61,873 bases of DNA from a virus. Below are positions 1 through 61,873 of this stretch, one piece after another. The stretch lies in IMG/VR virus record IMGVR_UViG_3300025083_000021, positions 1-61,873 of that record. One strand, given 5' to 3'. Each line of letters starts with the position of its first letter. The first letter of the stretch is position 1. A program made the position numbers and the translations under genes. The notes under the pieces were generated by a model, which was given only the letters and a program-made list of their open reading frames with translations, made no database searches and was not told where the DNA came from.

Positions 1-1
1 T

Positions 2-142
2 CTATCAACATATCTTGAAAGGGCTGGAATGAAATTATTAAAAGATGAAAAGTTAAGTAATTACTTTGACTATAGTCTTGGAAGACAAATACTTCAGTGT
101 ATTGAAGAAGAAGGAGAATGTAATTTCTCGGCAGAATTATAA
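2..142 (+). CDS. C-terminal end of an unidentified protein (partial)
   Basis: An open frame runs in from the left edge and stops with TAA at 140-142, leaving 46 codons. The visible tail is charged (ERAGMKLLKDEKL, then LGRQILQCIEEEGECNF) and resembles no family I recognise. It lies 27 nt upstream of the MoxR-type ATPase gene on the same strand, separated only by an A-rich leader, so it is probably the previous gene of the same operon. The start and most of the protein lie outside the window, so no function can be given. Confidence 0.6.
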   Translation, partial: LSTYLERAGMKLLKDEKLSNYFDYSLGRQILQCIEEEGECNFSAEL

Positions 143-169
143 TAAACTAAATAAAAAAAAAGAAAAATA

Positions 170-1441
170 ATGGCACAAGTAAATTTAAACGCAAAAGAAC
201 TAAAGGGATTTTTAAATCATATTATTAATAATAATAGATCTCTTCAGGAAAAAGGTAAGCTTCCAGTAGCAGTTGAAGTAGTAGGTGAATCAGGTATTGG
301 TAAAACATCTAATATATTAGAAATTGCTAATGATAATAATTTAAACTTTGTTAAGTTAAACTTAGCTCAGATTGAGGAGCTAGGTGACTTAGTTGGTTTC
401 CCTGTACGTCAGTTTCAGATGTATAAAGAAAAGATTGTCTCAAAGACAACAGGAGATCAGTTAAATTATACTGCGGCGCAAAGAGCAGCTGCATCTAAAG
501 ATCTAGCAGATATGACTCAAAAGACAACTAAGAAAGTTGGAATGTGGGTTGATGAGCTTGCTGTACAAGAGTATCTAAAGAACGGATACAAGATGACGGG
601 TAAAAACAGAATGTCTTACTGTGCTCCAGAGTGGATTGCAGATAAGAAAGAAGGTGGTATCTTGTTACTTGATGATTGGAATCGTGCAGATATGCGCTTT
701 ATTCAAGCATGTATGGAATTGATTGATAGACAAAGTTATATCTCATGGACGCTTCCAAAGGACTGGCATATTGTTCTAACAGCTAATCCTGATAATGGAG
801 ATTATTTAGTAAACAGTATTGACTCTGCTCAGAAGACCAGGTATATTACTGCAAGTCTAAAATTTGATGTTAATGTATGGGCTGAGTGGGCTGAGGATGC
901 AGGTATTGATTCAAGATGTATTAACTTCTTGTTATTACATCCAGAACTTGTTACTCAAGAAACTAATGCAAGATCTATCACAACATTCTTTAACGCAATA
1001 TCAAGCTTTGATTCTTTTGAAAGCAACTTAGCAATGGTACAGATGATTGGTGAAGGTAGTGTAGGAGATGCATTTGCTTCTATGTTTACAACTTTCATTA
1101 ATAATAAGCTAGATAAGTTAGTAACACCACATGATCTATTAACTCATGATAATGAGCAATACATTTTAAATGAGCTTAGATCTTGTATTGGTAAAGATGA
1201 TAACTATCGTGCAGATATTGCATCTACATTAGCTACAAGATTATCTAATTACTCTTTGGTATATGCTAAAGAAAATAAGATAACTCAAAAGGTGACAGAT
1301 AGATTAATTGCATTATGTACAAAAGATTATTTTACAAATGATCTAAAGTATATGATTGTAAGAACCATCTTTAACGGAAACAAACAGAAGTTTAATAAGA
1401 TGATGATGAATCCAGAAATCATCAAAATGACAATTAAATAA
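170..1441 (+). CDS. MoxR-type AAA+ ATPase
   Basis: Predicted ATP-driven remodelling ATPase of the MoxR/CobS-like AAA+ group. Visible motifs are a Walker A loop GESGIGKT at residues 39-46, a Walker B segment GGILLLDDWNRA with D168/D169, and a sensor-1-like LTANPDNGDY near residue 203. The C-terminal half is helical and carries no further domain I recognise. MoxR ATPases usually work with a partner, often a vWA-domain protein, to insert metals or mature protein complexes. No vWA protein lies next to it; the next two genes encode mutually related unknown proteins and are the obvious partner candidates. The ATG follows an A-rich leader with no Shine-Dalgarno site, as is normal in Bacteroidota. 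The next gene starts 1 nt after the stop. Identity as an AAA+ ATPase is secure, the target is unknown. Confidence 0.88.
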   Translation: MAQVNLNAKELKGFLNHIINNNRSLQEKGKLPVAVEVVGESGIGKTSNILEIANDNNLNFVKLNLAQIEELGDLVGFPVRQFQMYKEKIVSKTTGDQLNYTAAQRAAASKDLADMTQKTTKKVGMWVDELAVQEYLKNGYKMTGKNRMSYCAPEWIADKKEGGILLLDDWNRADMRFIQACMELIDRQSYISWTLPKDWHIVLTANPDNGDYLVNSIDSAQKTRYITASLKFDVNVWAEWAEDAGIDSRCINFLLLHPELVTQETNARSITTFFNAISSFDSFESNLAMVQMIGEGSVGDAFASMFTTFINNKLDKLVTPHDLLTHDNEQYILNELRSCIGKDDNYRADIASTLATRLSNYSLVYAKENKITQKVTDRLIALCTKDYFTNDLKYMIVRTIFNGNKQKFNKMMMNPEIIKMTIK

Positions 1442-1442
1442 T

Positions 1443-2477
1443 ATGGCAAGTAAATCAGTATATCAAGAATATGATGCTGATGCACTAAAACATTTTGGTT
1501 TGGCAAGTGATCCTGTATATGGGATCCTTGCTGGATCAAATATAGAAAGTGTATTAGTCACTCAAGATAATACAACATATGGTAAAATAGAAGATATATT
1601 AAAATCTAGCAAAGAAACAGATACTAGCTTTAGAAATAAAAAGAAAGCATTTGTTATGCCTGGTGCTGATATATCGTTAGATAAAATAAAAGCTGCTTTA
1701 AAAGAGCATAAGATAACTATAACAAATGATTATACAAAAGCAGATCTAATTATAACAAATGATAATATAGCAAGAAGATGTAAGCATGGAGAAAATATTC
1801 CAACAAGTAAAATGCTTATAAAGTTGGTAAATTATGAATTAGTTAAAGATGGTGCTTCACCACACAGATCTTTTGTTGATGGTTTAATAGATGAATATAA
1901 AGGAAATGTAATTCTAACTGAAAAGATTACAGAACATACTAAATATTATTATCATACAGCAGTTGATAGTCTTTATGATAATTGGATTATAACAGGTCTT
2001 GCACTTAATATAGCACATCTTATAGATACAGGAGTATCTGGCACCGTAGATTGTGAAACTATACTACATGCTTCTTCTTCACAAATGGATCTTACAGAAG
2101 AACTATTATCTCAATTAACCGCTATGCTTCATGGTGGTAAAGAAGAGAAAGAGATGGCAGCAAGTATTATACCAAATTTAAATCCTTTTAAAAATTATCA
2201 CTTACTATGGCAGTTTTCTCAAAAGAATACTAGTTTAACTTATGAATTTAGCAGGAATAAAAATATACAATATTGGTTAGGTCAAGTAAATTTTAGTGAT
2301 ATAATGTATAGATCAGCTGAACAAATGATCCTCTGGTTAGAGGAAAATGAATTACTTGATGGAATATCTTTTAAGTATCTTGAACCTATAGTACGTAAAG
2401 AAATCAGTATTCATAATAGAAACTTGTATGTATTCAAAGTATCAGTAAAAAAAGAGTATCAAAAATATTTAAAATAA
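1443..2477 (+). CDS. Unknown protein A of a MoxR-linked paralogue pair, BRCT-like N-terminal region
   Basis: 344 aa, function not recognised. It starts 1 nt after the MoxR-type ATPase, so the two are probably co-transcribed and translationally coupled. Residues about 70-105 (FVMPGADISLDKIKAALK, then TNDYTKADLIITND) have the spacing and hydrophobic pattern of a BRCT-like fold, although the diagnostic Trp of classical BRCT domains is not seen. A later stretch (MDLTEELLSQLTAMLHGG, then MAASIIPNLNPFKNYHLL) matches the same region of the downstream 339-aa protein in pattern and order, so the two proteins look like diverged tandem duplicates. There is no signal peptide or membrane segment. A role as adaptor or substrate of the ATPase is inferred from position only. 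Confidence 0.75.
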   Translation: MASKSVYQEYDADALKHFGLASDPVYGILAGSNIESVLVTQDNTTYGKIEDILKSSKETDTSFRNKKKAFVMPGADISLDKIKAALKEHKITITNDYTKADLIITNDNIARRCKHGENIPTSKMLIKLVNYELVKDGASPHRSFVDGLIDEYKGNVILTEKITEHTKYYYHTAVDSLYDNWIITGLALNIAHLIDTGVSGTVDCETILHASSSQMDLTEELLSQLTAMLHGGKEEKEMAASIIPNLNPFKNYHLLWQFSQKNTSLTYEFSRNKNIQYWLGQVNFSDIMYRSAEQMILWLEENELLDGISFKYLEPIVRKEISIHNRNLYVFKVSVKKEYQKYLK

Positions 2478-2481
2478 AAAA

Positions 2482-3501
2482 ATGAGACACATAAAAGAAT
2501 ATTTAGTAGAATTTGTAAACGGTAAATGGGAATCTGATTTTGAAACATATATGATAAATTTAGATCAAATAACAATAGATCTAGACGTAAATAATTTAGA
2601 TGGAAAATCATTTTATAGATATCCTAAATTAAACTTACCAAGAACAAAAGTAGATAGTTTAAAGTCAAAGTATAATATAAATATAACTAGAAGTGAAGAT
2701 AACGCTGATTATAGAATTATATCAGAAAAGTTTTTAGAATTAAGTGGTAGAGGTTATTATTGGAGTACATATAATATTTATGATGTATTAGAAAAAACAA
2801 AACAATTAAAAAATTCTGATGATTATAAAGGTTTTATAGATGTACTTGAAGAAATAGATAATAAACATTGTTTAAGATTTAAATATTATAATTTACCTGA
2901 TGATTTAAGAGAGATATGTAGAGATGTTGAGACAGCTGCTTATTTTCAAAATGGTTATATTAGAATTAGTTCTGAAACTTTTAACTTTTTATCTAAGAAA
3001 AATAATTTAGTATTGGATAGTAATTTAATAAAACTGGCTAATTCAGAATCAACTGTACTTGATAAAGAGCAATATTATAGTCTTGTGGAAATGATAAGAA
3101 GTAAAGATAATGATAATATAACAGTTGCTTTAGAAGTTATGGCTAATTGTAATATAGAAGAATCATTAGATTATATTTCATTAGTTTATTATTTTTATTA
3201 TGATAGACTTAGATATTCAAATAATTGGAATAGTGTAAATGTAAAAGCACTAAGAAACAGATTAAAAAGTTTTGATAATCATTCGTCAGGATCTTCATCC
3301 AGAGGTTGGTATTATAATAGATATATTAAAATACTTGCTAGAGAAAATTATCTAACAAAATTTGCATTTTTAGTGGTTCAGAAATATGTTTATCATAATG
3401 TTGTTTTACGCGCATTAGATATAAGTGAATCTGAAGGTACTTTTAAAATAGATCATAAATCTATTCAACTATCTGATGAATTTGAATCACAAATAATTTA
3501 A
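2482..3501 (+). CDS. Unknown protein B of a MoxR-linked paralogue pair
   Basis: 339 aa, unknown function, starting 4 nt after its likely paralogue. The order of similar segments is the same in both: YPKLNLPRTKVDSLKSKYN followed by EDNADYRIISEKF near residues 45-85 aligns with the BRCT-like part of protein A, and LDKEQYYSLVEMIRSKDND followed by ALEVMANCNIEESLDYI aligns with its helical repeat-like region. The protein is rich in Tyr, Asn and Lys, and codon use is even more AT-biased than in the ATPase gene. A hairpin just past the stop (3507-3536) probably ends this three-gene unit. No catalytic motif is visible. Confidence 0.75.
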   Translation: MRHIKEYLVEFVNGKWESDFETYMINLDQITIDLDVNNLDGKSFYRYPKLNLPRTKVDSLKSKYNINITRSEDNADYRIISEKFLELSGRGYYWSTYNIYDVLEKTKQLKNSDDYKGFIDVLEEIDNKHCLRFKYYNLPDDLREICRDVETAAYFQNGYIRISSETFNFLSKKNNLVLDSNLIKLANSESTVLDKEQYYSLVEMIRSKDNDNITVALEVMANCNIEESLDYISLVYYFYYDRLRYSNNWNSVNVKALRNRLKSFDNHSSGSSSRGWYYNRYIKILARENYLTKFAFLVVQKYVYHNVVLRALDISESEGTFKIDHKSIQLSDEFESQII

Positions 3502-3506
3502 ATTAT

Positions 3507-3536
3507 AGAGGTGGTATATTAAATTACACCACCTCT
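3507..3536 (+). terminator. Hairpin after the MoxR operon
   Basis: A perfect 9-bp stem, AGAGGTGGT paired with ACCACCTCT, encloses a 12-nt AT loop 5 nt past the stop codon of the preceding gene. The following sequence is A/T-rich but lacks a solid T-run, so this may be a processing or stability hairpin rather than a strict intrinsic terminator. Confidence 0.6.
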
Positions 3537-3568
3537 TATTTAAATAAATCTTAAAAAACTTAAACAAA

Positions 3569-4555
3569 ATGAGAATAGACAAACAAAAAGAAGATGATTT
3601 TTATAAGAAAGAATTTAATTTTAGTTATTCATCACTAAATAAATTATTATTTTCTCCTTCTTTATTTTATAAAGATTATATACTAAATGAACGTGAAGTT
3701 AAAACAGATAAACATTTAGTTGAAGGTAAATTAATACACTGTTTAGTATTTGAACCTGAGAATTTAGAAAATAAATTTAATGTATTACCTGGTAAGTTAC
3801 CAAGTGATTCAGTAAAAAAGGTTCTAAAGGATATGAGTTTTCATACAGATGCTGAGAAGCTAGCTGATGTAGAAGACTTTGTTATATTGGATTCATTAAA
3901 GCAGATGAACTTATATCAGTCTCTCAAAAAAGATGAGGCAAGAATAGATAAGATCAAAGTGGATAGTTATCAAACATATTGGGAGTATTTATCCAATACA
4001 GATAAGGACCCAATTGATCAGGATACACTGATTAAATGTAAAGATCAAGCAGAAATGATAAAAAATAACAAATATGTTATGTCTTTATTTAATGAAGTAT
4101 CTACTGACTTTGATTTAGATCCTATAGAAACACATGCAGAAAAATATCTTTCATCTAAAATAGAAGGTCAACCTTTTGGGTTACACGGTTATATAGATTA
4201 TTATAAAATCAACCATGATACAAAAGAAGTATTAATATATGATCTTAAAACAACAGGTAAAGCAGTTACAGACTTTAAAGAAACTGTAGACTTTTATAAC
4301 TACTGGCTTCAAGCATCTATATATTGTAAATTAGTTTATGATTCATTAGGTGATAAAGCAGATGAATATGATATTAAGTTTAATTTTATTGTAATAGATA
4401 AGTATAATCAGATATACACGTTCCCTGTTAGTGATACATCATTAAGTAAATGGGCTGAAGGATTAGAGTATGTAATTGGTGTTGCAAAGCACCATTATAC
4501 AGAAAATAATTACTCATTGCCTTATGAATTACTTACAAATGTTGTAACTTTATAG
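3569..4555 (+). CDS. PD-(D/E)XK nuclease, RecB/Cas4-exonuclease-like
   Basis: 328-aa predicted DNA nuclease of the PD-(D/E)XK superfamily, closest in style to the RecB/phage exonuclease VIII-like branch. The ordered motifs are visible: EGKLIH with H57, GYIDYY with D210, YDLKTTGK with D225 and K227, and a helix ending QASIYCKL that fits the QxxxY motif. These give the metal-binding acidic residues and the catalytic lysine. Such nucleases in phages act in recombination, end resection or replication-intermediate processing. The gene starts 67 nt after the previous one, behind a hairpin, and is followed 1 nt later by an unknown gene. It lies just ahead of the DNA polymerase block, which supports a replication or recombination role. 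Confidence 0.85.
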   Translation: MRIDKQKEDDFYKKEFNFSYSSLNKLLFSPSLFYKDYILNEREVKTDKHLVEGKLIHCLVFEPENLENKFNVLPGKLPSDSVKKVLKDMSFHTDAEKLADVEDFVILDSLKQMNLYQSLKKDEARIDKIKVDSYQTYWEYLSNTDKDPIDQDTLIKCKDQAEMIKNNKYVMSLFNEVSTDFDLDPIETHAEKYLSSKIEGQPFGLHGYIDYYKINHDTKEVLIYDLKTTGKAVTDFKETVDFYNYWLQASIYCKLVYDSLGDKADEYDIKFNFIVIDKYNQIYTFPVSDTSLSKWAEGLEYVIGVAKHHYTENNYSLPYELLTNVVTL

Positions 4556-4556
4556 T

Positions 4557-5135
4557 ATGGATAAGGTTTATAGTGATTATTTTCAGAAGAGTAAGGTGTT
4601 TTTATATCCTTTATTAGATTTTAAGAAAGGATTAGAGTTTGTACCTAAACAAACATATATAATGTGGGATAATCATTATTACATACAAGATAGAAAGTTA
4701 TTATGTTTATATAAAGAGAAAAGAACTCATGAGTTTAGATCTTTTGAACAGAATGTAATACACAAAGCAAAGCTATTTGATAGTCATATTGAATTAGATA
4801 AGAATAATCAGCTTTTTATATTTGATTTTAGCAGTCTTAAAGAAGACTATGATCATTTTATAAAAGGTGAATACTCTAGATTAAGCATTGAATCTAAATT
4901 AACCATTACTAGGTTTTTTGGAGATACTGTTAAAATTATAGAACGTGTTGACTCTTATCTTTTTCCTTATGATTTTCATGAAAAATATGCTGAATTACTT
5001 AATGTAGATATCAAGCTTATTGAAAATGTAAATGAGTTATGTGATAAATTAGATTCCAGAAAAGAAACACTATTAGATATTTATGAAAATAGTGAGATTA
5101 ATATTTTAAATAGTATATTTGAAAAAAATAAATAA
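4557..5135 (+). CDS. Unknown phage protein next to nuclease
   Basis: 192 aa with no recognised domain. The N-terminus (YFQKSKVFLYPLLDFKKG) looks like the start of conserved small phage proteins but gives no activity. It has alternating aromatic and charged strands, a helical acidic C-terminus, and neither a signal peptide nor a membrane helix. The ATG is 1 nt after the stop of the PD-(D/E)XK nuclease, so the two are very likely translated together. A recombination accessory role is only a guess from position. Confidence 0.7.
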   Translation: MDKVYSDYFQKSKVFLYPLLDFKKGLEFVPKQTYIMWDNHYYIQDRKLLCLYKEKRTHEFRSFEQNVIHKAKLFDSHIELDKNNQLFIFDFSSLKEDYDHFIKGEYSRLSIESKLTITRFFGDTVKIIERVDSYLFPYDFHEKYAELLNVDIKLIENVNELCDKLDSRKETLLDIYENSEINILNSIFEKNK

Positions 5136-5139
5136 AATT

Positions 5140-5559
5140 ATGTCAAATACAATTGGAAAAAACATGATGATTGTAACATCAAGTTTTAGAAATGTAAAGT
5201 CATTCACCCTTATTCCAGCAACATCGGATTGTCCGTATGTTGAAGCTATGTATGATCCCTCTTCAGGTATACTAGCTGTTATTAGTAAAGTAATGAAGCA
5301 GTCTTATCACATGATTCCTAAGCTGGATGATAACGGTGAGCCTGTAAGATTAAAGGCACCTAATAAAAATACAGGTAAAACTGTAAAAGAAGAAAGAAGA
5401 TTAGTAGATACTTTTTCTGAGTTTTATATAAGTGATGCAAAGGATATAGAAACTTTCATTCATTTATTTTCTATCAATGCTGATACGTTTGATTACAAAC
5501 AATACATAGTTGATACAAAAGAACCAGTAAAAAAATCTAACATCATTACATCTGTGTAA
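5140..5559 (+). CDS. Unknown early protein (139 aa)
   Basis: Function not recognised. I take the ATG at 5140 (MSNTIGKNMM) rather than the longer TTG frame from 5119, because the ATG follows an A-rich leader just after the previous stop and avoids overlapping it. The protein begins with a strand-rich half (TSSFRNVKSFTLIPAT, then CPYVEAMYDPSSGILAVIS) and ends with a charged helix. There are no membrane segments and no catalytic signature. An intrinsic terminator follows at 5583-5616, so this is probably the last gene of the nuclease operon. Confidence 0.7.
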   Translation: MSNTIGKNMMIVTSSFRNVKSFTLIPATSDCPYVEAMYDPSSGILAVISKVMKQSYHMIPKLDDNGEPVRLKAPNKNTGKTVKEERRLVDTFSEFYISDAKDIETFIHLFSINADTFDYKQYIVDTKEPVKKSNIITSV

Positions 5560-5582
5560 TACAGATCTATATTAAACCAACC

Positions 5583-5616
5583 AAAAAAAAGATATATTAA
5601 TTTATATCTTTTTTTT
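5583..5616 (+). terminator. Intrinsic terminator before DNA polymerase gene
   Basis: An A-run plus GATATA pairs perfectly with TATATC plus a T-run (stem 5583-5596 with 5603-5616, 6-nt loop TTAATT). The stem has few G/C pairs but ends in a long T-tract. Being near-symmetric, it could also act on the opposite strand. Confidence 0.7.
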
Positions 5617-5638
5617 TCTCTAAAATTAACTAAGCATT

Positions 5639-7636
5639 ATGAACAAACAACATTGGGTACACGATTATGAAACACTAAGCAATTGTTTTACTGCTTGCTT
5701 TCAAGATTATAAAAGTCAAGAAACAAAAATATTTGTTATTCATGACTTAAGAAATGATCTTGAAGAGTTTATTAATTTTCTAGGTAGGAACGTTAAAAAT
5801 AAAGAATGGCACATATCTTATAATGGTTTAGCCTTTGATGCACAAGTAACTCATTTTATTATAGATAACTATAAGAATTGGTTAGACTTAAGCGCATGTG
5901 AAATAGCCAATACCATTTATAGATATGCTCAGAGATGTATAGAAAAATCAAACAAAAAAGATTTTCAAGATTATCCTTTATGGAAGATGAAAATAGGACA
6001 GATTGATTTATTTAAAATGCATCACTGGGATAATCCAGCAAAACGTTCTAGTCTTAAATGGATTCAGTATAGTATGGATTGGGATAACATCCTAGACATG
6101 CCTATACATCATAATACAGAAATAACTACAACTGAAGAAATAAATACAATACTTGAATATAATATTAATGATGTTGAGTCAACTAAAGAAATATTAAATA
6201 GATCTAAGGAATTAATTAATTTAAGAAAAGAGCTAACAGGTAAGTATGGTATAAATTTATTCAGTGCATCTGAACCAAGAATAAGTAAAGAGTTATTTGC
6301 TTATTATATGTCTCAAAAACTTAATATAGAAAAAAGAGATCTCAAAAAAATGAGAACTCATAGAAGCAGTATTAAGTTTAAAGATATAATATTACCATAT
6401 ATAAAGTTTGAGTCCCCGGAATTTAAACAGCTACATGATAGATTTAAATCTGTTGAGATAGATCCTGAAAGAATGAAAGGCGCTTTTAAGTATTCAGTTA
6501 CTTATAAAGATGTCAAGACAGACTTTGGTGTAGGTGGTGTTCATGGTGCAAGAACTTCAGGTATATATAAATCTGATGATGATTATGTTATTATGTCTTC
6601 GGATGTCACTAGTTTCTATCCCAATCTTGTGATTAGAAATAAGTGGTCTCCTGGACATTTTCCAGCACAAGAGTTTTGTGATCAGTATGAGTGGTTCTTT
6701 GAGGAGAGAAAGAAGATACCTAAGAGTAATCCAATGAACTATGTTTATAAGATTATTCTTAATTCTACTTTTGGTCTTAGCAATGATAAGAATAGTTTCT
6801 TTTATGATCCTGAGTTAACAATGAGAATTACTATTAATGGTCAGTTATCTCTAATAATGTTATATGAAATGATCATGGAAAGAATACCAGGAGCTGTTGC
6901 ATTAATGCAAAACACTGATGGTATTGAGACAAGAATATCTAGAGAATATGTAGATGAATACATGAAAATTTGTGAAGAGTGGGAAAAATTAACTAACTTA
7001 CAATTAGAACATGATGAATATCAAAAACTAGTTTTGGGTGATGTTAACAATTACATTGGTCTTAATAATTATAAAGAGGTTGATATAGCAACCTGGAGAA
7101 ACATTAAGAATAAAAATCCACATTACAAATTTAAAGTTGATGGAAATAAGTTCTTTTATGCAGGAGCAAAAATGAAAGGACGTTTTGACTTTTATGGATT
7201 AGCATTACATAAAAATAAATCTAAATTAGTTATACCAAAAGCAGTGTATAATTATTTTATTCATGATATATTACCAGAGGAATATTTTAAAAAAAATAGA
7301 GATATACTTGATTACTGTATTGGAGGTAAATCAAAAGGTGATTGGCAAATTACATCTAGATATGTTGATAACGGAGAATATAAAGAAGAAAAACTTCAGA
7401 AGATAAACCGTTATTATATATCAAGAAATGGTGTCAAGCTAACCAAAGTTCATAAGACAGATGGTCGTGAAATACAACTTGAAGCAGGGAAATGGTTACA
7501 AACAGTTTTTAATAAAATGGAATGTAAACCTAAGTGGGATTCTTATAACATAAATATTGGTTATTATCTAGAAGCAGTTGAACAAGAAATAAATAATATC
7601 TTAAATGTTCCAAGTAAACAAATGAAATTATTTTAA
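5639..7636 (+). CDS. Family B DNA polymerase with 3'-5' exonuclease
   Basis: 665-aa replicative DNA polymerase. The exonuclease motifs are present: HDYETL (D9, E11), SYNGLAFDAQ (N62, D67) and YNINDVEST (Y174, D178). The polymerase motifs follow: motif A SSDVTSFYPNL (D322), motif B KIILNSTFG (K371, N375, G379) and motif C QNTDG (N425, D427). A KxY-like segment (GNKFFYAGAKMKGR) comes later. The size is small for family B and fits the compact polymerases of some crAss-like phages. Motif C has Asn where DTDS is usual; the second Asp, the metal ligand in RB69-type enzymes, is kept, so the enzyme should be active. The gene follows a terminator and is followed 1 nt later by the PhoH-like gene. The alternative, a protein-primed type, is not supported by visible TPR1/TPR2 signatures. 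Confidence 0.93.
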   Translation: MNKQHWVHDYETLSNCFTACFQDYKSQETKIFVIHDLRNDLEEFINFLGRNVKNKEWHISYNGLAFDAQVTHFIIDNYKNWLDLSACEIANTIYRYAQRCIEKSNKKDFQDYPLWKMKIGQIDLFKMHHWDNPAKRSSLKWIQYSMDWDNILDMPIHHNTEITTTEEINTILEYNINDVESTKEILNRSKELINLRKELTGKYGINLFSASEPRISKELFAYYMSQKLNIEKRDLKKMRTHRSSIKFKDIILPYIKFESPEFKQLHDRFKSVEIDPERMKGAFKYSVTYKDVKTDFGVGGVHGARTSGIYKSDDDYVIMSSDVTSFYPNLVIRNKWSPGHFPAQEFCDQYEWFFEERKKIPKSNPMNYVYKIILNSTFGLSNDKNSFFYDPELTMRITINGQLSLIMLYEMIMERIPGAVALMQNTDGIETRISREYVDEYMKICEEWEKLTNLQLEHDEYQKLVLGDVNNYIGLNNYKEVDIATWRNIKNKNPHYKFKVDGNKFFYAGAKMKGRFDFYGLALHKNKSKLVIPKAVYNYFIHDILPEEYFKKNRDILDYCIGGKSKGDWQITSRYVDNGEYKEEKLQKINRYYISRNGVKLTKVHKTDGREIQLEAGKWLQTVFNKMECKPKWDSYNINIGYYLEAVEQEINNILNVPSKQMKLF

Positions 7637-7637
7637 T

Positions 7638-8303
7638 ATGGCAGCAAAACAGAACAAGGAAAAAGTATCTCCAAAAGGTGCAATAAGGTTTTCAATAACT
7701 TTATCAGATGAGCAAAAAGTAGCAAAAGCAGAAATGCTAAAGCATGCTTTTAATTTTATATTAGGTAATGCAGGTAGTGGTAAAACACTACTTGCAGTAC
7801 AAACAGCTCTAGATCAGTACTTTAAGAGAAACTATAATAAGATAATTATAACAAGACCAACAGTTTCTACTGAAGATAATGGTTTCTTACCTGGTTCAGA
7901 AAAAGAAAAGATGGAGCCATGGTTGGTTCCTATACGTTCTAATATGAGAAAGGTGTATAATAAACCGGCTATCTTGGATAAAATGGAAAAAGAAGAATCC
8001 ATAGAGTTAGTTTCTCTTGCTCATTTTAGAGGTAGAACATTTGATAATTCAATAATAATTGTTGATGAGTTTCAAAACTTAACTAGATCACAGTTATCAA
8101 TGGTTCTTGGAAGACTTGGTAAAAATTCCATGATGATGTTTTGTGGAGATAATCAACAAGTAGATTTAAAAGATAGAAATTATTCAGCAATACATGAAGT
8201 ATCTAAAATAGTTTCTTCTCAACATGTTTACAAAGTTGTTTTAAAAGATAATCATAGACATGAATCTTTAATAGAAGTATTAGAATTATTAGCAAATAAC
8301 TAA
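7638..8303 (+). CDS. phoH: PhoH-like P-loop ATPase
   Basis: 221-aa ATPase of the PhoH family, which is very common in marine phages and often regarded as an RNA-binding or helicase-like ATPase. Walker A is GNAGSGKT (residues 43-50) and Walker B is IIIVDEFQN (D143, E144). The family-typical TRPTV after strand 2, GSEKEKMEPWL and FCGDNQQVDL are all visible. The length matches the single-domain phage form without a PIN domain. It starts 1 nt after the polymerase stop, so the two are probably co-expressed. A link to phosphate stress is often quoted for this family but nothing here shows it. Confidence 0.93.
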   Translation: MAAKQNKEKVSPKGAIRFSITLSDEQKVAKAEMLKHAFNFILGNAGSGKTLLAVQTALDQYFKRNYNKIIITRPTVSTEDNGFLPGSEKEKMEPWLVPIRSNMRKVYNKPAILDKMEKEESIELVSLAHFRGRTFDNSIIIVDEFQNLTRSQLSMVLGRLGKNSMMMFCGDNQQVDLKDRNYSAIHEVSKIVSSQHVYKVVLKDNHRHESLIEVLELLANN

Positions 8304-8312
8304 ATAAAACAA

Positions 8313-8597
8313 ATGAACGCAAAAGAAAGAAAGAAAAGACCAGTATTCACTGGCGTTATTAAATATTTTCCTGATGCTTTACTAGAAGTATCTCGTGTAT
8401 CACTAAAAGGAAATGATCAACATCATCCTGATAAACCTTTACATTGGGATCGTAATAAATCATCTGATGATTATGACGCATTAGCTAGACATTTAATTGA
8501 TGCAGGTACAATTGATGATGATGGTATTCGTCATACAGCAAAAGTAGCATGGAGAGCATTAGCATGTTTACAGAAAGAATTGGAAGCTGATAAATAA
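8313..8597 (+). CDS. DUF5664-type dATP/dGTP diphosphohydrolase-like protein
   Basis: 94-aa all-alpha protein resembling the DUF5664 / dATP-dGTP diphosphohydrolase N-terminal family, related to MazG-like nucleotide pyrophosphatases. The supporting features are the order and spacing of HHPDKPLHWDR, DDYDALARHLIDAG and GIRHTAKVAWRALACLQ. Family members hydrolyse (d)NTPs to monophosphates and diphosphate and tune nucleotide pools; the cyanophage S-2L relative MazZ serves the diaminopurine pathway. No PurZ-like gene is visible here, so ordinary pool control alongside the phage ribonucleotide reductase is the safer reading. Its stop overlaps the ATG of the next gene (TAATG), implying translational coupling. 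Confidence 0.7.
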   Translation: MNAKERKKRPVFTGVIKYFPDALLEVSRVSLKGNDQHHPDKPLHWDRNKSSDDYDALARHLIDAGTIDDDGIRHTAKVAWRALACLQKELEADK

Positions 8598-8998
8598 TGG
8601 AGTTAATAACAACACATCCAATAAAAAAATCAGATCTAGGATTTCATGCTAATCTATTTGGAGGAAAGCTTTTAGCTTGGTTAGATGCCGCTGGTGCAGC
8701 ATATGCTATGGAAGTATGTGATACACCCCGGATGGTAACAGTAATGATAGATAAATGTATCTTTAAAAAACCTGCTAAAGAAGGTCAGCTTATAAAAATA
8801 TATGGTAAGGTTGTGAATGTAGGTAATACATCTATAACCTTTTACCTAGAAGCTAGAGCTCATAATGTCTATTCTGGTATACAATCTGTTGTGTTATCAA
8901 CAAATATAAGATTTGTAAGGATAGATGAAAATAATGATGCTATACCTATAGCTGAAAAAGTAAGAATAAAATATAGTGATAAAAGTACAAGAGACTAA
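8597..8998 (+). CDS. Hotdog-fold acyl-CoA thioesterase
   Basis: 133-aa single hotdog-domain protein. The signature of acyl-CoA thioesterases of the YciA/BFIT type is clear: ANLFGGKLLAWLDAAGAAYA at residues about 18-37 (Asn before the central helix, GG, Asp in the helix), then MVTVMIDKCIFKKPAKEGQ and the later GKVVNVGNTSITFYLEARA. Members cleave acyl-CoA to free acid and CoA as multimers. This is an unusual cargo for a phage early operon and may be an auxiliary metabolic gene affecting host lipid or acyl-CoA pools. It overlaps DUF5664 by 1 nt at its start and the SPL-like gene by 23 nt at its end. The substrate cannot be told from sequence. Confidence 0.85.
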   Translation: MELITTHPIKKSDLGFHANLFGGKLLAWLDAAGAAYAMEVCDTPRMVTVMIDKCIFKKPAKEGQLIKIYGKVVNVGNTSITFYLEARAHNVYSGIQSVVLSTNIRFVRIDENNDAIPIAEKVRIKYSDKSTRD

Positions 8999-9809
8999 AA
9001 CTCTTGTTACAAAAGACAACAATAATAGCGCTAACTGTATAGCTCCCAATATTATCTACGGATGTTTTGGAGGCTGTGTAGATACTTATTGTTATATGTC
9101 CAGGTATAATGGACATAGAGTTTTTGTTAACAAGAATGTTGATGAAATATTTCATTCTGTTGTTAAATGGGAAAAAGGATTTACTAAAGTACCTGATCAA
9201 CAGGACCCTATATATACTATGGTAGATGTTGCATGTAATTCAGATTTAGTTCTGATGCAAAAACATATGCCAGAACCGTTGATTGATTATCTTAAAAGAT
9301 ATGATGATCACCCACGGTTGAATAGTACAATGGCTACTAAGTATCCAAGTTTGTTGAACATTAATGTAAAAAAGTTCAACAAGAAACCAAGGGTAAGAGT
9401 AAGCTTGATGCCTCAGAAGTATTCAGATATATTAGAACCTAAGATGCAAAAGATTTCTTCTAGAATAGAAGATATAAATAGATTAAAAGATCTAGGATGG
9501 GAAGTACATTGTAATTATAGCCCTTTAGTGTTCTACCCCGGTTGGAAGGAGGAGTATTATAATCTCTTTAATGGAGTGAAGCAGGTAGCAGGAACGAACA
9601 AGTGTGAAGTTATAGCATTAACCAATCATGTAAATCAGATGGCTAAGGCAGAAGAACCAGCAAAAGAGTTAATGAAATATTCAAGAGAAGTAAAAAATAA
9701 ATCTGGAGTTATGAGGTATCCTCTCGTACATAAAACAAGATTGTTAAATGAGTTTAAAGAAATATATAAACAATTCTTTCCATTAAATACAATCCGTTAT
9801 ATATTTTAA
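8976..9809 (+). CDS. Radical SAM protein, spore photoproduct lyase-like
   Basis: 277 aa, starting with GTG and overlapping the thioesterase by 23 nt. Near the N-terminus lies YGCFGGCVDTYCYMSRY, a cysteine cluster spaced CX3CX4C instead of the radical SAM CX3CX2C. The rest follows spore photoproduct lyase closely: a SLMPQKYSDILEPKMQ segment, SRIEDINRLKDLGWEV, then SPLVFYPGWKEEYYNLF, which correspond to the barrel strands and the Pxx..GW segment of SPL. SPL uses a 4Fe-4S cluster and S-adenosylmethionine to reverse thymine photodimers. A DNA photodamage repair role would suit a phage in sunlit water, but other SPL-like radical SAM enzymes exist. The two extra residues in the Cys motif leave cluster binding to be shown. 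No in-frame ATG precedes the motif, so the GTG start is needed. Confidence 0.75.
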   Translation: MIKVQETKTLVTKDNNNSANCIAPNIIYGCFGGCVDTYCYMSRYNGHRVFVNKNVDEIFHSVVKWEKGFTKVPDQQDPIYTMVDVACNSDLVLMQKHMPEPLIDYLKRYDDHPRLNSTMATKYPSLLNINVKKFNKKPRVRVSLMPQKYSDILEPKMQKISSRIEDINRLKDLGWEVHCNYSPLVFYPGWKEEYYNLFNGVKQVAGTNKCEVIALTNHVNQMAKAEEPAKELMKYSREVKNKSGVMRYPLVHKTRLLNEFKEIYKQFFPLNTIRYIF

Positions 9810-9847
9810 AAAAATAAATATATATATAGTTACTGACTCAAATTAAT

Positions 9848-9860
9848 TCAGTATATTTAC
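9848..9860 (+). promoter_or_regulatory. Candidate promoter motif before DUF932 gene
   Basis: The sequence AGTATATTTAC, 22 nt before the DUF932 ATG, matches the motif T(T/A)GTATATT(A/T)A that recurs before other genes in this window. The 72-nt gap is the only sizeable gap between 5639 and 10715, so a separate promoter here is reasonable. Confidence 0.4.
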
Positions 9861-9881
9861 ACCAAATAAGTTTAAAAAATT

Positions 9882-10715
9882 ATGGGATATAAAAAACCAA
9901 TTACAGTATCAGAAAAATATCTGACACATGCACCGTTACCTACTCATGGTGACACTTATACAGTGGTAGAACACAAAGAAGTTATTGACAGAACAAAGCA
10001 AATGTTATATGCTTCTGGTTTTAAGATTGAAAAAGAAGAGTATAAAGCAAATCTAGATGCAAAAGTTGCACAAGGTGTGTATCATATAAAACCATTATCA
10101 TCAACTGATGAAATGATCAGAGATGAAGAAGAACTAGGTATGATGTTCGCATGGACAAACTCATATGATAAAAGCACAACATTTAAATGTGCAATTGGCG
10201 CATATGTATTCGTATGTTCTAATGGAGTTGTTTCTGGAGATATGATGAATTTTAAAAGAAAACATTCAGGATCAGCTAATTTTGATATAGGAATGCAAAT
10301 AGCAGCTCAGATTAAAAATGCTGAAGCTCATTATAAGAAAATAATAAAAGATAGAAACGCTCTTAAAAGCGTGGATCTAGATCATAAACAGCAATGTGAA
10401 TTATTAGGAAGATTATATGCATCTGAAGAAATACTTGATACAACTCAATTGTCTACAGTTAAAGCAGAAATGAAGAAACCTTCTTATGATTATACATTTG
10501 ATAGTGATAATGCTTGGAGTTTTTATAATCATGTTACACATGCATTAAAGAAATCTCATCCAAGAAAGTGGTTATCAAGTCAACAGAACTTTCATGATTT
10601 TATGGTGGCTGATTTATTAAGCCAAAATAAAATTGTAACAAGTGAGATGCAAGAAGGTAATGTTAATAACATAATAGAAATGCCTGATAACCAAATGGTT
10701 ATGGTTTTTGAGTAG
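9882..10715 (+). CDS. DUF932 phage/plasmid-like protein
   Basis: 277 aa. It matches the DUF932 / phage-plasmid-like family by the central YVFVCSNGVVSGD segment, the FKRKHSG region, and the C-terminal SDNAWSFYNHVTHALKKSHP, where family members carry an aromatic-rich YNxxTHA motif. The function of this widespread family is not established, although it commonly sits with replication or recombination genes in phages and plasmids. Here it follows the DNA metabolism cluster behind its own candidate promoter and ends in TAG. Two hairpins lie in the 160-nt gap downstream. Confidence 0.8.
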   Translation: MGYKKPITVSEKYLTHAPLPTHGDTYTVVEHKEVIDRTKQMLYASGFKIEKEEYKANLDAKVAQGVYHIKPLSSTDEMIRDEEELGMMFAWTNSYDKSTTFKCAIGAYVFVCSNGVVSGDMMNFKRKHSGSANFDIGMQIAAQIKNAEAHYKKIIKDRNALKSVDLDHKQQCELLGRLYASEEILDTTQLSTVKAEMKKPSYDYTFDSDNAWSFYNHVTHALKKSHPRKWLSSQQNFHDFMVADLLSQNKIVTSEMQEGNVNNIIEMPDNQMVMVFE

Positions 10716-10774
10716 ATAAGTTTTTATAATATAAATTAATTATATATATTAGCAACCGTTTTATTTGTGTTTAC

Positions 10775-10792
10775 AGGGGATCTCTTTCCCCT
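10775..10792 (+). other. Perfect 6-bp GC-rich hairpin in intergenic region
   Basis: AGGGGA and TCCCCT form a perfect stem around a 6-nt loop within the 162-nt gap between the DUF932 gene and the secreted repeat protein. It stands out from the AT-rich surroundings. With the second hairpin 35 nt downstream it may be part of a structured 5' leader or a small RNA. No ORF covers this gap. Confidence 0.5.
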
Positions 10793-10826
10793 TGTTAATG
10801 TGAATGTTTATTTAGTTTTGTGTAAT

Positions 10827-10853
10827 AGGGTGTGGGATTGTATTCTACACCCT
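10827..10853 (+). terminator. 7-9 bp hairpin, likely terminator or leader structure
   Basis: AGGGTGT pairs with ACACCCT, and G-U and G-C pairs extend the stem. A short U-rich stretch (TTTATACTTTT) follows. It resembles the hairpin after the MoxR operon in size and GC content. Lying only 25 nt before the next ATG, it could either end DUF932 transcription or form a leader for the next gene. Confidence 0.5.
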
Positions 10854-10877
10854 TTATACTTTTAACACCAAAGAGAG

Positions 10878-11315
10878 ATGAAAAAAATAATAAAAAAAGT
10901 AATAACATTTATACTATGTGTACTATTTGCACATGTATCATTAGCTCAAATAACTTACTCTACTGATTATTTAGGTAACACAATTGCTAAAGATCAATAT
11001 GGCAATATTATAGCAATAGGATCTGAAGATTATCTAGGTGATTTTGTATGGAAGGATCAATATGGAAACATTATACAACAAGAGTCTGAAGACTATCAAG
11101 GAAATACCATTACAAGGGATGAATATGGTAATACTAAAAGTACAAGATCTAAGGATTACTTAGGTAATATAGTAGAAAGAGATCAATATGGAAATATAAT
11201 ATATACTTTGGAAGAAGATTATTCAGGTGATATTATAAAGAGAGATAGATATGGTAATATTATGGGAATATACCAACTTGATTATCTAGGTAATTGGATT
11301 TATTATCCAAATTAA
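10878..11315 (+). CDS. Secreted or surface protein with 21-residue DYLGN/DQYGN repeats
   Basis: 145 aa. A Sec signal peptide is clear: KKIIKKVI, then a hydrophobic core TFILCVLFAHVSLA with likely cleavage after ALA-Q near residue 23. The mature part is almost entirely tandem repeats: five full units of 21 residues and a partial sixth, each containing (E/K)DYxGN followed eight residues later by (D)xYGNI. Units begin near residues 29, 50, 71, 92, 113 and 134. The pattern suggests a beta-strand repeat, loosely like YD-type or antifreeze-like repeats, but I do not recognise a characterised family. Export by a phage is unusual outside lysis or superinfection functions. The ATG follows AAGAGAG, a purine-rich leader. 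Confidence 0.75.
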   Translation: MKKIIKKVITFILCVLFAHVSLAQITYSTDYLGNTIAKDQYGNIIAIGSEDYLGDFVWKDQYGNIIQQESEDYQGNTITRDEYGNTKSTRSKDYLGNIVERDQYGNIIYTLEEDYSGDIIKRDRYGNIMGIYQLDYLGNWIYYPN

Positions 11316-11316
11316 A

Positions 11317-11329
11317 ATTAGTATATTTA
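11317..11329 (+). promoter_or_regulatory. Candidate promoter motif
   Basis: TTAGTATATTTA lies between the repeat protein and the 63-aa gene. It matches the recurring T(T/A)GTATATT(A/T)A motif but is only 4 nt before the ATG, so a transcript would be essentially leaderless. The call rests on motif recurrence alone. Confidence 0.25.
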
Positions 11330-11333
11330 TATT

Positions 11334-11525
11334 ATGAACAAAGAAATATTTATTGCAGTAATAGCTGTTCTTATTGTACAATCTATAATAATATGTGATT
11401 TATTAACAAAAAGAAGTATATTGTTAAATAATAAATATCAAATTATTACACAACCTATATTAAAAGATATAGACGGTACGTATAGTGATATTGATACTAC
11501 TCTGAATATAGAGCTACAAGAATGA
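11334..11525 (+). CDS. Small single-pass membrane protein
   Basis: 63 aa. Residues 5-23 (IFIAVIAVLIVQSIIICDL) form one transmembrane helix with a short N-terminus, followed by a KR pair and a soluble acidic tail. The gene overlaps the end of the convergent minus-strand structural gene by 29 bp. Its function is unknown; a lysis-accessory or superinfection role would suit its size and its place between a secreted protein and the lysis-like island, but this is inference. Confidence 0.5.
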   Translation: MNKEIFIAVIAVLIVQSIIICDLLTKRSILLNNKYQIITQPILKDIDGTYSDIDTTLNIELQE

Positions 11526-11844
11526 CACCTACAGCATCAGAATAATTTAGGGTTATCTTCCCATAAGGATCATTAAAAGCGTAAGTTTCAAATGGTCCTA
11601 GGTAACCTTCTTCATTAGGTGCTAGTTCTAAACTTGCTATTTCTTTAGCTAAAGTTCCTAATAATGGATCAATAACTGTTGTTACTACAGGAGTAACTGA
11701 AGCAGTAATAGTAGAAACACCTGTATTCTTTATATAAAAGAATTCAACACCTTTATTAACTAATATATCACCAGCAGCATCTGCATCAACAAATGTAGGT
11801 TTTAAACCTTCTTGTGTTATTTCGTAAGCAGTTAAATTAGCCAT
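11497..11844 (-). CDS. Small structural-type beta protein (possible head decoration)
   Basis: 115 aa, last gene of the minus-strand island. It begins MANLTAYEITQEGLKPTFV and contains strand-rich segments such as VEFFYIKNTGVSTITASV and LGPFETYAFNDPYGKITL, the look of small phage decoration or Ig-like virion proteins in which an aromatic/Gly-Pro-Phe element closes a beta sandwich. No signal peptide. The start is 3 nt downstream of the previous gene's stop. The 3' end overlaps the convergent plus-strand 63-aa gene by 29 bp. Assignment as a virion protein is by general resemblance only. Confidence 0.65.
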   Translation of the reverse strand: MANLTAYEITQEGLKPTFVDADAAGDILVNKGVEFFYIKNTGVSTITASVTPVVTTVIDPLLGTLAKEIASLELAPNEEGYLGPFETYAFNDPYGKITLNYSDAVGVILVALYSE

Positions 11845-11847
11845 ATC

Positions 11848-12027
11848 TTATTTACCACTTTTGAATTTAGCAGACTGAATAGGTTCAGGTGCTTTTGTAG
11901 ATACTTGAGGTATAGAGATACCATTCTTAGCTAAACGTAATCTTTTCTTTACGTCTTTTCTATTCTTATTTGCTTTAATAGCAGCAGGAATAGTAGCAGG
12001 ACTGTAACAGTAGTTATTCTTTTTCAT
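11848..12027 (-). CDS. 59-aa basic protein, unknown
   Basis: A short ATG-started frame reads MKKNNYCYSPATIPAAIKAN at its N-terminus, continues with a very basic segment (KNRKDVKKRLRLAKNG) and ends in a polar tail, stopping with TAA at 11848-11850. It fills the 188-nt gap between the neighbouring minus-strand genes almost exactly, with 3 nt to the next ATG and 5 nt from the previous stop, which is why I accept it. The strong positive charge suggests nucleic acid or membrane-surface binding. No family is recognised. Confidence 0.65.
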   Translation of the reverse strand: MKKNNYCYSPATIPAAIKANKNRKDVKKRLRLAKNGISIPQVSTKAPEPIQSAKFKSGK

Positions 12028-12032
12028 AATAA

Positions 12033-12491
12033 TTATTTTTTAGTTTTTGGACTACCACCATAGTAGTAGGCAAATATATTTCCAATAACAACACCCTCTA
12101 CCATACCCATTAAGTGAACAAATAAATCATTGTCACTAACGGTTGGTATGTAGACTATTGCATATATGATAAATATGAAAGCTAATAAACCGGTTGCACC
12201 AGTTGCAAGCATCATATAATCTTGTCTTTGTGTTTTAGCAATTTCAACTTCACGCTCTCTTGCAGAGTCACGGTCTTCAATTTCTAAAGCAAACATGTTT
12301 TTTATATGTTCGTTGGCAGCTTTCTTATCTTCAGGAGACATGTTAACATCAGTGTCTATCATATTTTTTACAATACCTAGAACACCGGAGTTTGGTAATA
12401 AATTTCCAGCTACATCTAAAACATGTGGAGCAGCCTTTTTTAGAAACTGTCCTAGTTTAGTGTCTTTTAATTTCTTACGCTCTTTGCTCAT
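12033..12491 (-). CDS. Holin-like membrane protein
   Basis: 152 aa. The N-terminal half is soluble and charged (KLGQFLKKAAPHVLDVAGNL, then GVLGIVKNMID) and is followed by a helix DRDSAREREVEIAKTQRQDY. Two hydrophobic helices come next, residues about 92-115 (MLATGATGLLAFIFIIYAIV) and 124-146 (LFVHLMGMVEGVVIGNIFAY), before a lysine tail. This arrangement matches a common family of phage proteins annotated as holins or structural membrane proteins. A holin would collect in the inner membrane and trigger lysis. Its stop shares a base with no neighbour, but its ATG overlaps the preceding gene's TAA by 1 nt. The location near a spanin-like gene supports lysis, although no endolysin gene is adjacent. 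Confidence 0.7.
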   Translation of the reverse strand: MSKERKKLKDTKLGQFLKKAAPHVLDVAGNLLPNSGVLGIVKNMIDTDVNMSPEDKKAANEHIKNMFALEIEDRDSAREREVEIAKTQRQDYMMLATGATGLLAFIFIIYAIVYIPTVSDNDLFVHLMGMVEGVVIGNIFAYYYGGSPKTKK

Positions 12492-12736
12492 TATTTACCT
12501 GAGTAAGTTCTTGATCCATTAGTTCTACCACCCATGTTCATTTTCTTTACGGGTCCACCGTAACCTTTCTTTTTCATAGGTCCACCATATGCCATTTTAC
12601 CACCTTTGCTTTTCATTGGTGGAACCATAGGTTGTGTCATATCAATTTGACCACCCACCATTAACATTTTTGCTTTTGTGTCGCAGCTACCCATTGGTAG
12701 AACACCACCGCCTTTTTTATATTTTTTATAATTCAT
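12491..12736 (-). CDS. Low-complexity Gly/Met/Lys-rich small protein
   Basis: 81 aa made mainly of Gly, Lys, Met and Pro, with repeated MAYGGPMKKKGYGGPVKK-type segments and an N-terminal KKGGGV. There is no fold or family I recognise. Such YGG/GGP-rich small proteins occur beside virion genes in crAss-like and other Bacteroidota phages and may be flexible virion components. Its start lies within the end of the upstream 52-aa gene (11-bp overlap) and its stop overlaps the holin-like start by 1 nt, showing tight packing. Confidence 0.6.
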   Translation of the reverse strand: MNYKKYKKGGGVLPMGSCDTKAKMLMVGGQIDMTQPMVPPMKSKGGKMAYGGPMKKKGYGGPVKKMNMGGRTNGSRTYSGK

Positions 12737-12884
12737 TGTTTCCTGTATCTAATGTTATTGTTAATATTAATAAATACAATTTAATTGTATAATATGAAAA
12801 TTCTTCGTCAGGTCTCATGATCTCCCAACCTAAAGCAAGTCTATCATGCGGCCAGTGTAAAGCAAATGTAAGTATCCAATTCAT
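12726..12884 (-). CDS. 52-aa conserved-looking protein with Trp-rich N-terminus
   Basis: A short ATG-started frame begins MNWILTFALHWPHDRLALGW, continues EIMRPDEEFSYYTIKLYLL and ends LDTGNNEL. The pattern LGWE...PDEEF.YYT.KLYLL.LT is of a type I associate with small hypothetical proteins in many phages, function unknown. It has no clean transmembrane helix but is hydrophobic. It overlaps the next gene by 11 bp. The region upstream is an in-frame 21-bp duplication, so a five-codon mini-ORF with nearly the same N-terminus precedes it, and a candidate late promoter lies at 12930-12945. Confidence 0.65.
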   Translation of the reverse strand: MNWILTFALHWPHDRLALGWEIMRPDEEFSYYTIKLYLLILTITLDTGNNEL

Positions 12885-12912
12885 ACTTTACAATATCCAA
12901 AGCATACTTTAC
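12871..12912 (-). repeat. Two-copy 21-bp tandem duplication around a start codon
   Basis: On the minus strand, GTAAAGTATGNNTTGGATA occurs twice, at 12912-12892 and 12891-12871, with 18 of 21 positions identical. Each copy includes an ATG. The upstream copy reads M-L-W-I-L-stop (12905-12888); the downstream copy starts the real gene with M-N-W-I-L-T. The period is exactly seven codons, so both ATGs are in the same frame. Confidence 0.85.
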
Positions 12913-12929
12913 CAAAAGTGATTTTACTA

Positions 12930-12945
12930 ATTAATATACAAATTA
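12930..12945 (-). promoter_or_regulatory. Candidate late promoter motif
   Basis: On the minus strand the sequence TAATTTGTATATTAAT matches the motif seen upstream of other late units. It is about 45 nt before the ATG of the 52-aa gene and just past the stop of the 45-aa gene, in the only appreciable gap inside this small-gene island. Confidence 0.45.
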
Positions 12946-12951
12946 ATTTTT

Positions 12952-13089
12952 TCATCTACCTTGTCCTCTATAGGGTTTAATGTAGTTAGTAGCATTCTTA
13001 GAACGTGATGTTTTTGTCTTAGCATGAACACCGGGTCGTTTAACTTTAGCCTTTTTTATGGGCCCTAGAGATTGTATTAGTTTAGCCAT
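12952..13089 (-). CDS. 45-aa very basic protein
   Basis: A short frame starts MAKLIQSLGPIKKAKVKRPG and ends NATNYIKPYRGQGR, stopping with TGA at 12952-12954. Its pI is clearly very high, with 13 or so Lys/Arg in 45 residues, and it contains KRPGVHAKTKTSRSKNATN, a type of motif found in tiny phage proteins that I cannot tie to a function. The ATG shares one base with the stop of the upstream gene (TAATG), which argues that it is translated. Nucleic acid binding or packaging with DNA is possible. Confidence 0.65.
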   Translation of the reverse strand: MAKLIQSLGPIKKAKVKRPGVHAKTKTSRSKNATNYIKPYRGQGR

Positions 13090-13322
13090 TATTTTTTCTT
13101 TGGTCTTCCTCTACGTTTCTCTCCTTTAGCAGCAGATCCAACATCTTTGATTTGCTCTTTGACTTCGGATAAAGCTTCTGATACATCTTCAGCTTCTTCC
13201 TTAACTCTCTTAACTCTAAACACTACAGCATCTCTAAACGCCTTAACAGCTTTAGTGATTGCATTTACTACATCCTCTATACTGGAGGTATAAATAGCTT
13301 TTAATATTTTACTGAATATCAT
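13089..13322 (-). CDS. Small helical protein with AT-hook-like basic tail
   Basis: 77 aa. An amphipathic helical N-terminus (MIFSKILKAIYTSSIEDVV) is followed by a long charged coiled-coil-like stretch (EEAEDVSEALSEVKEQIKDV) and the terminal GEKRRGRPKKK. RGRPKK is the core of AT-hook minor-groove binding motifs, so DNA or nucleoid association is possible. No family is recognised. The gene overlaps the 45-aa gene by 1 nt. Confidence 0.6.
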   Translation of the reverse strand: MIFSKILKAIYTSSIEDVVNAITKAVKAFRDAVVFRVKRVKEEAEDVSEALSEVKEQIKDVGSAAKGEKRRGRPKKK

Positions 13323-13324
13323 AT

Positions 13325-13341
13325 ATTATTAATATACTAAA
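13325..13341 (-). promoter_or_regulatory. Weak copy of the recurring promoter motif
   Basis: On the minus strand TTTAGTATATTAATA sits directly before the ATG at 13322. It has one mismatch to the TTTGTATATTAATA copies. So close to a start codon it would give a leaderless transcript, so this may be chance in AT-rich DNA. Confidence 0.25.
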
Positions 13342-13361
13342 TTATACTTGAATTATGAAAT

Positions 13362-13673
13362 TTATCTGATCGCCTTAAGTCTCTCGTTTTCCTTCTCAAG
13401 GAACTCAACCTTAACTGTTAGGCTACTCACCTCTTTCGTAAGTGTGAGTATTTGTTTTCTCATCTTGTCTTTCTCTTCTGCACTGTCAGTAAGCAATTGC
13501 TCAAGTCGTTTAACTCTATCTCTTAAATCGTCTCTATACATATTTTGGTCTGTTCTTTGATCGTCTTTATATTTTATAGTTGTGCTTATTTTCTTCTCGT
13601 AGAATCTCCAGGCACCTGCTGAAAATAAAACAGTAATAAGAGTTATAACTATTGTAACTAATCCTTCGCTCAT
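13362..13673 (-). CDS. Spanin-like protein (i-spanin type): membrane helix plus coiled coil
   Basis: 103 aa. An N-terminal transmembrane helix (residues about 5-24, LVTIVITLITVLFSAGAWRF) is followed by a long heptad-patterned, highly charged coiled coil running to the C-terminus (DLRDRVKRLEQLL, then KEVSSLTVKVEFLEKENERL). This is the layout of Rz-type inner-membrane spanins that link the inner and outer membranes at the last step of lysis in Gram-negative hosts. No embedded or overlapping o-spanin lipoprotein was found. The ATG overlaps the upstream stop by 4 nt (ATGA), suggesting coupling. Other small coiled-coil membrane proteins have the same layout, so the call is by architecture. Confidence 0.6.
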   Translation of the reverse strand: MSEGLVTIVITLITVLFSAGAWRFYEKKISTTIKYKDDQRTDQNMYRDDLRDRVKRLEQLLTDSAEEKDKMRKQILTLTKEVSSLTVKVEFLEKENERLKAIR

Positions 13674-14086
13674 GACAATGATTTATGTAAATTTTCTTTT
13701 TTTAATTTAAATGAAATCCATACCCACATGAACGTATACCAACATGTTATAATTATATTTTTTGCATCAATTGTACTGAAAGATTTACCAGCACCAAAAT
13801 AAATACTTATTAAATATCTTATTGTAGAAAACAAAAACAATATTAAATAGTATGATACAAATTTACATAACAGTTTTCTGTTATTAGTAGATATACAATA
13901 GAGCATGCCTATACTACCTATTAGGTAGGCAAAATATAACCAGTACGTATAAGCTTGTCCAGCATCTTGCCAATAGGATAGGGAAGTCCATAATACTTGG
14001 TTATTTAATATATCACTTGTAACCCAAAAGAACAATAAGGGTTGAAAGTCAAAATATAATAAAATATTGATAATTCTAGATATCAT
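13670..14086 (-). CDS. Multi-pass membrane protein
   Basis: 138 aa with about four hydrophobic helices: around residues 10-25 (LYFDFQPLLFFWV), 45-66 (TYWLYFAYLIGSIGMLYCIS), 74-93 (FVSYYLILFLFSTIRYLIS) and 108-126 (IIITCWYTFMWVWISFKL), ending in a lysine-rich tail. It may be a holin or anti-holin, since it is the first gene of a cluster with holin- and spanin-like genes and overlaps the spanin-like gene by 4 nt, but no family is recognised. A candidate late promoter lies 55 nt upstream at 14141-14157. Confidence 0.6.
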   Translation of the reverse strand: MISRIINILLYFDFQPLLFFWVTSDILNNQVLWTSLSYWQDAGQAYTYWLYFAYLIGSIGMLYCISTNNRKLLCKFVSYYLILFLFSTIRYLISIYFGAGKSFSTIDAKNIIITCWYTFMWVWISFKLKKENLHKSLS

Positions 14087-14114
14087 TAAAATATAAATAT
14101 ATATATATTTGTTG

Positions 14115-14143
14115 TTGACTGTGTTAGCTTAACAACTTATAAG
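14115..14143 (+). promoter_or_regulatory. Sigma70-like early promoter candidate
   Basis: TTGACT (14115-14120) and TATAAG (14138-14143) are spaced by 17 nt, followed by AT-rich DNA and a plus-strand ATG at 14184. This is a good match to an enterobacterial-type housekeeping promoter, which is not the usual Bacteroidota form (TTTG...TAnnTTTG), so it is of interest but unproven. It would drive the 62-codon ORF and the nrdB-nrdA genes. Confidence 0.35.
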
Positions 14144-14157
14144 TATAATATACAAAA
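14141..14157 (-). promoter_or_regulatory. Candidate late promoter motif for the lysis-like island
   Basis: On the minus strand, TTTTTTGTATATTATACTT shares TTGTATATTA with the sites before the 653-aa and 738-aa genes. It lies in the divergent region between 14086 and 14184 and points at the minus-strand membrane/spanin/holin genes, 55 nt from the first ATG. Confidence 0.5.
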
Positions 14158-14183
14158 AACTAATTTTTAAAACAAACATAATT

Positions 14184-14372
14184 ATGTCACAAACAAGAAA
14201 AGCACCGGTAATTGCTAACGTAGAATTATTACCAAAACAGTCATTATTAGGTATACATATTATTAATTGTAATATGTCAATGGAGGTAGACGGGGAAAGA
14301 CAAGTTTACCAAGCCGCTGGTATTGAGGTAGGTATAATTTTTATAAAATTTATATTCATCTATACTTGGTAA
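14184..14372 (+). CDS. 62-codon ORF of unknown function, possibly truncated
   Basis: The N-terminal 49 residues (MSQTRKAPVIANVELLPKQS, then LGIHIINCNMSMEVDGERQ) look like real coding sequence with balanced composition. The last 13 residues (GIIFIKFIFIYTW) are the kind of Ile/Phe-rich tail produced when a frame runs into AT-rich noncoding DNA. This suggests a gene that has lost its C-terminal part, or a small protein whose true end has drifted. It precedes nrdB by 78 nt and might once have been part of the reductase operon. I recognise no family. Confidence 0.45.
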   Translation: MSQTRKAPVIANVELLPKQSLLGIHIINCNMSMEVDGERQVYQAAGIEVGIIFIKFIFIYTW

Positions 14373-14450
14373 TTCATCTCAATTAAACTAAATTATATAT
14401 TACCGTTATATCAAAAACATGGTATAACATTTAATCACAAAAACACACTT

Positions 14451-15431
14451 ATGAAGAAGAACATTTTTTTATCTAGGGAAAATATTTTGCCCTATGAGTA
14501 CCCATCTTTACTTGAATATAAAGATGCAATTAGACACTCTTATTGGATTGATACTGAGTATAACTTTACAACTGACATAGATGACTTTAAAGTTAAAGTT
14601 ACTGATGAAGAACGTGAAGTTATAAAAAAGACAATGCTTGCAATAGCTCAAATAGAAGTTAATGTAAAAACTTTTTGGGCAGATTTGTATAAAAGAATGC
14701 CTATTACAGAAATTGGTGATGTGGGTATGACCTTTGCTGAATCTGAAGTTAGACACAAAGATGCATATGCAAGACTACTTAGAATACTTGGACTTGAAGA
14801 AGAGTTTAAAACTGTTGTTGAGATACCAGCTATTAAAGGTAGAATTAAATATCTTAAAAAATACTTAGATGGTTCACGTAGTAGAGATAATAAAATGTAT
14901 ACTAAATCTGTATTATTATTTTCTTTATTTATTGAGCATGTAAGTTTATTTAGTCAGTTTCTAATAATGATGTCTTTTAACAAAGAGAAAAACCTATTTA
15001 AAGGTATTTCTAACGTTGTAGAAGCAACAAGTAAAGAAGAAGATATCCATGGTAACTTTGGCGTAGAGATAATTAATATAATCAAGTCTGAGAACCCTGA
15101 ATGGTTTGATGATGAGTTTGAAGAATTAATTTATTCTGCATCTAGAAAAGCCTATGAAGCTGAGTGCGGTATTCTTGATTGGATATTTGAACAAGGTGAG
15201 TTATCTTTTTTACCTAAAGAAACCATAAAACATTTTATAATGAATAGGTTTAACAACTCATTAAAGAAAATAGGTATGAAACCTATATTTGAAATTGATA
15301 ATAACTTATTACAGTCAACAAAATGGTTTGAGGTGGAGATTACTGCAACTAAAGAAGGAGACTTCTTTTATAAAAAACAAATAGATTATAATAAAAAGTC
15401 AAAGGCTATAACAGCTGATGACTTATTTTAA
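14451..15431 (+). CDS. nrdB: Class I ribonucleotide reductase, beta subunit
   Basis: 326-aa radical-generating subunit of class I RNR. The di-iron ligands can be placed: E69 in AIAQIEVNVKTFW, E99 and H102 in AESEVRHKDAY, E162 in LFIEHVSLF, E197 and H200 in KEEDIHGNF. Y106 lies seven residues after E99, the position of the radical tyrosine (Y122 in E. coli). The first ligand is Glu where E. coli has Asp84, the pattern I associate with Bacteroidota-type NrdB, which points to the host lineage. The protein works with NrdA, encoded 6 nt downstream, to reduce ribonucleotides for phage DNA synthesis. The C-terminal ADDLF is a plausible tail for docking to the alpha subunit. It forms an operon with nrdA. 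Confidence 0.95.
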   Translation: MKKNIFLSRENILPYEYPSLLEYKDAIRHSYWIDTEYNFTTDIDDFKVKVTDEEREVIKKTMLAIAQIEVNVKTFWADLYKRMPITEIGDVGMTFAESEVRHKDAYARLLRILGLEEEFKTVVEIPAIKGRIKYLKKYLDGSRSRDNKMYTKSVLLFSLFIEHVSLFSQFLIMMSFNKEKNLFKGISNVVEATSKEEDIHGNFGVEIINIIKSENPEWFDDEFEELIYSASRKAYEAECGILDWIFEQGELSFLPKETIKHFIMNRFNNSLKKIGMKPIFEIDNNLLQSTKWFEVEITATKEGDFFYKKQIDYNKKSKAITADDLF

Positions 15432-15437
15432 AAAAAT

Positions 15438-17063
15438 ATGGAAAGAAAAAAGTATTATTGGCTTAATGAAGAAAGCCGTACATTTTTATCAAGGGGTTAT
15501 ATAAATGAAACTCCTGAACAACGTATACATGATATTGCAGTTATAGCAGAAAAATACTTAAAGATTAATGGCTTTGCTGAAAAGTTTGAGGATTATATGG
15601 CAAGGGGTTTTTACTCCTTGTCCACTCCTGTTTGGATTAACTTTGGTAAGCATAAAGGTTTACCTATAAGTTGTTATGGATCTAATGTAGATGATAACTT
15701 AGATAGCATCTTGAATGCAGGACGTGAGATTGGTATGATGTCTAAGTATGGAGGAGGTACTAGTGTTTACTTAGGTAATATTAGACCTAGAGGCTCAAAT
15801 ATATCAACCGGAGGCACTGCAGATGGACCAGTACATTATGCAAGAATCTATGACACTGTTGTAGATGTTTGCAAACAATCTGAAGCAAGAAGAGGAGCGT
15901 GTGCTGCATGGCTACCTGTTGAACATCCTGATGTATTGGAATTTTTAGAGATAGGAGGAGAAGGTAACCCAATACAAAATCTACAGTTTGGTATTAGTGT
16001 AACAGATAAGTGGATAGATGATATGAAGAGTGGAGATCCTGATAAGCGTAAAGTATGGGCCAAGATAATTCAGAAAAGAAATGAGTTCGGTTATCCATAT
16101 ATAATGTTTAAAGATAACTCAAATAACAACTCTCCTTATAAAGAGCTAGGTATGGATATTACTGCATCTAATCTTTGTTCTGAAATACAGTTACCAACAG
16201 ATAGTTTTAATTCATTTGTTTGCTGTTTAGGTTCTTTGAACTTATTACACTGGGATGAAATTGTTGAGACGGATGCAATAGAAACTTACACATTATTTTT
16301 AAATGCTGTGATAGATGAATTTATTACTAAGTCTAAAACAATGCCTGGAATGGGTAGAGCATATAAATTTGCAAGTGATCATAGAGCTATAGGTTTAGGT
16401 GTATTAGGATGGCATTCTTATTTACAATCTAAACTTATTGAGTTTGAATCAACAGAAGCTAAGATGATAAATAGTAGAATATTTTCTATAATAAAGACAA
16501 GATCAGAAATAGCTTCAATGGATCTCTGTGAAACAAAGGGTGTTAAATCAATTAGAGAAGGTTATGCAAATACTACATTAGTGGCTATTGCACCAACTAA
16601 ATCTAGTTCATTCATTCATGGTCAAGTGAGTATGGGTATTGAACCTATCAAGTCCAATTATTTTGTAAAGGATTTAGCTAAGTCTAAAACTATATATAAG
16701 AATCCTTTCTTAAAAGAAGAGTTAGCAAAATATAATCTTGATACAGAAGAAGTGTGGGAAGATATCCTTAAAAAAGATGGTTCCGTTCAACACTTAGACT
16801 TCCCAACAAAAGGTGTGTTTAAATCATTTATTGAGATATCTCCTAAAGAGATTATCATTCAAGCTGCAGCAAGACAAAAATTTATTGATCAAGCTCAGTC
16901 TTTAAATTTAATGATTGACCCGTCAGTTCCAGCTAAAGATATTAATCAACTATATCTTTTTGCTCATGAACAAGGAGTAAAGACACTATACTATCAGTTT
17001 AGTGTAAGTTCTGCACAAGCATTCTCTAGAAATATTCTTGAGTGTGCAAGTTGTGAAGCATAA
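15438..17063 (+). CDS. nrdA: Class I ribonucleotide reductase, alpha subunit
   Basis: 541-aa catalytic subunit. The substrate-site cysteine pair is represented by C79 (GLPISCYGSN) and C262 or C263 (FVCCLGSLNLL). The thiyl-radical motif is ASNLCSEI, with N245, C247 and E249. The radical-transfer tyrosines are Y518/Y519 in KTLYYQ, and the C-terminal reductant-binding pair is ECASCEA (C536, C539). No N-terminal ATP-cone is present, so dATP feedback at that site is absent and the enzyme may stay active at high dATP, as with several phage RNRs. It is shorter than the E. coli enzyme (761 aa). No thioredoxin or glutaredoxin gene is in the window, so the host probably supplies the reductant. A terminator follows at 17093. 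Confidence 0.95.
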   Translation: MERKKYYWLNEESRTFLSRGYINETPEQRIHDIAVIAEKYLKINGFAEKFEDYMARGFYSLSTPVWINFGKHKGLPISCYGSNVDDNLDSILNAGREIGMMSKYGGGTSVYLGNIRPRGSNISTGGTADGPVHYARIYDTVVDVCKQSEARRGACAAWLPVEHPDVLEFLEIGGEGNPIQNLQFGISVTDKWIDDMKSGDPDKRKVWAKIIQKRNEFGYPYIMFKDNSNNNSPYKELGMDITASNLCSEIQLPTDSFNSFVCCLGSLNLLHWDEIVETDAIETYTLFLNAVIDEFITKSKTMPGMGRAYKFASDHRAIGLGVLGWHSYLQSKLIEFESTEAKMINSRIFSIIKTRSEIASMDLCETKGVKSIREGYANTTLVAIAPTKSSSFIHGQVSMGIEPIKSNYFVKDLAKSKTIYKNPFLKEELAKYNLDTEEVWEDILKKDGSVQHLDFPTKGVFKSFIEISPKEIIIQAAARQKFIDQAQSLNLMIDPSVPAKDINQLYLFAHEQGVKTLYYQFSVSSAQAFSRNILECASCEA

Positions 17064-17092
17064 TTAAACTATATATTTTATGTAAAATTAGT

Positions 17093-17127
17093 AGAGTCAA
17101 CCCTAATAAGGTTGGCTCTTCTTGTTT
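17093..17127 (+). terminator. Intrinsic terminator after nrdA
   Basis: AGAGTCAACC pairs with GGTTGGCTCT (10 bp with one G-U) around a 7-nt loop and is followed by TCTTGTTTT. It lies 30 nt past the nrdA stop, so it probably ends the reductase transcript. Confidence 0.75.
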
Positions 17128-17139
17128 TAAGATTATATA

Positions 17140-17152
17140 TGTTGTATATTTA
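17140..17152 (+). promoter_or_regulatory. Candidate promoter motif before small membrane protein gene
   Basis: TTGTATATTTA sits 21 nt before the ATG at 17173 and just after the nrdA terminator. It matches the recurring motif seen on both strands. Confidence 0.4.
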
Positions 17153-17172
17153 TTATATAACTATTGACTACT

Positions 17173-17505
17173 ATGAAATCATTATCAGAAAAATCAGAAG
17201 TAAAACTTGATATAAAAACCTTAATTGGTTTAATAGCTGGCATAATAACTATTGCAGGTATTTGGTTTAGTTTAACAGCAGAAATCTCACAATTAAAAGT
17301 TGAAGTACTTAGAATGCAAGATGATGTTATACTAAATGATGAGTTTAGAATTAAGTGGCCTAGAGGTGAAATGGGTTCTTTACCTGCTGACTCTAAACAA
17401 GATTTACAACTTAATTATCTTAAGGAGAATGTAAATGATCTAATGGATAGAGTACATGATATGGAAATAACCATCACAAAACTAGAAAGCAGCAAAAAGA
17501 AATAG
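17173..17505 (+). CDS. Membrane-anchored coiled-coil protein
   Basis: 110 aa. I start at the ATG at 17173 (MKSLSEKSEVKLD) rather than the in-frame TTG three codons upstream. One transmembrane helix follows (LIGLIAGIITIAGIWFSLTA), then a charged coiled coil with two helical stretches (EISQLKVEVLRMQDDV, NYLKENVNDLMDRVHDME) and a lysine tail. The layout is again spanin-like or that of a small membrane anchor; function unknown. It is separated from nrdA by a terminator and has its own promoter candidate. It ends 1 bp from the end of the convergent 1897-aa gene with no terminator between, so opposing transcripts may collide or overlap. Confidence 0.65.
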   Translation: MKSLSEKSEVKLDIKTLIGLIAGIITIAGIWFSLTAEISQLKVEVLRMQDDVILNDEFRIKWPRGEMGSLPADSKQDLQLNYLKENVNDLMDRVHDMEITITKLESSKKK

Positions 17506-17506
17506 A

Positions 17507-20500
17507 CTAGAATCCTATCTCAAAATCTTGTTTCTTAATAGCATCTATATATTTACTGTATGTTCTTATAGCTGGTAATGATCTCTGCCATTGTTTATTT
17601 ACTTTTAACATGCCTTTATATGGCTTGTTTTGGTAAACATAATCTGAATCTCTATAAAAAGCATCTTCGCCTTTAGTAATATAGGCAACTGGTGTTGTAA
17701 GACTTAATTGTAAAGCTTTTGATGTATTTCTTAATAGTTTTAGTGATGCTATAGGATTAGAGAACATTTGATAATTTTGTTCAATGCCTGCAGGTACTGG
17801 GATAAATGTTAACATTTCATCTTTAGTTCTATCTGCTTGTAATCTTGCAAGATTTTTTAATCTCTTCATTGTATCTGAGTCATCATCACCTGATAATAAT
17901 CCATCCATGAGAGAGTTTAATACAAAAACTGATGATAGAATTGCAATTTCACCTACAGTTCTATAAAATCCTTGTAATTTATTTAATGCTCTTTTATCTA
18001 GATTACCACCTTCACCGGTATATCCATATTGTTCAAGAAAACCTGCTTTTAAAGCTTTAATATCTCTAGTACCTTTAATAAATTCTTTAGTTGCATAGTT
18101 TGTAAACTTCCACCATGATAGGTATCTTCCTTCCATCCATCCTAAATTTTGATCAAAATATTCTCTTTGATATCTAGCTCTTAATGCTGGTGCAACCCAC
18201 TTTTTAAATTGTGTTATTAAGTTACCAAGAGCATAACTCTGAAGAACCATTCTGTCTTCTTTAGCATAATTACCATGAATTTGTTTATTAACTTCCCTTA
18301 TTTGATTTCTTAAATCATATCTAAAATTGTCGTTATAATCAGCAATCTTATTTCCTTTTTTATCTACAACAATATCATAATCTTCTAATAAAGAAACGGT
18401 ATTAGTTTTAGCATCAAAATGTAATGCATCATATAGGGATAATGTTTCTCCTGTTTTACTGTTCTTTATAATAGTATCCATTAACATTGCAACACCTACT
18501 TTAGATTGTACATTATATTCAGCAGCATCCTGCATTACATAACCCCATTCCTTAAATCTTGACCATAAAGATGAATCATCATACTTAGAACTATTCTCAC
18601 GTATATCTGTATCAGGATCCATCATTCTAAAATATTGAGTTACAGCTTCATATTTATTATTTGCTTTATCGGCATCATAATCAGATTTTTTTAAACCTAG
18701 TTTACCTAGTGTAGCAATATCTACTAAATCAGTTGCACCACTTCCTATTCTTTCAAACATTCCAGGAATAGCATTTGTATTAAATTCTTTAGTTGCTCTT
18801 AAATATGCTTTTTTACTAAAAAATCTTTGACCTAGCATTTCAATATTATTATTTATTCTGCCTAGAGCATAGTTATTAAAGTTACCCATAGGGTTAAATG
18901 CTACCCATGTTAATGATGTTGCACCAGTTATTTCTTTTGCAATTTTATCAAACATGCCTTTATTTGCTAGTTCATTATCATAAAAAACCATTGACATGAA
19001 TTTTTTAGCTCTTCTTACAGCATTAGCTTCTAAACCTTGATCTCGTGTAAAACCTACAGCTTTAAGAACGCCTTCTTTAGTTCTTGAAACAAAACTTTGA
19101 CCTGTAGCAACAGGTAAGTCATATTCTCTTCTTTCTAATACTTTAACAAAAGCATTTAATGTATCTTCTACTTCACCCATAACTTCATAGTGTGTAGCCA
19201 TAGCATTAAACTTTATTAAACTAGATCCTAAATCTCTACTTAGTTCACCTGTTGATGGTTTATTATATATTCTATTATATTCTCCTCTAAGCTCTTTAAT
19301 TTGTGCATTATACTTATCGGGTGTTATAAGACCTTTTACTCTTTGTTCTTCAACAAAAGCCATCTTCTTTTCTACTTCTTCTAATTCACCATCCATTCTT
19401 GGCCTTCCTGTATAGAATACTGGTAGTTGATTTGTAAAGTTACCTGATTCATCAAGCATGACTTTTTTCATAGTTGATGTTTCTTGAGTTAAGTTTTTTA
19501 CAGATGTTGTAATATCACTCCACATCTTAGATATTATGTTTGGTTTATCCTTTAGATCACTTAATAAGTTATCTTTAATAGTGGGGACTCTACCCATCAT
19601 TTGATCTCTTTGATATTCAGGAATCTTTTCTAGTAAATCTTCCTCATACATTTTAATAAATAAGTTATAGAACTCTCTTCTAGCTAATGTACCCGCATCA
19701 GTTTTAGTAGGATCCATAAGTTCTGCGTACTTTTTATCACGCATATCCTTACCAGACTTTGTTATTTCTCTAACTTTTCTATATTCAACTTTAGGAAATT
19801 CACTCTTAACATTTTTTACAACTACACCTGTTGGATTACCTTTAACTCTTTGTGGTTGATCATATGTAGAAGATTCAAAATACTTTGCTCTATATACAGC
19901 ATAATCTCTAGCTGAAATGCTATTTCTTTTTTTCCACTCTCCATATTTACCATTAGCACTTACCTGCCAAAACTCATGTATATCTCTAGCTTTCTTAAAC
20001 TCATCTGTATAATAATGATACTCACCATCTACAAGATTACCATCTTCATCTATTTCTTCTGCTCTAAAAAAATCTGCAAATGCTTTTTTCTTATTAGCTA
20101 AATCAATATTATATTGAATATCTTCTTGAGATGCTGTAGATAAATCTGTAACATCCCTGTATTTATAAGGTAAACCTGTATCATCAAATAGTTGAAATCT
20201 TAGATCGTCTTGTATTTTATTATATAGCTCACCTATAGGTTTTATATATCTTCCTGTAAAATTACCATCTTTATCAAATATAGACATGAAGTCATAAAGC
20301 TGATTTCTTTTTAGATTTGGATATAATTTAATTAACTTATTAGCACTATTAATTACAAGTTTATTACGCTGATCAATTAAATCAAGTACCTTTTGTTTTT
20401 GGGTTTTATATATTTTATCCATAACAGAAAGCATTGCATCAGATTGAGTAGCCATATCTTGAGTTAATAAAGCAAGTTGAGATATATCAGGTGATCTTCT

Positions 20501-23200
20501 TACAAGATCATCTAAATCTTGTTCTGTAAATACACTTTGCTTACCACCCCAGTCATTATTAGATCTTTCTCTAATTTTTTCTTTTACAAAATTAATTATA
20601 GCATCATTTACTAATCCTTCTCTAAATATTCTTTCTTCTTCAGTTTCATTTTCTTTCTTTCTTACACCTGTTCCTTTTATCTTATTTCTTAATATATCCA
20701 TCTGACGTATTAATGCTCTTTGTGTAGCATTATGATCTTGAGAATCTTGTATTAAAAATAAAGGTTCAAATGTGCTTAAAAATCTATTGAAATTTAAAGT
20801 ATAGGTTATGTATTCATCTTTACCAAAATTTGCAGGATCTTGAACATAATTAGCAAATTTTTTCATTTGGCGTAAAGCACCTTGAAGAAGATATGTATAT
20901 GTAGCAGATCTAGATGCTGGTCCATTATCAATATTTGCAGAAATATATGCTAGTGTACTAGCAATTTCGTCACGTAGTTCCTCTTTGGACATGTCTCTAA
21001 ATACCGATCGTTCAATTACTTTTAAAGCCTTTTGTTGATCTACTAGAGCAATTCTATAATCTTCTAGTATACCCATTATAGAATTATACTCAGGATATAC
21101 TAAAGGATCTATTTCTTCAGCTAGTTTTTCTTGATCTTCTTCATACTTAGAACCATCAAATATTCCATCATCAGAATTATCAATTATATCATCTAATTGG
21201 TCTTTAGAATATTGATCAACATTTTGTGGTATTAACATATCCACATATGTCATATTCTTAGTGTCGTTTATAAACTCAACTCCACCATCTACCTCAATCT
21301 TATCACCATCAGCTTTAACATGAAATGTCTGAGCTCCTGTTAAAGTTCTATTAGTGTTGTATCCCATGTTATCAAGCATTCTTTTTAACATGTTTACTTC
21401 AATGCTATTTTGAGAAGAGTTAGTCATTTTTAATATACCGTGTTTCTCTTTTAAAGCACTACCATTTTTTAATGGATGTAATTCTTCAGAATATGCTTTC
21501 TTTCCTTGTTCACCATATATAGAGTCTTTACTTACTTTTAAATCAACAATATTAACAACACCTGTCTTATCAATAACTAATAGATCTACAGTTCCTGCAG
21601 TTTTAGTATTTGGATCAAACACAACAACATTAGATAATGCAACAGCACCATCAGGAATAATAGGATTATTATTTCCTAAAAGTTGTTCTTGTAAAGAATC
21701 AACCACTTCTTTTGCAGCTTCTTCACTCAAAGTTGTTAACCTTGAAGAAGCATCTTCAAAACTTTCATTACCAACAACAGCATCAAATAAAGTTTTTATA
21801 TCATCATTTACTTCTAGATTAAGAGCATCATTCTCATTATTACTAAGACCTATATAATCAGATGTAGAAGAATAAACCTCACCTGTTGATATATTCATGT
21901 ATGAATTATCTTTTTTATTATAAGCAACTATATCTCCATTATAATCAGAGTTTTTATTACTTGCTGATAGGTCCCCAATAATATCTTCTGATGATCTAGC
22001 AGTATGAAATAAACGTTTTATAAATTCTTTTTGAATATCATTAGACTCTTTTAAAACTTTTCTTACAACTTTATCTTTTTCAGGAGATAATGAATATCTA
22101 ACTCTACTATCTACTTTACTATCTAATTTAAATTCTATATCAGATGTATTTAAAAGTTTTGCTATATCTGTTAAAGAAGATGTAGCAGTTATAGATTTTG
22201 CTGTAAAAGGTTTACCTGTTAAGTACTCACTAAGATTACCTATAACATCTAAGAACCAATCTAATACTTCTTTAATTTTAGTTAAGAAACTTCTTGTTGG
22301 AGTTTTTTCATACTCATTATTAAAGTGTCTAGAAAGAGCTTGAGTAACCATCTCTAAATTTCTATCTAGAGGTGTAAATCCTTTACTGTCAGAATATGCA
22401 GCATTTATTGCTTGATTCATTTCAGGAAAGTTTTTCTTAGCTTCTTTTAATAAGCCTTCAAATAACTCAGGATTATCTGCTTTAATTGCATCAACAAATG
22501 GATGTAGTATTTCTTCTATTGCAGTTTCATCTGTTACTCTACCCTTTATTAATACAGCCAGACCTTCATAGAAAAATGAATTAACCTGATCAAAACTTAC
22601 ATCTGTTTTTGCCCACTTAGGAACTTTATTTTCATCATTCCAAATAGCTTCTGCTTCAGCTTCAGTCATAAGCTTTACACCAACCTGTGGAAACAATCTT
22701 CTTAAATGTGATACAACAGCTCTAGCACGTGGTGTATCCCAAGATCTAGACTTTTCTAATAAATCTTTAGGTGTAAATACATTATTTATAACTTGCACCT
22801 TATAGCTTTTAGGTGTTCTTGTAATTGTTACAGAGTTTAAAGGGATATTATTAATTTCTAAATACCTTGTAAGTCTTTTTAAATTAGCTTGTAAGAATTC
22901 TTCATCGTATTTAAACGTAGCAGGATTAGAATTATTAACTAAATAAAAACCCTGGTAACTATGTAGTATTCTTTTTTCTACAAGATTTGCTAATAAGTTT
23001 TCAGAGAACTCTTTTTGCTTTAATGAAAATGCTGCTTTGTTATTTTTAACAAACTCTTTTGCTTGTACAACAGATGGAAATACATCTGTGTTATTTAAAT
23101 CTTGCCACTTATTGATTATATTATCAGTTTGTATTTCTGATTTATATACTTCCTGTAGAGATTTATACTCTGCTGTATTTCTATTTGGACACTTAGCCAT
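17507..23200 (-). CDS. Giant virion-cargo-type protein with embedded PD-(D/E)XK nuclease domain
   Basis: 1897 aa, last gene of the minus-strand late arm. It matches crAss-like giant cargo proteins in position, next to the vRNAP polypeptide, and in style (long charged helices, low-complexity linkers). Residues about 515-560 hold a nuclease-like pattern: AGTVDLLVIDKTGVVNIVDLK, shortened here to D539 in GTVDLL and D553-x-K555 in IVDLKV, the spacing of RecB/Cas4-type PD-(D/E)XK domains. Near residue 235, AIEEILHPFVDAI resembles a decayed metallopeptidase helix without a full HEXXH. The C-terminal third (NPMGNFNNYALGRINNN, AAEYNVQSKVGVAMLMD, FKKWVAPALRARYQRE) contains hydrophobic segments that may help membrane passage. 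It ends in TAG. It is probably packaged and injected. The start is 6 nt after the vRNAP gene stop. Confidence 0.75.
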   Translation of the reverse strand: MAKCPNRNTAEYKSLQEVYKSEIQTDNIINKWQDLNNTDVFPSVVQAKEFVKNNKAAFSLKQKEFSENLLANLVEKRILHSYQGFYLVNNSNPATFKYDEEFLQANLKRLTRYLEINNIPLNSVTITRTPKSYKVQVINNVFTPKDLLEKSRSWDTPRARAVVSHLRRLFPQVGVKLMTEAEAEAIWNDENKVPKWAKTDVSFDQVNSFFYEGLAVLIKGRVTDETAIEEILHPFVDAIKADNPELFEGLLKEAKKNFPEMNQAINAAYSDSKGFTPLDRNLEMVTQALSRHFNNEYEKTPTRSFLTKIKEVLDWFLDVIGNLSEYLTGKPFTAKSITATSSLTDIAKLLNTSDIEFKLDSKVDSRVRYSLSPEKDKVVRKVLKESNDIQKEFIKRLFHTARSSEDIIGDLSASNKNSDYNGDIVAYNKKDNSYMNISTGEVYSSTSDYIGLSNNENDALNLEVNDDIKTLFDAVVGNESFEDASSRLTTLSEEAAKEVVDSLQEQLLGNNNPIIPDGAVALSNVVVFDPNTKTAGTVDLLVIDKTGVVNIVDLKVSKDSIYGEQGKKAYSEELHPLKNGSALKEKHGILKMTNSSQNSIEVNMLKRMLDNMGYNTNRTLTGAQTFHVKADGDKIEVDGGVEFINDTKNMTYVDMLIPQNVDQYSKDQLDDIIDNSDDGIFDGSKYEEDQEKLAEEIDPLVYPEYNSIMGILEDYRIALVDQQKALKVIERSVFRDMSKEELRDEIASTLAYISANIDNGPASRSATYTYLLQGALRQMKKFANYVQDPANFGKDEYITYTLNFNRFLSTFEPLFLIQDSQDHNATQRALIRQMDILRNKIKGTGVRKKENETEEERIFREGLVNDAIINFVKEKIRERSNNDWGGKQSVFTEQDLDDLVRRSPDISQLALLTQDMATQSDAMLSVMDKIYKTQKQKVLDLIDQRNKLVINSANKLIKLYPNLKRNQLYDFMSIFDKDGNFTGRYIKPIGELYNKIQDDLRFQLFDDTGLPYKYRDVTDLSTASQEDIQYNIDLANKKKAFADFFRAEEIDEDGNLVDGEYHYYTDEFKKARDIHEFWQVSANGKYGEWKKRNSISARDYAVYRAKYFESSTYDQPQRVKGNPTGVVVKNVKSEFPKVEYRKVREITKSGKDMRDKKYAELMDPTKTDAGTLARREFYNLFIKMYEEDLLEKIPEYQRDQMMGRVPTIKDNLLSDLKDKPNIISKMWSDITTSVKNLTQETSTMKKVMLDESGNFTNQLPVFYTGRPRMDGELEEVEKKMAFVEEQRVKGLITPDKYNAQIKELRGEYNRIYNKPSTGELSRDLGSSLIKFNAMATHYEVMGEVEDTLNAFVKVLERREYDLPVATGQSFVSRTKEGVLKAVGFTRDQGLEANAVRRAKKFMSMVFYDNELANKGMFDKIAKEITGATSLTWVAFNPMGNFNNYALGRINNNIEMLGQRFFSKKAYLRATKEFNTNAIPGMFERIGSGATDLVDIATLGKLGLKKSDYDADKANNKYEAVTQYFRMMDPDTDIRENSSKYDDSSLWSRFKEWGYVMQDAAEYNVQSKVGVAMLMDTIIKNSKTGETLSLYDALHFDAKTNTVSLLEDYDIVVDKKGNKIADYNDNFRYDLRNQIREVNKQIHGNYAKEDRMVLQSYALGNLITQFKKWVAPALRARYQREYFDQNLGWMEGRYLSWWKFTNYATKEFIKGTRDIKALKAGFLEQYGYTGEGGNLDKRALNKLQGFYRTVGEIAILSSVFVLNSLMDGLLSGDDDSDTMKRLKNLARLQADRTKDEMLTFIPVPAGIEQNYQMFSNPIASLKLLRNTSKALQLSLTTPVAYITKGEDAFYRDSDYVYQNKPYKGMLKVNKQWQRSLPAIRTYSKYIDAIKKQDFEIGF

Positions 23201-23206
23201 AGTTTA

Positions 23207-26200
23207 TTATAAGTTACATTTTTTAATCTGTTCTACAAACTCCTCTTGATCTTTATAAATACCGTCTTCATATTCTTTAATCAAGTCTTCCAAAGATAAT
23301 ATATTATTGTTTTCTCTCAGAGAATTTTTAATCTCTTTGTTAAATTGTATATTACTATCCCAAAAGTTTTCAATGATTGTATAATTATCATTTATTTCTT
23401 CATTGAATTTTTGAAGTTCATTAAATAGATCCGATGTTAGTTGTTGAGCATCTTCATTAATATTATCAAGTTCATCAATAAGATCTGGATCAATATCCGT
23501 ATATTCTTCTACCTTTTCAACCTTAAGATTTTTTTCAGTTGGTGTAATATCAGCAATATTTTTATCATTGATTTTAACAATACCATCACTAGTAACTTCA
23601 ATATTAGCGCCTGGTGCTTGTGCAGCTCGCTGCTTTACTTGATCTATTCTATCTAGTTGTTGTTCTTCCTCAACTGTATCTTCTTTCTTCTCTCTACTTT
23701 TTACATACTCTCTTACTTGATTATATGTAGGTCTATCACCAAACATAAATCCTATAGGATTCTGTTGATTAGAACCTGTAGTTTCTACTTCGGTATATGT
23801 AGCAACATCTTTATCCGCACCTGTAAGCCTATATGTTTTATAAGTTACTTTTGTAAAATCTCTACCTTCAAATGTATCGGTAACACGAACAAAAAGAGGA
23901 TTTACATCTTCAGATTTAGCAGTTAATGTATCATCTACTATATTTACATCTTCAGGTTTTATAAGATCACCCGTTAATGTAGTAGTAAAATTATAATTGT
24001 TCAATAAAGTATTACTTCTATTAGATAGCAAATAACCTTCTATAAATTCAGATTTGAGATCTTCAAAGTTTAATCCAAATGTAGATGTAATAAGTTCATT
24101 GTTATTACTTCTCAATGCATTAGATGCTGTATCAACATGATTTAAATATTGTTCCATCATAAATGGTGAGATAGCTTGTATTAAAGACGCATAGCCTATT
24201 TGTAATCCATCTTTAACCATCATATAATTTACTATATCTATAGCATCTTGTTTATATTTAACAGAGCCATATAATCTAGCAAATGATGTTTGCAAATCAA
24301 TCATTTGAGCTTGATTTAAATTTCTAAAAGTATTTGCTTCAAGTAATTCTAAACCTGTTGTATTAGATTGATCATCAGCAGGATTGCTTATTGCAAAATT
24401 CTGAACAAAGAAATTATCTTTTAAATCCTCCTGTTCTCTTAATGTATTTATAGTATCAGTGATAGTTTTATACTGTCCACCTTCTACAGTAGGATATATA
24501 TAAGAATTATTCAATGTTGCTACAGATTGTGAATTAGTATCTAATTTGTTTTTCTGATAAGCTTTAATTGTCAAATAAGATAATAAATCTCTAGATATCT
24601 TAGATTCAACTTCTTCAGTAAAATCTAGTGTATTTGTTTTTATACTCTTATATAAATCATTCAATATAGATCTAAAGTTTTCTGTACCTGATACAAAGGC
24701 AGCAGGTGCTATATCATTATAAAATTGTTCAAATATTTTTAGATAACCAGACTGCCAAGTAGAACCTCTAAAAACTTTATTTAAATCTATAAGTGCTCCT
24801 TTTGCAAAAAGATCAGATATATCATTTACTCTTTTATTTATATCTGCTATATTTTTACCTAATCCATTAGATAATGTAGTAACAGCAGACATCTTAGATG
24901 TAAAGTCTTTAATGTCAAGTAGTTTTTGGAACTCTAAAAGAATACCTAATTTTATATCTTCAGCTCTTCCATCAGGTTTATCTTCTTTAACAACTTCCTC
25001 TACCGGTGCTTCCTCGGTTATAACTTCTTCAGTTTTTTCTACAGGAAACTCTTCATTATAGTAGTTTATTAATATATCATCACTTATTGATGCAGGTTTT
25101 ATTTTCCTTACTTCAGTTAGATTATCAATCTGTTGTTTAAGAATATTCTTAACACCCGGATCTGTTTTTTCTTTTTTATTAAAGGCTTGATCATATATAG
25201 ATGTTATCAATGGATTGTTGACAAGTAACAAACTAGTTTTAAGCGGTATACCTAATGCTGTAGCATTTGCAACAATACTAAGAGAATGTCTGTTTAAACC
25301 TAGTTTTGCTGCTAAACGTTCTTTGGCATTGTCTGTCATTGCAGTAATTAAAGAAGATATTATATCTTGCTTTCTATCACCTTTAGTACCATCACTAAGT
25401 ATTTCATTTAATACTCCAAAATCATTATAAGCTCTATCGTTAAATACAGGAGCCGGTCCTTTTAGTTTTGATTTATACTCAGTTAATAAACTTAGATATG
25501 TATTAGGTAATACAATTGCTCCAATTGCAGCACCTTTATTTGCCATCCATGCTTTAATCTTACCAAGTATGTTATCCACATCTACATTATCCTCTCTATT
25601 TTTTTCTTTCAACCCTGGTAAAAGTTCTTCTAATACTTCCAGTATTCCAGTTTGAGTTTCTTTATCTGTTAATATTTCCAAACCTGCAGGAGTATATGAT
25701 ATAGGTGTTCCTTCTTTTGCTTCTGTTACACCTCTATTACCCATCAGTGCATACTTATAATCTAGTATTTCATTATTGTATGCTGCTTCATACGGTTCTC
25801 CATACTTAGATTTATAATCTTCATATTGTTTTTTACTTACAGGAAGACCTAATGCTGTTAAAGCTTTTATAGACTTATCGGTAAATCCTAAATCATTTAA
25901 AGCTAGCATTTCAGCATCTGTATATGAATCTTCTATATTTAAACCTTGGGTCTCATATAGTCTATATCCTTTAGCATATGGAGTATTCTCATTTACTTTT
26001 TCATTTACATACTTTATGTAGTCTTTATACTCTCTTCCTTCTGTTGCTCCATACTCATAAAATTTATTATCCTCTACATAGAATTCTTTTATCTGAGTAA
26101 ATACCTTGTCAATATCAAAGTCAGATCCAGCTATCTCAACCAATTCTTGTGGGAACATTGCACTAGAACCATTTACAGTAGGTAAGAAATCTACAAGCTT

Positions 26201-29200
26201 TACATTCATTGTAGAGTGATTATCTTGAGAAGGTATACGTACAGCAAACATTTTTGATATAACTTCAGGAATATTAGCAGCTGTATTTTCAATAAGATTT
26301 CTAACAGATGCATGGTGCGCTGGAACAAGACCTTCACTATATCGTTGACCTGTAGCTGTTTTAGGATCTTTAGGATTAGTGTATTCCATCAAACCTGTTC
26401 TTAATCTATCTAATACTACTATGCCTTCTGCAGGTATTTGATCATTAGTTAAATTACTTAAAGTAAATACTTCTGGTTTATCTTCAAGTTTTTCCCATTG
26501 CTTTTCTCTAATTACTTCTGATCTAACTGGATTACCATCAGCATCTACTTCATATACTCTTCTGTATACTTTCATACCAAAATCAGAAACTAAAGATAAA
26601 GTCTCTCCAGGAATTTTTTCTGATAATACACCTTTACTAAAGAAGCTTAAAAATAATTCTTCAAACTTATTTACAGTAATAGGATTATTTAAATTATACT
26701 TTTGTTCACCGTTTTGTTTAGAAAAGAACTCTAAAAGATTACTACTAGACTTACTAGCTTTAAGTGACTCAGTAGCATAATCTAAAAATATAGATAAGTT
26801 AGGTGTTATCTTACCTGTAATTTTAAACTCAGCAACTTCTTTCATTGCCTTATCAAAAGTAAAAATAAGATTTCTGTTATTCTTATATTTTAAAACAAGC
26901 CTTCTATTGGTAGCCTTATTATATTCTTCTCTTATTTTACCTACAGTCATATTAAGACCTTCAACTTCTACAGAGTCATCTTGTTCAGAAGTAACAAGAG
27001 CTTTAATTTGAGTAGGATCTGTTGTTTCTAATTTATTAGATGGGTTTAATACTTGTAATCCAAAGTATTTTGTTTCTAATGTAGAATAACCATTTTCAAA
27101 CTCTTCTGTATTATCAAGCGTAGTTAATGAATTTACTTTTTGCTTCATCATTTTAGAAGCACTTAAAGGAGAAGCCATGGCTATTGTATTTGTTTCTTTT
27201 TCAATAGCTTCAAGTTTAATTCTTAAGTTGTGTAATGCTTCTCTGGAAGGTTTAGCTGTACCATCAGGGTTAGAAGTTAACTCAGGAGTTAGTACAAATG
27301 CTGACATCTTTAAATATGTTTTACCATCAAAGTAAACCATCTTCTTACTGTTTAGCATTTCTTTATTTGAAGCATAACCTCCAGGTTCAAATATTGAGTA
27401 AGAAGGAATATACTCTCCTCTTTCAACTCTATCTAATAATTCTGCTTGAGCAGCTGTAAGTTTACCAATACCAAATCTTGTATATCTAAATGCTTTGGTT
27501 GTCATATAAAGTTGACCATCAGCTCTATCAATACTCTTACCACCAATTGATGATACTCCAATCGGTTCTTCTAAAGCAACATAACTAATCTCTTTATTAG
27601 GATGATTTATACCATACTCAGGTGCTGTAAAATTACTTTCTGAACTATAGAAAGCACCATTTTGACCTTTACCTCTTTTAGTTTTATCAACTGCATCTTT
27701 TAATGATACAGCTTGATCTCCAAGTAACACTTCATTTATTGCTGTAGTATTGATCCAATCATTAAAGAATATTTGTTTAAGATTATATTCTTTATCATTA
27801 ATTAAATTTAATTCTGGAGCAGAAGATAAACCTTTATTAATTGCATTACTTGTTAAATCTTTTGCACCTAACTCTACTAATAACTGATCAAACTTTTCAA
27901 ACTCATCATTTAATTTCTTCTCTAGATCTTTTTTAAATTGACCTTCAGTTTTATTTAATGATGATAATGCTTCTTTAAGTGATATATCAAAATTAGTTTT
28001 TGCTTTTTCTTCTAAACCTTCTTTGATGTTTTGATCTAATAATAGTCCTGTATTATAAAATTTAAATGCTCTTCCAGTATCAGTATCATTATAACCTAAT
28101 CTTTCTTCAGATTTAGTTTCAGAATTTGACTCACGTTGTATTCTTTTAAACTCATTATCTATTTGTTCTAAATAAATATTAAGTGCTTTTTCAGTTAATT
28201 TAGTTTTTCCTTTTACTAACTCTACAGTTTTTATAACAGGAAGTGATAATAAGTCTCCAGTATTTGAAGCCTCCATTACTCTTATTAGAACTGGAGCTAG
28301 TGCCGCAGTCATAGTTTGATCTGTTAAATTATCCTCATATTCAACTGTTTCAACTTTACCACTCTTTGTATTATAATTAGAAGTGTAAAAATTTAAAAGT
28401 GATAATACAAGTTCTCTAGGAGTAAAGTCTCCATATGCACTTCTGTCTGATATACCTGTTAGTCTTGCATTTATTTCCTCTTCGGTCTCATTTAATTTTC
28501 CTACTAAACTACCTGCAATTCTAGTTACTCTTAATTTACTCTTATCAGAAAGTTTTATGAAAGCCGGATCATTTAATAAATAATTATTTTCTAAGTATCC
28601 ATCTCTAAGATCATTTAGTTCTTCAGTATTATTTAATGCTTCAACTTGTTTTAAGTGGAATGTTGGAAGCTGATGAGCATATACCAAATCTCCATTTGGA
28701 TTTTTAAATACTGGTGCACCAACTGTTTCATCAAACTCAGCATTGTTTTCACTCATTTTATTTAAACGTGAAGACATACCTTCTATTCCAGGATCAAATA
28801 TATCACCATTACTTTCTATAGATCTTTGCAATTGTTCTATATCTGCTGAATCTATAGGTAAAACATATTGATTAGCATTATAATTAGTTTCTTGTTTTGG
28901 AGTTCTTGATTCTCTATTATACGCTATACTAAAAGCAATATATTTTTTGCTTAATCTTATACCAGTATAGTTAAACAAATCTTGTGATGTCTCTTTAGAT
29001 ATTCTATCTAATTGTAAATCATCAATTAACTGTGTACCTTCAAGATAAACTCTAAACTTATTAATTGCTTCTATTGCTCCATCTTTAAAAGTTTTATCAG
29101 ATTTAATTTTCTTAGATGCTTGTACCCATGCTTGTGACCATCTTGAAAGTTGTGAGTTAACATCATCTCTATTTGCTGCTGAATATATTAAAGAACCACC

Positions 29201-32200
29201 TGTATCATCACGTTGCATGAATAAATAGTTTACTCTAAAGTTTTCAAAACCTTTTAATATACTTTGAAGTAATAATGGATTTTTAATTTTTTCTGGTAAT
29301 GGATTATCAGACTCTATAACTTCAATGCCATTATCACCAATAGTATCTAATAGCATTCTATTTACAACAGCTCCTGTATTTGGATTATCCTGACCAAAGT
29401 AATACATGTTCCTTAATATCTCTTTTGAATCACTTAAGTTCTTTACAGCTTTTAACATTCCGTTATAAGCATCCATAAATTCAACAGGAACAATCAATGG
29501 TCTACCTTCGCTTAGTTCTTTGTTACCAAAGTAATCTACATCCTCTAATGTAGTAGTTGCTATATAAGCTCTTATACCTTCAGCAAGACTAGCAAATCCA
29601 CCAATCATTGATGCATCTTTATTAAACTGCTCAACAGTTCTTAATCCAGCTTCACTTTCAAAAAATTCATTATCAAATTCTTGATCTGCGCTTTGTTTAG
29701 TTATTATACTAAGTAATGAATTTACATCTTTTTTAATCTCGGATCTGTATAGTTCAAATGATTTACTAACATTTTCAAGTTGTTCTTTTTGAATATCAGA
29801 TTTATCATCATTAATCTCATTATCTAAACTATAAAGCCACTCAAACTCATCAAGAATATTATTTAAAATTTCCTCTGGAGTAATGTCTTCAACTTCTTCA
29901 ACTTCTTTAAACTTTGATTCAAGTTCTCTTAATTTTTTTGCTTGTGTTTGTGATGAAACATCTGTTAAAAATGTAGCTGCTATTGATCTAATCATCGGCT
30001 CTGCAATAGCACTATCCAAATATAAATATCCTATATTACGGTCTCCATCTTTGTTTGTTTCACTAACAAAATCATATGGAATTAATGCATTAGCTTCAAC
30101 AGATACACCCTCAATTAGATTTGTAGTAAAGTTATTATTTTTTACAGAAGCTGTTCTAAATTTACCAGAATCTATATTTTCAAAAAGAGTTAATAGTTCA
30201 TTCTTAGTATATGAATTAAATAATGCTTTTATCCATTCTAATATTCTATTGAATAATGATTTAATACTAGAATCTGTTTTAGTAGATCTTGGATTTTGTT
30301 TAAATAATTCAAACTCATCAGCCATGTATTCTTCAAGATATTCTTTTTCTAATCTTGAATCACTCATATCAGAATATGTATCTGCAGAGTTTTTAAATCT
30401 TTCTAGTTCTTTTCTATAGCTCTTACCTTCTTTTCTTAACTTAGCTCTAACTTCTCTTCTAGCAATAGATAAATATTTTGCTTGTTGTTCGTCTGTTAAA
30501 AGTAATCTATATACAGCATGGAATCCTTCATGATATTTAAATGGATTTGTAGCTCCTGTATATATAGTACCGTTGATAGTTAGACCACCACCTAAATTAT
30601 ATAATCCTAATGCAAAAGCACCAACACGAACACCGCCAGCTTTCATGTTATTACCTAATGTATTTATATCATCAATAGTAATAAAATCAGGTAAATTTGA
30701 TTTAGCCCAAGATTTAAATTCTTCAATATCAGCATTAGCTTGTTCAGTTGTATTTGCAGGTAATATTTTATTTGCAGCATTTAATTCATCTTCTGCTTTT
30801 CTTATTTTTTCTTTTAACTTAATTACCCGTTCATCTGTCCTCATAGCTTTAGCTATAGCAGGACCGGTTAAATCTTTAGTAACTTCAGCTTTAAGTACAT
30901 TAAGTTGTTCTTTTAAGTTTTCTAATCTTTGATCAGGTGTAAATTCTTCAGCAACTTCAGGTGCAGCTTCAACAACTCTTTCTACTTGTTGTGGTTCAGG
31001 TTTATCAATAGCTGCTTGAGCAGATTCAACTGGAACTTTTACACTTTCGCTATTAGTAGATATTGAAGCATCTATAATAGCCTGTTGTCTTGCAGAATCA
31101 GCGTTTATAAATAATCTTGGTCTAGCAATAACATCATACTGAACATTAGTTGTTGTTTTATCAAGAATCTCTTGAACACCGGCATCTATTGGAAAAGATT
31201 TTCTAAAGTTATTAAATGATATTTTTTGATCTTCTGTAACTTGATTATTAAACTTTTCTAATAGTATATCCATTTTATCTTTAGCAGATGAGTCTGCCAT
31301 TAAATCAGATATTCCTAAGTATGCAGTTTGTATAGTCTTGTATTTATTTTGACCAACACTTTGTCTTAATTGTAAATTTATTTTACCCCATGGACTAACT
31401 TGTAGTTCATATCTATACCCTTTAAGAGATGATGAAATAAATAATGAATCTTTAATTTCAGAATTAAATTCTTTATTATAAGCAATATTTTTTTCTTTAG
31501 CTTTTTCTAATTGCTTTACTGTTGTATCATCAGTAACTTCAACATCTAAATTTTCTTGTGTTGTGAGCATTGCTCTATCAACTACACCAATAAATAATTC
31601 ATTTAATTCATCACTATTAAACTGTTCAGTTTTTAATGGAACAAGTTTATATGTTCCACTAGGTAATAATACAGCTAATGCATACTTCTCAGTAATATTA
31701 GGGTTAGTAAAATTATTATTCTCATCTATTTCACCAGCTTTTTCTAAACCTTTATTAACTTTATTTATAAGTTCAACTGCTGCAGCATCTTGAAGATTTG
31801 TACGTTCAATTCTTGTTTTATTCTTTCCTTCTCCTTGGATCTGAATTATAACTTTATTACCAAATTCATCTGAAGCATTGTATTTTAACTCATCTGCTTT
31901 TTGCGGATTAGCAGCATCAAAAATTAAACCATCAATTGATTGATCTAAAGTAAAACTTTCTGATAATCCAGATAAAGGAATAAAACCATTATAGTCAGAA
32001 GCTAATGATTCGGTTGATGTGCTAAGTAATTTATTCTTTGCAAAAGATTTAATAATAATATCTAGTTTTTGTTCATCAGAAATATTCTTACCTTCTTGTA
32101 TTTTGCTAAAGTCAATTACATTTTTAGCTTGATCAATAGTAAAGTTTATAGGATCTGATACACCTTCAAACTCATAATTATCATTTTTAAAATAGGCAAA

Positions 32201-35200
32201 TATTCCTTCTGGTGAATCTGATGGCTCTAAGTTATTATCAATAAGTTTACCATTAATTCTACTAAGTGTATTACTATTACCAAAAGCTAACCCTATTATA
32301 GATTTAGCTTGAATATTTTCTACTAAAGGATTAGAAGGTTGATCTCCAATAGTTAATTTACCTTTAGCTGTTCCTCCTTCAGGATCCTTTCTATATACTA
32401 TTACTAATTGATCCTTTTCTTCTTCTGTTAAATTAGAAATTATAAACTCATATCGCTCTCTTGCCTTTGCATTTGTCTCACCAGTTTCTCTATTAACATG
32501 TGGATATGGTTGTATTATATCTCTAATATCTAGCTTAGATACATTATCTGGTAAATCAACAATCTCTAATTTTTGTAAAGTATAAAAGTTTTCAAACTCT
32601 CCAGGTTTTAATTCTTTAATAAAATCTAATCTGTTAGGATCAGAATTTTTATCTGAAGGAATTATCTCTAATATATTTCCTTTAGCCTCAATATCTTTTG
32701 GACTGGTTAATACTATAAACTCATTACCATTTCTATCATAAACAAAATTACCTACTTTTAATACGGTATTATCAAATACATATTTTGTTGTATCTGGAAC
32801 TGCAGCTTCAATTTTTGTAAATGCATTTAGAGCTTGTTCAGATGTTGTAAATAAAGCATCTTCTGCAATATTTAATGAAGTTAATATTTCTGGTGAAATA
32901 TCTTTTCCAAAGTTATCTTTTATTTTATATGATAAAACTTCATTGCCATCTGAATCTAATGTTTTAATTTCAACAATTGATACGTTAGGTCCTTTTCTAA
33001 CTACACGTTTGTTAGTATCTCCTCTAACTGTACTTCCTTCTTCAGGTAATAATTCTTTTTGACCTATTAATTCATCAATTGTTAGATTAACAGAATTCAA
33101 TACTTCTAATACTCCCGGATCATTTCTACCTTCTTCACTTCTCAACCAATCAACTAAACCAGCATCTGCTTTTATTTGCTCTTCTGTTAATGAGTTATCA
33201 GCATTAATTAATAAGTCATTTGCTACCCATAATTGTTTAATTGTAAAAAATGCTTCTTTATGATTTTTTCCTGCTTCACTATTTAACCATTCATTATATT
33301 TTAATGGTTTTTGATTTAATGATGCTGCCCTAGAAGAATATTCTTCATATGCAAGTTTCAGTGAGTTAGATAATAAAGGAGTAATTGTTTTTGAAACTTG
33401 TACTCCTACACCTTCTGAAATATCTTGTAAGTCTTTATTTTCTAATTCTACTTCTTCTTCCTGAATTTCTTCTTCTACTTTATCAGGTCTAGTTGCATTA
33501 TATATTCCAATCTTTTCATTTATATCTTTTAACTTTTCTGGATTATTAATTGCTGTTACCTCACCACTATCATTATAAAAATTACGTAGCTGACTAGAAT
33601 CTCCTGTAAGTAAAAATGATTCTACTTGATCTGGATCTGGTATAATATCTAATTTATCTAATTGATTTAATAGTATATTTCTTTCCTGAATACCAACATA
33701 TTCTTCTATTTGTTTTTTAAATATATTTCTTGCATTTTTAAATGTATTTTTAAAAGTATCATATGATGATTTAAATACTCTATCAAATTTTTCTGGTATT
33801 AAGAAAGACTCTAAAGATTCACTATAAACTTTAGCACTACCCTTTAAAGAATTATAATCAATAATATCTCTTAATGCATCCTCTATAACTGCATCATTAA
33901 CAAAACTATCTTCTGAAGCAGCTAAGAATTTAACATATTCACTAAATGCAGATTTTATTTTATTTGCATTTTTTCTAGCAAATGAACCTTTTTTAGTTAA
34001 ATTTTTTGGATCTGTAACAATATCTTTAAACTTACTTAACTTTTTAATTTTTTCAGTTTTAAACTTTAAAGTATCTTTATCTTCTTTAAGATCTGATTCT
34101 TTTAATAGCTCTGCTTCTGTTGTTAATAAAGCTATTTCTTTATTAATAGATTCAGGACTCATTAACACAGTAATGTCAGATGCAGCCATGTTTTTAAATA
34201 AAGGTTCAGTCTCAAGTCTTTCAAAAATTCTAGTACTTCTTTCTAATGCTTTATCAAAACTATCTTGTGTAAACATATACAAGAATCTAGTATGATCATC
34301 TGCTAGTTTCTTAAATGACTCTTCTTGATATTCTCTTGATCCTTTTTTAAATGCTGATGGATCAAATCTAGGAGGAATTAGATCATATGCTTTTTCATAT
34401 CTTTCTTCCATAGTATCTATTTCACCTATCATGGAAGTAAGTTTTTGTCTAATATCTCCTGCCTTTTTATCTTTTTTATTTGTAGAAAATGCATCTGTTA
34501 GATCTTGATCAGATAGTTTTAGATAATCTTCTAGCTGCTCTCTAAATAAATCTTGACCTCCTGTACTATATATGTGATATAAAGCTGTAAATTTAGAACG
34601 GTCTTGTTCATTCTCAAATTCAAATTTATCAGCATCAAAATTTGCAGACTCTAAGTTTTTTGAAATTTGTTTTTGATTTAAAAAATTAAATTTACTTCTG
34701 TCAAAAAATGCACCTGGATCCTCTTCATTAGCTTTCCATGCAGTATTATATGAATCTACTACATCATTTATATATTTTGTTCTTGCTTCTTTTTGTTCTT
34801 GATATGCTACTGGATCTTTAATTCTATTATATACAGCAGGTAATCCTTGGAAAAATAGTTTTTGTGGACCTTGTACTATACCACCCATTAAGAAACCGGA
34901 CATAAAAGTTTCAAAACCTTTTGCTGAGAATTGTTCGTTTATTGCAGAGCCAACTGCTGAATCAAATAATCCTATACCACCAGCTAATGGATCTTCTAAT
35001 AAACCTGTATAATAAGCTTTAGTACCTGCAGATATAGCTTCTTGACTTACTTCTTGGATACCCTCTCCAAAGTTAGCAGCAAAAAATCTTAACCCATTAC
35101 CAGCAATCTTTTGAACATTACCTTTTACACCAGCTTTACCAATTGACTTCATCAAACCTTTAAAGCCATCACCAACATATTCAAATGGAACATCTTTATT

Positions 35201-36595
35201 TCCAGTCTTAATTAATTTAGAAGGTAGACCTTTTAGATTTTGTTTAGTTAATCTATTAAATGATTTTTGAAATCCACCTAAAGAATTACCTAATACTAAA
35301 TCATTTGTTAAAAGAAGTATTGGAGTGTTAACAAGAGAAGTATAAAAAGCAGATTCATTAGCTCTGTTTTCTATTTCTGTCATTTGTTCAGCTGTTACAG
35401 GATCACCAAAATTTTCAACAGACTTTAAACCCATCCCTGTTTCAATCATATCATTATATGCAAAACCTCCTTCAAGTTTTGCTTCAGCAAGAGTATAGTT
35501 TAAACGTCTTACATCTCTATAAAAAGCACCTGCAGTTTGAGAAGCCTTGGCAAGATTAGTAAGATTCTGAGCTGTATTAGCTGTAGTTTTCCAATTTCTT
35601 ATAGTAGCAGCTGTTTGTGGAGCAATTATATCAGCTCCAAAATTTAAACCTGATTTTACAGCTCTTCTAAAATCAAATGCTCTATCAACATTATTAAGAC
35701 CTTTTGCAAAATTTCTTGATGCATTCAAAGCTGTACCTATACTAGTAGTTAATGCACCAAGTCTTCCTATATTTTGACCAGTTCTAAAAGCAGCAAATGG
35801 AGATGTAGCACCTCCGGTTCCTGCAACTGCTAATGCTAATGCAGCTTCTTCTACAGCTATAGAACTAATTGTACCAAATGTATATGCACTATTTAATAAA
35901 AGATTATTGGTAAATCCAAAAACACCACCTCTGCTTGAACTACCAATCATCATTGCTTCTTCAAACTCTTCAGCTGTTGTTGTATCCGGTCCTGTAAAAT
36001 ATGAATCAGAATCAAATAAATCACCATAACTTCTGTAAGCACTTTTAAATGCGCTACCTACTAAACTAGTAAATTGTCCGCCCATTCTACTTAAATCATC
36101 CCACATTGTAGAATTAGCATTGTAGTATTCTTCATTATTTGCATATGGAGAAAATCCTAGTTTATTAAATTTTGGATGATTATAATATCTTAAAAATTGA
36201 GTTTGTTTTGCCGATGCATATTGTGGTGCAACAATTCCAGGTAAATCAGATTTATCAATAGGTGCATTAGCTATACTTTGCAAATACTCTTTATCAGAAG
36301 GTGTAATTGGATTTTGTTGTTTAACTGGATCATACGTATTTGATGAGTATGAAGGATTTATATCAGCATAATTACCAACAGTTTGAACATTAGAAGTACT
36401 AATTATATCACCCATTGCTTTTATAGCATCTACTCTTTCCTGATCCAATAAAGCAATTTGATTATCAATTATCTCTGTATCAAATAATGATTCTATTGGT
36501 GTAAACTCATAACCAACATTTGGAATACCATTATCTGTTCTTTCATTGCTTTTAATCTCAGTACTTAAACTACTATTGTCCAATTGATTTATCAT
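23207..36595 (-). CDS. Giant polypeptide: zincin metallopeptidase plus crAss-like virion RNA polymerase
   Basis: 4462 aa in one uninterrupted frame. The N-terminal ~2000 residues are helical with hydrophobic stretches near 230-290 and an acidic/Pro linker near 1890. At 2022-2026 is HEGFH in a YHEGFHAVY helix, with EEYMADEF at 2088-2095 as third-ligand region, the signature of a gluzincin-type protease. Beyond it lies a single-chain two-barrel RNA polymerase: SASKMMKQKV and the FGLQVLNPSNK...TQIKAL region fit the first double-psi barrel, and VRIPSQDNHS ... FPQELVEIAGSDFDIDKVF gives the catalytic Asp triad D3492, D3494, D3496, equivalent to NADFDGD of bacterial beta'. Phage phi14:2 gp66 (about 2180 aa) is the characterised relative: packaged, injected, transcribes early genes. 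Here polymerase and protease are fused, so self-cleavage is likely. Confidence 0.88.
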   Translation of the reverse strand: MINQLDNSSLSTEIKSNERTDNGIPNVGYEFTPIESLFDTEIIDNQIALLDQERVDAIKAMGDIISTSNVQTVGNYADINPSYSSNTYDPVKQQNPITPSDKEYLQSIANAPIDKSDLPGIVAPQYASAKQTQFLRYYNHPKFNKLGFSPYANNEEYYNANSTMWDDLSRMGGQFTSLVGSAFKSAYRSYGDLFDSDSYFTGPDTTTAEEFEEAMMIGSSSRGGVFGFTNNLLLNSAYTFGTISSIAVEEAALALAVAGTGGATSPFAAFRTGQNIGRLGALTTSIGTALNASRNFAKGLNNVDRAFDFRRAVKSGLNFGADIIAPQTAATIRNWKTTANTAQNLTNLAKASQTAGAFYRDVRRLNYTLAEAKLEGGFAYNDMIETGMGLKSVENFGDPVTAEQMTEIENRANESAFYTSLVNTPILLLTNDLVLGNSLGGFQKSFNRLTKQNLKGLPSKLIKTGNKDVPFEYVGDGFKGLMKSIGKAGVKGNVQKIAGNGLRFFAANFGEGIQEVSQEAISAGTKAYYTGLLEDPLAGGIGLFDSAVGSAINEQFSAKGFETFMSGFLMGGIVQGPQKLFFQGLPAVYNRIKDPVAYQEQKEARTKYINDVVDSYNTAWKANEEDPGAFFDRSKFNFLNQKQISKNLESANFDADKFEFENEQDRSKFTALYHIYSTGGQDLFREQLEDYLKLSDQDLTDAFSTNKKDKKAGDIRQKLTSMIGEIDTMEERYEKAYDLIPPRFDPSAFKKGSREYQEESFKKLADDHTRFLYMFTQDSFDKALERSTRIFERLETEPLFKNMAASDITVLMSPESINKEIALLTTEAELLKESDLKEDKDTLKFKTEKIKKLSKFKDIVTDPKNLTKKGSFARKNANKIKSAFSEYVKFLAASEDSFVNDAVIEDALRDIIDYNSLKGSAKVYSESLESFLIPEKFDRVFKSSYDTFKNTFKNARNIFKKQIEEYVGIQERNILLNQLDKLDIIPDPDQVESFLLTGDSSQLRNFYNDSGEVTAINNPEKLKDINEKIGIYNATRPDKVEEEIQEEEVELENKDLQDISEGVGVQVSKTITPLLSNSLKLAYEEYSSRAASLNQKPLKYNEWLNSEAGKNHKEAFFTIKQLWVANDLLINADNSLTEEQIKADAGLVDWLRSEEGRNDPGVLEVLNSVNLTIDELIGQKELLPEEGSTVRGDTNKRVVRKGPNVSIVEIKTLDSDGNEVLSYKIKDNFGKDISPEILTSLNIAEDALFTTSEQALNAFTKIEAAVPDTTKYVFDNTVLKVGNFVYDRNGNEFIVLTSPKDIEAKGNILEIIPSDKNSDPNRLDFIKELKPGEFENFYTLQKLEIVDLPDNVSKLDIRDIIQPYPHVNRETGETNAKARERYEFIISNLTEEEKDQLVIVYRKDPEGGTAKGKLTIGDQPSNPLVENIQAKSIIGLAFGNSNTLSRINGKLIDNNLEPSDSPEGIFAYFKNDNYEFEGVSDPINFTIDQAKNVIDFSKIQEGKNISDEQKLDIIIKSFAKNKLLSTSTESLASDYNGFIPLSGLSESFTLDQSIDGLIFDAANPQKADELKYNASDEFGNKVIIQIQGEGKNKTRIERTNLQDAAAVELINKVNKGLEKAGEIDENNNFTNPNITEKYALAVLLPSGTYKLVPLKTEQFNSDELNELFIGVVDRAMLTTQENLDVEVTDDTTVKQLEKAKEKNIAYNKEFNSEIKDSLFISSSLKGYRYELQVSPWGKINLQLRQSVGQNKYKTIQTAYLGISDLMADSSAKDKMDILLEKFNNQVTEDQKISFNNFRKSFPIDAGVQEILDKTTTNVQYDVIARPRLFINADSARQQAIIDASISTNSESVKVPVESAQAAIDKPEPQQVERVVEAAPEVAEEFTPDQRLENLKEQLNVLKAEVTKDLTGPAIAKAMRTDERVIKLKEKIRKAEDELNAANKILPANTTEQANADIEEFKSWAKSNLPDFITIDDINTLGNNMKAGGVRVGAFALGLYNLGGGLTINGTIYTGATNPFKYHEGFHAVYRLLLTDEQQAKYLSIARREVRAKLRKEGKSYRKELERFKNSADTYSDMSDSRLEKEYLEEYMADEFELFKQNPRSTKTDSSIKSLFNRILEWIKALFNSYTKNELLTLFENIDSGKFRTASVKNNNFTTNLIEGVSVEANALIPYDFVSETNKDGDRNIGYLYLDSAIAEPMIRSIAATFLTDVSSQTQAKKLRELESKFKEVEEVEDITPEEILNNILDEFEWLYSLDNEINDDKSDIQKEQLENVSKSFELYRSEIKKDVNSLLSIITKQSADQEFDNEFFESEAGLRTVEQFNKDASMIGGFASLAEGIRAYIATTTLEDVDYFGNKELSEGRPLIVPVEFMDAYNGMLKAVKNLSDSKEILRNMYYFGQDNPNTGAVVNRMLLDTIGDNGIEVIESDNPLPEKIKNPLLLQSILKGFENFRVNYLFMQRDDTGGSLIYSAANRDDVNSQLSRWSQAWVQASKKIKSDKTFKDGAIEAINKFRVYLEGTQLIDDLQLDRISKETSQDLFNYTGIRLSKKYIAFSIAYNRESRTPKQETNYNANQYVLPIDSADIEQLQRSIESNGDIFDPGIEGMSSRLNKMSENNAEFDETVGAPVFKNPNGDLVYAHQLPTFHLKQVEALNNTEELNDLRDGYLENNYLLNDPAFIKLSDKSKLRVTRIAGSLVGKLNETEEEINARLTGISDRSAYGDFTPRELVLSLLNFYTSNYNTKSGKVETVEYEDNLTDQTMTAALAPVLIRVMEASNTGDLLSLPVIKTVELVKGKTKLTEKALNIYLEQIDNEFKRIQRESNSETKSEERLGYNDTDTGRAFKFYNTGLLLDQNIKEGLEEKAKTNFDISLKEALSSLNKTEGQFKKDLEKKLNDEFEKFDQLLVELGAKDLTSNAINKGLSSAPELNLINDKEYNLKQIFFNDWINTTAINEVLLGDQAVSLKDAVDKTKRGKGQNGAFYSSESNFTAPEYGINHPNKEISYVALEEPIGVSSIGGKSIDRADGQLYMTTKAFRYTRFGIGKLTAAQAELLDRVERGEYIPSYSIFEPGGYASNKEMLNSKKMVYFDGKTYLKMSAFVLTPELTSNPDGTAKPSREALHNLRIKLEAIEKETNTIAMASPLSASKMMKQKVNSLTTLDNTEEFENGYSTLETKYFGLQVLNPSNKLETTDPTQIKALVTSEQDDSVEVEGLNMTVGKIREEYNKATNRRLVLKYKNNRNLIFTFDKAMKEVAEFKITGKITPNLSIFLDYATESLKASKSSSNLLEFFSKQNGEQKYNLNNPITVNKFEELFLSFFSKGVLSEKIPGETLSLVSDFGMKVYRRVYEVDADGNPVRSEVIREKQWEKLEDKPEVFTLSNLTNDQIPAEGIVVLDRLRTGLMEYTNPKDPKTATGQRYSEGLVPAHHASVRNLIENTAANIPEVISKMFAVRIPSQDNHSTMNVKLVDFLPTVNGSSAMFPQELVEIAGSDFDIDKVFTQIKEFYVEDNKFYEYGATEGREYKDYIKYVNEKVNENTPYAKGYRLYETQGLNIEDSYTDAEMLALNDLGFTDKSIKALTALGLPVSKKQYEDYKSKYGEPYEAAYNNEILDYKYALMGNRGVTEAKEGTPISYTPAGLEILTDKETQTGILEVLEELLPGLKEKNREDNVDVDNILGKIKAWMANKGAAIGAIVLPNTYLSLLTEYKSKLKGPAPVFNDRAYNDFGVLNEILSDGTKGDRKQDIISSLITAMTDNAKERLAAKLGLNRHSLSIVANATALGIPLKTSLLLVNNPLITSIYDQAFNKKEKTDPGVKNILKQQIDNLTEVRKIKPASISDDILINYYNEEFPVEKTEEVITEEAPVEEVVKEDKPDGRAEDIKLGILLEFQKLLDIKDFTSKMSAVTTLSNGLGKNIADINKRVNDISDLFAKGALIDLNKVFRGSTWQSGYLKIFEQFYNDIAPAAFVSGTENFRSILNDLYKSIKTNTLDFTEEVESKISRDLLSYLTIKAYQKNKLDTNSQSVATLNNSYIYPTVEGGQYKTITDTINTLREQEDLKDNFFVQNFAISNPADDQSNTTGLELLEANTFRNLNQAQMIDLQTSFARLYGSVKYKQDAIDIVNYMMVKDGLQIGYASLIQAISPFMMEQYLNHVDTASNALRSNNNELITSTFGLNFEDLKSEFIEGYLLSNRSNTLLNNYNFTTTLTGDLIKPEDVNIVDDTLTAKSEDVNPLFVRVTDTFEGRDFTKVTYKTYRLTGADKDVATYTEVETTGSNQQNPIGFMFGDRPTYNQVREYVKSREKKEDTVEEEQQLDRIDQVKQRAAQAPGANIEVTSDGIVKINDKNIADITPTEKNLKVEKVEEYTDIDPDLIDELDNINEDAQQLTSDLFNELQKFNEEINDNYTIIENFWDSNIQFNKEIKNSLRENNNILSLEDLIKEYEDGIYKDQEEFVEQIKKCNL

Positions 36596-36631
36596 TTATT
36601 TTAATATAAATTATGTTGTAAATATAAACTA

Positions 36632-39600
36632 TTATTTACTACCGTTCATCTTAACGTCTCTTGCTTTTTTCTGATCATTCATGTTTTTATTTACTTCAAA
36701 TGCAGTAAATATTGTTTCATTCATAATTTTATCAAATTGCAAACCTTTATCTGACTGACCACGTAAATCTATAATTCTAGACATTTCTTCCGTAGGTGTA
36801 TATTGCCCGCCATCCTGATACATATTAAATTTATAAGTAACATAATAATAATCATCAGCTGGTTTGGTTATTGAATAATCACCTGTAGGCATACTATCAA
36901 TACCCGGATATTTTTTATCTACAAAGTTATTTGTACTAAGTTCTACTTCACTCATTAATGGCGAATAATATTCTTGTGATCTTGCTTTAGGATTAACATC
37001 TTCTTGTTGATCAAAAATTATAGTAATACCATCCTGAAGAGCTTCTATCTGATCACTTGTAAATACACCTGTTTCAAAACTTTCTCCACCTTTTTGAAAA
37101 GAATTTAACCATTGTGCATTTGGTTTTATTGTAATACTAGCTTTTGATTTTGTAAGATCATCAGTTGAACCAAATACAGGACTATATTCTAATTGAAATT
37201 GTGGTACATTCTTAATACTGGTTTTAGTTGCTTTATCTGTTGTCAAATAAAAATTAACATTATCAGCAAGAACATCAAATAATTTATTAGCTAAATCACT
37301 TTGCTTTAAATAATCTTCTTTACTTTCAACTTGATCTCCTACTACAATTCCATATTTAGAACCTCTTGATTCAAGACTATTCTTTTGCATTAAAAGCCTA
37401 ATAAAGTCTTCTTTGGCATCATCAGACATTGAAGCAGGATTTACATCTGTTGCATATATTGGATATGGTTCTAAATCATCATCTTGTCCAGATCTTCCCC
37501 TTCTAGCATCTAGTAGTGAAGGAAGACCAGCATAATTTTTACTATTTTTTAATTTATTATTTAATATTTTATATGCTCTCCTAGCATCATTTTCAATAGT
37601 AACTTTATCTAAAGTAGTAGAAGGTCTAGCACCTGATCCTAAGTCTCTTATATCAGTACTTTTATTACCTTCATTATCTACATATACTTGTAAAGGTGCT
37701 GCACCGCCAAGAATCTTAGAACCAGTTCTCATTACCCCAGAAGTTTCTCGAATTATATAATCAGAACTTGATGTACCTTTATCTATACCGTATAAATCTA
37801 CATTTGTTAACTTACCTTTTTCTGCTAATTGTAAAGCTTTAGCAATATATTCTTCTTCTGATACTTTACCATTTTTATCTATAATATCTGGAAAACCAGA
37901 CTCTAATAATAAACGTGAATTATCTTTACCTTTACCGGCTAAAGTTTCTTTTTTAACATTTTGATATAATTTTAAAACTTCATCATTAGCAGAGGTAAAA
38001 TTTTTATATAAAGCATCTTCTTGATTAGATATGCTATTCATACCATGAAGTTTATTATAAAAATTTGTATACTTTGAGTCTGCAATTAATGAAGGATGTT
38101 GTTTACTTGCCATACTTGCACCTTCTTGTTGATCTGTAAAGCTGGTAAAGTTATCTATTTCTTTTTCTATAGCATCAATGTTTATATAGTTACCAAATTC
38201 ATCTTTTGCTTCTAATGCTTTTCTTATTTTTTGTAGTGATCCGCTTACAGTTTCTCCATTATCTAATGTAATCGTATAGGAGCCGGTACCTCCATCTCCT
38301 TTTGGATTAAACATAAGCTTACCATCTATTATGGTTTCTATCTTTTGCTGAAGAAATTTATTAGAATCTTCACTATATATTTGTGCATTTTCTAATTGTT
38401 TATCGCGTATTATTTTACCTTCATCATCTACAGCAGCTAATATTTGTGATGGACCTCCTGCTTTAGCTTTTCTTTGTCCTAACAAATCAACAAGCATTTT
38501 TTGCCTAGGATCTAATATTTCACCTTTTTCCATAGCTAATTTTCTTTTATTAGCTAAATCTAAGTCTGATCTATATTTTATTAATTCTTTTGCACGTCGA
38601 TGCCTAACTTTATCTCTTTTAAGTTCATTAACTTTATAATCTAAATTATAATCACGCATACTAAAATCACGTGCAGCTTTAGTTAAATCACTACCAATAC
38701 TATTCATCAAAATTAATTGATAAGCTTTTTGTAATGTACCATTATAATCTTTAACAGGAGTTTTTGAAACATCTTTAATATTCTGCATAGATGCTAATGC
38801 TGCTTTTGTAGCCTCATATGAATTATACTGTTCTCTCATTATTTTTTCATCTTGAGAACCAGGTATAATACCATTATTTTTTGCATATGTCTCCCAATTA
38901 GTTACACCATTAGCTTCTCTCTGTAAAGCTTTGGTTGTCTTTTGCATTAAGAAATCATTTTGTTTTCCAATAAGATCAATAGTTTGTTGGGCCCATGCTT
39001 GTTGTCCTTCTTGAATAGATGAAAACTCTCCTGTTCTAACTCCTTCATCAGCAAAGTCTCTTCCTTTAACAAATGCTTGAGTATAATAAGCTCTCTGAAC
39101 TGCAGGATCATCAATAAATCTATTCTTAATCATTTCTAAAGCTGGTCCTGTAACTAACTCACCATTGGTTTGTGTTATAATAAAATCAGCATCTGTATTA
39201 AAACGTCTATTTTTACCTTCGCCTACAAATAAATTCATAGGTGCGGTTATCTTTAATGGAGGATCTAGTTCAGATAAATATTTTTCTGCCATCTGATATA
39301 GATTAACATCATCAACATACCTTGGCATTCCCATAGCAAGAGCAGCATCACCAGATGCATTTTGAAAATCTTGCATCTTATATTGTAAATCTTTTATACC
39401 AGTTTCCCACCATTTACCTCTTTGTTCTTCATCAGGAGAATCAAGCAATCTATTTGCATATGCCATTTCATTCTGATAATTAGTGGTATATAACATGTCC
39501 TTTACAAGAAGATCATCTTCATAAAAAGGTGCAAATACAGCTTTTGCAGAATCAACATTTTGTTGTATAGATAAATCTAAACCTGATATTTTTTCAATAG

Positions 39601-39820
39601 AAGGTTTAATCTGTTCTATATATTGTTCTCTCTTATCTAAATTATCTTCTCTAGATAAAGGCGCATAAACAATTTTACTATATAAGTCGTTTGTTGCTTG
39701 CCAGTTTCTATTGTATTTATCTTGTCTAGATTGTAATACACTAGATAAAAATTTATAATCTGGAGTAAACGGTTTAATGTCTGGTAAATATGTTTCTACT
39801 CCTGGTACGTATGTTGACAT
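36632..39820 (-). CDS. Cargo-type virion protein, crAss-like
   Basis: 1062 aa, directly upstream of the giant polypeptide. The N-terminus (MSTYVPGVETYLPDIKPFTP, then DYKFLSSVLQSRQDKYNRN) is of the type seen in crAss-like tail/cargo proteins that fill the tail barrel. The body is helical and soluble with repeated aromatic/charged segments and no catalytic motif I can place. By synteny it corresponds to the cargo protein found between muzzle-region genes and the RNA polymerase in p-crAss001. It probably travels into the host with the RNA polymerase. There is a 59-nt gap upstream with no clear promoter motif. Confidence 0.7.
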   Translation of the reverse strand: MSTYVPGVETYLPDIKPFTPDYKFLSSVLQSRQDKYNRNWQATNDLYSKIVYAPLSREDNLDKREQYIEQIKPSIEKISGLDLSIQQNVDSAKAVFAPFYEDDLLVKDMLYTTNYQNEMAYANRLLDSPDEEQRGKWWETGIKDLQYKMQDFQNASGDAALAMGMPRYVDDVNLYQMAEKYLSELDPPLKITAPMNLFVGEGKNRRFNTDADFIITQTNGELVTGPALEMIKNRFIDDPAVQRAYYTQAFVKGRDFADEGVRTGEFSSIQEGQQAWAQQTIDLIGKQNDFLMQKTTKALQREANGVTNWETYAKNNGIIPGSQDEKIMREQYNSYEATKAALASMQNIKDVSKTPVKDYNGTLQKAYQLILMNSIGSDLTKAARDFSMRDYNLDYKVNELKRDKVRHRRAKELIKYRSDLDLANKRKLAMEKGEILDPRQKMLVDLLGQRKAKAGGPSQILAAVDDEGKIIRDKQLENAQIYSEDSNKFLQQKIETIIDGKLMFNPKGDGGTGSYTITLDNGETVSGSLQKIRKALEAKDEFGNYINIDAIEKEIDNFTSFTDQQEGASMASKQHPSLIADSKYTNFYNKLHGMNSISNQEDALYKNFTSANDEVLKLYQNVKKETLAGKGKDNSRLLLESGFPDIIDKNGKVSEEEYIAKALQLAEKGKLTNVDLYGIDKGTSSSDYIIRETSGVMRTGSKILGGAAPLQVYVDNEGNKSTDIRDLGSGARPSTTLDKVTIENDARRAYKILNNKLKNSKNYAGLPSLLDARRGRSGQDDDLEPYPIYATDVNPASMSDDAKEDFIRLLMQKNSLESRGSKYGIVVGDQVESKEDYLKQSDLANKLFDVLADNVNFYLTTDKATKTSIKNVPQFQLEYSPVFGSTDDLTKSKASITIKPNAQWLNSFQKGGESFETGVFTSDQIEALQDGITIIFDQQEDVNPKARSQEYYSPLMSEVELSTNNFVDKKYPGIDSMPTGDYSITKPADDYYYVTYKFNMYQDGGQYTPTEEMSRIIDLRGQSDKGLQFDKIMNETIFTAFEVNKNMNDQKKARDVKMNGSK

Positions 39821-39879
39821 AATATAAAATTAATCAAATTTTTTAAGTTTAACAAAATAAATCATAACACTTTTAAAGT

Positions 39880-42432
39880 TTACAATTCTACTCCCATCTT
39901 ACCTGAGTAAAATGGAACTGCCATTTTTTTGGTTTCTAATCCATTCTTTGCACGTCTGTTTAATAATCCAGATGCCAATGCTTGAGCTAATTCTTGCTGT
40001 CCCATTGTTGAAAAGTTATTCGCTGCTGAGTTACCTTGACCTGTAAATTTTAAATAATCTTGAAACGTTGGCGCTTTAGTTTGTCCTGTTGATCTTTGAA
40101 ATTTAGAATAAGCGTCAAAAAATTGTTGTTGTCTTTTATTCTGATCAACTACTGGAGCAGGTTGAAATGCTTTAGGACTTGTAAAATCTATAATCCCACC
40201 TGTAAGAGGGTTAATATTAAATTGATCAAACAAAGGATTTATGTTTGCTGTATATGCTCTATTAGTAATAGCTGCATTCTGCAACTCTGCATTTTTAGCA
40301 ATCTTCCAATTCTTAAAGTTATCAGCAGCTTGTAGCGCTTTATTTGTATCATCATAAACACCTATAGTGTTTCTTTGATTTATTAAATCTACTTGCATAT
40401 CCATTGCAGCTTGTCTACCTGCAACTGAATTCATAGTTCTAACATTATTCTGATTTACTGTATTAATAGTTCTAGCAATATCTTTTAATGTATTCCCCTG
40501 TATGTTTGAATTAGCAATAGCTGCTGCTCCACCTGCTGTTCCTAATGCATTAGCTATTGTATTTTGAGCACCTAATGCTGCATTAACACCATTCCTAAAA
40601 TCATCTAATACATAATCTATTTTAACAGGAGCCATATCAGGTCTCCACGGTAAATATAAATTATCATCAGTTAAGTTAAGTGCTTGAAGATTATTTACAT
40701 CTTGAATCCACCAATCTGTTTGTGGATTAGGAGCTTTATTTACATTTGGTATTTTATAATCTACCTTTTCTTTAATAGGAGGATCTGAATCTAATATAAC
40801 TGTTTCACTATCTGGTTCAGTTACATCTAAGAATTGATTTAAAGTATTATTACCATAAAAGCCATCTGCTCTTGAAATAGTATTATTTTCAAACCAGTTT
40901 GTTTTTTGAGAAGGTCCTTCTGCTCTATAAGATAAAAATGGATTTTTACTTTCTTTATCTTCTATTGCAAGTGTTTGGAAAAATATTTGATTTAATTTAG
41001 TATCTTCCTCATTAATATTATATCCAGAATACTTATTAAAAAGATCTTGTGAATTTTTATTTTTAGCACCTTTATCAAGTTCTTTTGCTAATCTTTCATC
41101 TTTACTAGCAGCATCTGAAATAATATAATTATTTTTTTGATAGTCCAAAAACTTTCTAACCATATCTTCTTTAGATGGAACATTTTCAATACCTCTTGAT
41201 TTTGCTGATGCAACAAAACCTGTATATGCTCTATCAACAGTATTCATCCATTGCGGATCATTGGATGTAAATAACCTTTCTAATTTATTATATTTATCTA
41301 CACCTTTTAGATCTTTATTAGCCGCTTGTTTTTCAACTAATTTAATAATAGTTTGACCTTGTGCATTTTTAGTTTTAACAACATCATATCGTCCTGTATT
41401 AAGTTTGTTTTGAAACTCTTGACGTTTAGGATGTGTAACTGGTAATGGGTTAGCAGGTATATCTGCGGTCTCTTCTGTTGTCTCTTCTTCAGTACCTACA
41501 ACTTCAGCACCTTCTGTATCTTCAGGAAAAAGCATAGAACCATATTGAAAAGCATCTTCTTCAGATAATTGTTCTCCTCCTTCTTGAGCCATTGGTATTT
41601 CTGTACCGTATCTAGCCATGCCTTCTTCCATAACAACCGCTTCATCATCATTATCAACTTGACTCATCAGTTGCTGAAGCATCATTACCTGTGCTTGTCT
41701 TTCAGGTGGCAATGCAGCCATTGCATCCATTTGTGCTTGTTGCTGAGTTATCTTTTCTACATTAGCTGTAAACTCAATAGGGTTTTCACCTAAAGATACT
41801 ATATAAGGATGAGAAGCTAATGGAACACCATCCTGAAATTTTTTCTTTTCTTCTTGTTTAAAAGCAAGTTTAGATAAACCCATACTGTATTTATTCTTCA
41901 TAAGGTCTACACTTCTTTTTGTTATATCATCTGAATGCTCATCATTTATAGCATCATATAACTTATTTAGTGGATAGTTTTTTGAAATCTTAGCTGGAGT
42001 TTTTTTCTTCTTACTGCTTATTCCAAACTCTGCCATTTCTTTTTTGTCAAACTTCATTTTATCTGTATCAGAAAAAACAAATGATCCTTCAGGTAAAAAC
42101 ATTGGAACACCACCTTTAGAATGTCTTGGTCCCTTTATATCATATAAACCAAACTCACCATCATTATTAAGATCTGTTAATACAGTTTCTCCACCCTCTG
42201 CTTCTATATTGGCTTCATCTCTAGGTACACCAGATAAACTATATCTCACATCTGCTTGACCTTCTTCATTAAAAGCTACACCAGTATAATAATCTTGTGG
42301 TACAGTTATTAAACCGTAATCATCTTGATCACCTGTAACCATCCCGCCATTTTTCATAGTATTTTTTTGAACTACAGTATTACCTTTTAATTCAAAACCT
42401 TCTGGTAATTTATTTATTTTTATTTTAGCCAT
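39880..42432 (-). CDS. Tail/virion protein with AEGGE-type N-terminal module and P-x-A-Q-x-G motif
   Basis: 850 aa. The N-terminal 140 residues contain ANIEAEGGETVLTDLNNDG, then KGPRHSKGGVPMFLPEGSF, a compact beta module that recurs in virion proteins of Bacteroidota phages. Residues 279-286 read IPMAQEGG, the short motif shared with the two neighbouring proteins. The middle is acidic and disordered (TEEETTEETADIPANP). The C-terminal half is Asn/Gln-rich helices, ending FYSGKMGVEL. It has no transmembrane segment or enzyme motif. It lies between the cargo protein and the 653-aa protein, whose stop is 2 nt from this ATG, so it belongs to the tail operon. Function unknown; structural or chaperoned cargo. 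Confidence 0.7.
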   Translation of the reverse strand: MAKIKINKLPEGFELKGNTVVQKNTMKNGGMVTGDQDDYGLITVPQDYYTGVAFNEEGQADVRYSLSGVPRDEANIEAEGGETVLTDLNNDGEFGLYDIKGPRHSKGGVPMFLPEGSFVFSDTDKMKFDKKEMAEFGISSKKKKTPAKISKNYPLNKLYDAINDEHSDDITKRSVDLMKNKYSMGLSKLAFKQEEKKKFQDGVPLASHPYIVSLGENPIEFTANVEKITQQQAQMDAMAALPPERQAQVMMLQQLMSQVDNDDEAVVMEEGMARYGTEIPMAQEGGEQLSEEDAFQYGSMLFPEDTEGAEVVGTEEETTEETADIPANPLPVTHPKRQEFQNKLNTGRYDVVKTKNAQGQTIIKLVEKQAANKDLKGVDKYNKLERLFTSNDPQWMNTVDRAYTGFVASAKSRGIENVPSKEDMVRKFLDYQKNNYIISDAASKDERLAKELDKGAKNKNSQDLFNKYSGYNINEEDTKLNQIFFQTLAIEDKESKNPFLSYRAEGPSQKTNWFENNTISRADGFYGNNTLNQFLDVTEPDSETVILDSDPPIKEKVDYKIPNVNKAPNPQTDWWIQDVNNLQALNLTDDNLYLPWRPDMAPVKIDYVLDDFRNGVNAALGAQNTIANALGTAGGAAAIANSNIQGNTLKDIARTINTVNQNNVRTMNSVAGRQAAMDMQVDLINQRNTIGVYDDTNKALQAADNFKNWKIAKNAELQNAAITNRAYTANINPLFDQFNINPLTGGIIDFTSPKAFQPAPVVDQNKRQQQFFDAYSKFQRSTGQTKAPTFQDYLKFTGQGNSAANNFSTMGQQELAQALASGLLNRRAKNGLETKKMAVPFYSGKMGVEL

Positions 42433-42434
42433 AA

Positions 42435-44396
42435 TTATAAAAAACTTATATCTGCACCTGCTGCAATTAATTTAGCAAGCATATCTGAATCTACTTCAAT
42501 TTCTCCACCTTCTTTATAAAACTCTTCTTGTTCTACTTCTCTTAACTTTTGCATAAACGCATTTATATCCATTCCTGTTTGTGCTTTAGGTAATTCATGA
42601 ACATATCCCATCTTATCCATTCTAACATGATCTTCATATTTATCAGCTTTATAACCTTTACCTGTTTCAGGATCATACATTATATGAGGTTTAAACTCAC
42701 CACCCTTTTTCATATTAGCTTTAATATTCTCTTGAACTTCTGGAGGTAAAGCTCTAAAACCTGGATTATCTATACCACCACCATATTTGGTTACACCTGA
42801 TGTATTTCCCATATAAAGTCCTGTAACATAATCTGCTTCAGGTGCATCATAGTATGGGCCTCTAAATCCTCTTTTATTAAATGGATCTGCTGCAGTTGCA
42901 TAACTTTGATCAGCTATCAAATTAAAATCTCTTTGTTTTTCTGCTTCTCTATATCTTATATCTCTATTAAGTTTATTAAACTGATTAAAAACATTAAATG
43001 CAAGATCACCCATTTCTCCGTAACCTTCAACAAATCTACTATCCATAATTCTATTAGCAAGACCTTGAAGTTTATTTGTTCTTTCTACTTCAGGAGGTAC
43101 AAAACCCGTTGGTCCAGAAACATTTGGATTTCCAAATCCAGTATTAATAAATGAATTTGTATTAAGATTTTGAAAAAACTGTGAACCCATACCAGAACCA
43201 GTACCCATTTGAGCTTTAGGTATATCACCACCATAAGCCATTTCTAAAAAGTTTTTAGTTGCATTTGGAATATTCACACCTAAATTAAATCCTGAAGTCA
43301 TTGACTCTTCTATTTTCTTTTGTTTTTCAAGTTCTTCTTCATAATCTGGAGCTTTGGCAATCGGTCTACCATATTCATCATATCCAAATGTAGTTCCTGT
43401 TTGAATACCTTCATCTGTAAAAGATTTCAATGCTTCACCTTTTGATGCATCAAATAATCTTTGTGGTGTTATTTGATATTCATTAGGATCATTAGGATCT
43501 AGTTTAATATTATAATCATAATAATTTGGTATTCTTTCTTTTTGATTAGCTCTTTTTGATTTTATATCTCTAAAGAATCCATCTTTTAAACCATCCTCAT
43601 CTTTATCTTTACCACCAAATAAACTTGAATAAGCATCAGCTGCTACATAAGCTGCTTCTGCTAAACTAAAATTGTCATTTGATCCTCTTAATAAAATTGG
43701 ATCAATATATCTTGGAGAAGATATCCAATTCATATTTCTACGTATTCTAGGATCATTTGTACCACCTCTCTGATACATTTCCATACCATCTTCAGCTTTA
43801 CCCATTGCTTCTTTAATAGCTCTATCTCTATTTTCTAAGTATGCCGCCTCACCTTTTTCACCACCGTATTCAGCTTTATTCCAGCCAGCTGCATTCTTTG
43901 CAAAGTTAGCCATTTTTACTATAGATGGTGGGTATTCATCTGTATTAGCCATAACTTTATTGTATGCTTGTTTAACAGTCATACCACGTTGTTTAGCCCA
44001 TTTAGTAAACTTACCTTTATTTTCTGGTTTTATTTCTATACCGGATTTTGCTAAAAGAGTTTCTTCTGCTAAATCTACGTCACCTTCTTCTTCTTGCATG
44101 CTTTGCATTCTTGCAAGTTGTTCTGGGTTTTGTGTAACCTCTTCTCCTGTAGGTTCTTCTTGTTCAATGTAATCTTCTGCTCTTTGTAATAATGGAACTA
44201 TTTCTTCCATTGGCATTTCCATTAAAGTTAATGCTTGTGTAATAGTTGCTGCATCAACTTTATCTTTTCTAAGTTTGATTACAACTTCAATAGGTTGCAT
44301 TCCCTCTTCCATTGAAGAGTTTATCATTGATGCTAATTGTTGAAGTTCTGGTTCTATTTGTTGACCGCCTTCTTGTTTCTTTGATAAATAGTTCAC
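42435..44396 (-). CDS. Tail/virion protein with two P-x-A-Q-x-G motifs
   Basis: 653 aa, starting with GTG (no ATG between an in-frame stop and the GTG). The N-terminal third is acidic and helical (MINSSMEEGMQPIEVVIKL, AEDYIEQEEPTGEE). A module KFTKWAKQRGMTVKQAYNKV looks like a small helical domain. Then come YGGEKGEAAYLENRDRAIKE, and later IPKAQMGT (392-399) and LPKAQTGM (602-609). The C-terminus EGGEIEVDSDMLAKLIAAG repeats an EGGE theme. A candidate late promoter sits about 22 nt upstream at 44418-44433, so this gene may head a separate transcript of the cargo genes. No enzyme motif is seen. Confidence 0.7.
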   Translation of the reverse strand: MNYLSKKQEGGQQIEPELQQLASMINSSMEEGMQPIEVVIKLRKDKVDAATITQALTLMEMPMEEIVPLLQRAEDYIEQEEPTGEEVTQNPEQLARMQSMQEEEGDVDLAEETLLAKSGIEIKPENKGKFTKWAKQRGMTVKQAYNKVMANTDEYPPSIVKMANFAKNAAGWNKAEYGGEKGEAAYLENRDRAIKEAMGKAEDGMEMYQRGGTNDPRIRRNMNWISSPRYIDPILLRGSNDNFSLAEAAYVAADAYSSLFGGKDKDEDGLKDGFFRDIKSKRANQKERIPNYYDYNIKLDPNDPNEYQITPQRLFDASKGEALKSFTDEGIQTGTTFGYDEYGRPIAKAPDYEEELEKQKKIEESMTSGFNLGVNIPNATKNFLEMAYGGDIPKAQMGTGSGMGSQFFQNLNTNSFINTGFGNPNVSGPTGFVPPEVERTNKLQGLANRIMDSRFVEGYGEMGDLAFNVFNQFNKLNRDIRYREAEKQRDFNLIADQSYATAADPFNKRGFRGPYYDAPEADYVTGLYMGNTSGVTKYGGGIDNPGFRALPPEVQENIKANMKKGGEFKPHIMYDPETGKGYKADKYEDHVRMDKMGYVHELPKAQTGMDINAFMQKLREVEQEEFYKEGGEIEVDSDMLAKLIAAGADISFL

Positions 44397-44417
44397 TTTG
44401 ATAATAGTTAGATTACA

Positions 44418-44433
44418 CTATTAATATACAAAT
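44418..44433 (-). promoter_or_regulatory. Candidate late promoter before 653-aa tail gene
   Basis: On the minus strand ATTTGTATATTAATAG stands 22 nt before the GTG start, in the 59-nt gap after the lysozyme gene. It is identical over TTTGTATATTAAT to the copy at 12930-12945. Confidence 0.55.
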
Positions 44434-44455
44434 AAATAAAGTAAATTACTAATTT

Positions 44456-47044
44456 TTAACCGTTTGGATTCTTCAAAAGATAAGTCATTATATAGTTAGG
44501 AGCAGACATGCCAAACTGTTTTGCATTTTTATAATGTATTCTGTTAAGTTTATCGTAAACTTTTTGAGCTTCTATTTGATCAGCTTTATTATCAAAATCT
44601 GAATTTATATAACTTTTATATAATTCTAATTCTTCTACTTCCCCACCCTGTCTTTTAATATTAGGTATCTCCATTAAAGTTTTTTGAAAATCTTTAACCC
44701 TAACAGGAGTTTGTTTATACCAATTGCTATCAGCAGCTTCTTTAGCTGCTTCATTATACTTTCCTTCTTTAAGTAATTTCCAAGTATTTTTATGTTCTTT
44801 ATACCAATTTTTTCCTAACTGAAAATTTACAGATGCTAATGCATTAATTAATCTTTCATCAGTATTACCTATTTCTTCAGCTTGTTCTATTGCTGCATTA
44901 TAAAACTTTTTTGTATCTTGTTCAAACCATCTATTTACTTGTTCTTGAGGAATAGATGTTCCTTTAGGATATTTTCTTTTTTCAGCTTCTGTAAGTAAAT
45001 GACCAATACCTCCTGTTAATTTACCCTCACTATCAATATAAGATCTCTTACCTTTCTTCTCTGTAAATCCTTCTCTTTGTTTTATAAGCTCTGTAGCAGG
45101 TTTAAACATTTCATAACTAAATGTATCATAAAAAGGTTTGCCTGGTGCAAAAAGATTTTCCATAGCAAGCTTTCCTGCAAAAGTTTTATACTCTTTTGGT
45201 TCAGAAATAGGAACATTAAGAGTTTGATTTATTTGTAATGTTCTACCTCTTATACCTGGATTGGCTTTTATAAACTGATCTTTACTTACACCTAAACTGC
45301 TAGCCAATTTATTAGCAATACCATCAAATGTATCTCCTGATTTAACTGTATATTCACCACCCGTTTGAAGTTTAGCTATTAACCCTTTTGTTTGAGATTC
45401 TAAATCTTTTGGTATATTAGCATCTATCCATCCTTGAGGTAAATTTTTTCTTCTTGCTATATCAATAAATTCTTCTGCAGTATCAAATCCATAATTATTA
45501 CCATGTATGTTTACATATCTAGAAAATTCTTTAGGTTCTTCAATATCTGAATATTTATAAGCTTCTTTTGGTACTGGTCCTTGACTTTTAGGATATACTT
45601 TTACTGGGTCATATACTGGAAATACTGAAGCATCATTATCGGCATTACTTCTATAAAATTTCCATTTATCTGGTTTTATATTTCTATGTAATAATACTGG
45701 AGGAGCATCTTCACGATAAATAGTATTTACACCATGTGTGCCAAAAAGATCTCCTACTTGTATTAAATCTTTATTAATAACTTTATTTCTATCATCTAAT
45801 GATCCCATTTTAATAGGACCATCATTATCTGGAAAAGTATTATACAAATTTCTAGCGCGTCTGTTTGCATAATCTGGATTAAAATTTTTAAAAACTTCTT
45901 CTATATTTTCATTGTCAATAAATCCTGACTGGACAAGTCTATCGGAATAATACGGTTTATAGTCAAATTCACCATCCCCAACATTTTGCTCATAAAACTT
46001 TGCCTTTAAAATAGCATTATTATATAAAGCTAAACTGTCCTGAGTTGTAGCTCCACCAAATTGTGCTGTAGGTAAAGCTTGACCTTGTTCATCCATAGCA
46101 ATAATATTCATTAGATTTATAAGATCTTTTTCTGATTTTGTATTACGTAGTAAATCTTGAAAGTGTTTGTTTAATTCTATTCTTGTGTTTTCTTTTGCTT
46201 TCTGTAAGTGTTTTTCTGTAAAGTCTTCAGTTCTTGCATCATATATACCTTCCTCTTGTAATAAATATCTAAGAGGTTGTAACCTATTAATATATTCAGT
46301 GGGTTGTGTATAGTAATATTCTTCTTTAGGTATACCTAAATCATTGTCTTTTAATGTAGACATTAATAAATCTTTTGTGGGTTGTGGTATTCTCTTTCCA
46401 CCTTCATCAGCTGCATGACCCATTTCATGTAAAGGTATTGTATTATAACTCCATGGTCCTTGTCTACCTTTTGAATATTCAGGTCTTAACATAATCATAC
46501 CCGGATACTCATCAGCATCATATACACCTTGTACATCACCTGGTGTAGGAGATATATCACTTGATTCAGGAAGAAATCTTACAGGTGTATTTCTTAAGTT
46601 CATCAAACGTGCTCTTCTTTCATTTGCTACTTTATTAGCATCATACGCACCTGGCATAAAGCCGGTCATTTCTTTACCAAGTCTCTCTAAATACTTATCA
46701 GATCTTATGTAAGAATCAAACCAGTTTCTTTGCTTTTGTCCCTCTTCATTCATTTGACCTCCACGCTGAGCCATTGGTACTTCAAATACCATGTCACCAG
46801 GAAACTTATAATCTTTACCTGGTTTCATTAGTTTTGTATTACCTAAGTTATCTGTTCCTATAACAGGGAAGTCTACACCCTTCATTGTAATATTACCAGA
46901 AGGTATAACATTAAAAGGGTTATTTACATCAGGACTATCAGCTTTATAACCATCTACGGAAAACATTCCAGTTACATAAGTAAACTGTTCGTTTGGCCCA
47001 CCTGGTAACCCTCTACTTTCTTTATGCTCAAATTTTCCTTTCAT
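44456..47044 (-). CDS. Virion-associated zincin, LysM and T4-type lysozyme fusion
   Basis: 862 aa multidomain protein. An N-terminal virion module ends at VPMAQRGG (89-96). Next is a metallopeptidase-like domain with HEMGH at 206-210 (NTIPLHEMGHAADEGG). LPTAQFGG (324-331) follows, then a region with VLLHRNIKPDKWKFYRSNA. A LysM domain begins about 565 (YTVKSGDTFDGIANKL ... LQINQTLNVP) directly after LQTGGE. The C-terminal third is a GH24 lysozyme: REGF with E658, YIDSEG with D671, LTGGIGHLLT with T677 match E11, D20 and T26 of T4 lysozyme. Together these would bind and cut peptidoglycan and possibly peptide links during DNA entry or virion maturation. It overlaps the 2086-aa gene by 1 nt. It is the only recognisable muralytic enzyme in the window and might double as endolysin. 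Confidence 0.88.
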   Translation of the reverse strand: MKGKFEHKESRGLPGGPNEQFTYVTGMFSVDGYKADSPDVNNPFNVIPSGNITMKGVDFPVIGTDNLGNTKLMKPGKDYKFPGDMVFEVPMAQRGGQMNEEGQKQRNWFDSYIRSDKYLERLGKEMTGFMPGAYDANKVANERRARLMNLRNTPVRFLPESSDISPTPGDVQGVYDADEYPGMIMLRPEYSKGRQGPWSYNTIPLHEMGHAADEGGKRIPQPTKDLLMSTLKDNDLGIPKEEYYYTQPTEYINRLQPLRYLLQEEGIYDARTEDFTEKHLQKAKENTRIELNKHFQDLLRNTKSEKDLINLMNIIAMDEQGQALPTAQFGGATTQDSLALYNNAILKAKFYEQNVGDGEFDYKPYYSDRLVQSGFIDNENIEEVFKNFNPDYANRRARNLYNTFPDNDGPIKMGSLDDRNKVINKDLIQVGDLFGTHGVNTIYREDAPPVLLHRNIKPDKWKFYRSNADNDASVFPVYDPVKVYPKSQGPVPKEAYKYSDIEEPKEFSRYVNIHGNNYGFDTAEEFIDIARRKNLPQGWIDANIPKDLESQTKGLIAKLQTGGEYTVKSGDTFDGIANKLASSLGVSKDQFIKANPGIRGRTLQINQTLNVPISEPKEYKTFAGKLAMENLFAPGKPFYDTFSYEMFKPATELIKQREGFTEKKGKRSYIDSEGKLTGGIGHLLTEAEKRKYPKGTSIPQEQVNRWFEQDTKKFYNAAIEQAEEIGNTDERLINALASVNFQLGKNWYKEHKNTWKLLKEGKYNEAAKEAADSNWYKQTPVRVKDFQKTLMEIPNIKRQGGEVEELELYKSYINSDFDNKADQIEAQKVYDKLNRIHYKNAKQFGMSAPNYIMTYLLKNPNG

Positions 47045-50000
47045 TATCTTCTAGATAGTAATAGTTTAGTATTATGTAATCTGAGTAACATCTTTCTATC
47101 TAAAGAATTTGTTCTTCTTAATAATACATGGTTATAGTAATGTCTAAACTTCTTATGTTGCAACTGTGCTTTATTATAATTAAGATTTGTAGGATTTAAG
47201 TTTCTTATATATCCATTGCACTCTGTATCAAATATAGCTTGTTGTGCATTTGTAAATTCACCTCTATCATTTGTAATATCATAGAATTGATTGAATCTAT
47301 ATTTCTGTTCTACTTTAGAACATAGTATCTCAAAACTATTAGTGTTAATAATAGGATAGCTTAGTTCTAAAATAGGATTATTAAATGGTGTAGGAATTAA
47401 CTTTAACAAACCAGATACTTGCTCATTATTATAAATGATTGACTCGTCAAAGTTAAAGTTTAGATCTTCCCATCTATCATCACCACATGCATAATGTAAG
47501 TCTCCTTTATATACATATGTTTCTAATTGATATTCAATACTTCTAACCGTATTTACATTTTGACCTGAGTTCTCAATTAAATCAATTTCCCATGGATATG
47601 CAACATCATAGTAATTAGCAAAGCTATCACATCTTGCATTATGTCTCCATAAAGTACCAATCTCAAAACTTGGTTTTGTTGTAAATGCTTCAGAATAATA
47701 ACAAAGTTGCGGATCTAAGTTTACGTAATCAGGATCACCTACTTCATAAATATCATCACATGTTCCAGTTATATAAGTTGGAAGACTTGGATCAAGTGAT
47801 GGTGGGCATTCACATATGACCTTTCTACATATAGGATAGTAATCTAATGATAATGGTCTTTGAGGAACAGGAGAAGTAAAATAACCTGTTGTTATATCTG
47901 GATAAACTAAAGTATAACCTGGATTAAAACATTGAGCAGTCCATAGTGTACTACATAACATATCTGCTAAATAACCAACTGTACTCAATATAGTATATGC
48001 ATCAGGAATTTCAGGACTAGTATTTTTTAATGGAACTAAAAATTGTTTATCGTCAGTTGCATATGGTCCAGTTGTACAAGTTAATGCATTTATCATATCC
48101 TGGAAATTTGCAGGTACAGCTGATGAATTTTCATAAACACCTACACCATAAACTTCTTGATTAGGAATTGTATTTTGCATTTGACATGCAAGTGGTGTTG
48201 AAAGAACAGTTGCCAGTCTACTTAAATGTATTATCTTTTGTTCAAAACCTGTAGTAGCAGATCTATCTCCTAACTGACTACCAAGATTAGGTGGATTAAT
48301 AGCTTTTATATCAATTAAATCTTGAGCTCCCTGAAGTGTTGCTGGCATATTTTGGGTAGTTACCGCACCTGCTCCTTGTGCATCTAAAATAGAATGCCAA
48401 ACAGGATTACCATAAAAAGGATCACCAGGAGTTTCATTTTGTAACCAACCCATTAATATAAGTATTTTACTTACACTATCAAGTTCTCTAGACATTGAAT
48501 ACTTATTAACACCTGTTATTAATTCAAAATCAAAAAATGTTGTAGCAGCATGATCAGATGTTGTTTCTGATGTTAATAAAATTCCAACCTGAAGATGATT
48601 ATTAGACATCAACCATCTAGTTTCAGAATCTTGCAACCATTGTGATAAAATACTTAATTGAGCATATGCACTTGATGCAGTATCATTTGGATTACCTGCT
48701 GCAGTTGATGCATCTAAAGTAAATACAACATCAATCGGACAACCTGTACGTTGTAAATCAACGTCTTCTTCAAGTACTGTTACAATAGACGGAGTACTTT
48801 CACCTTCTATCTTTTCACATAACTCTGTAGATGGATTATAATTATATCCTGGAGGACATTGTGCTATATCTGTAGGTTTAGTTTTTGTTGTAAAGAAATG
48901 ATTTATACTTGGTAAAGAAAGTTCTGGACACCAATCATGGAATGATATCCAAGCTTTTGCTTTGGGATCATAACTAACTGTCCAACAACAATCATCAAAA
49001 TATGCAGGATCACCTATTTCAACAGGAAAACTATATCTACCACTATCTGAATCAATTGATATTATAAACCCTGTTTCTTCTGTATAAGATACTCTGTTTA
49101 AATACTCTTCCTTTATTTTAAAGTCTTTCTTCATAAAGTATACTATATCATCATTGATATCATATACTGATTGGCATCCTATACCTACAACAGGATTATC
49201 TGCTAGTTTAGAAAACTCTAACTCTGGAAATTGTTTTATTAAATTAGATGGTAAATATTTATTAAACCACCATTTCATACCTTGATTAGAAATTGGATCT
49301 AACCCCTTACCTGAATACTGAAATATTTTACCTTGTGCTTGAGATATATAAAATAATCCTGAAGGAGTACTAATAACACTTCTCATGCTTTCGTTAGATC
49401 CATACTCATTTGCTATTTCAGAGTTTGCAACATTTTGCATTGCTCCTTTAAATAAACCTCCATCTCCAATAGTAACTTTATTACCTAGCCCAGTTTGCAA
49501 TTGATCAACACCAGGAAGTATTCTTGGTGATTGATATGGAAAAAACATAATAGCACCAGTTCTATTCATTGGTTTTATTACACTTATCTTATCTTTAAAA
49601 TCTACATAATTTAAAGGTAAGAATACTCTCCAGTAATCTTTTCTAGCCTCTTGCATAGATCTTAAAGAATATATCAATCTCTTAGGACGATATACATAAC
49701 ATTCTTCAGCTGTATAAGGATCATAGTATAAAGGTTGTATTTCACCAAAGCCTGATAATTGTGTTGGAAATTTTGTTGCACTTAATGATTCATCATACTT
49801 ATAAAAATTATCTATCTTTTGTATCTCTGCATGGAATAAAGCAGTAAGATCATTATAAGTATATGTATCATATATTCTTGCAGCTGGTCTATCTTCCCAA
49901 TCTCTATAAGCTAAATTATATTCTGATTCAACAAAGAAATCTAATACACCATTTACGTGAGTATACATATATGCATAAACCATTGCAAATGCAGGATTAG

Positions 50001-53000
50001 GATCGCCACCTCTATTAAAAATATCAAGCGGATTATTTACACATGTATTTGATCCTCTATCTAAATAAAATTTATCATTTGGTAAATTAAGAATTGATCC
50101 TCCAAAAAATAAATTACCAACATCTATTAATTTACTAATATCATATTTTGTAGAATCTAACCAAAATCTTGGATAAGGGATATTAACATGCTTTGAATAA
50201 TCATATGAAAACTCATCAGGTTGACCTAATAAATACTGAGCAAAAATTGGCATTATTACTTTTTCAGTATATCTACCTATATAAATATCACCACTAAACA
50301 TAAACTCACTAGTAAGTTTAAGTTCTTCTGGTTTTGTAAAATCAATATATTGTATACAATCTCTCATTGGTATTTGTTTAATACCACTAAGCTGTCCATA
50401 CTGATTATCTATATTAAACTTTAATGCACCATAATGTGCAGAAATAGGTCTCTTTTGTTGAGTGTTTATAAATTCTCTATAAGTAGGATCATAACCAACA
50501 ACTTGACCATTTTTGTCAACAGAACCACTAATTTGAAATCTTGATGTGTCTTCTATACTAGGATCATCTATTTCTCTATCTAAAGAAACAGCTACAGTAG
50601 TTGGTCTAAATAAGTTATTTATTTTATACTTACCTTCATCAAATAATTGAAATGATTGACCTATATAGTTTGAATCATTATTTTTAGATCTAAATGTATT
50701 TGAATAATCTATAGGTTTAAATTCAGTAAAAAACCCGTGTGAATTATATTTTAATGCAAAATCTCTTAATGATAATTGATTATATATAAATTCTATTAAT
50801 TCATCTGCACCTATTGATATATATGTAGATGACATTGCTAAACCAACAACACCTTTAAGCACAGGATCTAAATTTGAAAAATCACTATCTTTTGTTGTAC
50901 TTACTCTATAAAGAGTTGGTTGTACACCCGCACCAGCAACAGAAACACTTGCAGCAAGTTGAGTACCAAACCAAGTAGTATTGGCTGCACTAGTTCCAGC
51001 ACCTCCTGAAAATAAATCAGCTAGATTTGTAATTGCACTTCCAGTTCCATCAGTTTGTAGTATATATACTGCTGTACCTGGTTCTGCAGCTGCGTTAACA
51101 ACACCAGCAGCACCAGCAACAAAATCACCACCGCCAGCTTTTGATGCACTTTGCTGTTCTATTTTACGTGTACCATTTATTTTCTTTAATGCATATCCAA
51201 AACCAGCAATAAGACCAACAACTACTGCTACATTTCTAAGTAACTTAAATTGCGGATGGTTTTCTGATGCTTTAAAACTACCAGATGAATTACCATGCAT
51301 CTCACCATATATCTTTGTTTCATAAGCATTTAAAAATGGTTTAAAGAACATGAGGTCAGGAGAAGCAAAAGTAAATACATCATTAGTGTACCCTGATAAA
51401 GGAGGATACTCTTGTATACTTTCAGCATAATTATGACAATCTTCAGTTACAACATCATCATCATTACCTCTATCAAAAAAGTATGGATCAGGTCTTAAAT
51501 CATTATAAGGATAGTTAGGATATAATCCTTGTACATTTCCACCAATTAAATTATCTGCATTAGGTATTCTATACTTACGCATATTTCTAAACAACCCTTT
51601 TGCAAGAATTGACTTAGCACCTAGTCTAGAACCTCTAAGTATTTCATAACCTACTACATTTGGTATATATGTACCATCATTATACTTTGGTCTACCTATA
51701 TTAGTAAACTCTACCCCAAGTATATTTATAAAGTCACCATTATCTGAAGTTATATATAAAGGAGAGTTTGGACCAGTACCTTTTTCTTCACTTGGAAACT
51801 TATGATGTCTAATTGGTTTACCACATAAATCAAAATCTGGATTTGTAGTTTCACCAATATTTATACCTGTAGCTGGGTCAACATATGTTGAATCCCAAAC
51901 TTCTGGTTTATCAGCAGAATATCTTTCGGTAGATTCCCAATATGCCATTTCACCTCTAGCTGTAATGGTTGATCCATCTAATTGAGGAATATTTAATGAT
52001 TGAGTTATTGTTCCTGTATTATATATTTTATAAACCTCTTCTCCGCTTGTATTAATAAGATTATCTCCTACTACATCTGGTCCTAATATAACATCTGTTT
52101 CTTTCTTTACATCTCCATTAGGTAATGTAAAATCTTTTGCAGGTCTACCAGGTATATGATATGAGCTTGATCTTTCTCCTGTATTATAAATCCAACGGAT
52201 AAAGAATGCATACTGCTCATCACGCATAAAACCTAACTTATTACCAGCTAAATTATAATACTTAGCAGGTAACCTGTTTGTTACCCAATTTACTTTTATC
52301 TGATTTGCTATAGGTTGATAATTAAAATCAAATTGTTCTGTTGGCCCTTGTCTTATTAAATAATCATTAACAACATACATTGCTTCTGATTTCTCATATG
52401 CTGGACTTCTTTGAGGTAATAATGTTTGATCTATTGATTCAAGTTGATCACTAATAAAATCAATATTTATTTCTTTTGTTTGAGTGCTGTAAAGACCTAT
52501 CTTTTTTGTAAACGCTTGTCCTTGATTTCTTTGATATATAACTAATTCAAAAAATTCATAATCAGTATCTAAGTTACTTATCTTAATATTCAATGAAGAA
52601 CTAGAACCTTCGTGGCTCCAAACTGATTGTAAATTAGATATACCAATATAATCTGTTACTCTTGCTTCATTTTCAACATAAGCAATAAAAGCTTGATAGG
52701 TTCCGTTTCTTATTAAACCTCCATCTTCAGCTTTAGATAATGAAACACAAGGTGTGTTTAGTAATGGAGCCAATCTAATTTCCTCACAATCTAATCTATC
52801 TGTATCAGTACATGTTACACAATCATCTATTGTTTCACAATCTTGAATCCAAGGTACATTATCAATGTTTAATGTACGTGATGGATTATTAGAATCATCC
52901 CAATATACTTGCCATGTACAATCAAAGTTTTCTTTAGCTGCACCTGATATAAGAAACTTTTTATTAAAATTAAGACATGGATCATTTACAAGCGTTGTAT

Positions 53001-53304
53001 ACTTACATTCACTATCATCAAATATACCTATCTCAGAATTAATATTATCTGTAGAATATATAACCCATTTATCACTATATAACTTTATAGCTCCAATTAT
53101 TGTATATGGTATTTCTCCACATGAAAAGTTTGAAGGTTCATTTCCTATAACACCTAGATCTCCATCAGTAGAATTATTAGCTGCATTACGTGCATGCCAC
53201 CAACTCTGATTAGGCTCCATAGATTGAGTAATATCCTTATTCATACCTTTTATAAAGGTATTAGTATTCACACTAGATGATGATGCTGATGTTTTCTTAG
53301 CCAT
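47044..53304 (-). CDS. Muzzle-type tail protein of crAss-like phages, with vWA-like domain
   Basis: 2086 aa. The N-terminus (TNTFIKGMNKDITQSMEPN, then the WWHARNAANNSTDGDLGV segment) and MRDEQYAFFIRWIYNTGERS followed by YHIPGRP are hallmarks of the large crAss-like tail (muzzle) protein. A hydrophobic insert near residues 690-760 (VVVGLIAGFGYALKKINGT, then Ala/Gly-rich) may be a fusion or membrane segment. From about 1522 a vWA-like domain begins (CPIDVVFTLDAST, D1525), with later VYGVGVYEN; its MIDAS DxSxS is incomplete. The C-terminal part is Cys- and Tyr-rich. By synteny it forms the distal end of the tail around the connector rings. It starts 14 nt after the connector gene stop and overlaps the lysozyme gene by 1 nt. 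Confidence 0.82.
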   Translation of the reverse strand: MAKKTSASSSSVNTNTFIKGMNKDITQSMEPNQSWWHARNAANNSTDGDLGVIGNEPSNFSCGEIPYTIIGAIKLYSDKWVIYSTDNINSEIGIFDDSECKYTTLVNDPCLNFNKKFLISGAAKENFDCTWQVYWDDSNNPSRTLNIDNVPWIQDCETIDDCVTCTDTDRLDCEEIRLAPLLNTPCVSLSKAEDGGLIRNGTYQAFIAYVENEARVTDYIGISNLQSVWSHEGSSSSLNIKISNLDTDYEFFELVIYQRNQGQAFTKKIGLYSTQTKEINIDFISDQLESIDQTLLPQRSPAYEKSEAMYVVNDYLIRQGPTEQFDFNYQPIANQIKVNWVTNRLPAKYYNLAGNKLGFMRDEQYAFFIRWIYNTGERSSSYHIPGRPAKDFTLPNGDVKKETDVILGPDVVGDNLINTSGEEVYKIYNTGTITQSLNIPQLDGSTITARGEMAYWESTERYSADKPEVWDSTYVDPATGINIGETTNPDFDLCGKPIRHHKFPSEEKGTGPNSPLYITSDNGDFINILGVEFTNIGRPKYNDGTYIPNVVGYEILRGSRLGAKSILAKGLFRNMRKYRIPNADNLIGGNVQGLYPNYPYNDLRPDPYFFDRGNDDDVVTEDCHNYAESIQEYPPLSGYTNDVFTFASPDLMFFKPFLNAYETKIYGEMHGNSSGSFKASENHPQFKLLRNVAVVVGLIAGFGYALKKINGTRKIEQQSASKAGGGDFVAGAAGVVNAAAEPGTAVYILQTDGTGSAITNLADLFSGGAGTSAANTTWFGTQLAASVSVAGAGVQPTLYRVSTTKDSDFSNLDPVLKGVVGLAMSSTYISIGADELIEFIYNQLSLRDFALKYNSHGFFTEFKPIDYSNTFRSKNNDSNYIGQSFQLFDEGKYKINNLFRPTTVAVSLDREIDDPSIEDTSRFQISGSVDKNGQVVGYDPTYREFINTQQKRPISAHYGALKFNIDNQYGQLSGIKQIPMRDCIQYIDFTKPEELKLTSEFMFSGDIYIGRYTEKVIMPIFAQYLLGQPDEFSYDYSKHVNIPYPRFWLDSTKYDISKLIDVGNLFFGGSILNLPNDKFYLDRGSNTCVNNPLDIFNRGGDPNPAFAMVYAYMYTHVNGVLDFFVESEYNLAYRDWEDRPAARIYDTYTYNDLTALFHAEIQKIDNFYKYDESLSATKFPTQLSGFGEIQPLYYDPYTAEECYVYRPKRLIYSLRSMQEARKDYWRVFLPLNYVDFKDKISVIKPMNRTGAIMFFPYQSPRILPGVDQLQTGLGNKVTIGDGGLFKGAMQNVANSEIANEYGSNESMRSVISTPSGLFYISQAQGKIFQYSGKGLDPISNQGMKWWFNKYLPSNLIKQFPELEFSKLADNPVVGIGCQSVYDINDDIVYFMKKDFKIKEEYLNRVSYTEETGFIISIDSDSGRYSFPVEIGDPAYFDDCCWTVSYDPKAKAWISFHDWCPELSLPSINHFFTTKTKPTDIAQCPPGYNYNPSTELCEKIEGESTPSIVTVLEEDVDLQRTGCPIDVVFTLDASTAAGNPNDTASSAYAQLSILSQWLQDSETRWLMSNNHLQVGILLTSETTSDHAATTFFDFELITGVNKYSMSRELDSVSKILILMGWLQNETPGDPFYGNPVWHSILDAQGAGAVTTQNMPATLQGAQDLIDIKAINPPNLGSQLGDRSATTGFEQKIIHLSRLATVLSTPLACQMQNTIPNQEVYGVGVYENSSAVPANFQDMINALTCTTGPYATDDKQFLVPLKNTSPEIPDAYTILSTVGYLADMLCSTLWTAQCFNPGYTLVYPDITTGYFTSPVPQRPLSLDYYPICRKVICECPPSLDPSLPTYITGTCDDIYEVGDPDYVNLDPQLCYYSEAFTTKPSFEIGTLWRHNARCDSFANYYDVAYPWEIDLIENSGQNVNTVRSIEYQLETYVYKGDLHYACGDDRWEDLNFNFDESIIYNNEQVSGLLKLIPTPFNNPILELSYPIINTNSFEILCSKVEQKYRFNQFYDITNDRGEFTNAQQAIFDTECNGYIRNLNPTNLNYNKAQLQHKKFRHYYNHVLLRRTNSLDRKMLLRLHNTKLLLSRR

Positions 53305-53318
53305 GCTAATTTAATTCT

Positions 53319-54245
53319 TTATGAGTAAGTGTTATTAGTTTTAGTTCCTGTAACTCTTGGATTATGTGGAGCATAACTCAAAAACATATTATAATAATTA
53401 TGATATTGAGCTCTTCTATTCACGTTATGCATCTTTCTCATCTCTGCAAAGTTTGGTGTATTAACAAAACTTAAAGCATTGTTTCTTGCAGCTCTTAATC
53501 TTTGTTCTATCAAACCTAATTGCTGACTTACGTTCTCACCTTGAAAAATCATATTCTCAAGTATTCTTTGTTTCATTGCATATTCATAATACTCATTGCA
53601 ATATGGATGATCTAATACTATTAATTCACCATTTGCATTTTCCATAGCACCTTGATAACTTAAATATACTTTACCTGTTTTAAATGATGTAATTAAAAAT
53701 CCATCTTTTATTTCTGCTATATCTGATGCTTGAGCTCCTAACTCTGGACAATAACAAACTTTATCATTAACATCTTGTATTCTTAATTGAGTCCATGTAG
53801 TAAAAGTTCTATACTGTTCTGGTCCAATTCTTTGTATTAATTGATACTCATTGCTATCATCACAAGTTTTAATAACACAAACATCTTTACATGTAGCAGA
53901 TGTACCACATTCAGTTACTTCACCTGGAGCAGGAACATATGGTACTTCATTAAAAGTTTCTACATGTGTACCTGATGGCATTGTATTATTTACTTTATAT
54001 TCACCACATAAAAATCCATAATTTATATATGCAAAATCATCTGGTAATTGTCCTTTACCATGTTCTACATCTATAATAACTTCTTTAGTTCTATGTATTT
54101 TTAAACCTAAATCATAATTAACCCTTGTTGCAACTTTAATAAGTTGAGCAGGTTCAATCATTCCTTCTAAAGCATAATTAGAAAAGTCTATGGAAACGTC
54201 TTCCATTAACTGTCCAAAAGTTCTATATTTATTTGATACTCCCAT
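53319..54245 (-). CDS. Tail ring / connector protein, crAss-like
   Basis: 308 aa. It opens SNKYRTFGQLMEDVSIDFSN and contains LKIHRTKEVIIDVEHGKGQL, an arrangement typical of the ring/adaptor proteins directly upstream of the muzzle gene in crAss-like genomes. The middle has a Cys-rich insert (VTECGTSATCKDVCVIKTC). The C-terminal helical part (YEYAMKQRILENMIFQGEN, then LGLIEQRLRAARNNALSF) would pack in the ring. Its ATG overlaps the stop of the 223-aa gene by 1 nt. Its place just upstream of the muzzle gene supports a ring role; the exact ring position cannot be told. Confidence 0.72.
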   Translation of the reverse strand: MGVSNKYRTFGQLMEDVSIDFSNYALEGMIEPAQLIKVATRVNYDLGLKIHRTKEVIIDVEHGKGQLPDDFAYINYGFLCGEYKVNNTMPSGTHVETFNEVPYVPAPGEVTECGTSATCKDVCVIKTCDDSNEYQLIQRIGPEQYRTFTTWTQLRIQDVNDKVCYCPELGAQASDIAEIKDGFLITSFKTGKVYLSYQGAMENANGELIVLDHPYCNEYYEYAMKQRILENMIFQGENVSQQLGLIEQRLRAARNNALSFVNTPNFAEMRKMHNVNRRAQYHNYYNMFLSYAPHNPRVTGTKTNNTYS

Positions 54246-54916
54246 TACCTATGTATATTTTGTTTGTTGTCAGAATCATCAGATGGTATCTGAGCTGTGC
54301 CTATCATTGTTTGTATAACTTGTGCTTCTATTTCAGCAAATAGTGCCTCTGGAATATATATTGGTTGTTCGTATCTTGGTGTACAATCATCTTCTGTATC
54401 ACAATTCCATCTTGTAATATCAGAATTAAATACACCTTCTATCTTTAATGCATCCCATTCTATATTTGGAGAATATATGTAACCATCTAACCACCAAAAA
54501 TATTTTGCATTATTGTACTTAAAAGACGTTGTTTTTGTCATTGAGGTATATGTACCCGGTTGAGTTGCATTAAGCTCTTGAGAGCCATCTATAGAGCTTA
54601 CAGTTCTAATAAGAGGACCCCAATATCCTTCTATCATAGACGGAAGTCTTACTTTAGAACGTTTAAATGTACAACCACTTTGAATACCAGAACATTGAGC
54701 TTCAACCTTATCAACATCAATTAATTCTACATATGGTAATGTTTTCCAAACAGAATTAAATTTCATTAATTTGTTTGCATAATCTTGTCTTCTCATTAAA
54801 ATCTGAGCATACTTTTCAATTAAACTGTATACATATCTATCAGTTACAAATGAATCTTGCACCTCAGCTTTAACTTGACCTCTTATTCTTGATACGACTT
54901 CTGCTATAGTTGACAT
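54245..54916 (-). CDS. Head-tail connector / ring protein
   Basis: 223 aa. The N-terminal helix-rich segment (IAEVVSRIRGQVKAEVQDS, then TDRYVYSLIEKYAQILMRRQD) and a beta-rich middle with paired cysteines resemble gp4/gp6-like head-tail adaptor proteins as modified in crAss-like phages. The C-terminal EALFAEIEAQVIQTMIG is a helix expected at the ring surface. It lies between the 188-aa protein and the 308-aa ring protein, tightly packed with both. I call it by order and shape, not by a diagnostic motif. Confidence 0.65.
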   Translation of the reverse strand: MSTIAEVVSRIRGQVKAEVQDSFVTDRYVYSLIEKYAQILMRRQDYANKLMKFNSVWKTLPYVELIDVDKVEAQCSGIQSGCTFKRSKVRLPSMIEGYWGPLIRTVSSIDGSQELNATQPGTYTSMTKTTSFKYNNAKYFWWLDGYIYSPNIEWDALKIEGVFNSDITRWNCDTEDDCTPRYEQPIYIPEALFAEIEAQVIQTMIGTAQIPSDDSDNKQNIHR

Positions 54917-54921
54917 TATAT

Positions 54922-55488
54922 TTAATTTTCAAATTCATTATAAGACTCTAATTCTTTTTGAGTCTTTTCATTAATCTCAGTATAAAGTTTAGCAACCCTG
55001 AATGTGTTCTTTACATGAACATATTTAGTCCAATTAATTGGATATGTTTTAGCAACAGTTCTTTTAAATGTTCTACATGCTTCAAACTTCCAAAGATCTC
55101 TATTCTTATACCTATACTTTGCAGACCAATTAGTGTAAAATATTTTACCTATATTACCATCTGTATCCCAGTTCTTATTCTGTAAAACTTTTCCGTATTT
55201 ATTGGATAATGCATAATTGGTATTTCCGTTTTTAGAACCAGGACACGTTCCTATAAAAAAATATCCTAAAGAGTCAGGTAATTCTACCCCATCTCTATTT
55301 TCTATAACAGCATTCCATAAATTAACATTATACAATTTAATTATACTTTTAAGTTTCTTATTATCAATATTAGAATATGAAGGAAATTTTTCTTTAAATT
55401 CTGATATTGTTTCTTTATTTAGTAAACCAAATTTTCTCTCTCTATATCTTGGAGCATTTAAATCAGGTTTGTTAAATACATTACTCAT
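54922..55488 (-). CDS. Conserved late protein next to connectors
   Basis: 188 aa, highly basic and aromatic. Segments such as GVELPDSLGYFFIGTCPG, IGKIFYTNWSAKYRYKNRD and FKRTVAKTYPINWTKYVHV look strongly conserved and are of a type found in crAss-like late regions, but I cannot attach a function. No membrane helix or enzyme motif. The gene is 5 nt upstream of the 223-aa connector gene. A role in tail or connector assembly is inferred from neighbours only. Confidence 0.6.
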   Translation of the reverse strand: MSNVFNKPDLNAPRYRERKFGLLNKETISEFKEKFPSYSNIDNKKLKSIIKLYNVNLWNAVIENRDGVELPDSLGYFFIGTCPGSKNGNTNYALSNKYGKVLQNKNWDTDGNIGKIFYTNWSAKYRYKNRDLWKFEACRTFKRTVAKTYPINWTKYVHVKNTFRVAKLYTEINEKTQKELESYNEFEN

Positions 55489-55545
55489 ATGGTCTCATTT
55501 ATAATTTACAAAAAAAACATCACTTAATGAAATTAAAATGAGGCA

Positions 55546-56757
55546 TTATATTGCCTGATAGGTTAATTCACATATATTACCTAATAATGCATCTTGAAGT
55601 TCTAACTTACCCGATCTTCTGTTACCTACATATTTATTACTATAATGGTAATAATCTGTTTTACCTAAACTTGGTAAAGTCTTATGAACAAAACCTGTTG
55701 TCTCAGCAGTAGTCATATATTCAACTTTTCTTTCTGTATGAAAATGTCCTGTAAATAAAGTTCTATTAATAGTTGCACCCCATTGTTTAGGATATTCTGT
55801 TGCATATACCAATGGTGTATTTTTACTTGGTTTATCTCCATGTTCAAATGCATTAAAATTATTACCCCATACATGAACTTTTCTTTCTTCATATTTAATA
55901 TCCCAAGTAATTTCATCACACTCTATAGACTTTGATAATGCATGAGCTAAATGAAAAGAAGATAATCTATCATGATTACCAGGTATATATACTACAACTA
56001 ATTCTTTACAAAAACTTTTAATATAATTAATACCCCAATGTAATGCATCAAATGCTTGAACATATGCTTCGGTTGATGTCATACAATTATCTAAAGGAGT
56101 ACCGCTTGTTGTTGTACCATTAAATGTATCCATATTAATTAAATCTCCACCAACAACAAAATACATCTTTTCTATATAATGAGACGGTACAGCTCTATTT
56201 AATAAATTAATTAAAGTATCTTCAAAATCTTTATCTATAGTTTCATTACCTTCTTTACCAAAATGTATATCTTGTAAAGACATAATACCACACACTGTGT
56301 GTGCATTTTTTCCTTTGTCTAATTTAACTTTTGGTATCTTATGAGTTTTTGGTTTCCAGTTTTCTAATAATTTTTCAAAATTGCTTTCTGTAGCATCTTT
56401 TACTTTTGAAACCAATGCTGAAACTCTCCAATGATCTCCCATTTGTTTATTCCAATATTGGGAAAGCTTCCACTCTTTTGTATCAATACTTAAAAGTTTT
56501 ATAATTTCTTCTGCTGACTTTGGTTCTGTAGATAATGTAGCAGCTATAGTTTTTTCACCTTTCTCTAAATTTACTGCTTCAGTAATACCTGAGTCAGCAT
56601 CCATTTTTCCAAAAAACTTTCTTTTTTGTTTTTTGTTTTTTCTAATTTCATTTCTCAACTTAACATACTCTGATTCAGATATACCAAGTTTATCTGCACA
56701 ATATGCAACAGACTTTTTCCACTTAAATGTTTTGATAATTTCTTCCTTAATATTCAT
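55546..56757 (-). CDS. Calcineurin-like phosphoesterase with N-terminal HTH-like region
   Basis: 403 aa. Residues 1-40 (FKWKKSVAYCADKLGISESE) look like a small helix-turn-helix. The C-terminal half is a metallophosphoesterase with all metal-site motifs: D163 and H165 in LQDIHFG, GGD with D205, GNHDR with N261/H262, HGD at 306-308, and GHFH with H338/H340. The family includes Mre11/SbcD nucleases and many phosphatases. A nuclease or nucleotide phosphatase is most likely given the DNA-binding-like N-terminus. It sits among late structural genes, which is unexpected for a DNA-repair enzyme and might mean packaging or maturation use. A terminator lies upstream at 56806-56837, so it probably has its own start in the short gap. 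Confidence 0.85.
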   Translation of the reverse strand: MNIKEEIIKTFKWKKSVAYCADKLGISESEYVKLRNEIRKNKKQKRKFFGKMDADSGITEAVNLEKGEKTIAATLSTEPKSAEEIIKLLSIDTKEWKLSQYWNKQMGDHWRVSALVSKVKDATESNFEKLLENWKPKTHKIPKVKLDKGKNAHTVCGIMSLQDIHFGKEGNETIDKDFEDTLINLLNRAVPSHYIEKMYFVVGGDLINMDTFNGTTTSGTPLDNCMTSTEAYVQAFDALHWGINYIKSFCKELVVVYIPGNHDRLSSFHLAHALSKSIECDEITWDIKYEERKVHVWGNNFNAFEHGDKPSKNTPLVYATEYPKQWGATINRTLFTGHFHTERKVEYMTTAETTGFVHKTLPSLGKTDYYHYSNKYVGNRRSGKLELQDALLGNICELTYQAI

Positions 56758-56805
56758 AAAATTTTATATAAAAGTTTTGTAAAAATATATTTATTTTTTT
56801 AATAA

Positions 56806-56837
56806 GAAAAAAAAAGACTGAGTTTCCCCAGTCTTTT
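56806..56837 (-). terminator. Intrinsic terminator after the Cys-rich FnIII gene
   Basis: AAAAGACTG (56812-56820) and CAGTCTTTT (56829-56837) form a 9-bp stem with an 8-nt loop. On the minus strand it is followed by a run of T (the A-run at 56806-56815). It lies 46 nt past the stop of the 186-aa gene and before the phosphoesterase gene. Confidence 0.85.
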
Positions 56838-56882
56838 CCAACGTTTGTGATAGAAAACCAACAAACCACCACTTGTTGTTTC

Positions 56883-57443
56883 TTATGCTGCTAATGTTGT
56901 AAATAAAATTTCTATAGATTTACAAGAAGCAGAATTATTATTATCTACAACTTTAACTTTGTAAGCTGTGCTAGCTGTTAAATTGGTTATTGTAAAGTTA
57001 TTAGTTGTAGTTACAATTGGAGTTGCATTTGCTAATATCCATCCTGATGGTGCAACTTCAGTATCATAATATATATTTATACCTGTACTAGAACTCCATA
57101 TACCATCCCAAATTATATTTGCTGTACTAGATGTAATAACACCAGCGTATACATTATATGGATCATGTTGTAAATCCTCAGAAGTACATGCACCTAATCC
57201 ATTTGATAATATCATTGCAAATTTTTGTATTATAGAATCAAGTCTTTCTCCTGTATTTATTTTTAATAATGCGGCAGCATCACCAATCTGAAAAGATGTA
57301 CCACAATAACTTACACACTCTGCGCATTGTACATCAGCACATCTTTCACTACCTACACTACAATCAGTATATGTACATGGTGTTGATAAAGCTGTATCTC
57401 CACAACCACATTTATTACTACATTTAGAACAATTACAAGCCAT
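56883..57443 (-). CDS. Cys-rich N-terminus plus fibronectin III-like domain, virion protein
   Basis: 186 aa. The first 50 residues contain 11 cysteines (CNCSKCSNKCGCG, then CSVGSERCADVQCAECVSYC), a metal- or disulfide-type cluster unusual for a cytoplasmic virion protein. A short helix follows (LDSIIQKFAMILSNGLG) and then a 90-residue FnIII-like beta sandwich (ITNLTASTAYKVKVVDNN is its F-G region). FnIII/Ig-like domains decorate phage heads and tails and bind carbohydrate. It lies 27 nt downstream of the 738-aa adhesin-like gene and shares its FnIII style, so both may form a head- or tail-fibre complex. The A/T-only leader has no SD site. Confidence 0.7.
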   Translation of the reverse strand: MACNCSKCSNKCGCGDTALSTPCTYTDCSVGSERCADVQCAECVSYCGTSFQIGDAAALLKINTGERLDSIIQKFAMILSNGLGACTSEDLQHDPYNVYAGVITSSTANIIWDGIWSSSTGINIYYDTEVAPSGWILANATPIVTTTNNFTITNLTASTAYKVKVVDNNNSASCKSIEILFTTLAA

Positions 57444-57470
57444 TTTTTTTTATTTTTAATTTTATTTATT

Positions 57471-59687
57471 TTATGTACATATAGTTGTAAGAGCATTATT
57501 TAATGAAGCTGCATTTGATGTAATATCAAATGTACCGCCTGTTGCTATCGCAAAGTCAGCCCATGGAGTTGTTGTTGTTCCTCCAGCATCTGTATAAGTT
57601 CGAGCTGCTCCATTACCTAATACAATAACTTTAATACCATCTATTAAACATTGTTGTTGTAATGATGCTAATTCAGCTACAGATGTTGCATCAAATACTC
57701 CATTACCACTACTTGGTAATTCATCTGTTATAACTACAGCAACCTTTGAAGCTAATGGTCTTAAAGCACCAAATGTTAAAGAACCTGAAATAGCTACTGA
57801 TAATAATGCACCAGTAGGTTGTGTTCCAGCCACATCAGTTCCTAATGGCCAATCAACAGTATCTAATTTATTTAACTGTGTATCAAATGTTGCACCATTA
57901 TTAGTCTGGAATACTTCAACAGTAGTAAGATAAGCATATAACGATGGAGCACCTGGGAATGCACTTACACTTTTTTGACCTGCTGGTAATGCTGTATATT
58001 CTACTGATGCATTATAACTTGGTGTTATTCCTGCTCCTTGATCTGTAATGCCTAATCCAATTCTGTAATCATTTACACCAGATAAAGTAGCTATTTGTGT
58101 AGCAATTGAAGAAGCATTCGTTTTAAAATCTGCAACTATAGGTTGCATTAAGTTAGCATCACAATAATCAAATAATATTGCTACATCCATTCCTTGATTA
58201 CATGCTATAAATGCAAAGTTAGTAGTAAATGATGCAGTATTTGTACAAACTTTTGTTACTCCACCTTTTTCTACTGTAACTCTTACAGTATAAGTAGAAC
58301 CTGGAGTTAAACCTCCAAATGTATTTGTTACTGTAACACCAGGAGTATTTTGTATAAATGTATCTACAACTACACCCGCACTATCTAATATATCTATAGT
58401 ATATATTGCAGAAGTACCTATTAAATTTGTAAAATCTACCGTTGCATCTTCTGTAGTTACCCCTGTTACATTTATAATTGCAGGACATGGGACAATACCT
58501 GGTACTGTTCCTGCTGCAACATCACTACACGTATCAGATCCATTTGTAACACAAAATGCTACAGATGTTGTAAGATCTTGTGAAGTATTTAATGCTGCAG
58601 TAGAAATATTTATACCAGCAGCATTACTTTGTAATGAGCTTACATTTACGGTACTTGTTATTGCTGCACCAAGTGCATCTGTAATAGTAACAACAGTGCT
58701 TCCTGCACAATCATTAAATGCAGCAGGAATACTTGAAGATGTAAAATCAAAGTTTAATGTATCAATTTCACCAGATGTATTAATTACACCATTTGCAACA
58801 TACCCAAATGTTACAGCATCACAACCTGATGGACAACAGTTAAGTTGAATATTTTGTATTGCCGTATACATATCATCTATAACAACCCAAGCATTTTGAA
58901 AACTTTCAGATAAAGTGCTTGGAGAAGCATTCCATCCTGTAATAGATCCATATGTTACTGCATTATTAGTTAATGTAGTATTTGAACTTACAATTACTGT
59001 TTGACTTATTGCTGAGTTAATTGCTGCTGGTAAACCTACAGCATTCTCTAATGCACAAAAACGTGCTTCTATAGCAAGTACTAAAACTGAAACATCTGTT
59101 AATACACTAGGTAATATACATGTAGGAATAATTTGTTTTTCTACTACAACACCTGAACATGGTAATACACATGCTTCAAGAATAGCTATTCTATCTCCAT
59201 AAGAAGTTAATGTAGATTGAATAGATGATATTGTAGTTAATATATCACAAACCTTATTTGCTATTAATGTTGCAAATAAATCAAGTCTTAGTTGTGTTAC
59301 TGGATTTCCTCCTGCATCAGGATATTGAAGACAAAGAGGTAATGTCATTATAGGAAGGTTATCTTGTACATAATCTTCAGGAGGTAAATTACTTCCTGAA
59401 TCTGCACAAATAGAATTAACCATTTCCTGTAAAACAGGAACTAATGTAGTTGGAGTTGTACCTGGAATATTTAAACATGTTAGGTCTAACCCATCAAGAT
59501 TAGGATTTGCAGTTACACCACTTGTAATTAAATCACATACCTCAGTAGCTAATTTATATGTTACTTCGCTTATAGTATCTCCATTACAAAGATCTATACA
59601 ACTAATATCTGGACCTTGCCATATAACACAATTAGATGAAATACTATCACATCCATTTGTCATATTACTTGAATTACTTGGAATCAT
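57471..59687 (-). CDS. Large adhesin-like virion protein with FnIII and C-terminal vWA domain
   Basis: 738 aa, Ser/Thr/Ile-rich with regularly spaced cysteines. After a mixed N-terminal region (CVIWQGPDISCIDLCNGDT) come helical/beta segments and an FnIII-like domain near 405-495 (GLTPGSTYTVRVTVEKGG). From about 498 a vWA domain starts: GMDVAILFDYCDAN (M500), later SKVAVVITDELPSS and IKVIVLGNG, the order of vWA strands. The MIDAS serines are missing, so metal binding may be weak. vWA domains mediate adhesion; here host-surface binding as a head or tail fibre is likely. A candidate late promoter is 46 nt upstream. No chaperone gene is apparent. Confidence 0.75.
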   Translation of the reverse strand: MIPSNSSNMTNGCDSISSNCVIWQGPDISCIDLCNGDTISEVTYKLATEVCDLITSGVTANPNLDGLDLTCLNIPGTTPTTLVPVLQEMVNSICADSGSNLPPEDYVQDNLPIMTLPLCLQYPDAGGNPVTQLRLDLFATLIANKVCDILTTISSIQSTLTSYGDRIAILEACVLPCSGVVVEKQIIPTCILPSVLTDVSVLVLAIEARFCALENAVGLPAAINSAISQTVIVSSNTTLTNNAVTYGSITGWNASPSTLSESFQNAWVVIDDMYTAIQNIQLNCCPSGCDAVTFGYVANGVINTSGEIDTLNFDFTSSSIPAAFNDCAGSTVVTITDALGAAITSTVNVSSLQSNAAGINISTAALNTSQDLTTSVAFCVTNGSDTCSDVAAGTVPGIVPCPAIINVTGVTTEDATVDFTNLIGTSAIYTIDILDSAGVVVDTFIQNTPGVTVTNTFGGLTPGSTYTVRVTVEKGGVTKVCTNTASFTTNFAFIACNQGMDVAILFDYCDANLMQPIVADFKTNASSIATQIATLSGVNDYRIGLGITDQGAGITPSYNASVEYTALPAGQKSVSAFPGAPSLYAYLTTVEVFQTNNGATFDTQLNKLDTVDWPLGTDVAGTQPTGALLSVAISGSLTFGALRPLASKVAVVITDELPSSGNGVFDATSVAELASLQQQCLIDGIKVIVLGNGAARTYTDAGGTTTTPWADFAIATGGTFDITSNAASLNNALTTICT

Positions 59688-59732
59688 AAATATATATTAA
59701 TATGATGTATTACATTGTTGTAACACATATAG

Positions 59733-59748
59733 TTATAATATACAAGAT
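59733..59748 (-). promoter_or_regulatory. Candidate late promoter before 738-aa adhesin gene
   Basis: On the minus strand TCTTGTATATTATAA lies 46 nt before the ATG at 59687 and downstream of a terminator at 59801-59836, exactly where a new transcript is needed. It shares TTGTATATTA with the site at 14141-14157. Confidence 0.55.
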
Positions 59749-59800
59749 TTTTTTAAATCAAACAAGTATCATTTATTATAAATACTTTTTTAAATAAAAA

Positions 59801-59836
59801 AGCCTCTCAAGTACTTATTAAAAGTCTTAAGAGGCT
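59801..59836 (-). terminator. Intrinsic terminator
   Basis: AGCCTCT (59801-59807) pairs with AGAGGCT (59830-59836), and further AAG/CTT pairs extend the stem with one mismatch. On the minus strand TTTTTTATTT follows. It lies 22 nt past the stop of the 83-aa gene. Confidence 0.85.
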
Positions 59837-59857
59837 GTGAAAAAGATATAAACCTAA

Positions 59858-60109
59858 TTATTTTTTTACTTCCTCTATTGGAGATATTTCACCTGTTTCT
59901 AAATTTACATTAACACTACCATATTTAGATTCAAGTTTTTTAGTATTATCATCCCAATCTTCTTTAAGAGATGCGTATAAATTAGATAAAGCTTGTTTAT
60001 TAACTTCTATATTACCAATTTCCATTACAACTTTATCTAAAGATGTTTTTTTAGATATAACATCCTCTAATTCTTTTTTTGTAAGTTTGGTTTTTTTACT
60101 TTTACTCAT
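59858..60109 (-). CDS. Small coiled-coil protein, conserved phage type
   Basis: 83 aa. A basic N-terminus (SKSKKTKLTKKELEDVISKK) is followed by a helical coiled coil and the C-terminal KYGSVNVNLETGEISPIEE. The motif YGxVNxNLETGEI is typical of small hypothetical proteins in many phages, with no assigned function. It overlaps the 47-aa gene upstream by 8 bp and is followed by a terminator, so it ends the right-hand late unit. Confidence 0.7.
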   Translation of the reverse strand: MSKSKKTKLTKKELEDVISKKTSLDKVVMEIGNIEVNKQALSNLYASLKEDWDDNTKKLESKYGSVNVNLETGEISPIEEVKK

Positions 60110-60245
60110 CTTCTTTTTCTTTTACATCTGCTGGAAATACTTCTTTTAAAGCTGTAATAATAACCGCTGTATCATTTAAATTATAACAACCTTTTTGAAC
60201 TGCTATATCTATAGCATCTACAATTATTTTTATTTTATCTTGCAT
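60102..60245 (-). CDS. 47-aa small acidic protein
   Basis: A short ATG frame reads MQDKIKIIVDAIDIAVQKG, then YNLNDTAVIITALKEVFP and an acidic tail. It overlaps the 83-aa gene by 8 bp and fills the gap to the 112-aa gene, so translation is likely. The sequence is two amphipathic helices. No family recognised. Confidence 0.65.
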   Translation of the reverse strand: MQDKIKIIVDAIDIAVQKGCYNLNDTAVIITALKEVFPADVKEKEDE

Positions 60246-60280
60246 AGAACAAATATAATAATTTTTTTTTAATTAAAAAA

Positions 60281-60619
60281 TTACCAAGGTAAAGGTTTAA
60301 CAGTAGGAACTACAGGAGGATTGATTTTAGCGTCAATTTGCCCACCTACCGCTGCTTCATAATCAGCAACACCTTGAGGTCCCAACATTTCTTTTATCCA
60401 ACTAACTATAATTTCATTAGTTAAATCTTCAAAAGGAATAAAATCACTACCTTCAGAAACTTTAAATGATGCGTTGTTAGTTCTTAAGGTATATGAGTAT
60501 TCTGTACCATTTACCTCTTCTGTACCCGATACATCAAATAATGCATCAACTACATAATCTTTCATGTTGTCTATATCCTTTACTAAAAGATTTTCTACTG
60601 TCCAAGTATAATTTTTCAT
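60281..60619 (-). CDS. DUF7936-like small protein, copy 1
   Basis: 112 aa. It begins KNYTWTVENLLVKDIDNMKD, has a strand-rich middle and a hallmark DFIPFEDLTNEIIVSWIKEM near residues 69-88, ending in a Pro-rich tail. The same arrangement (DFIPFDELTNEQVVSW) appears in the 112-aa protein at 61510-61848, so the two are paralogues. This type is frequent in marine phage genomes near fibre genes, function unknown. It lies 27 nt downstream of the fibre gene. Confidence 0.7.
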   Translation of the reverse strand: MKNYTWTVENLLVKDIDNMKDYVVDALFDVSGTEEVNGTEYSYTLRTNNASFKVSEGSDFIPFEDLTNEIIVSWIKEMLGPQGVADYEAAVGGQIDAKINPPVVPTVKPLPW

Positions 60620-60646
60620 ATTTTTTATTTTTTAAACTAGTTATTA

Positions 60647-61489
60647 TTAAGGTGCTAACATTATCTTTTTAGTAACTCCATTAATTCTCACTTCCCAAGT
60701 TTCTGCTGCCGCACCTGTATAAGCAGTAATTGTTCCTAAAGGAGTTCCCGATGAGCCTATAGAAAACTGATTATCTGCATTAGCTTCAGCTCCTTTTCCT
60801 ATTACAACACAATTGTCTCTATTTTTATGATTTGCGTGTATACCTAAAACAGTATTATTATTTCCTGTGCTTGAACCACTAAAAGATGGACCTTCTCCTG
60901 TATATGGACCTACAAATGTATTACCATCACCGCTAGTTAAAGAAACACCTGCTCTATATCCAAATGAAACATTTTCTGAACCAACTGCATTTACGTAGTT
61001 TGCTCCCTGACCCATTGATGTGTTGTTATTTCCTGTAACATTAGAATAACCCGCAACAACACCAACAGCATTATTTTGATTACCTATGGTATTATTATTT
61101 AATGCAACAACACCAAAACCTGAGTTATCACTTCCTGTAGTATTGTTTATTAATGCATCTCTGCCGACTCCTGTATTGTAGTTACCTGATAAATTTGCTT
61201 CAAGTGCTTTACTACCTACTGCAGTATTACCTACTCCACTTACATTATTTATAAAAGCATCTTTTCCAAAAAAAGTATTGTCTCCGGATGTTCCAACAAT
61301 AGGAGCAATATAGTTTGTAACAAAATCTTTTGCTGTGATAAGTGTTACATCTTCTGACGGGCTTGGTCCTGATAAACCAAGAGATCCTGATTTCTTACCT
61401 CCTAACGGGATTAAATCTGTGTCTTTTGCATCTACAACAACCTTTTTTCTTTTTAAAAGGCCTAGTAAGTCTGTTAATATTTGATTCAT
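60647..61489 (-). CDS. YadA-head-like repeat fibre protein
   Basis: 280 aa. After a basic N-terminus comes a repeat region (about residues 70-250) of Gly/Asn-rich units such as GNTAVGSKALEANLSGNYNT and GNNNTSMGQGANYVNAVG, each about 15-22 residues with an xxxGxxA core. This is the pattern of the left-handed beta-roll head of trimeric autotransporter adhesins, found also in phage tail fibres. The C-terminus (TITAYTGAAAETWEVRING) is non-repetitive and may fold as a trimerising tip. A host-adhesion fibre is likely. It is bracketed by paralogous DUF7936-like genes, suggesting a cassette. Confidence 0.78.
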   Translation of the reverse strand: MNQILTDLLGLLKRKKVVVDAKDTDLIPLGGKKSGSLGLSGPSPSEDVTLITAKDFVTNYIAPIVGTSGDNTFFGKDAFINNVSGVGNTAVGSKALEANLSGNYNTGVGRDALINNTTGSDNSGFGVVALNNNTIGNQNNAVGVVAGYSNVTGNNNTSMGQGANYVNAVGSENVSFGYRAGVSLTSGDGNTFVGPYTGEGPSFSGSSTGNNNTVLGIHANHKNRDNCVVIGKGAEANADNQFSIGSSGTPLGTITAYTGAAAETWEVRINGVTKKIMLAP

Positions 61490-61509
61490 AATTTTACTAT
61501 ATTAAAAAA

Positions 61510-61848
61510 TTACTCAGACTCTCCTATGGTCAAAGTAACACTTGTGGGGTTAATTAAATTATCTATTTCAGACTGAATACCAGCCTCAATACCATCTACC
61601 TGTTCCTCGCCCATTGTTGATTTAGTCCAACTTACTACCTGTTCGTTAGTCAATTCATCAAAAGGAATAAAATCCGTTATCTCACTAGTATCCAATATTT
61701 GCGTACCAATACTAGTAGCTGAATAAGTAACACCTTCAGAGTCTGAAGTTCCTGTTACAATCCAATGTACATTGTACACTACATCTGTGTAATCTCCATC
61801 TTTTGGATAAGCGTCTACTGTTTTACAGTTCCAATTATAATTTGTCAT
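61510..61848 (-). CDS. DUF7936-like small protein, copy 2
   Basis: 112 aa, paralogue of the protein at 60281-60619: TNYNWNCKTVDAYPKDGD at the start, then WIVTGTSDSEGVTYSATS, then DFIPFDELTNEQVVSWTKS. It is the rightmost complete gene, and its 25-nt leader is A/T only. It precedes the fibre gene by 20 nt. Function unknown. Shared length and motif order with copy 1 show duplication and divergence. Confidence 0.7.
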   Translation of the reverse strand: MTNYNWNCKTVDAYPKDGDYTDVVYNVHWIVTGTSDSEGVTYSATSIGTQILDTSEITDFIPFDELTNEQVVSWTKSTMGEEQVDGIEAGIQSEIDNLINPTSVTLTIGESE

Positions 61849-61873
61849 AATTTTTTTTTTATTTTTTTAAATC

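Follow-up and report, generated by a model that had tools for sequence, protein, structure and literature searches.

The closest described counterpart of the proteins considered here is the cargo protein C1 of phage crAss001 (gp45; PDB 7qog), in which the segment of residues 214-245 lies on the tail rings and that of residues 425-552 on the portal (PMC10172136); in the paper on this structure the words "cleav" and "proteol" do not occur (PMC10172136). A second point of comparison is provided by the polyvalent proteins of phages and plasmids, which are delivered and for which autoproteolysis has been proposed (Iyer et al. 2017, PMC5512222). In that work, DdrB of phage P1, a polyvalent protein, is given as cleaved before packaging, and the zincin-containing vRNAP of phage N4 as packaged uncut (PMC5512222). 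Head proteins of phage SPN3US, including the abundant E proteins, are cut at the motif AXE (PMC10052503). Both phage proteins that are modular and delivered, and maturation directed by a motif, are already known.

The locus analysed here comes from the viral record IMGVR_UViG_3300025083_000021, whose whole stretch of 61,873 nucleotides is referred to below as the window. On its minus strand lies a gene of muzzle protein (47044..53304; Pfam crAss_MUZ, E=1.7e-28), and downstream of it four adjacent ORFs (36632-47044, minus strand) encode proteins of 862, 653, 850 and 1062 aa, which together account for about 17.5% of all residues predicted in the window. Similarly to C1 of crAss001 (PMC10172136), these proteins are encoded after the muzzle gene and look modular and cargo-like; unlike in crAss001, the cargo functions seem to be divided among three or more proteins that bear hydrolase modules. 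With the polyvalent proteins (Iyer et al. 2017, PMC5512222) they have in common a large multidomain build, zincin and ART modules and module shuffling, but the portion of that work considered here describes no common linker motif, whereas in the present proteins a motif is constant and the zincin is optional. The similarity to the prohead-protease sites of SPN3US (PMC10052503) lies in a short motif common to several proteins of the head or of the ejected set, and in putative N-terminal propeptides; our motif is different, and no prohead protease was found among ten capsid-block and nearby proteins of one relative. Two proteins of Cellulophaga phage phi4:1, gp040 and gp041, which are annotated from virion MS/MS, are motif-bearing homologues, and we infer that the motif carriers are modular ejection or virion cargo proteins.

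An earlier note on this DNA had described the motif [ILV]PxAQxG in three adjacent virion proteins, and all five of its copies were found at their residues in the window translations (all features of the carriers given below are on the minus strand). IPMAQEGG (41575..41598) occupies residues 279-286 of the 850-aa protein. IPKAQMGT (43200..43223; residues 392-399, preceded by YGGD) and LPKAQTGM (42570..42593; residues 602-609) belong to the 653-aa protein, and VPMAQRGG (46757..46780; residues 89-96) and LPTAQFGG (46052..46075; residues 324-331) to the 862-aa protein. No further [ILV]PxAQxG was found in the remaining predicted proteins of the window. The recurrence is thus real, but the form was drawn too narrowly: our scan of the predicted window proteins gave Q-x-G-G as a broader core behind all five copies, and this core is also present in the 1062-aa protein. 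It occurs eight times in the window, exclusively in the four adjacent ORFs, and is absent from the window muzzle protein. The relaxed copies are LQTGGE of the 862-aa protein (45353..45370; residues 559-564), QEGG (44364..44375; residues 8-11) and QRGG (43761..43772; residues 209-212) of the 653-aa protein, and QKGG (37085..37096; residues 909-912) and QDGG (36806..36817; residues 1002-1005) of the 1062-aa protein. The fuller motif often reads [YG]GG-x(0-3)-[LIV]-P-[KM]-A-Q-x-G-[G], and its loose version is [AMYKF]-Q-x-G-G.

The arrangement of modules is best seen in the 862-aa protein (44456..47044). From its N-terminus it comprises a beta domain, a motif copy, a zincin-like region (46091..46741; residues 102-318; match to PHROG 24249) with HEMGH at residue 206, a second motif copy, an uncharacterised region, the relaxed LQTGGE copy, LysM and lysozyme. 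The earlier claims that two copies bracket the metallopeptidase and that LQTGGE directly precedes LysM both hold, as residues 89-96 and 324-331 flank the region 102-318 and residues 559-564 abut LysM (565-612). In the family of this protein the N-terminal beta domain is conserved (predicted with confidence at about residues 30-92) with the motif at its end, and the position of VPMAQRGG is conserved across 15 related sites. Beyond the beta domain, variable SLT, LysM, lysozyme, YkuD, peptidoglycan-binding, ART-PolyVal and zincin modules follow. This multidomain architecture of polyvalent type, with SLT, LysM, YkuD, lysozyme and ART-PolyVal modules varying across homologues, is accompanied by homology breakpoints. 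A Foldseek search with the low-confidence model of the 862-aa protein returned nothing at E<=0.001, its weak matches to T4 lysozyme fitting the lysozyme module, and neither the 850-aa nor the 862-aa family gave a match when its profile was searched against PDB sequences.

The 653-aa protein (42435..44396) is composed of helical modules with motif linkers between them. Its N-terminal QEGG is well conserved (Q8, G10 and G11 in at least 90% of the sequences of set A3), and its KGKFT module is common to crAss phage proteins at 34-48% identity. The C-terminal signature GGEIEVDSDMLAKLIAAGADISFL (42438..42515), within residues 628-653, is present also on other proteins of related phages. A tail of the form GGE...(L/I)xxLIAAGADIEIL, noted in the window and in the loci L051, L055, L064 and L067, ends 51 of 984 gene products (8 of 20,360 random cuts), in four phages on two different proteins, and may possibly be a targeting signal. 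Another module, MMYDPxTGKGYKA...MGYxHE, present at about residues 567-600 of the 653-aa protein and in the locus L089 (3152-4540 and 7327-7722), has a counterpart in Methylophilales phage Melnitz (42% identity over 81 aa), in which MPLAQFGG occurs in a protein other than the carrier of this module.

The 850-aa protein (39880..42432) is proposed by us, on the basis of gene order and inspection, as a putative counterpart of C1. The gene neighbourhoods match, a portal-domain-like HxxGG...GExVFSD segment can be recognised by eye in the 850-aa protein, and GG elements near ordered segments are a further common trait, but a search with the family profile failed to recover the PDB sequence of gp45. 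In its homologues the Q283 of IPMAQEGG is invariant (16 of 16, set A4) and marks the border between a conserved N-terminal part and a highly variable region. Direct tblastn searches of the phage collection with the 850-aa protein and the 1062-aa protein (36632..39820), the fourth QxGG carrier, gave no match.

With the muzzle gene as an anchor, 77 related viral contigs were gathered by aligned muzzle proteins, and the motif was counted in 167 non-redundant proteins (142,178 aa) encoded just downstream of this gene and in 403 control proteins (126,039 aa). The strict form, [ILVM]PxAQxG, occurs 61 times in the former, as compared to a mean of 0.30 (maximum 2) in residue shuffles, 0.50 in shuffles within 20-residue windows and 5.25 (maximum 12) in doublet-preserving shuffles. 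None of the remaining 119 orders of the same five elements gave more than four matches, and the control proteins contain no strict copy. The flanking sequences divide the 61 sites into 35 clusters that are unrelated to each other. That Gly- and Gln-rich proteins could produce such a motif by chance or composition can be argued from the loose form, whose background they do raise: 226 QxGG were found in the 167 proteins against 53-92 expected (54 by residue shuffles), and in the controls the count was at expectation. The strict motif, though, outnumbers the matches in every shuffle, with the permuted orders and in control genes, which refutes an artefact of this kind and leaves it a negligible probability.

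The density of QxGG per 1000 aa is 1.7 in the first gene after the muzzle gene and 3.0 in the second, 0.2 in the muzzle protein itself and 0 in the four genes before it. Where the downstream sequence reaches 1500 aa or more, as in 61 loci, the strict or the loose form is always present, the strict one in 34 of them. In five near-complete relatives and in Leptolyngbya phage Lbo-JY46, searched piecewise, the strict motif was found only in genes that closely follow the muzzle gene. Two further arrangements were seen in related loci: a zinc-ribbon-like module CxxC...CxxCGG with the motif on one or both sides (L024, 15994-16455; also L012, L016, L034, L040 and L048), and small proteins built largely of MGG, CGG and QxGG repeats (L098, 5358-5660; L058, 536-1138).

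Shuffling of modules at the motif sites might also be expected if the motif were a DNA-level element, a recombination or regulatory site translated by accident. The codons of the motif, in contrast, match the background, and between copies in a given phage the synonymous codon is identical in 117 of 240 cases, very close to the 117.9 expected, so that selection acts on the peptide. The codon test largely refutes the DNA-level explanation, which we consider very improbable.

At the protein level, the motif sites are positioned at module edges. The median distance from a site to the nearest end of a local alignment between proteins is 3 aa, compared with about 20 aa for random positions, and 69% of sites are within 10 aa of such an end vs. 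38% of random positions (maximum 52% in 300 trials), although these values are upper estimates, since the motif itself can lengthen an alignment. Nine sites were inspected in AlphaFold models of the 653- and 862-aa proteins, and every one of them lies in a segment of pLDDT<50. This class takes in 45% and 61% of the residues of the two models, respectively, whose overall confidence is low (57.7 and 47.6). Those segments include 197-239 with QRGG, 330-430 with IPKAQMGT and 596-609 with LPKAQTGM in the 653-aa protein; in the 862-aa protein the last strand of the beta domain ends within VPMAQRGG (85-90) and pLDDT<50 begins at residue 93. The motif sites of both proteins are accordingly predicted to lie in flexible or disordered linkers. 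Between sites, distances of 160-240 aa are over-represented and those shorter than 40 aa under-represented.

Predicted disorder and a module-edge position are also what would be seen if the motif were a passive hinge, i.e., a Pro/Gly spacer flexible enough for modules to pass through a narrow tail, and copied during module shuffling. The N-terminal tag MxK[VI][KR]IxxLP of C1-like cargo adds to this, as its internal copies in two loci, which follow AQMGGE (L070, residue 215; L083, residue 294), resemble gene fusions; the same tag was seen at C-termini of +1 proteins in L058, L063 and L080. A spacer, however, needs a composition and not the fixed order L-P-x-A-Q-x-G, against which the 119 permuted orders gave at most four matches and the doublet-preserving shuffles about five (vs. 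61), and recent copying of DNA has left no trace at synonymous sites. A linker of a purely passive kind is disfavoured, and we regard the hinge explanation as unlikely. A peptide whose order stays fixed in contexts that are unrelated and disordered implies some reader, and the motif is probably a linear motif read by some partner, perhaps a protease or a docking site, during assembly or infection.

One way of reading the motif is docking, in which the peptide, in an extended form, would bind a site that recurs on the tail barrel, the portal or the muzzle, so that flexible cargo is pinned before ejection. There are about two sites per protein whatever its length (rho 0.22, p 0.15), and copies are found in linkers and also at termini, some of them at the very N-terminus; KVKIKxLP elements, which are related, occur at C-termini. 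Different proteins of one phage can also end in the same conserved tail. The precedent is C1 of crAss001, which is held by short segments, and AFGG/AYGG elements adjoin them, at about residues 208, 426 and 561 of gp45, beside the cryo-EM-resolved segments 214-245 and 425-552. This coincidence is suggestive only, as it concerns one protein and a pattern picked post hoc. The wider pattern [AKRL][YF]GG is enriched downstream of the muzzle gene in crAss001-related loci, mostly in C1-type proteins (29 vs. 7.6 expected), and in their muzzle protein (11 vs. 3.1). On the other hand, the resolved docked segments of crAss001 are helical or folded and our motif lies in predicted disorder, and gp45 and its relatives have no strict motif despite the same tail type. 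Among 33 loci collected from closer relatives of crAss001, two of which had no usable muzzle ORF, the strict form was absent and QxGG was at or below expectation. The enrichment over shuffled sequences that the earlier note had proposed to look for among related phages therefore holds for the muzzle-anchored relatives (61 vs. 0.30-5.25) and not for the crAss001-related loci, and the strict motif is the mark of a sister clade of crAss-like phages, to which Lightbulbvirus and Leptolyngbya phage Lbo-JY46 belong. We consider docking a serious, if tentative, candidate.

The leading mechanism, with docking next, is proteolytic processing, to which we give somewhat greater, though still tentative, credence. 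The motif would be a short linear recognition sequence in flexible linkers that join swappable modules of ejection or cargo proteins, and a protease acting in trans would read it. Cutting during assembly, inside the particle or after ejection might separate the carriers into modules or trim N-terminal leaders, and might free peptidoglycan-degrading and other enzymes from docked or threaded parts. Module-edge sites, exposed linkers and N-terminal copies were counted in favour of processing, and the cleavage of P1 DdrB (PMC5512222) and of SPN3US head proteins at AXE provides precedents. Counted against it were the copies close to N- or C-termini, where cutting frees little, the number of sites, which does not scale significantly with protein length, the packaging of N4 vRNAP uncut despite its zincin (PMC5512222), and the mentioned silence of the crAss001 structure paper on cleavage. 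A more specific version, in which the ejection machinery of the clade consists of modular precursors that a phage-encoded protease would cut at LPxAQxG(G) into interchangeable enzymes and tail plugs, is possible but rather doubtful.

No protease tracking the motif distribution was identified. The zincin adjacent to the motif, suggested earlier as a possible processing enzyme, probably is not its protease, because most relatives have no such zincin: HExxH is present in only about 14 non-redundant downstream proteins, as against the motif in 61 of 61 loci. A better candidate for a trans-acting protease would be the zincin-like HEGFH (30518..30532, minus strand) of the giant 4462-aa virion protein, although nothing links it to the motif; zincin-like HExxH is present in giant virion proteins of all seven genomes examined, and a Pfam family search with the 4462-aa protein gave no match. 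Among ten capsid-block or nearby proteins of one relative (G007), none matched a protease family and several matched no family. In another relative, a 387-aa protein with HELLHIAFGH (L093, 14825-15985; G003, 74825-75985), encoded beside an ATPase gene resembling that at 170-1441 of the window, is a possible metallopeptidase. The adenovirus protease and SUMO/Ulp1 act at GG-X processing sites. Q-x-G-G resembles these sites, but the likeness is of three letters only and the strict motif often has no second G. The GG that is invariant in substrates of GG-X proteases (C5/C48) is not preserved, since in many strict copies G is followed by N, F, L, M or K, and no such protease was detected; a search of 20 records with PF02902 (C48) gave no match, but none was found in control genomes either, which makes this blank result uninformative.

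A description of the motif was not found in the open literature searched, a scope that leaves aside subscription journals and supplements, and the earlier statement that no function had been described agrees with this. The anatomy of the motif is well supported, and the functions proposed for it are tentative. Its role can be tested in cultured Cellulophaga phages. Motif-directed cutting, if true, would be a maturation system not known in crassviruses. In the cargo proteins of environmental relatives, the motif is a conserved punctuation mark that flags module borders in proteins hard to annotate otherwise. Since few gut viruses are as abundant as the crassviruses, it offers a concrete, mutable handle on the packing, order and release of their cargo.
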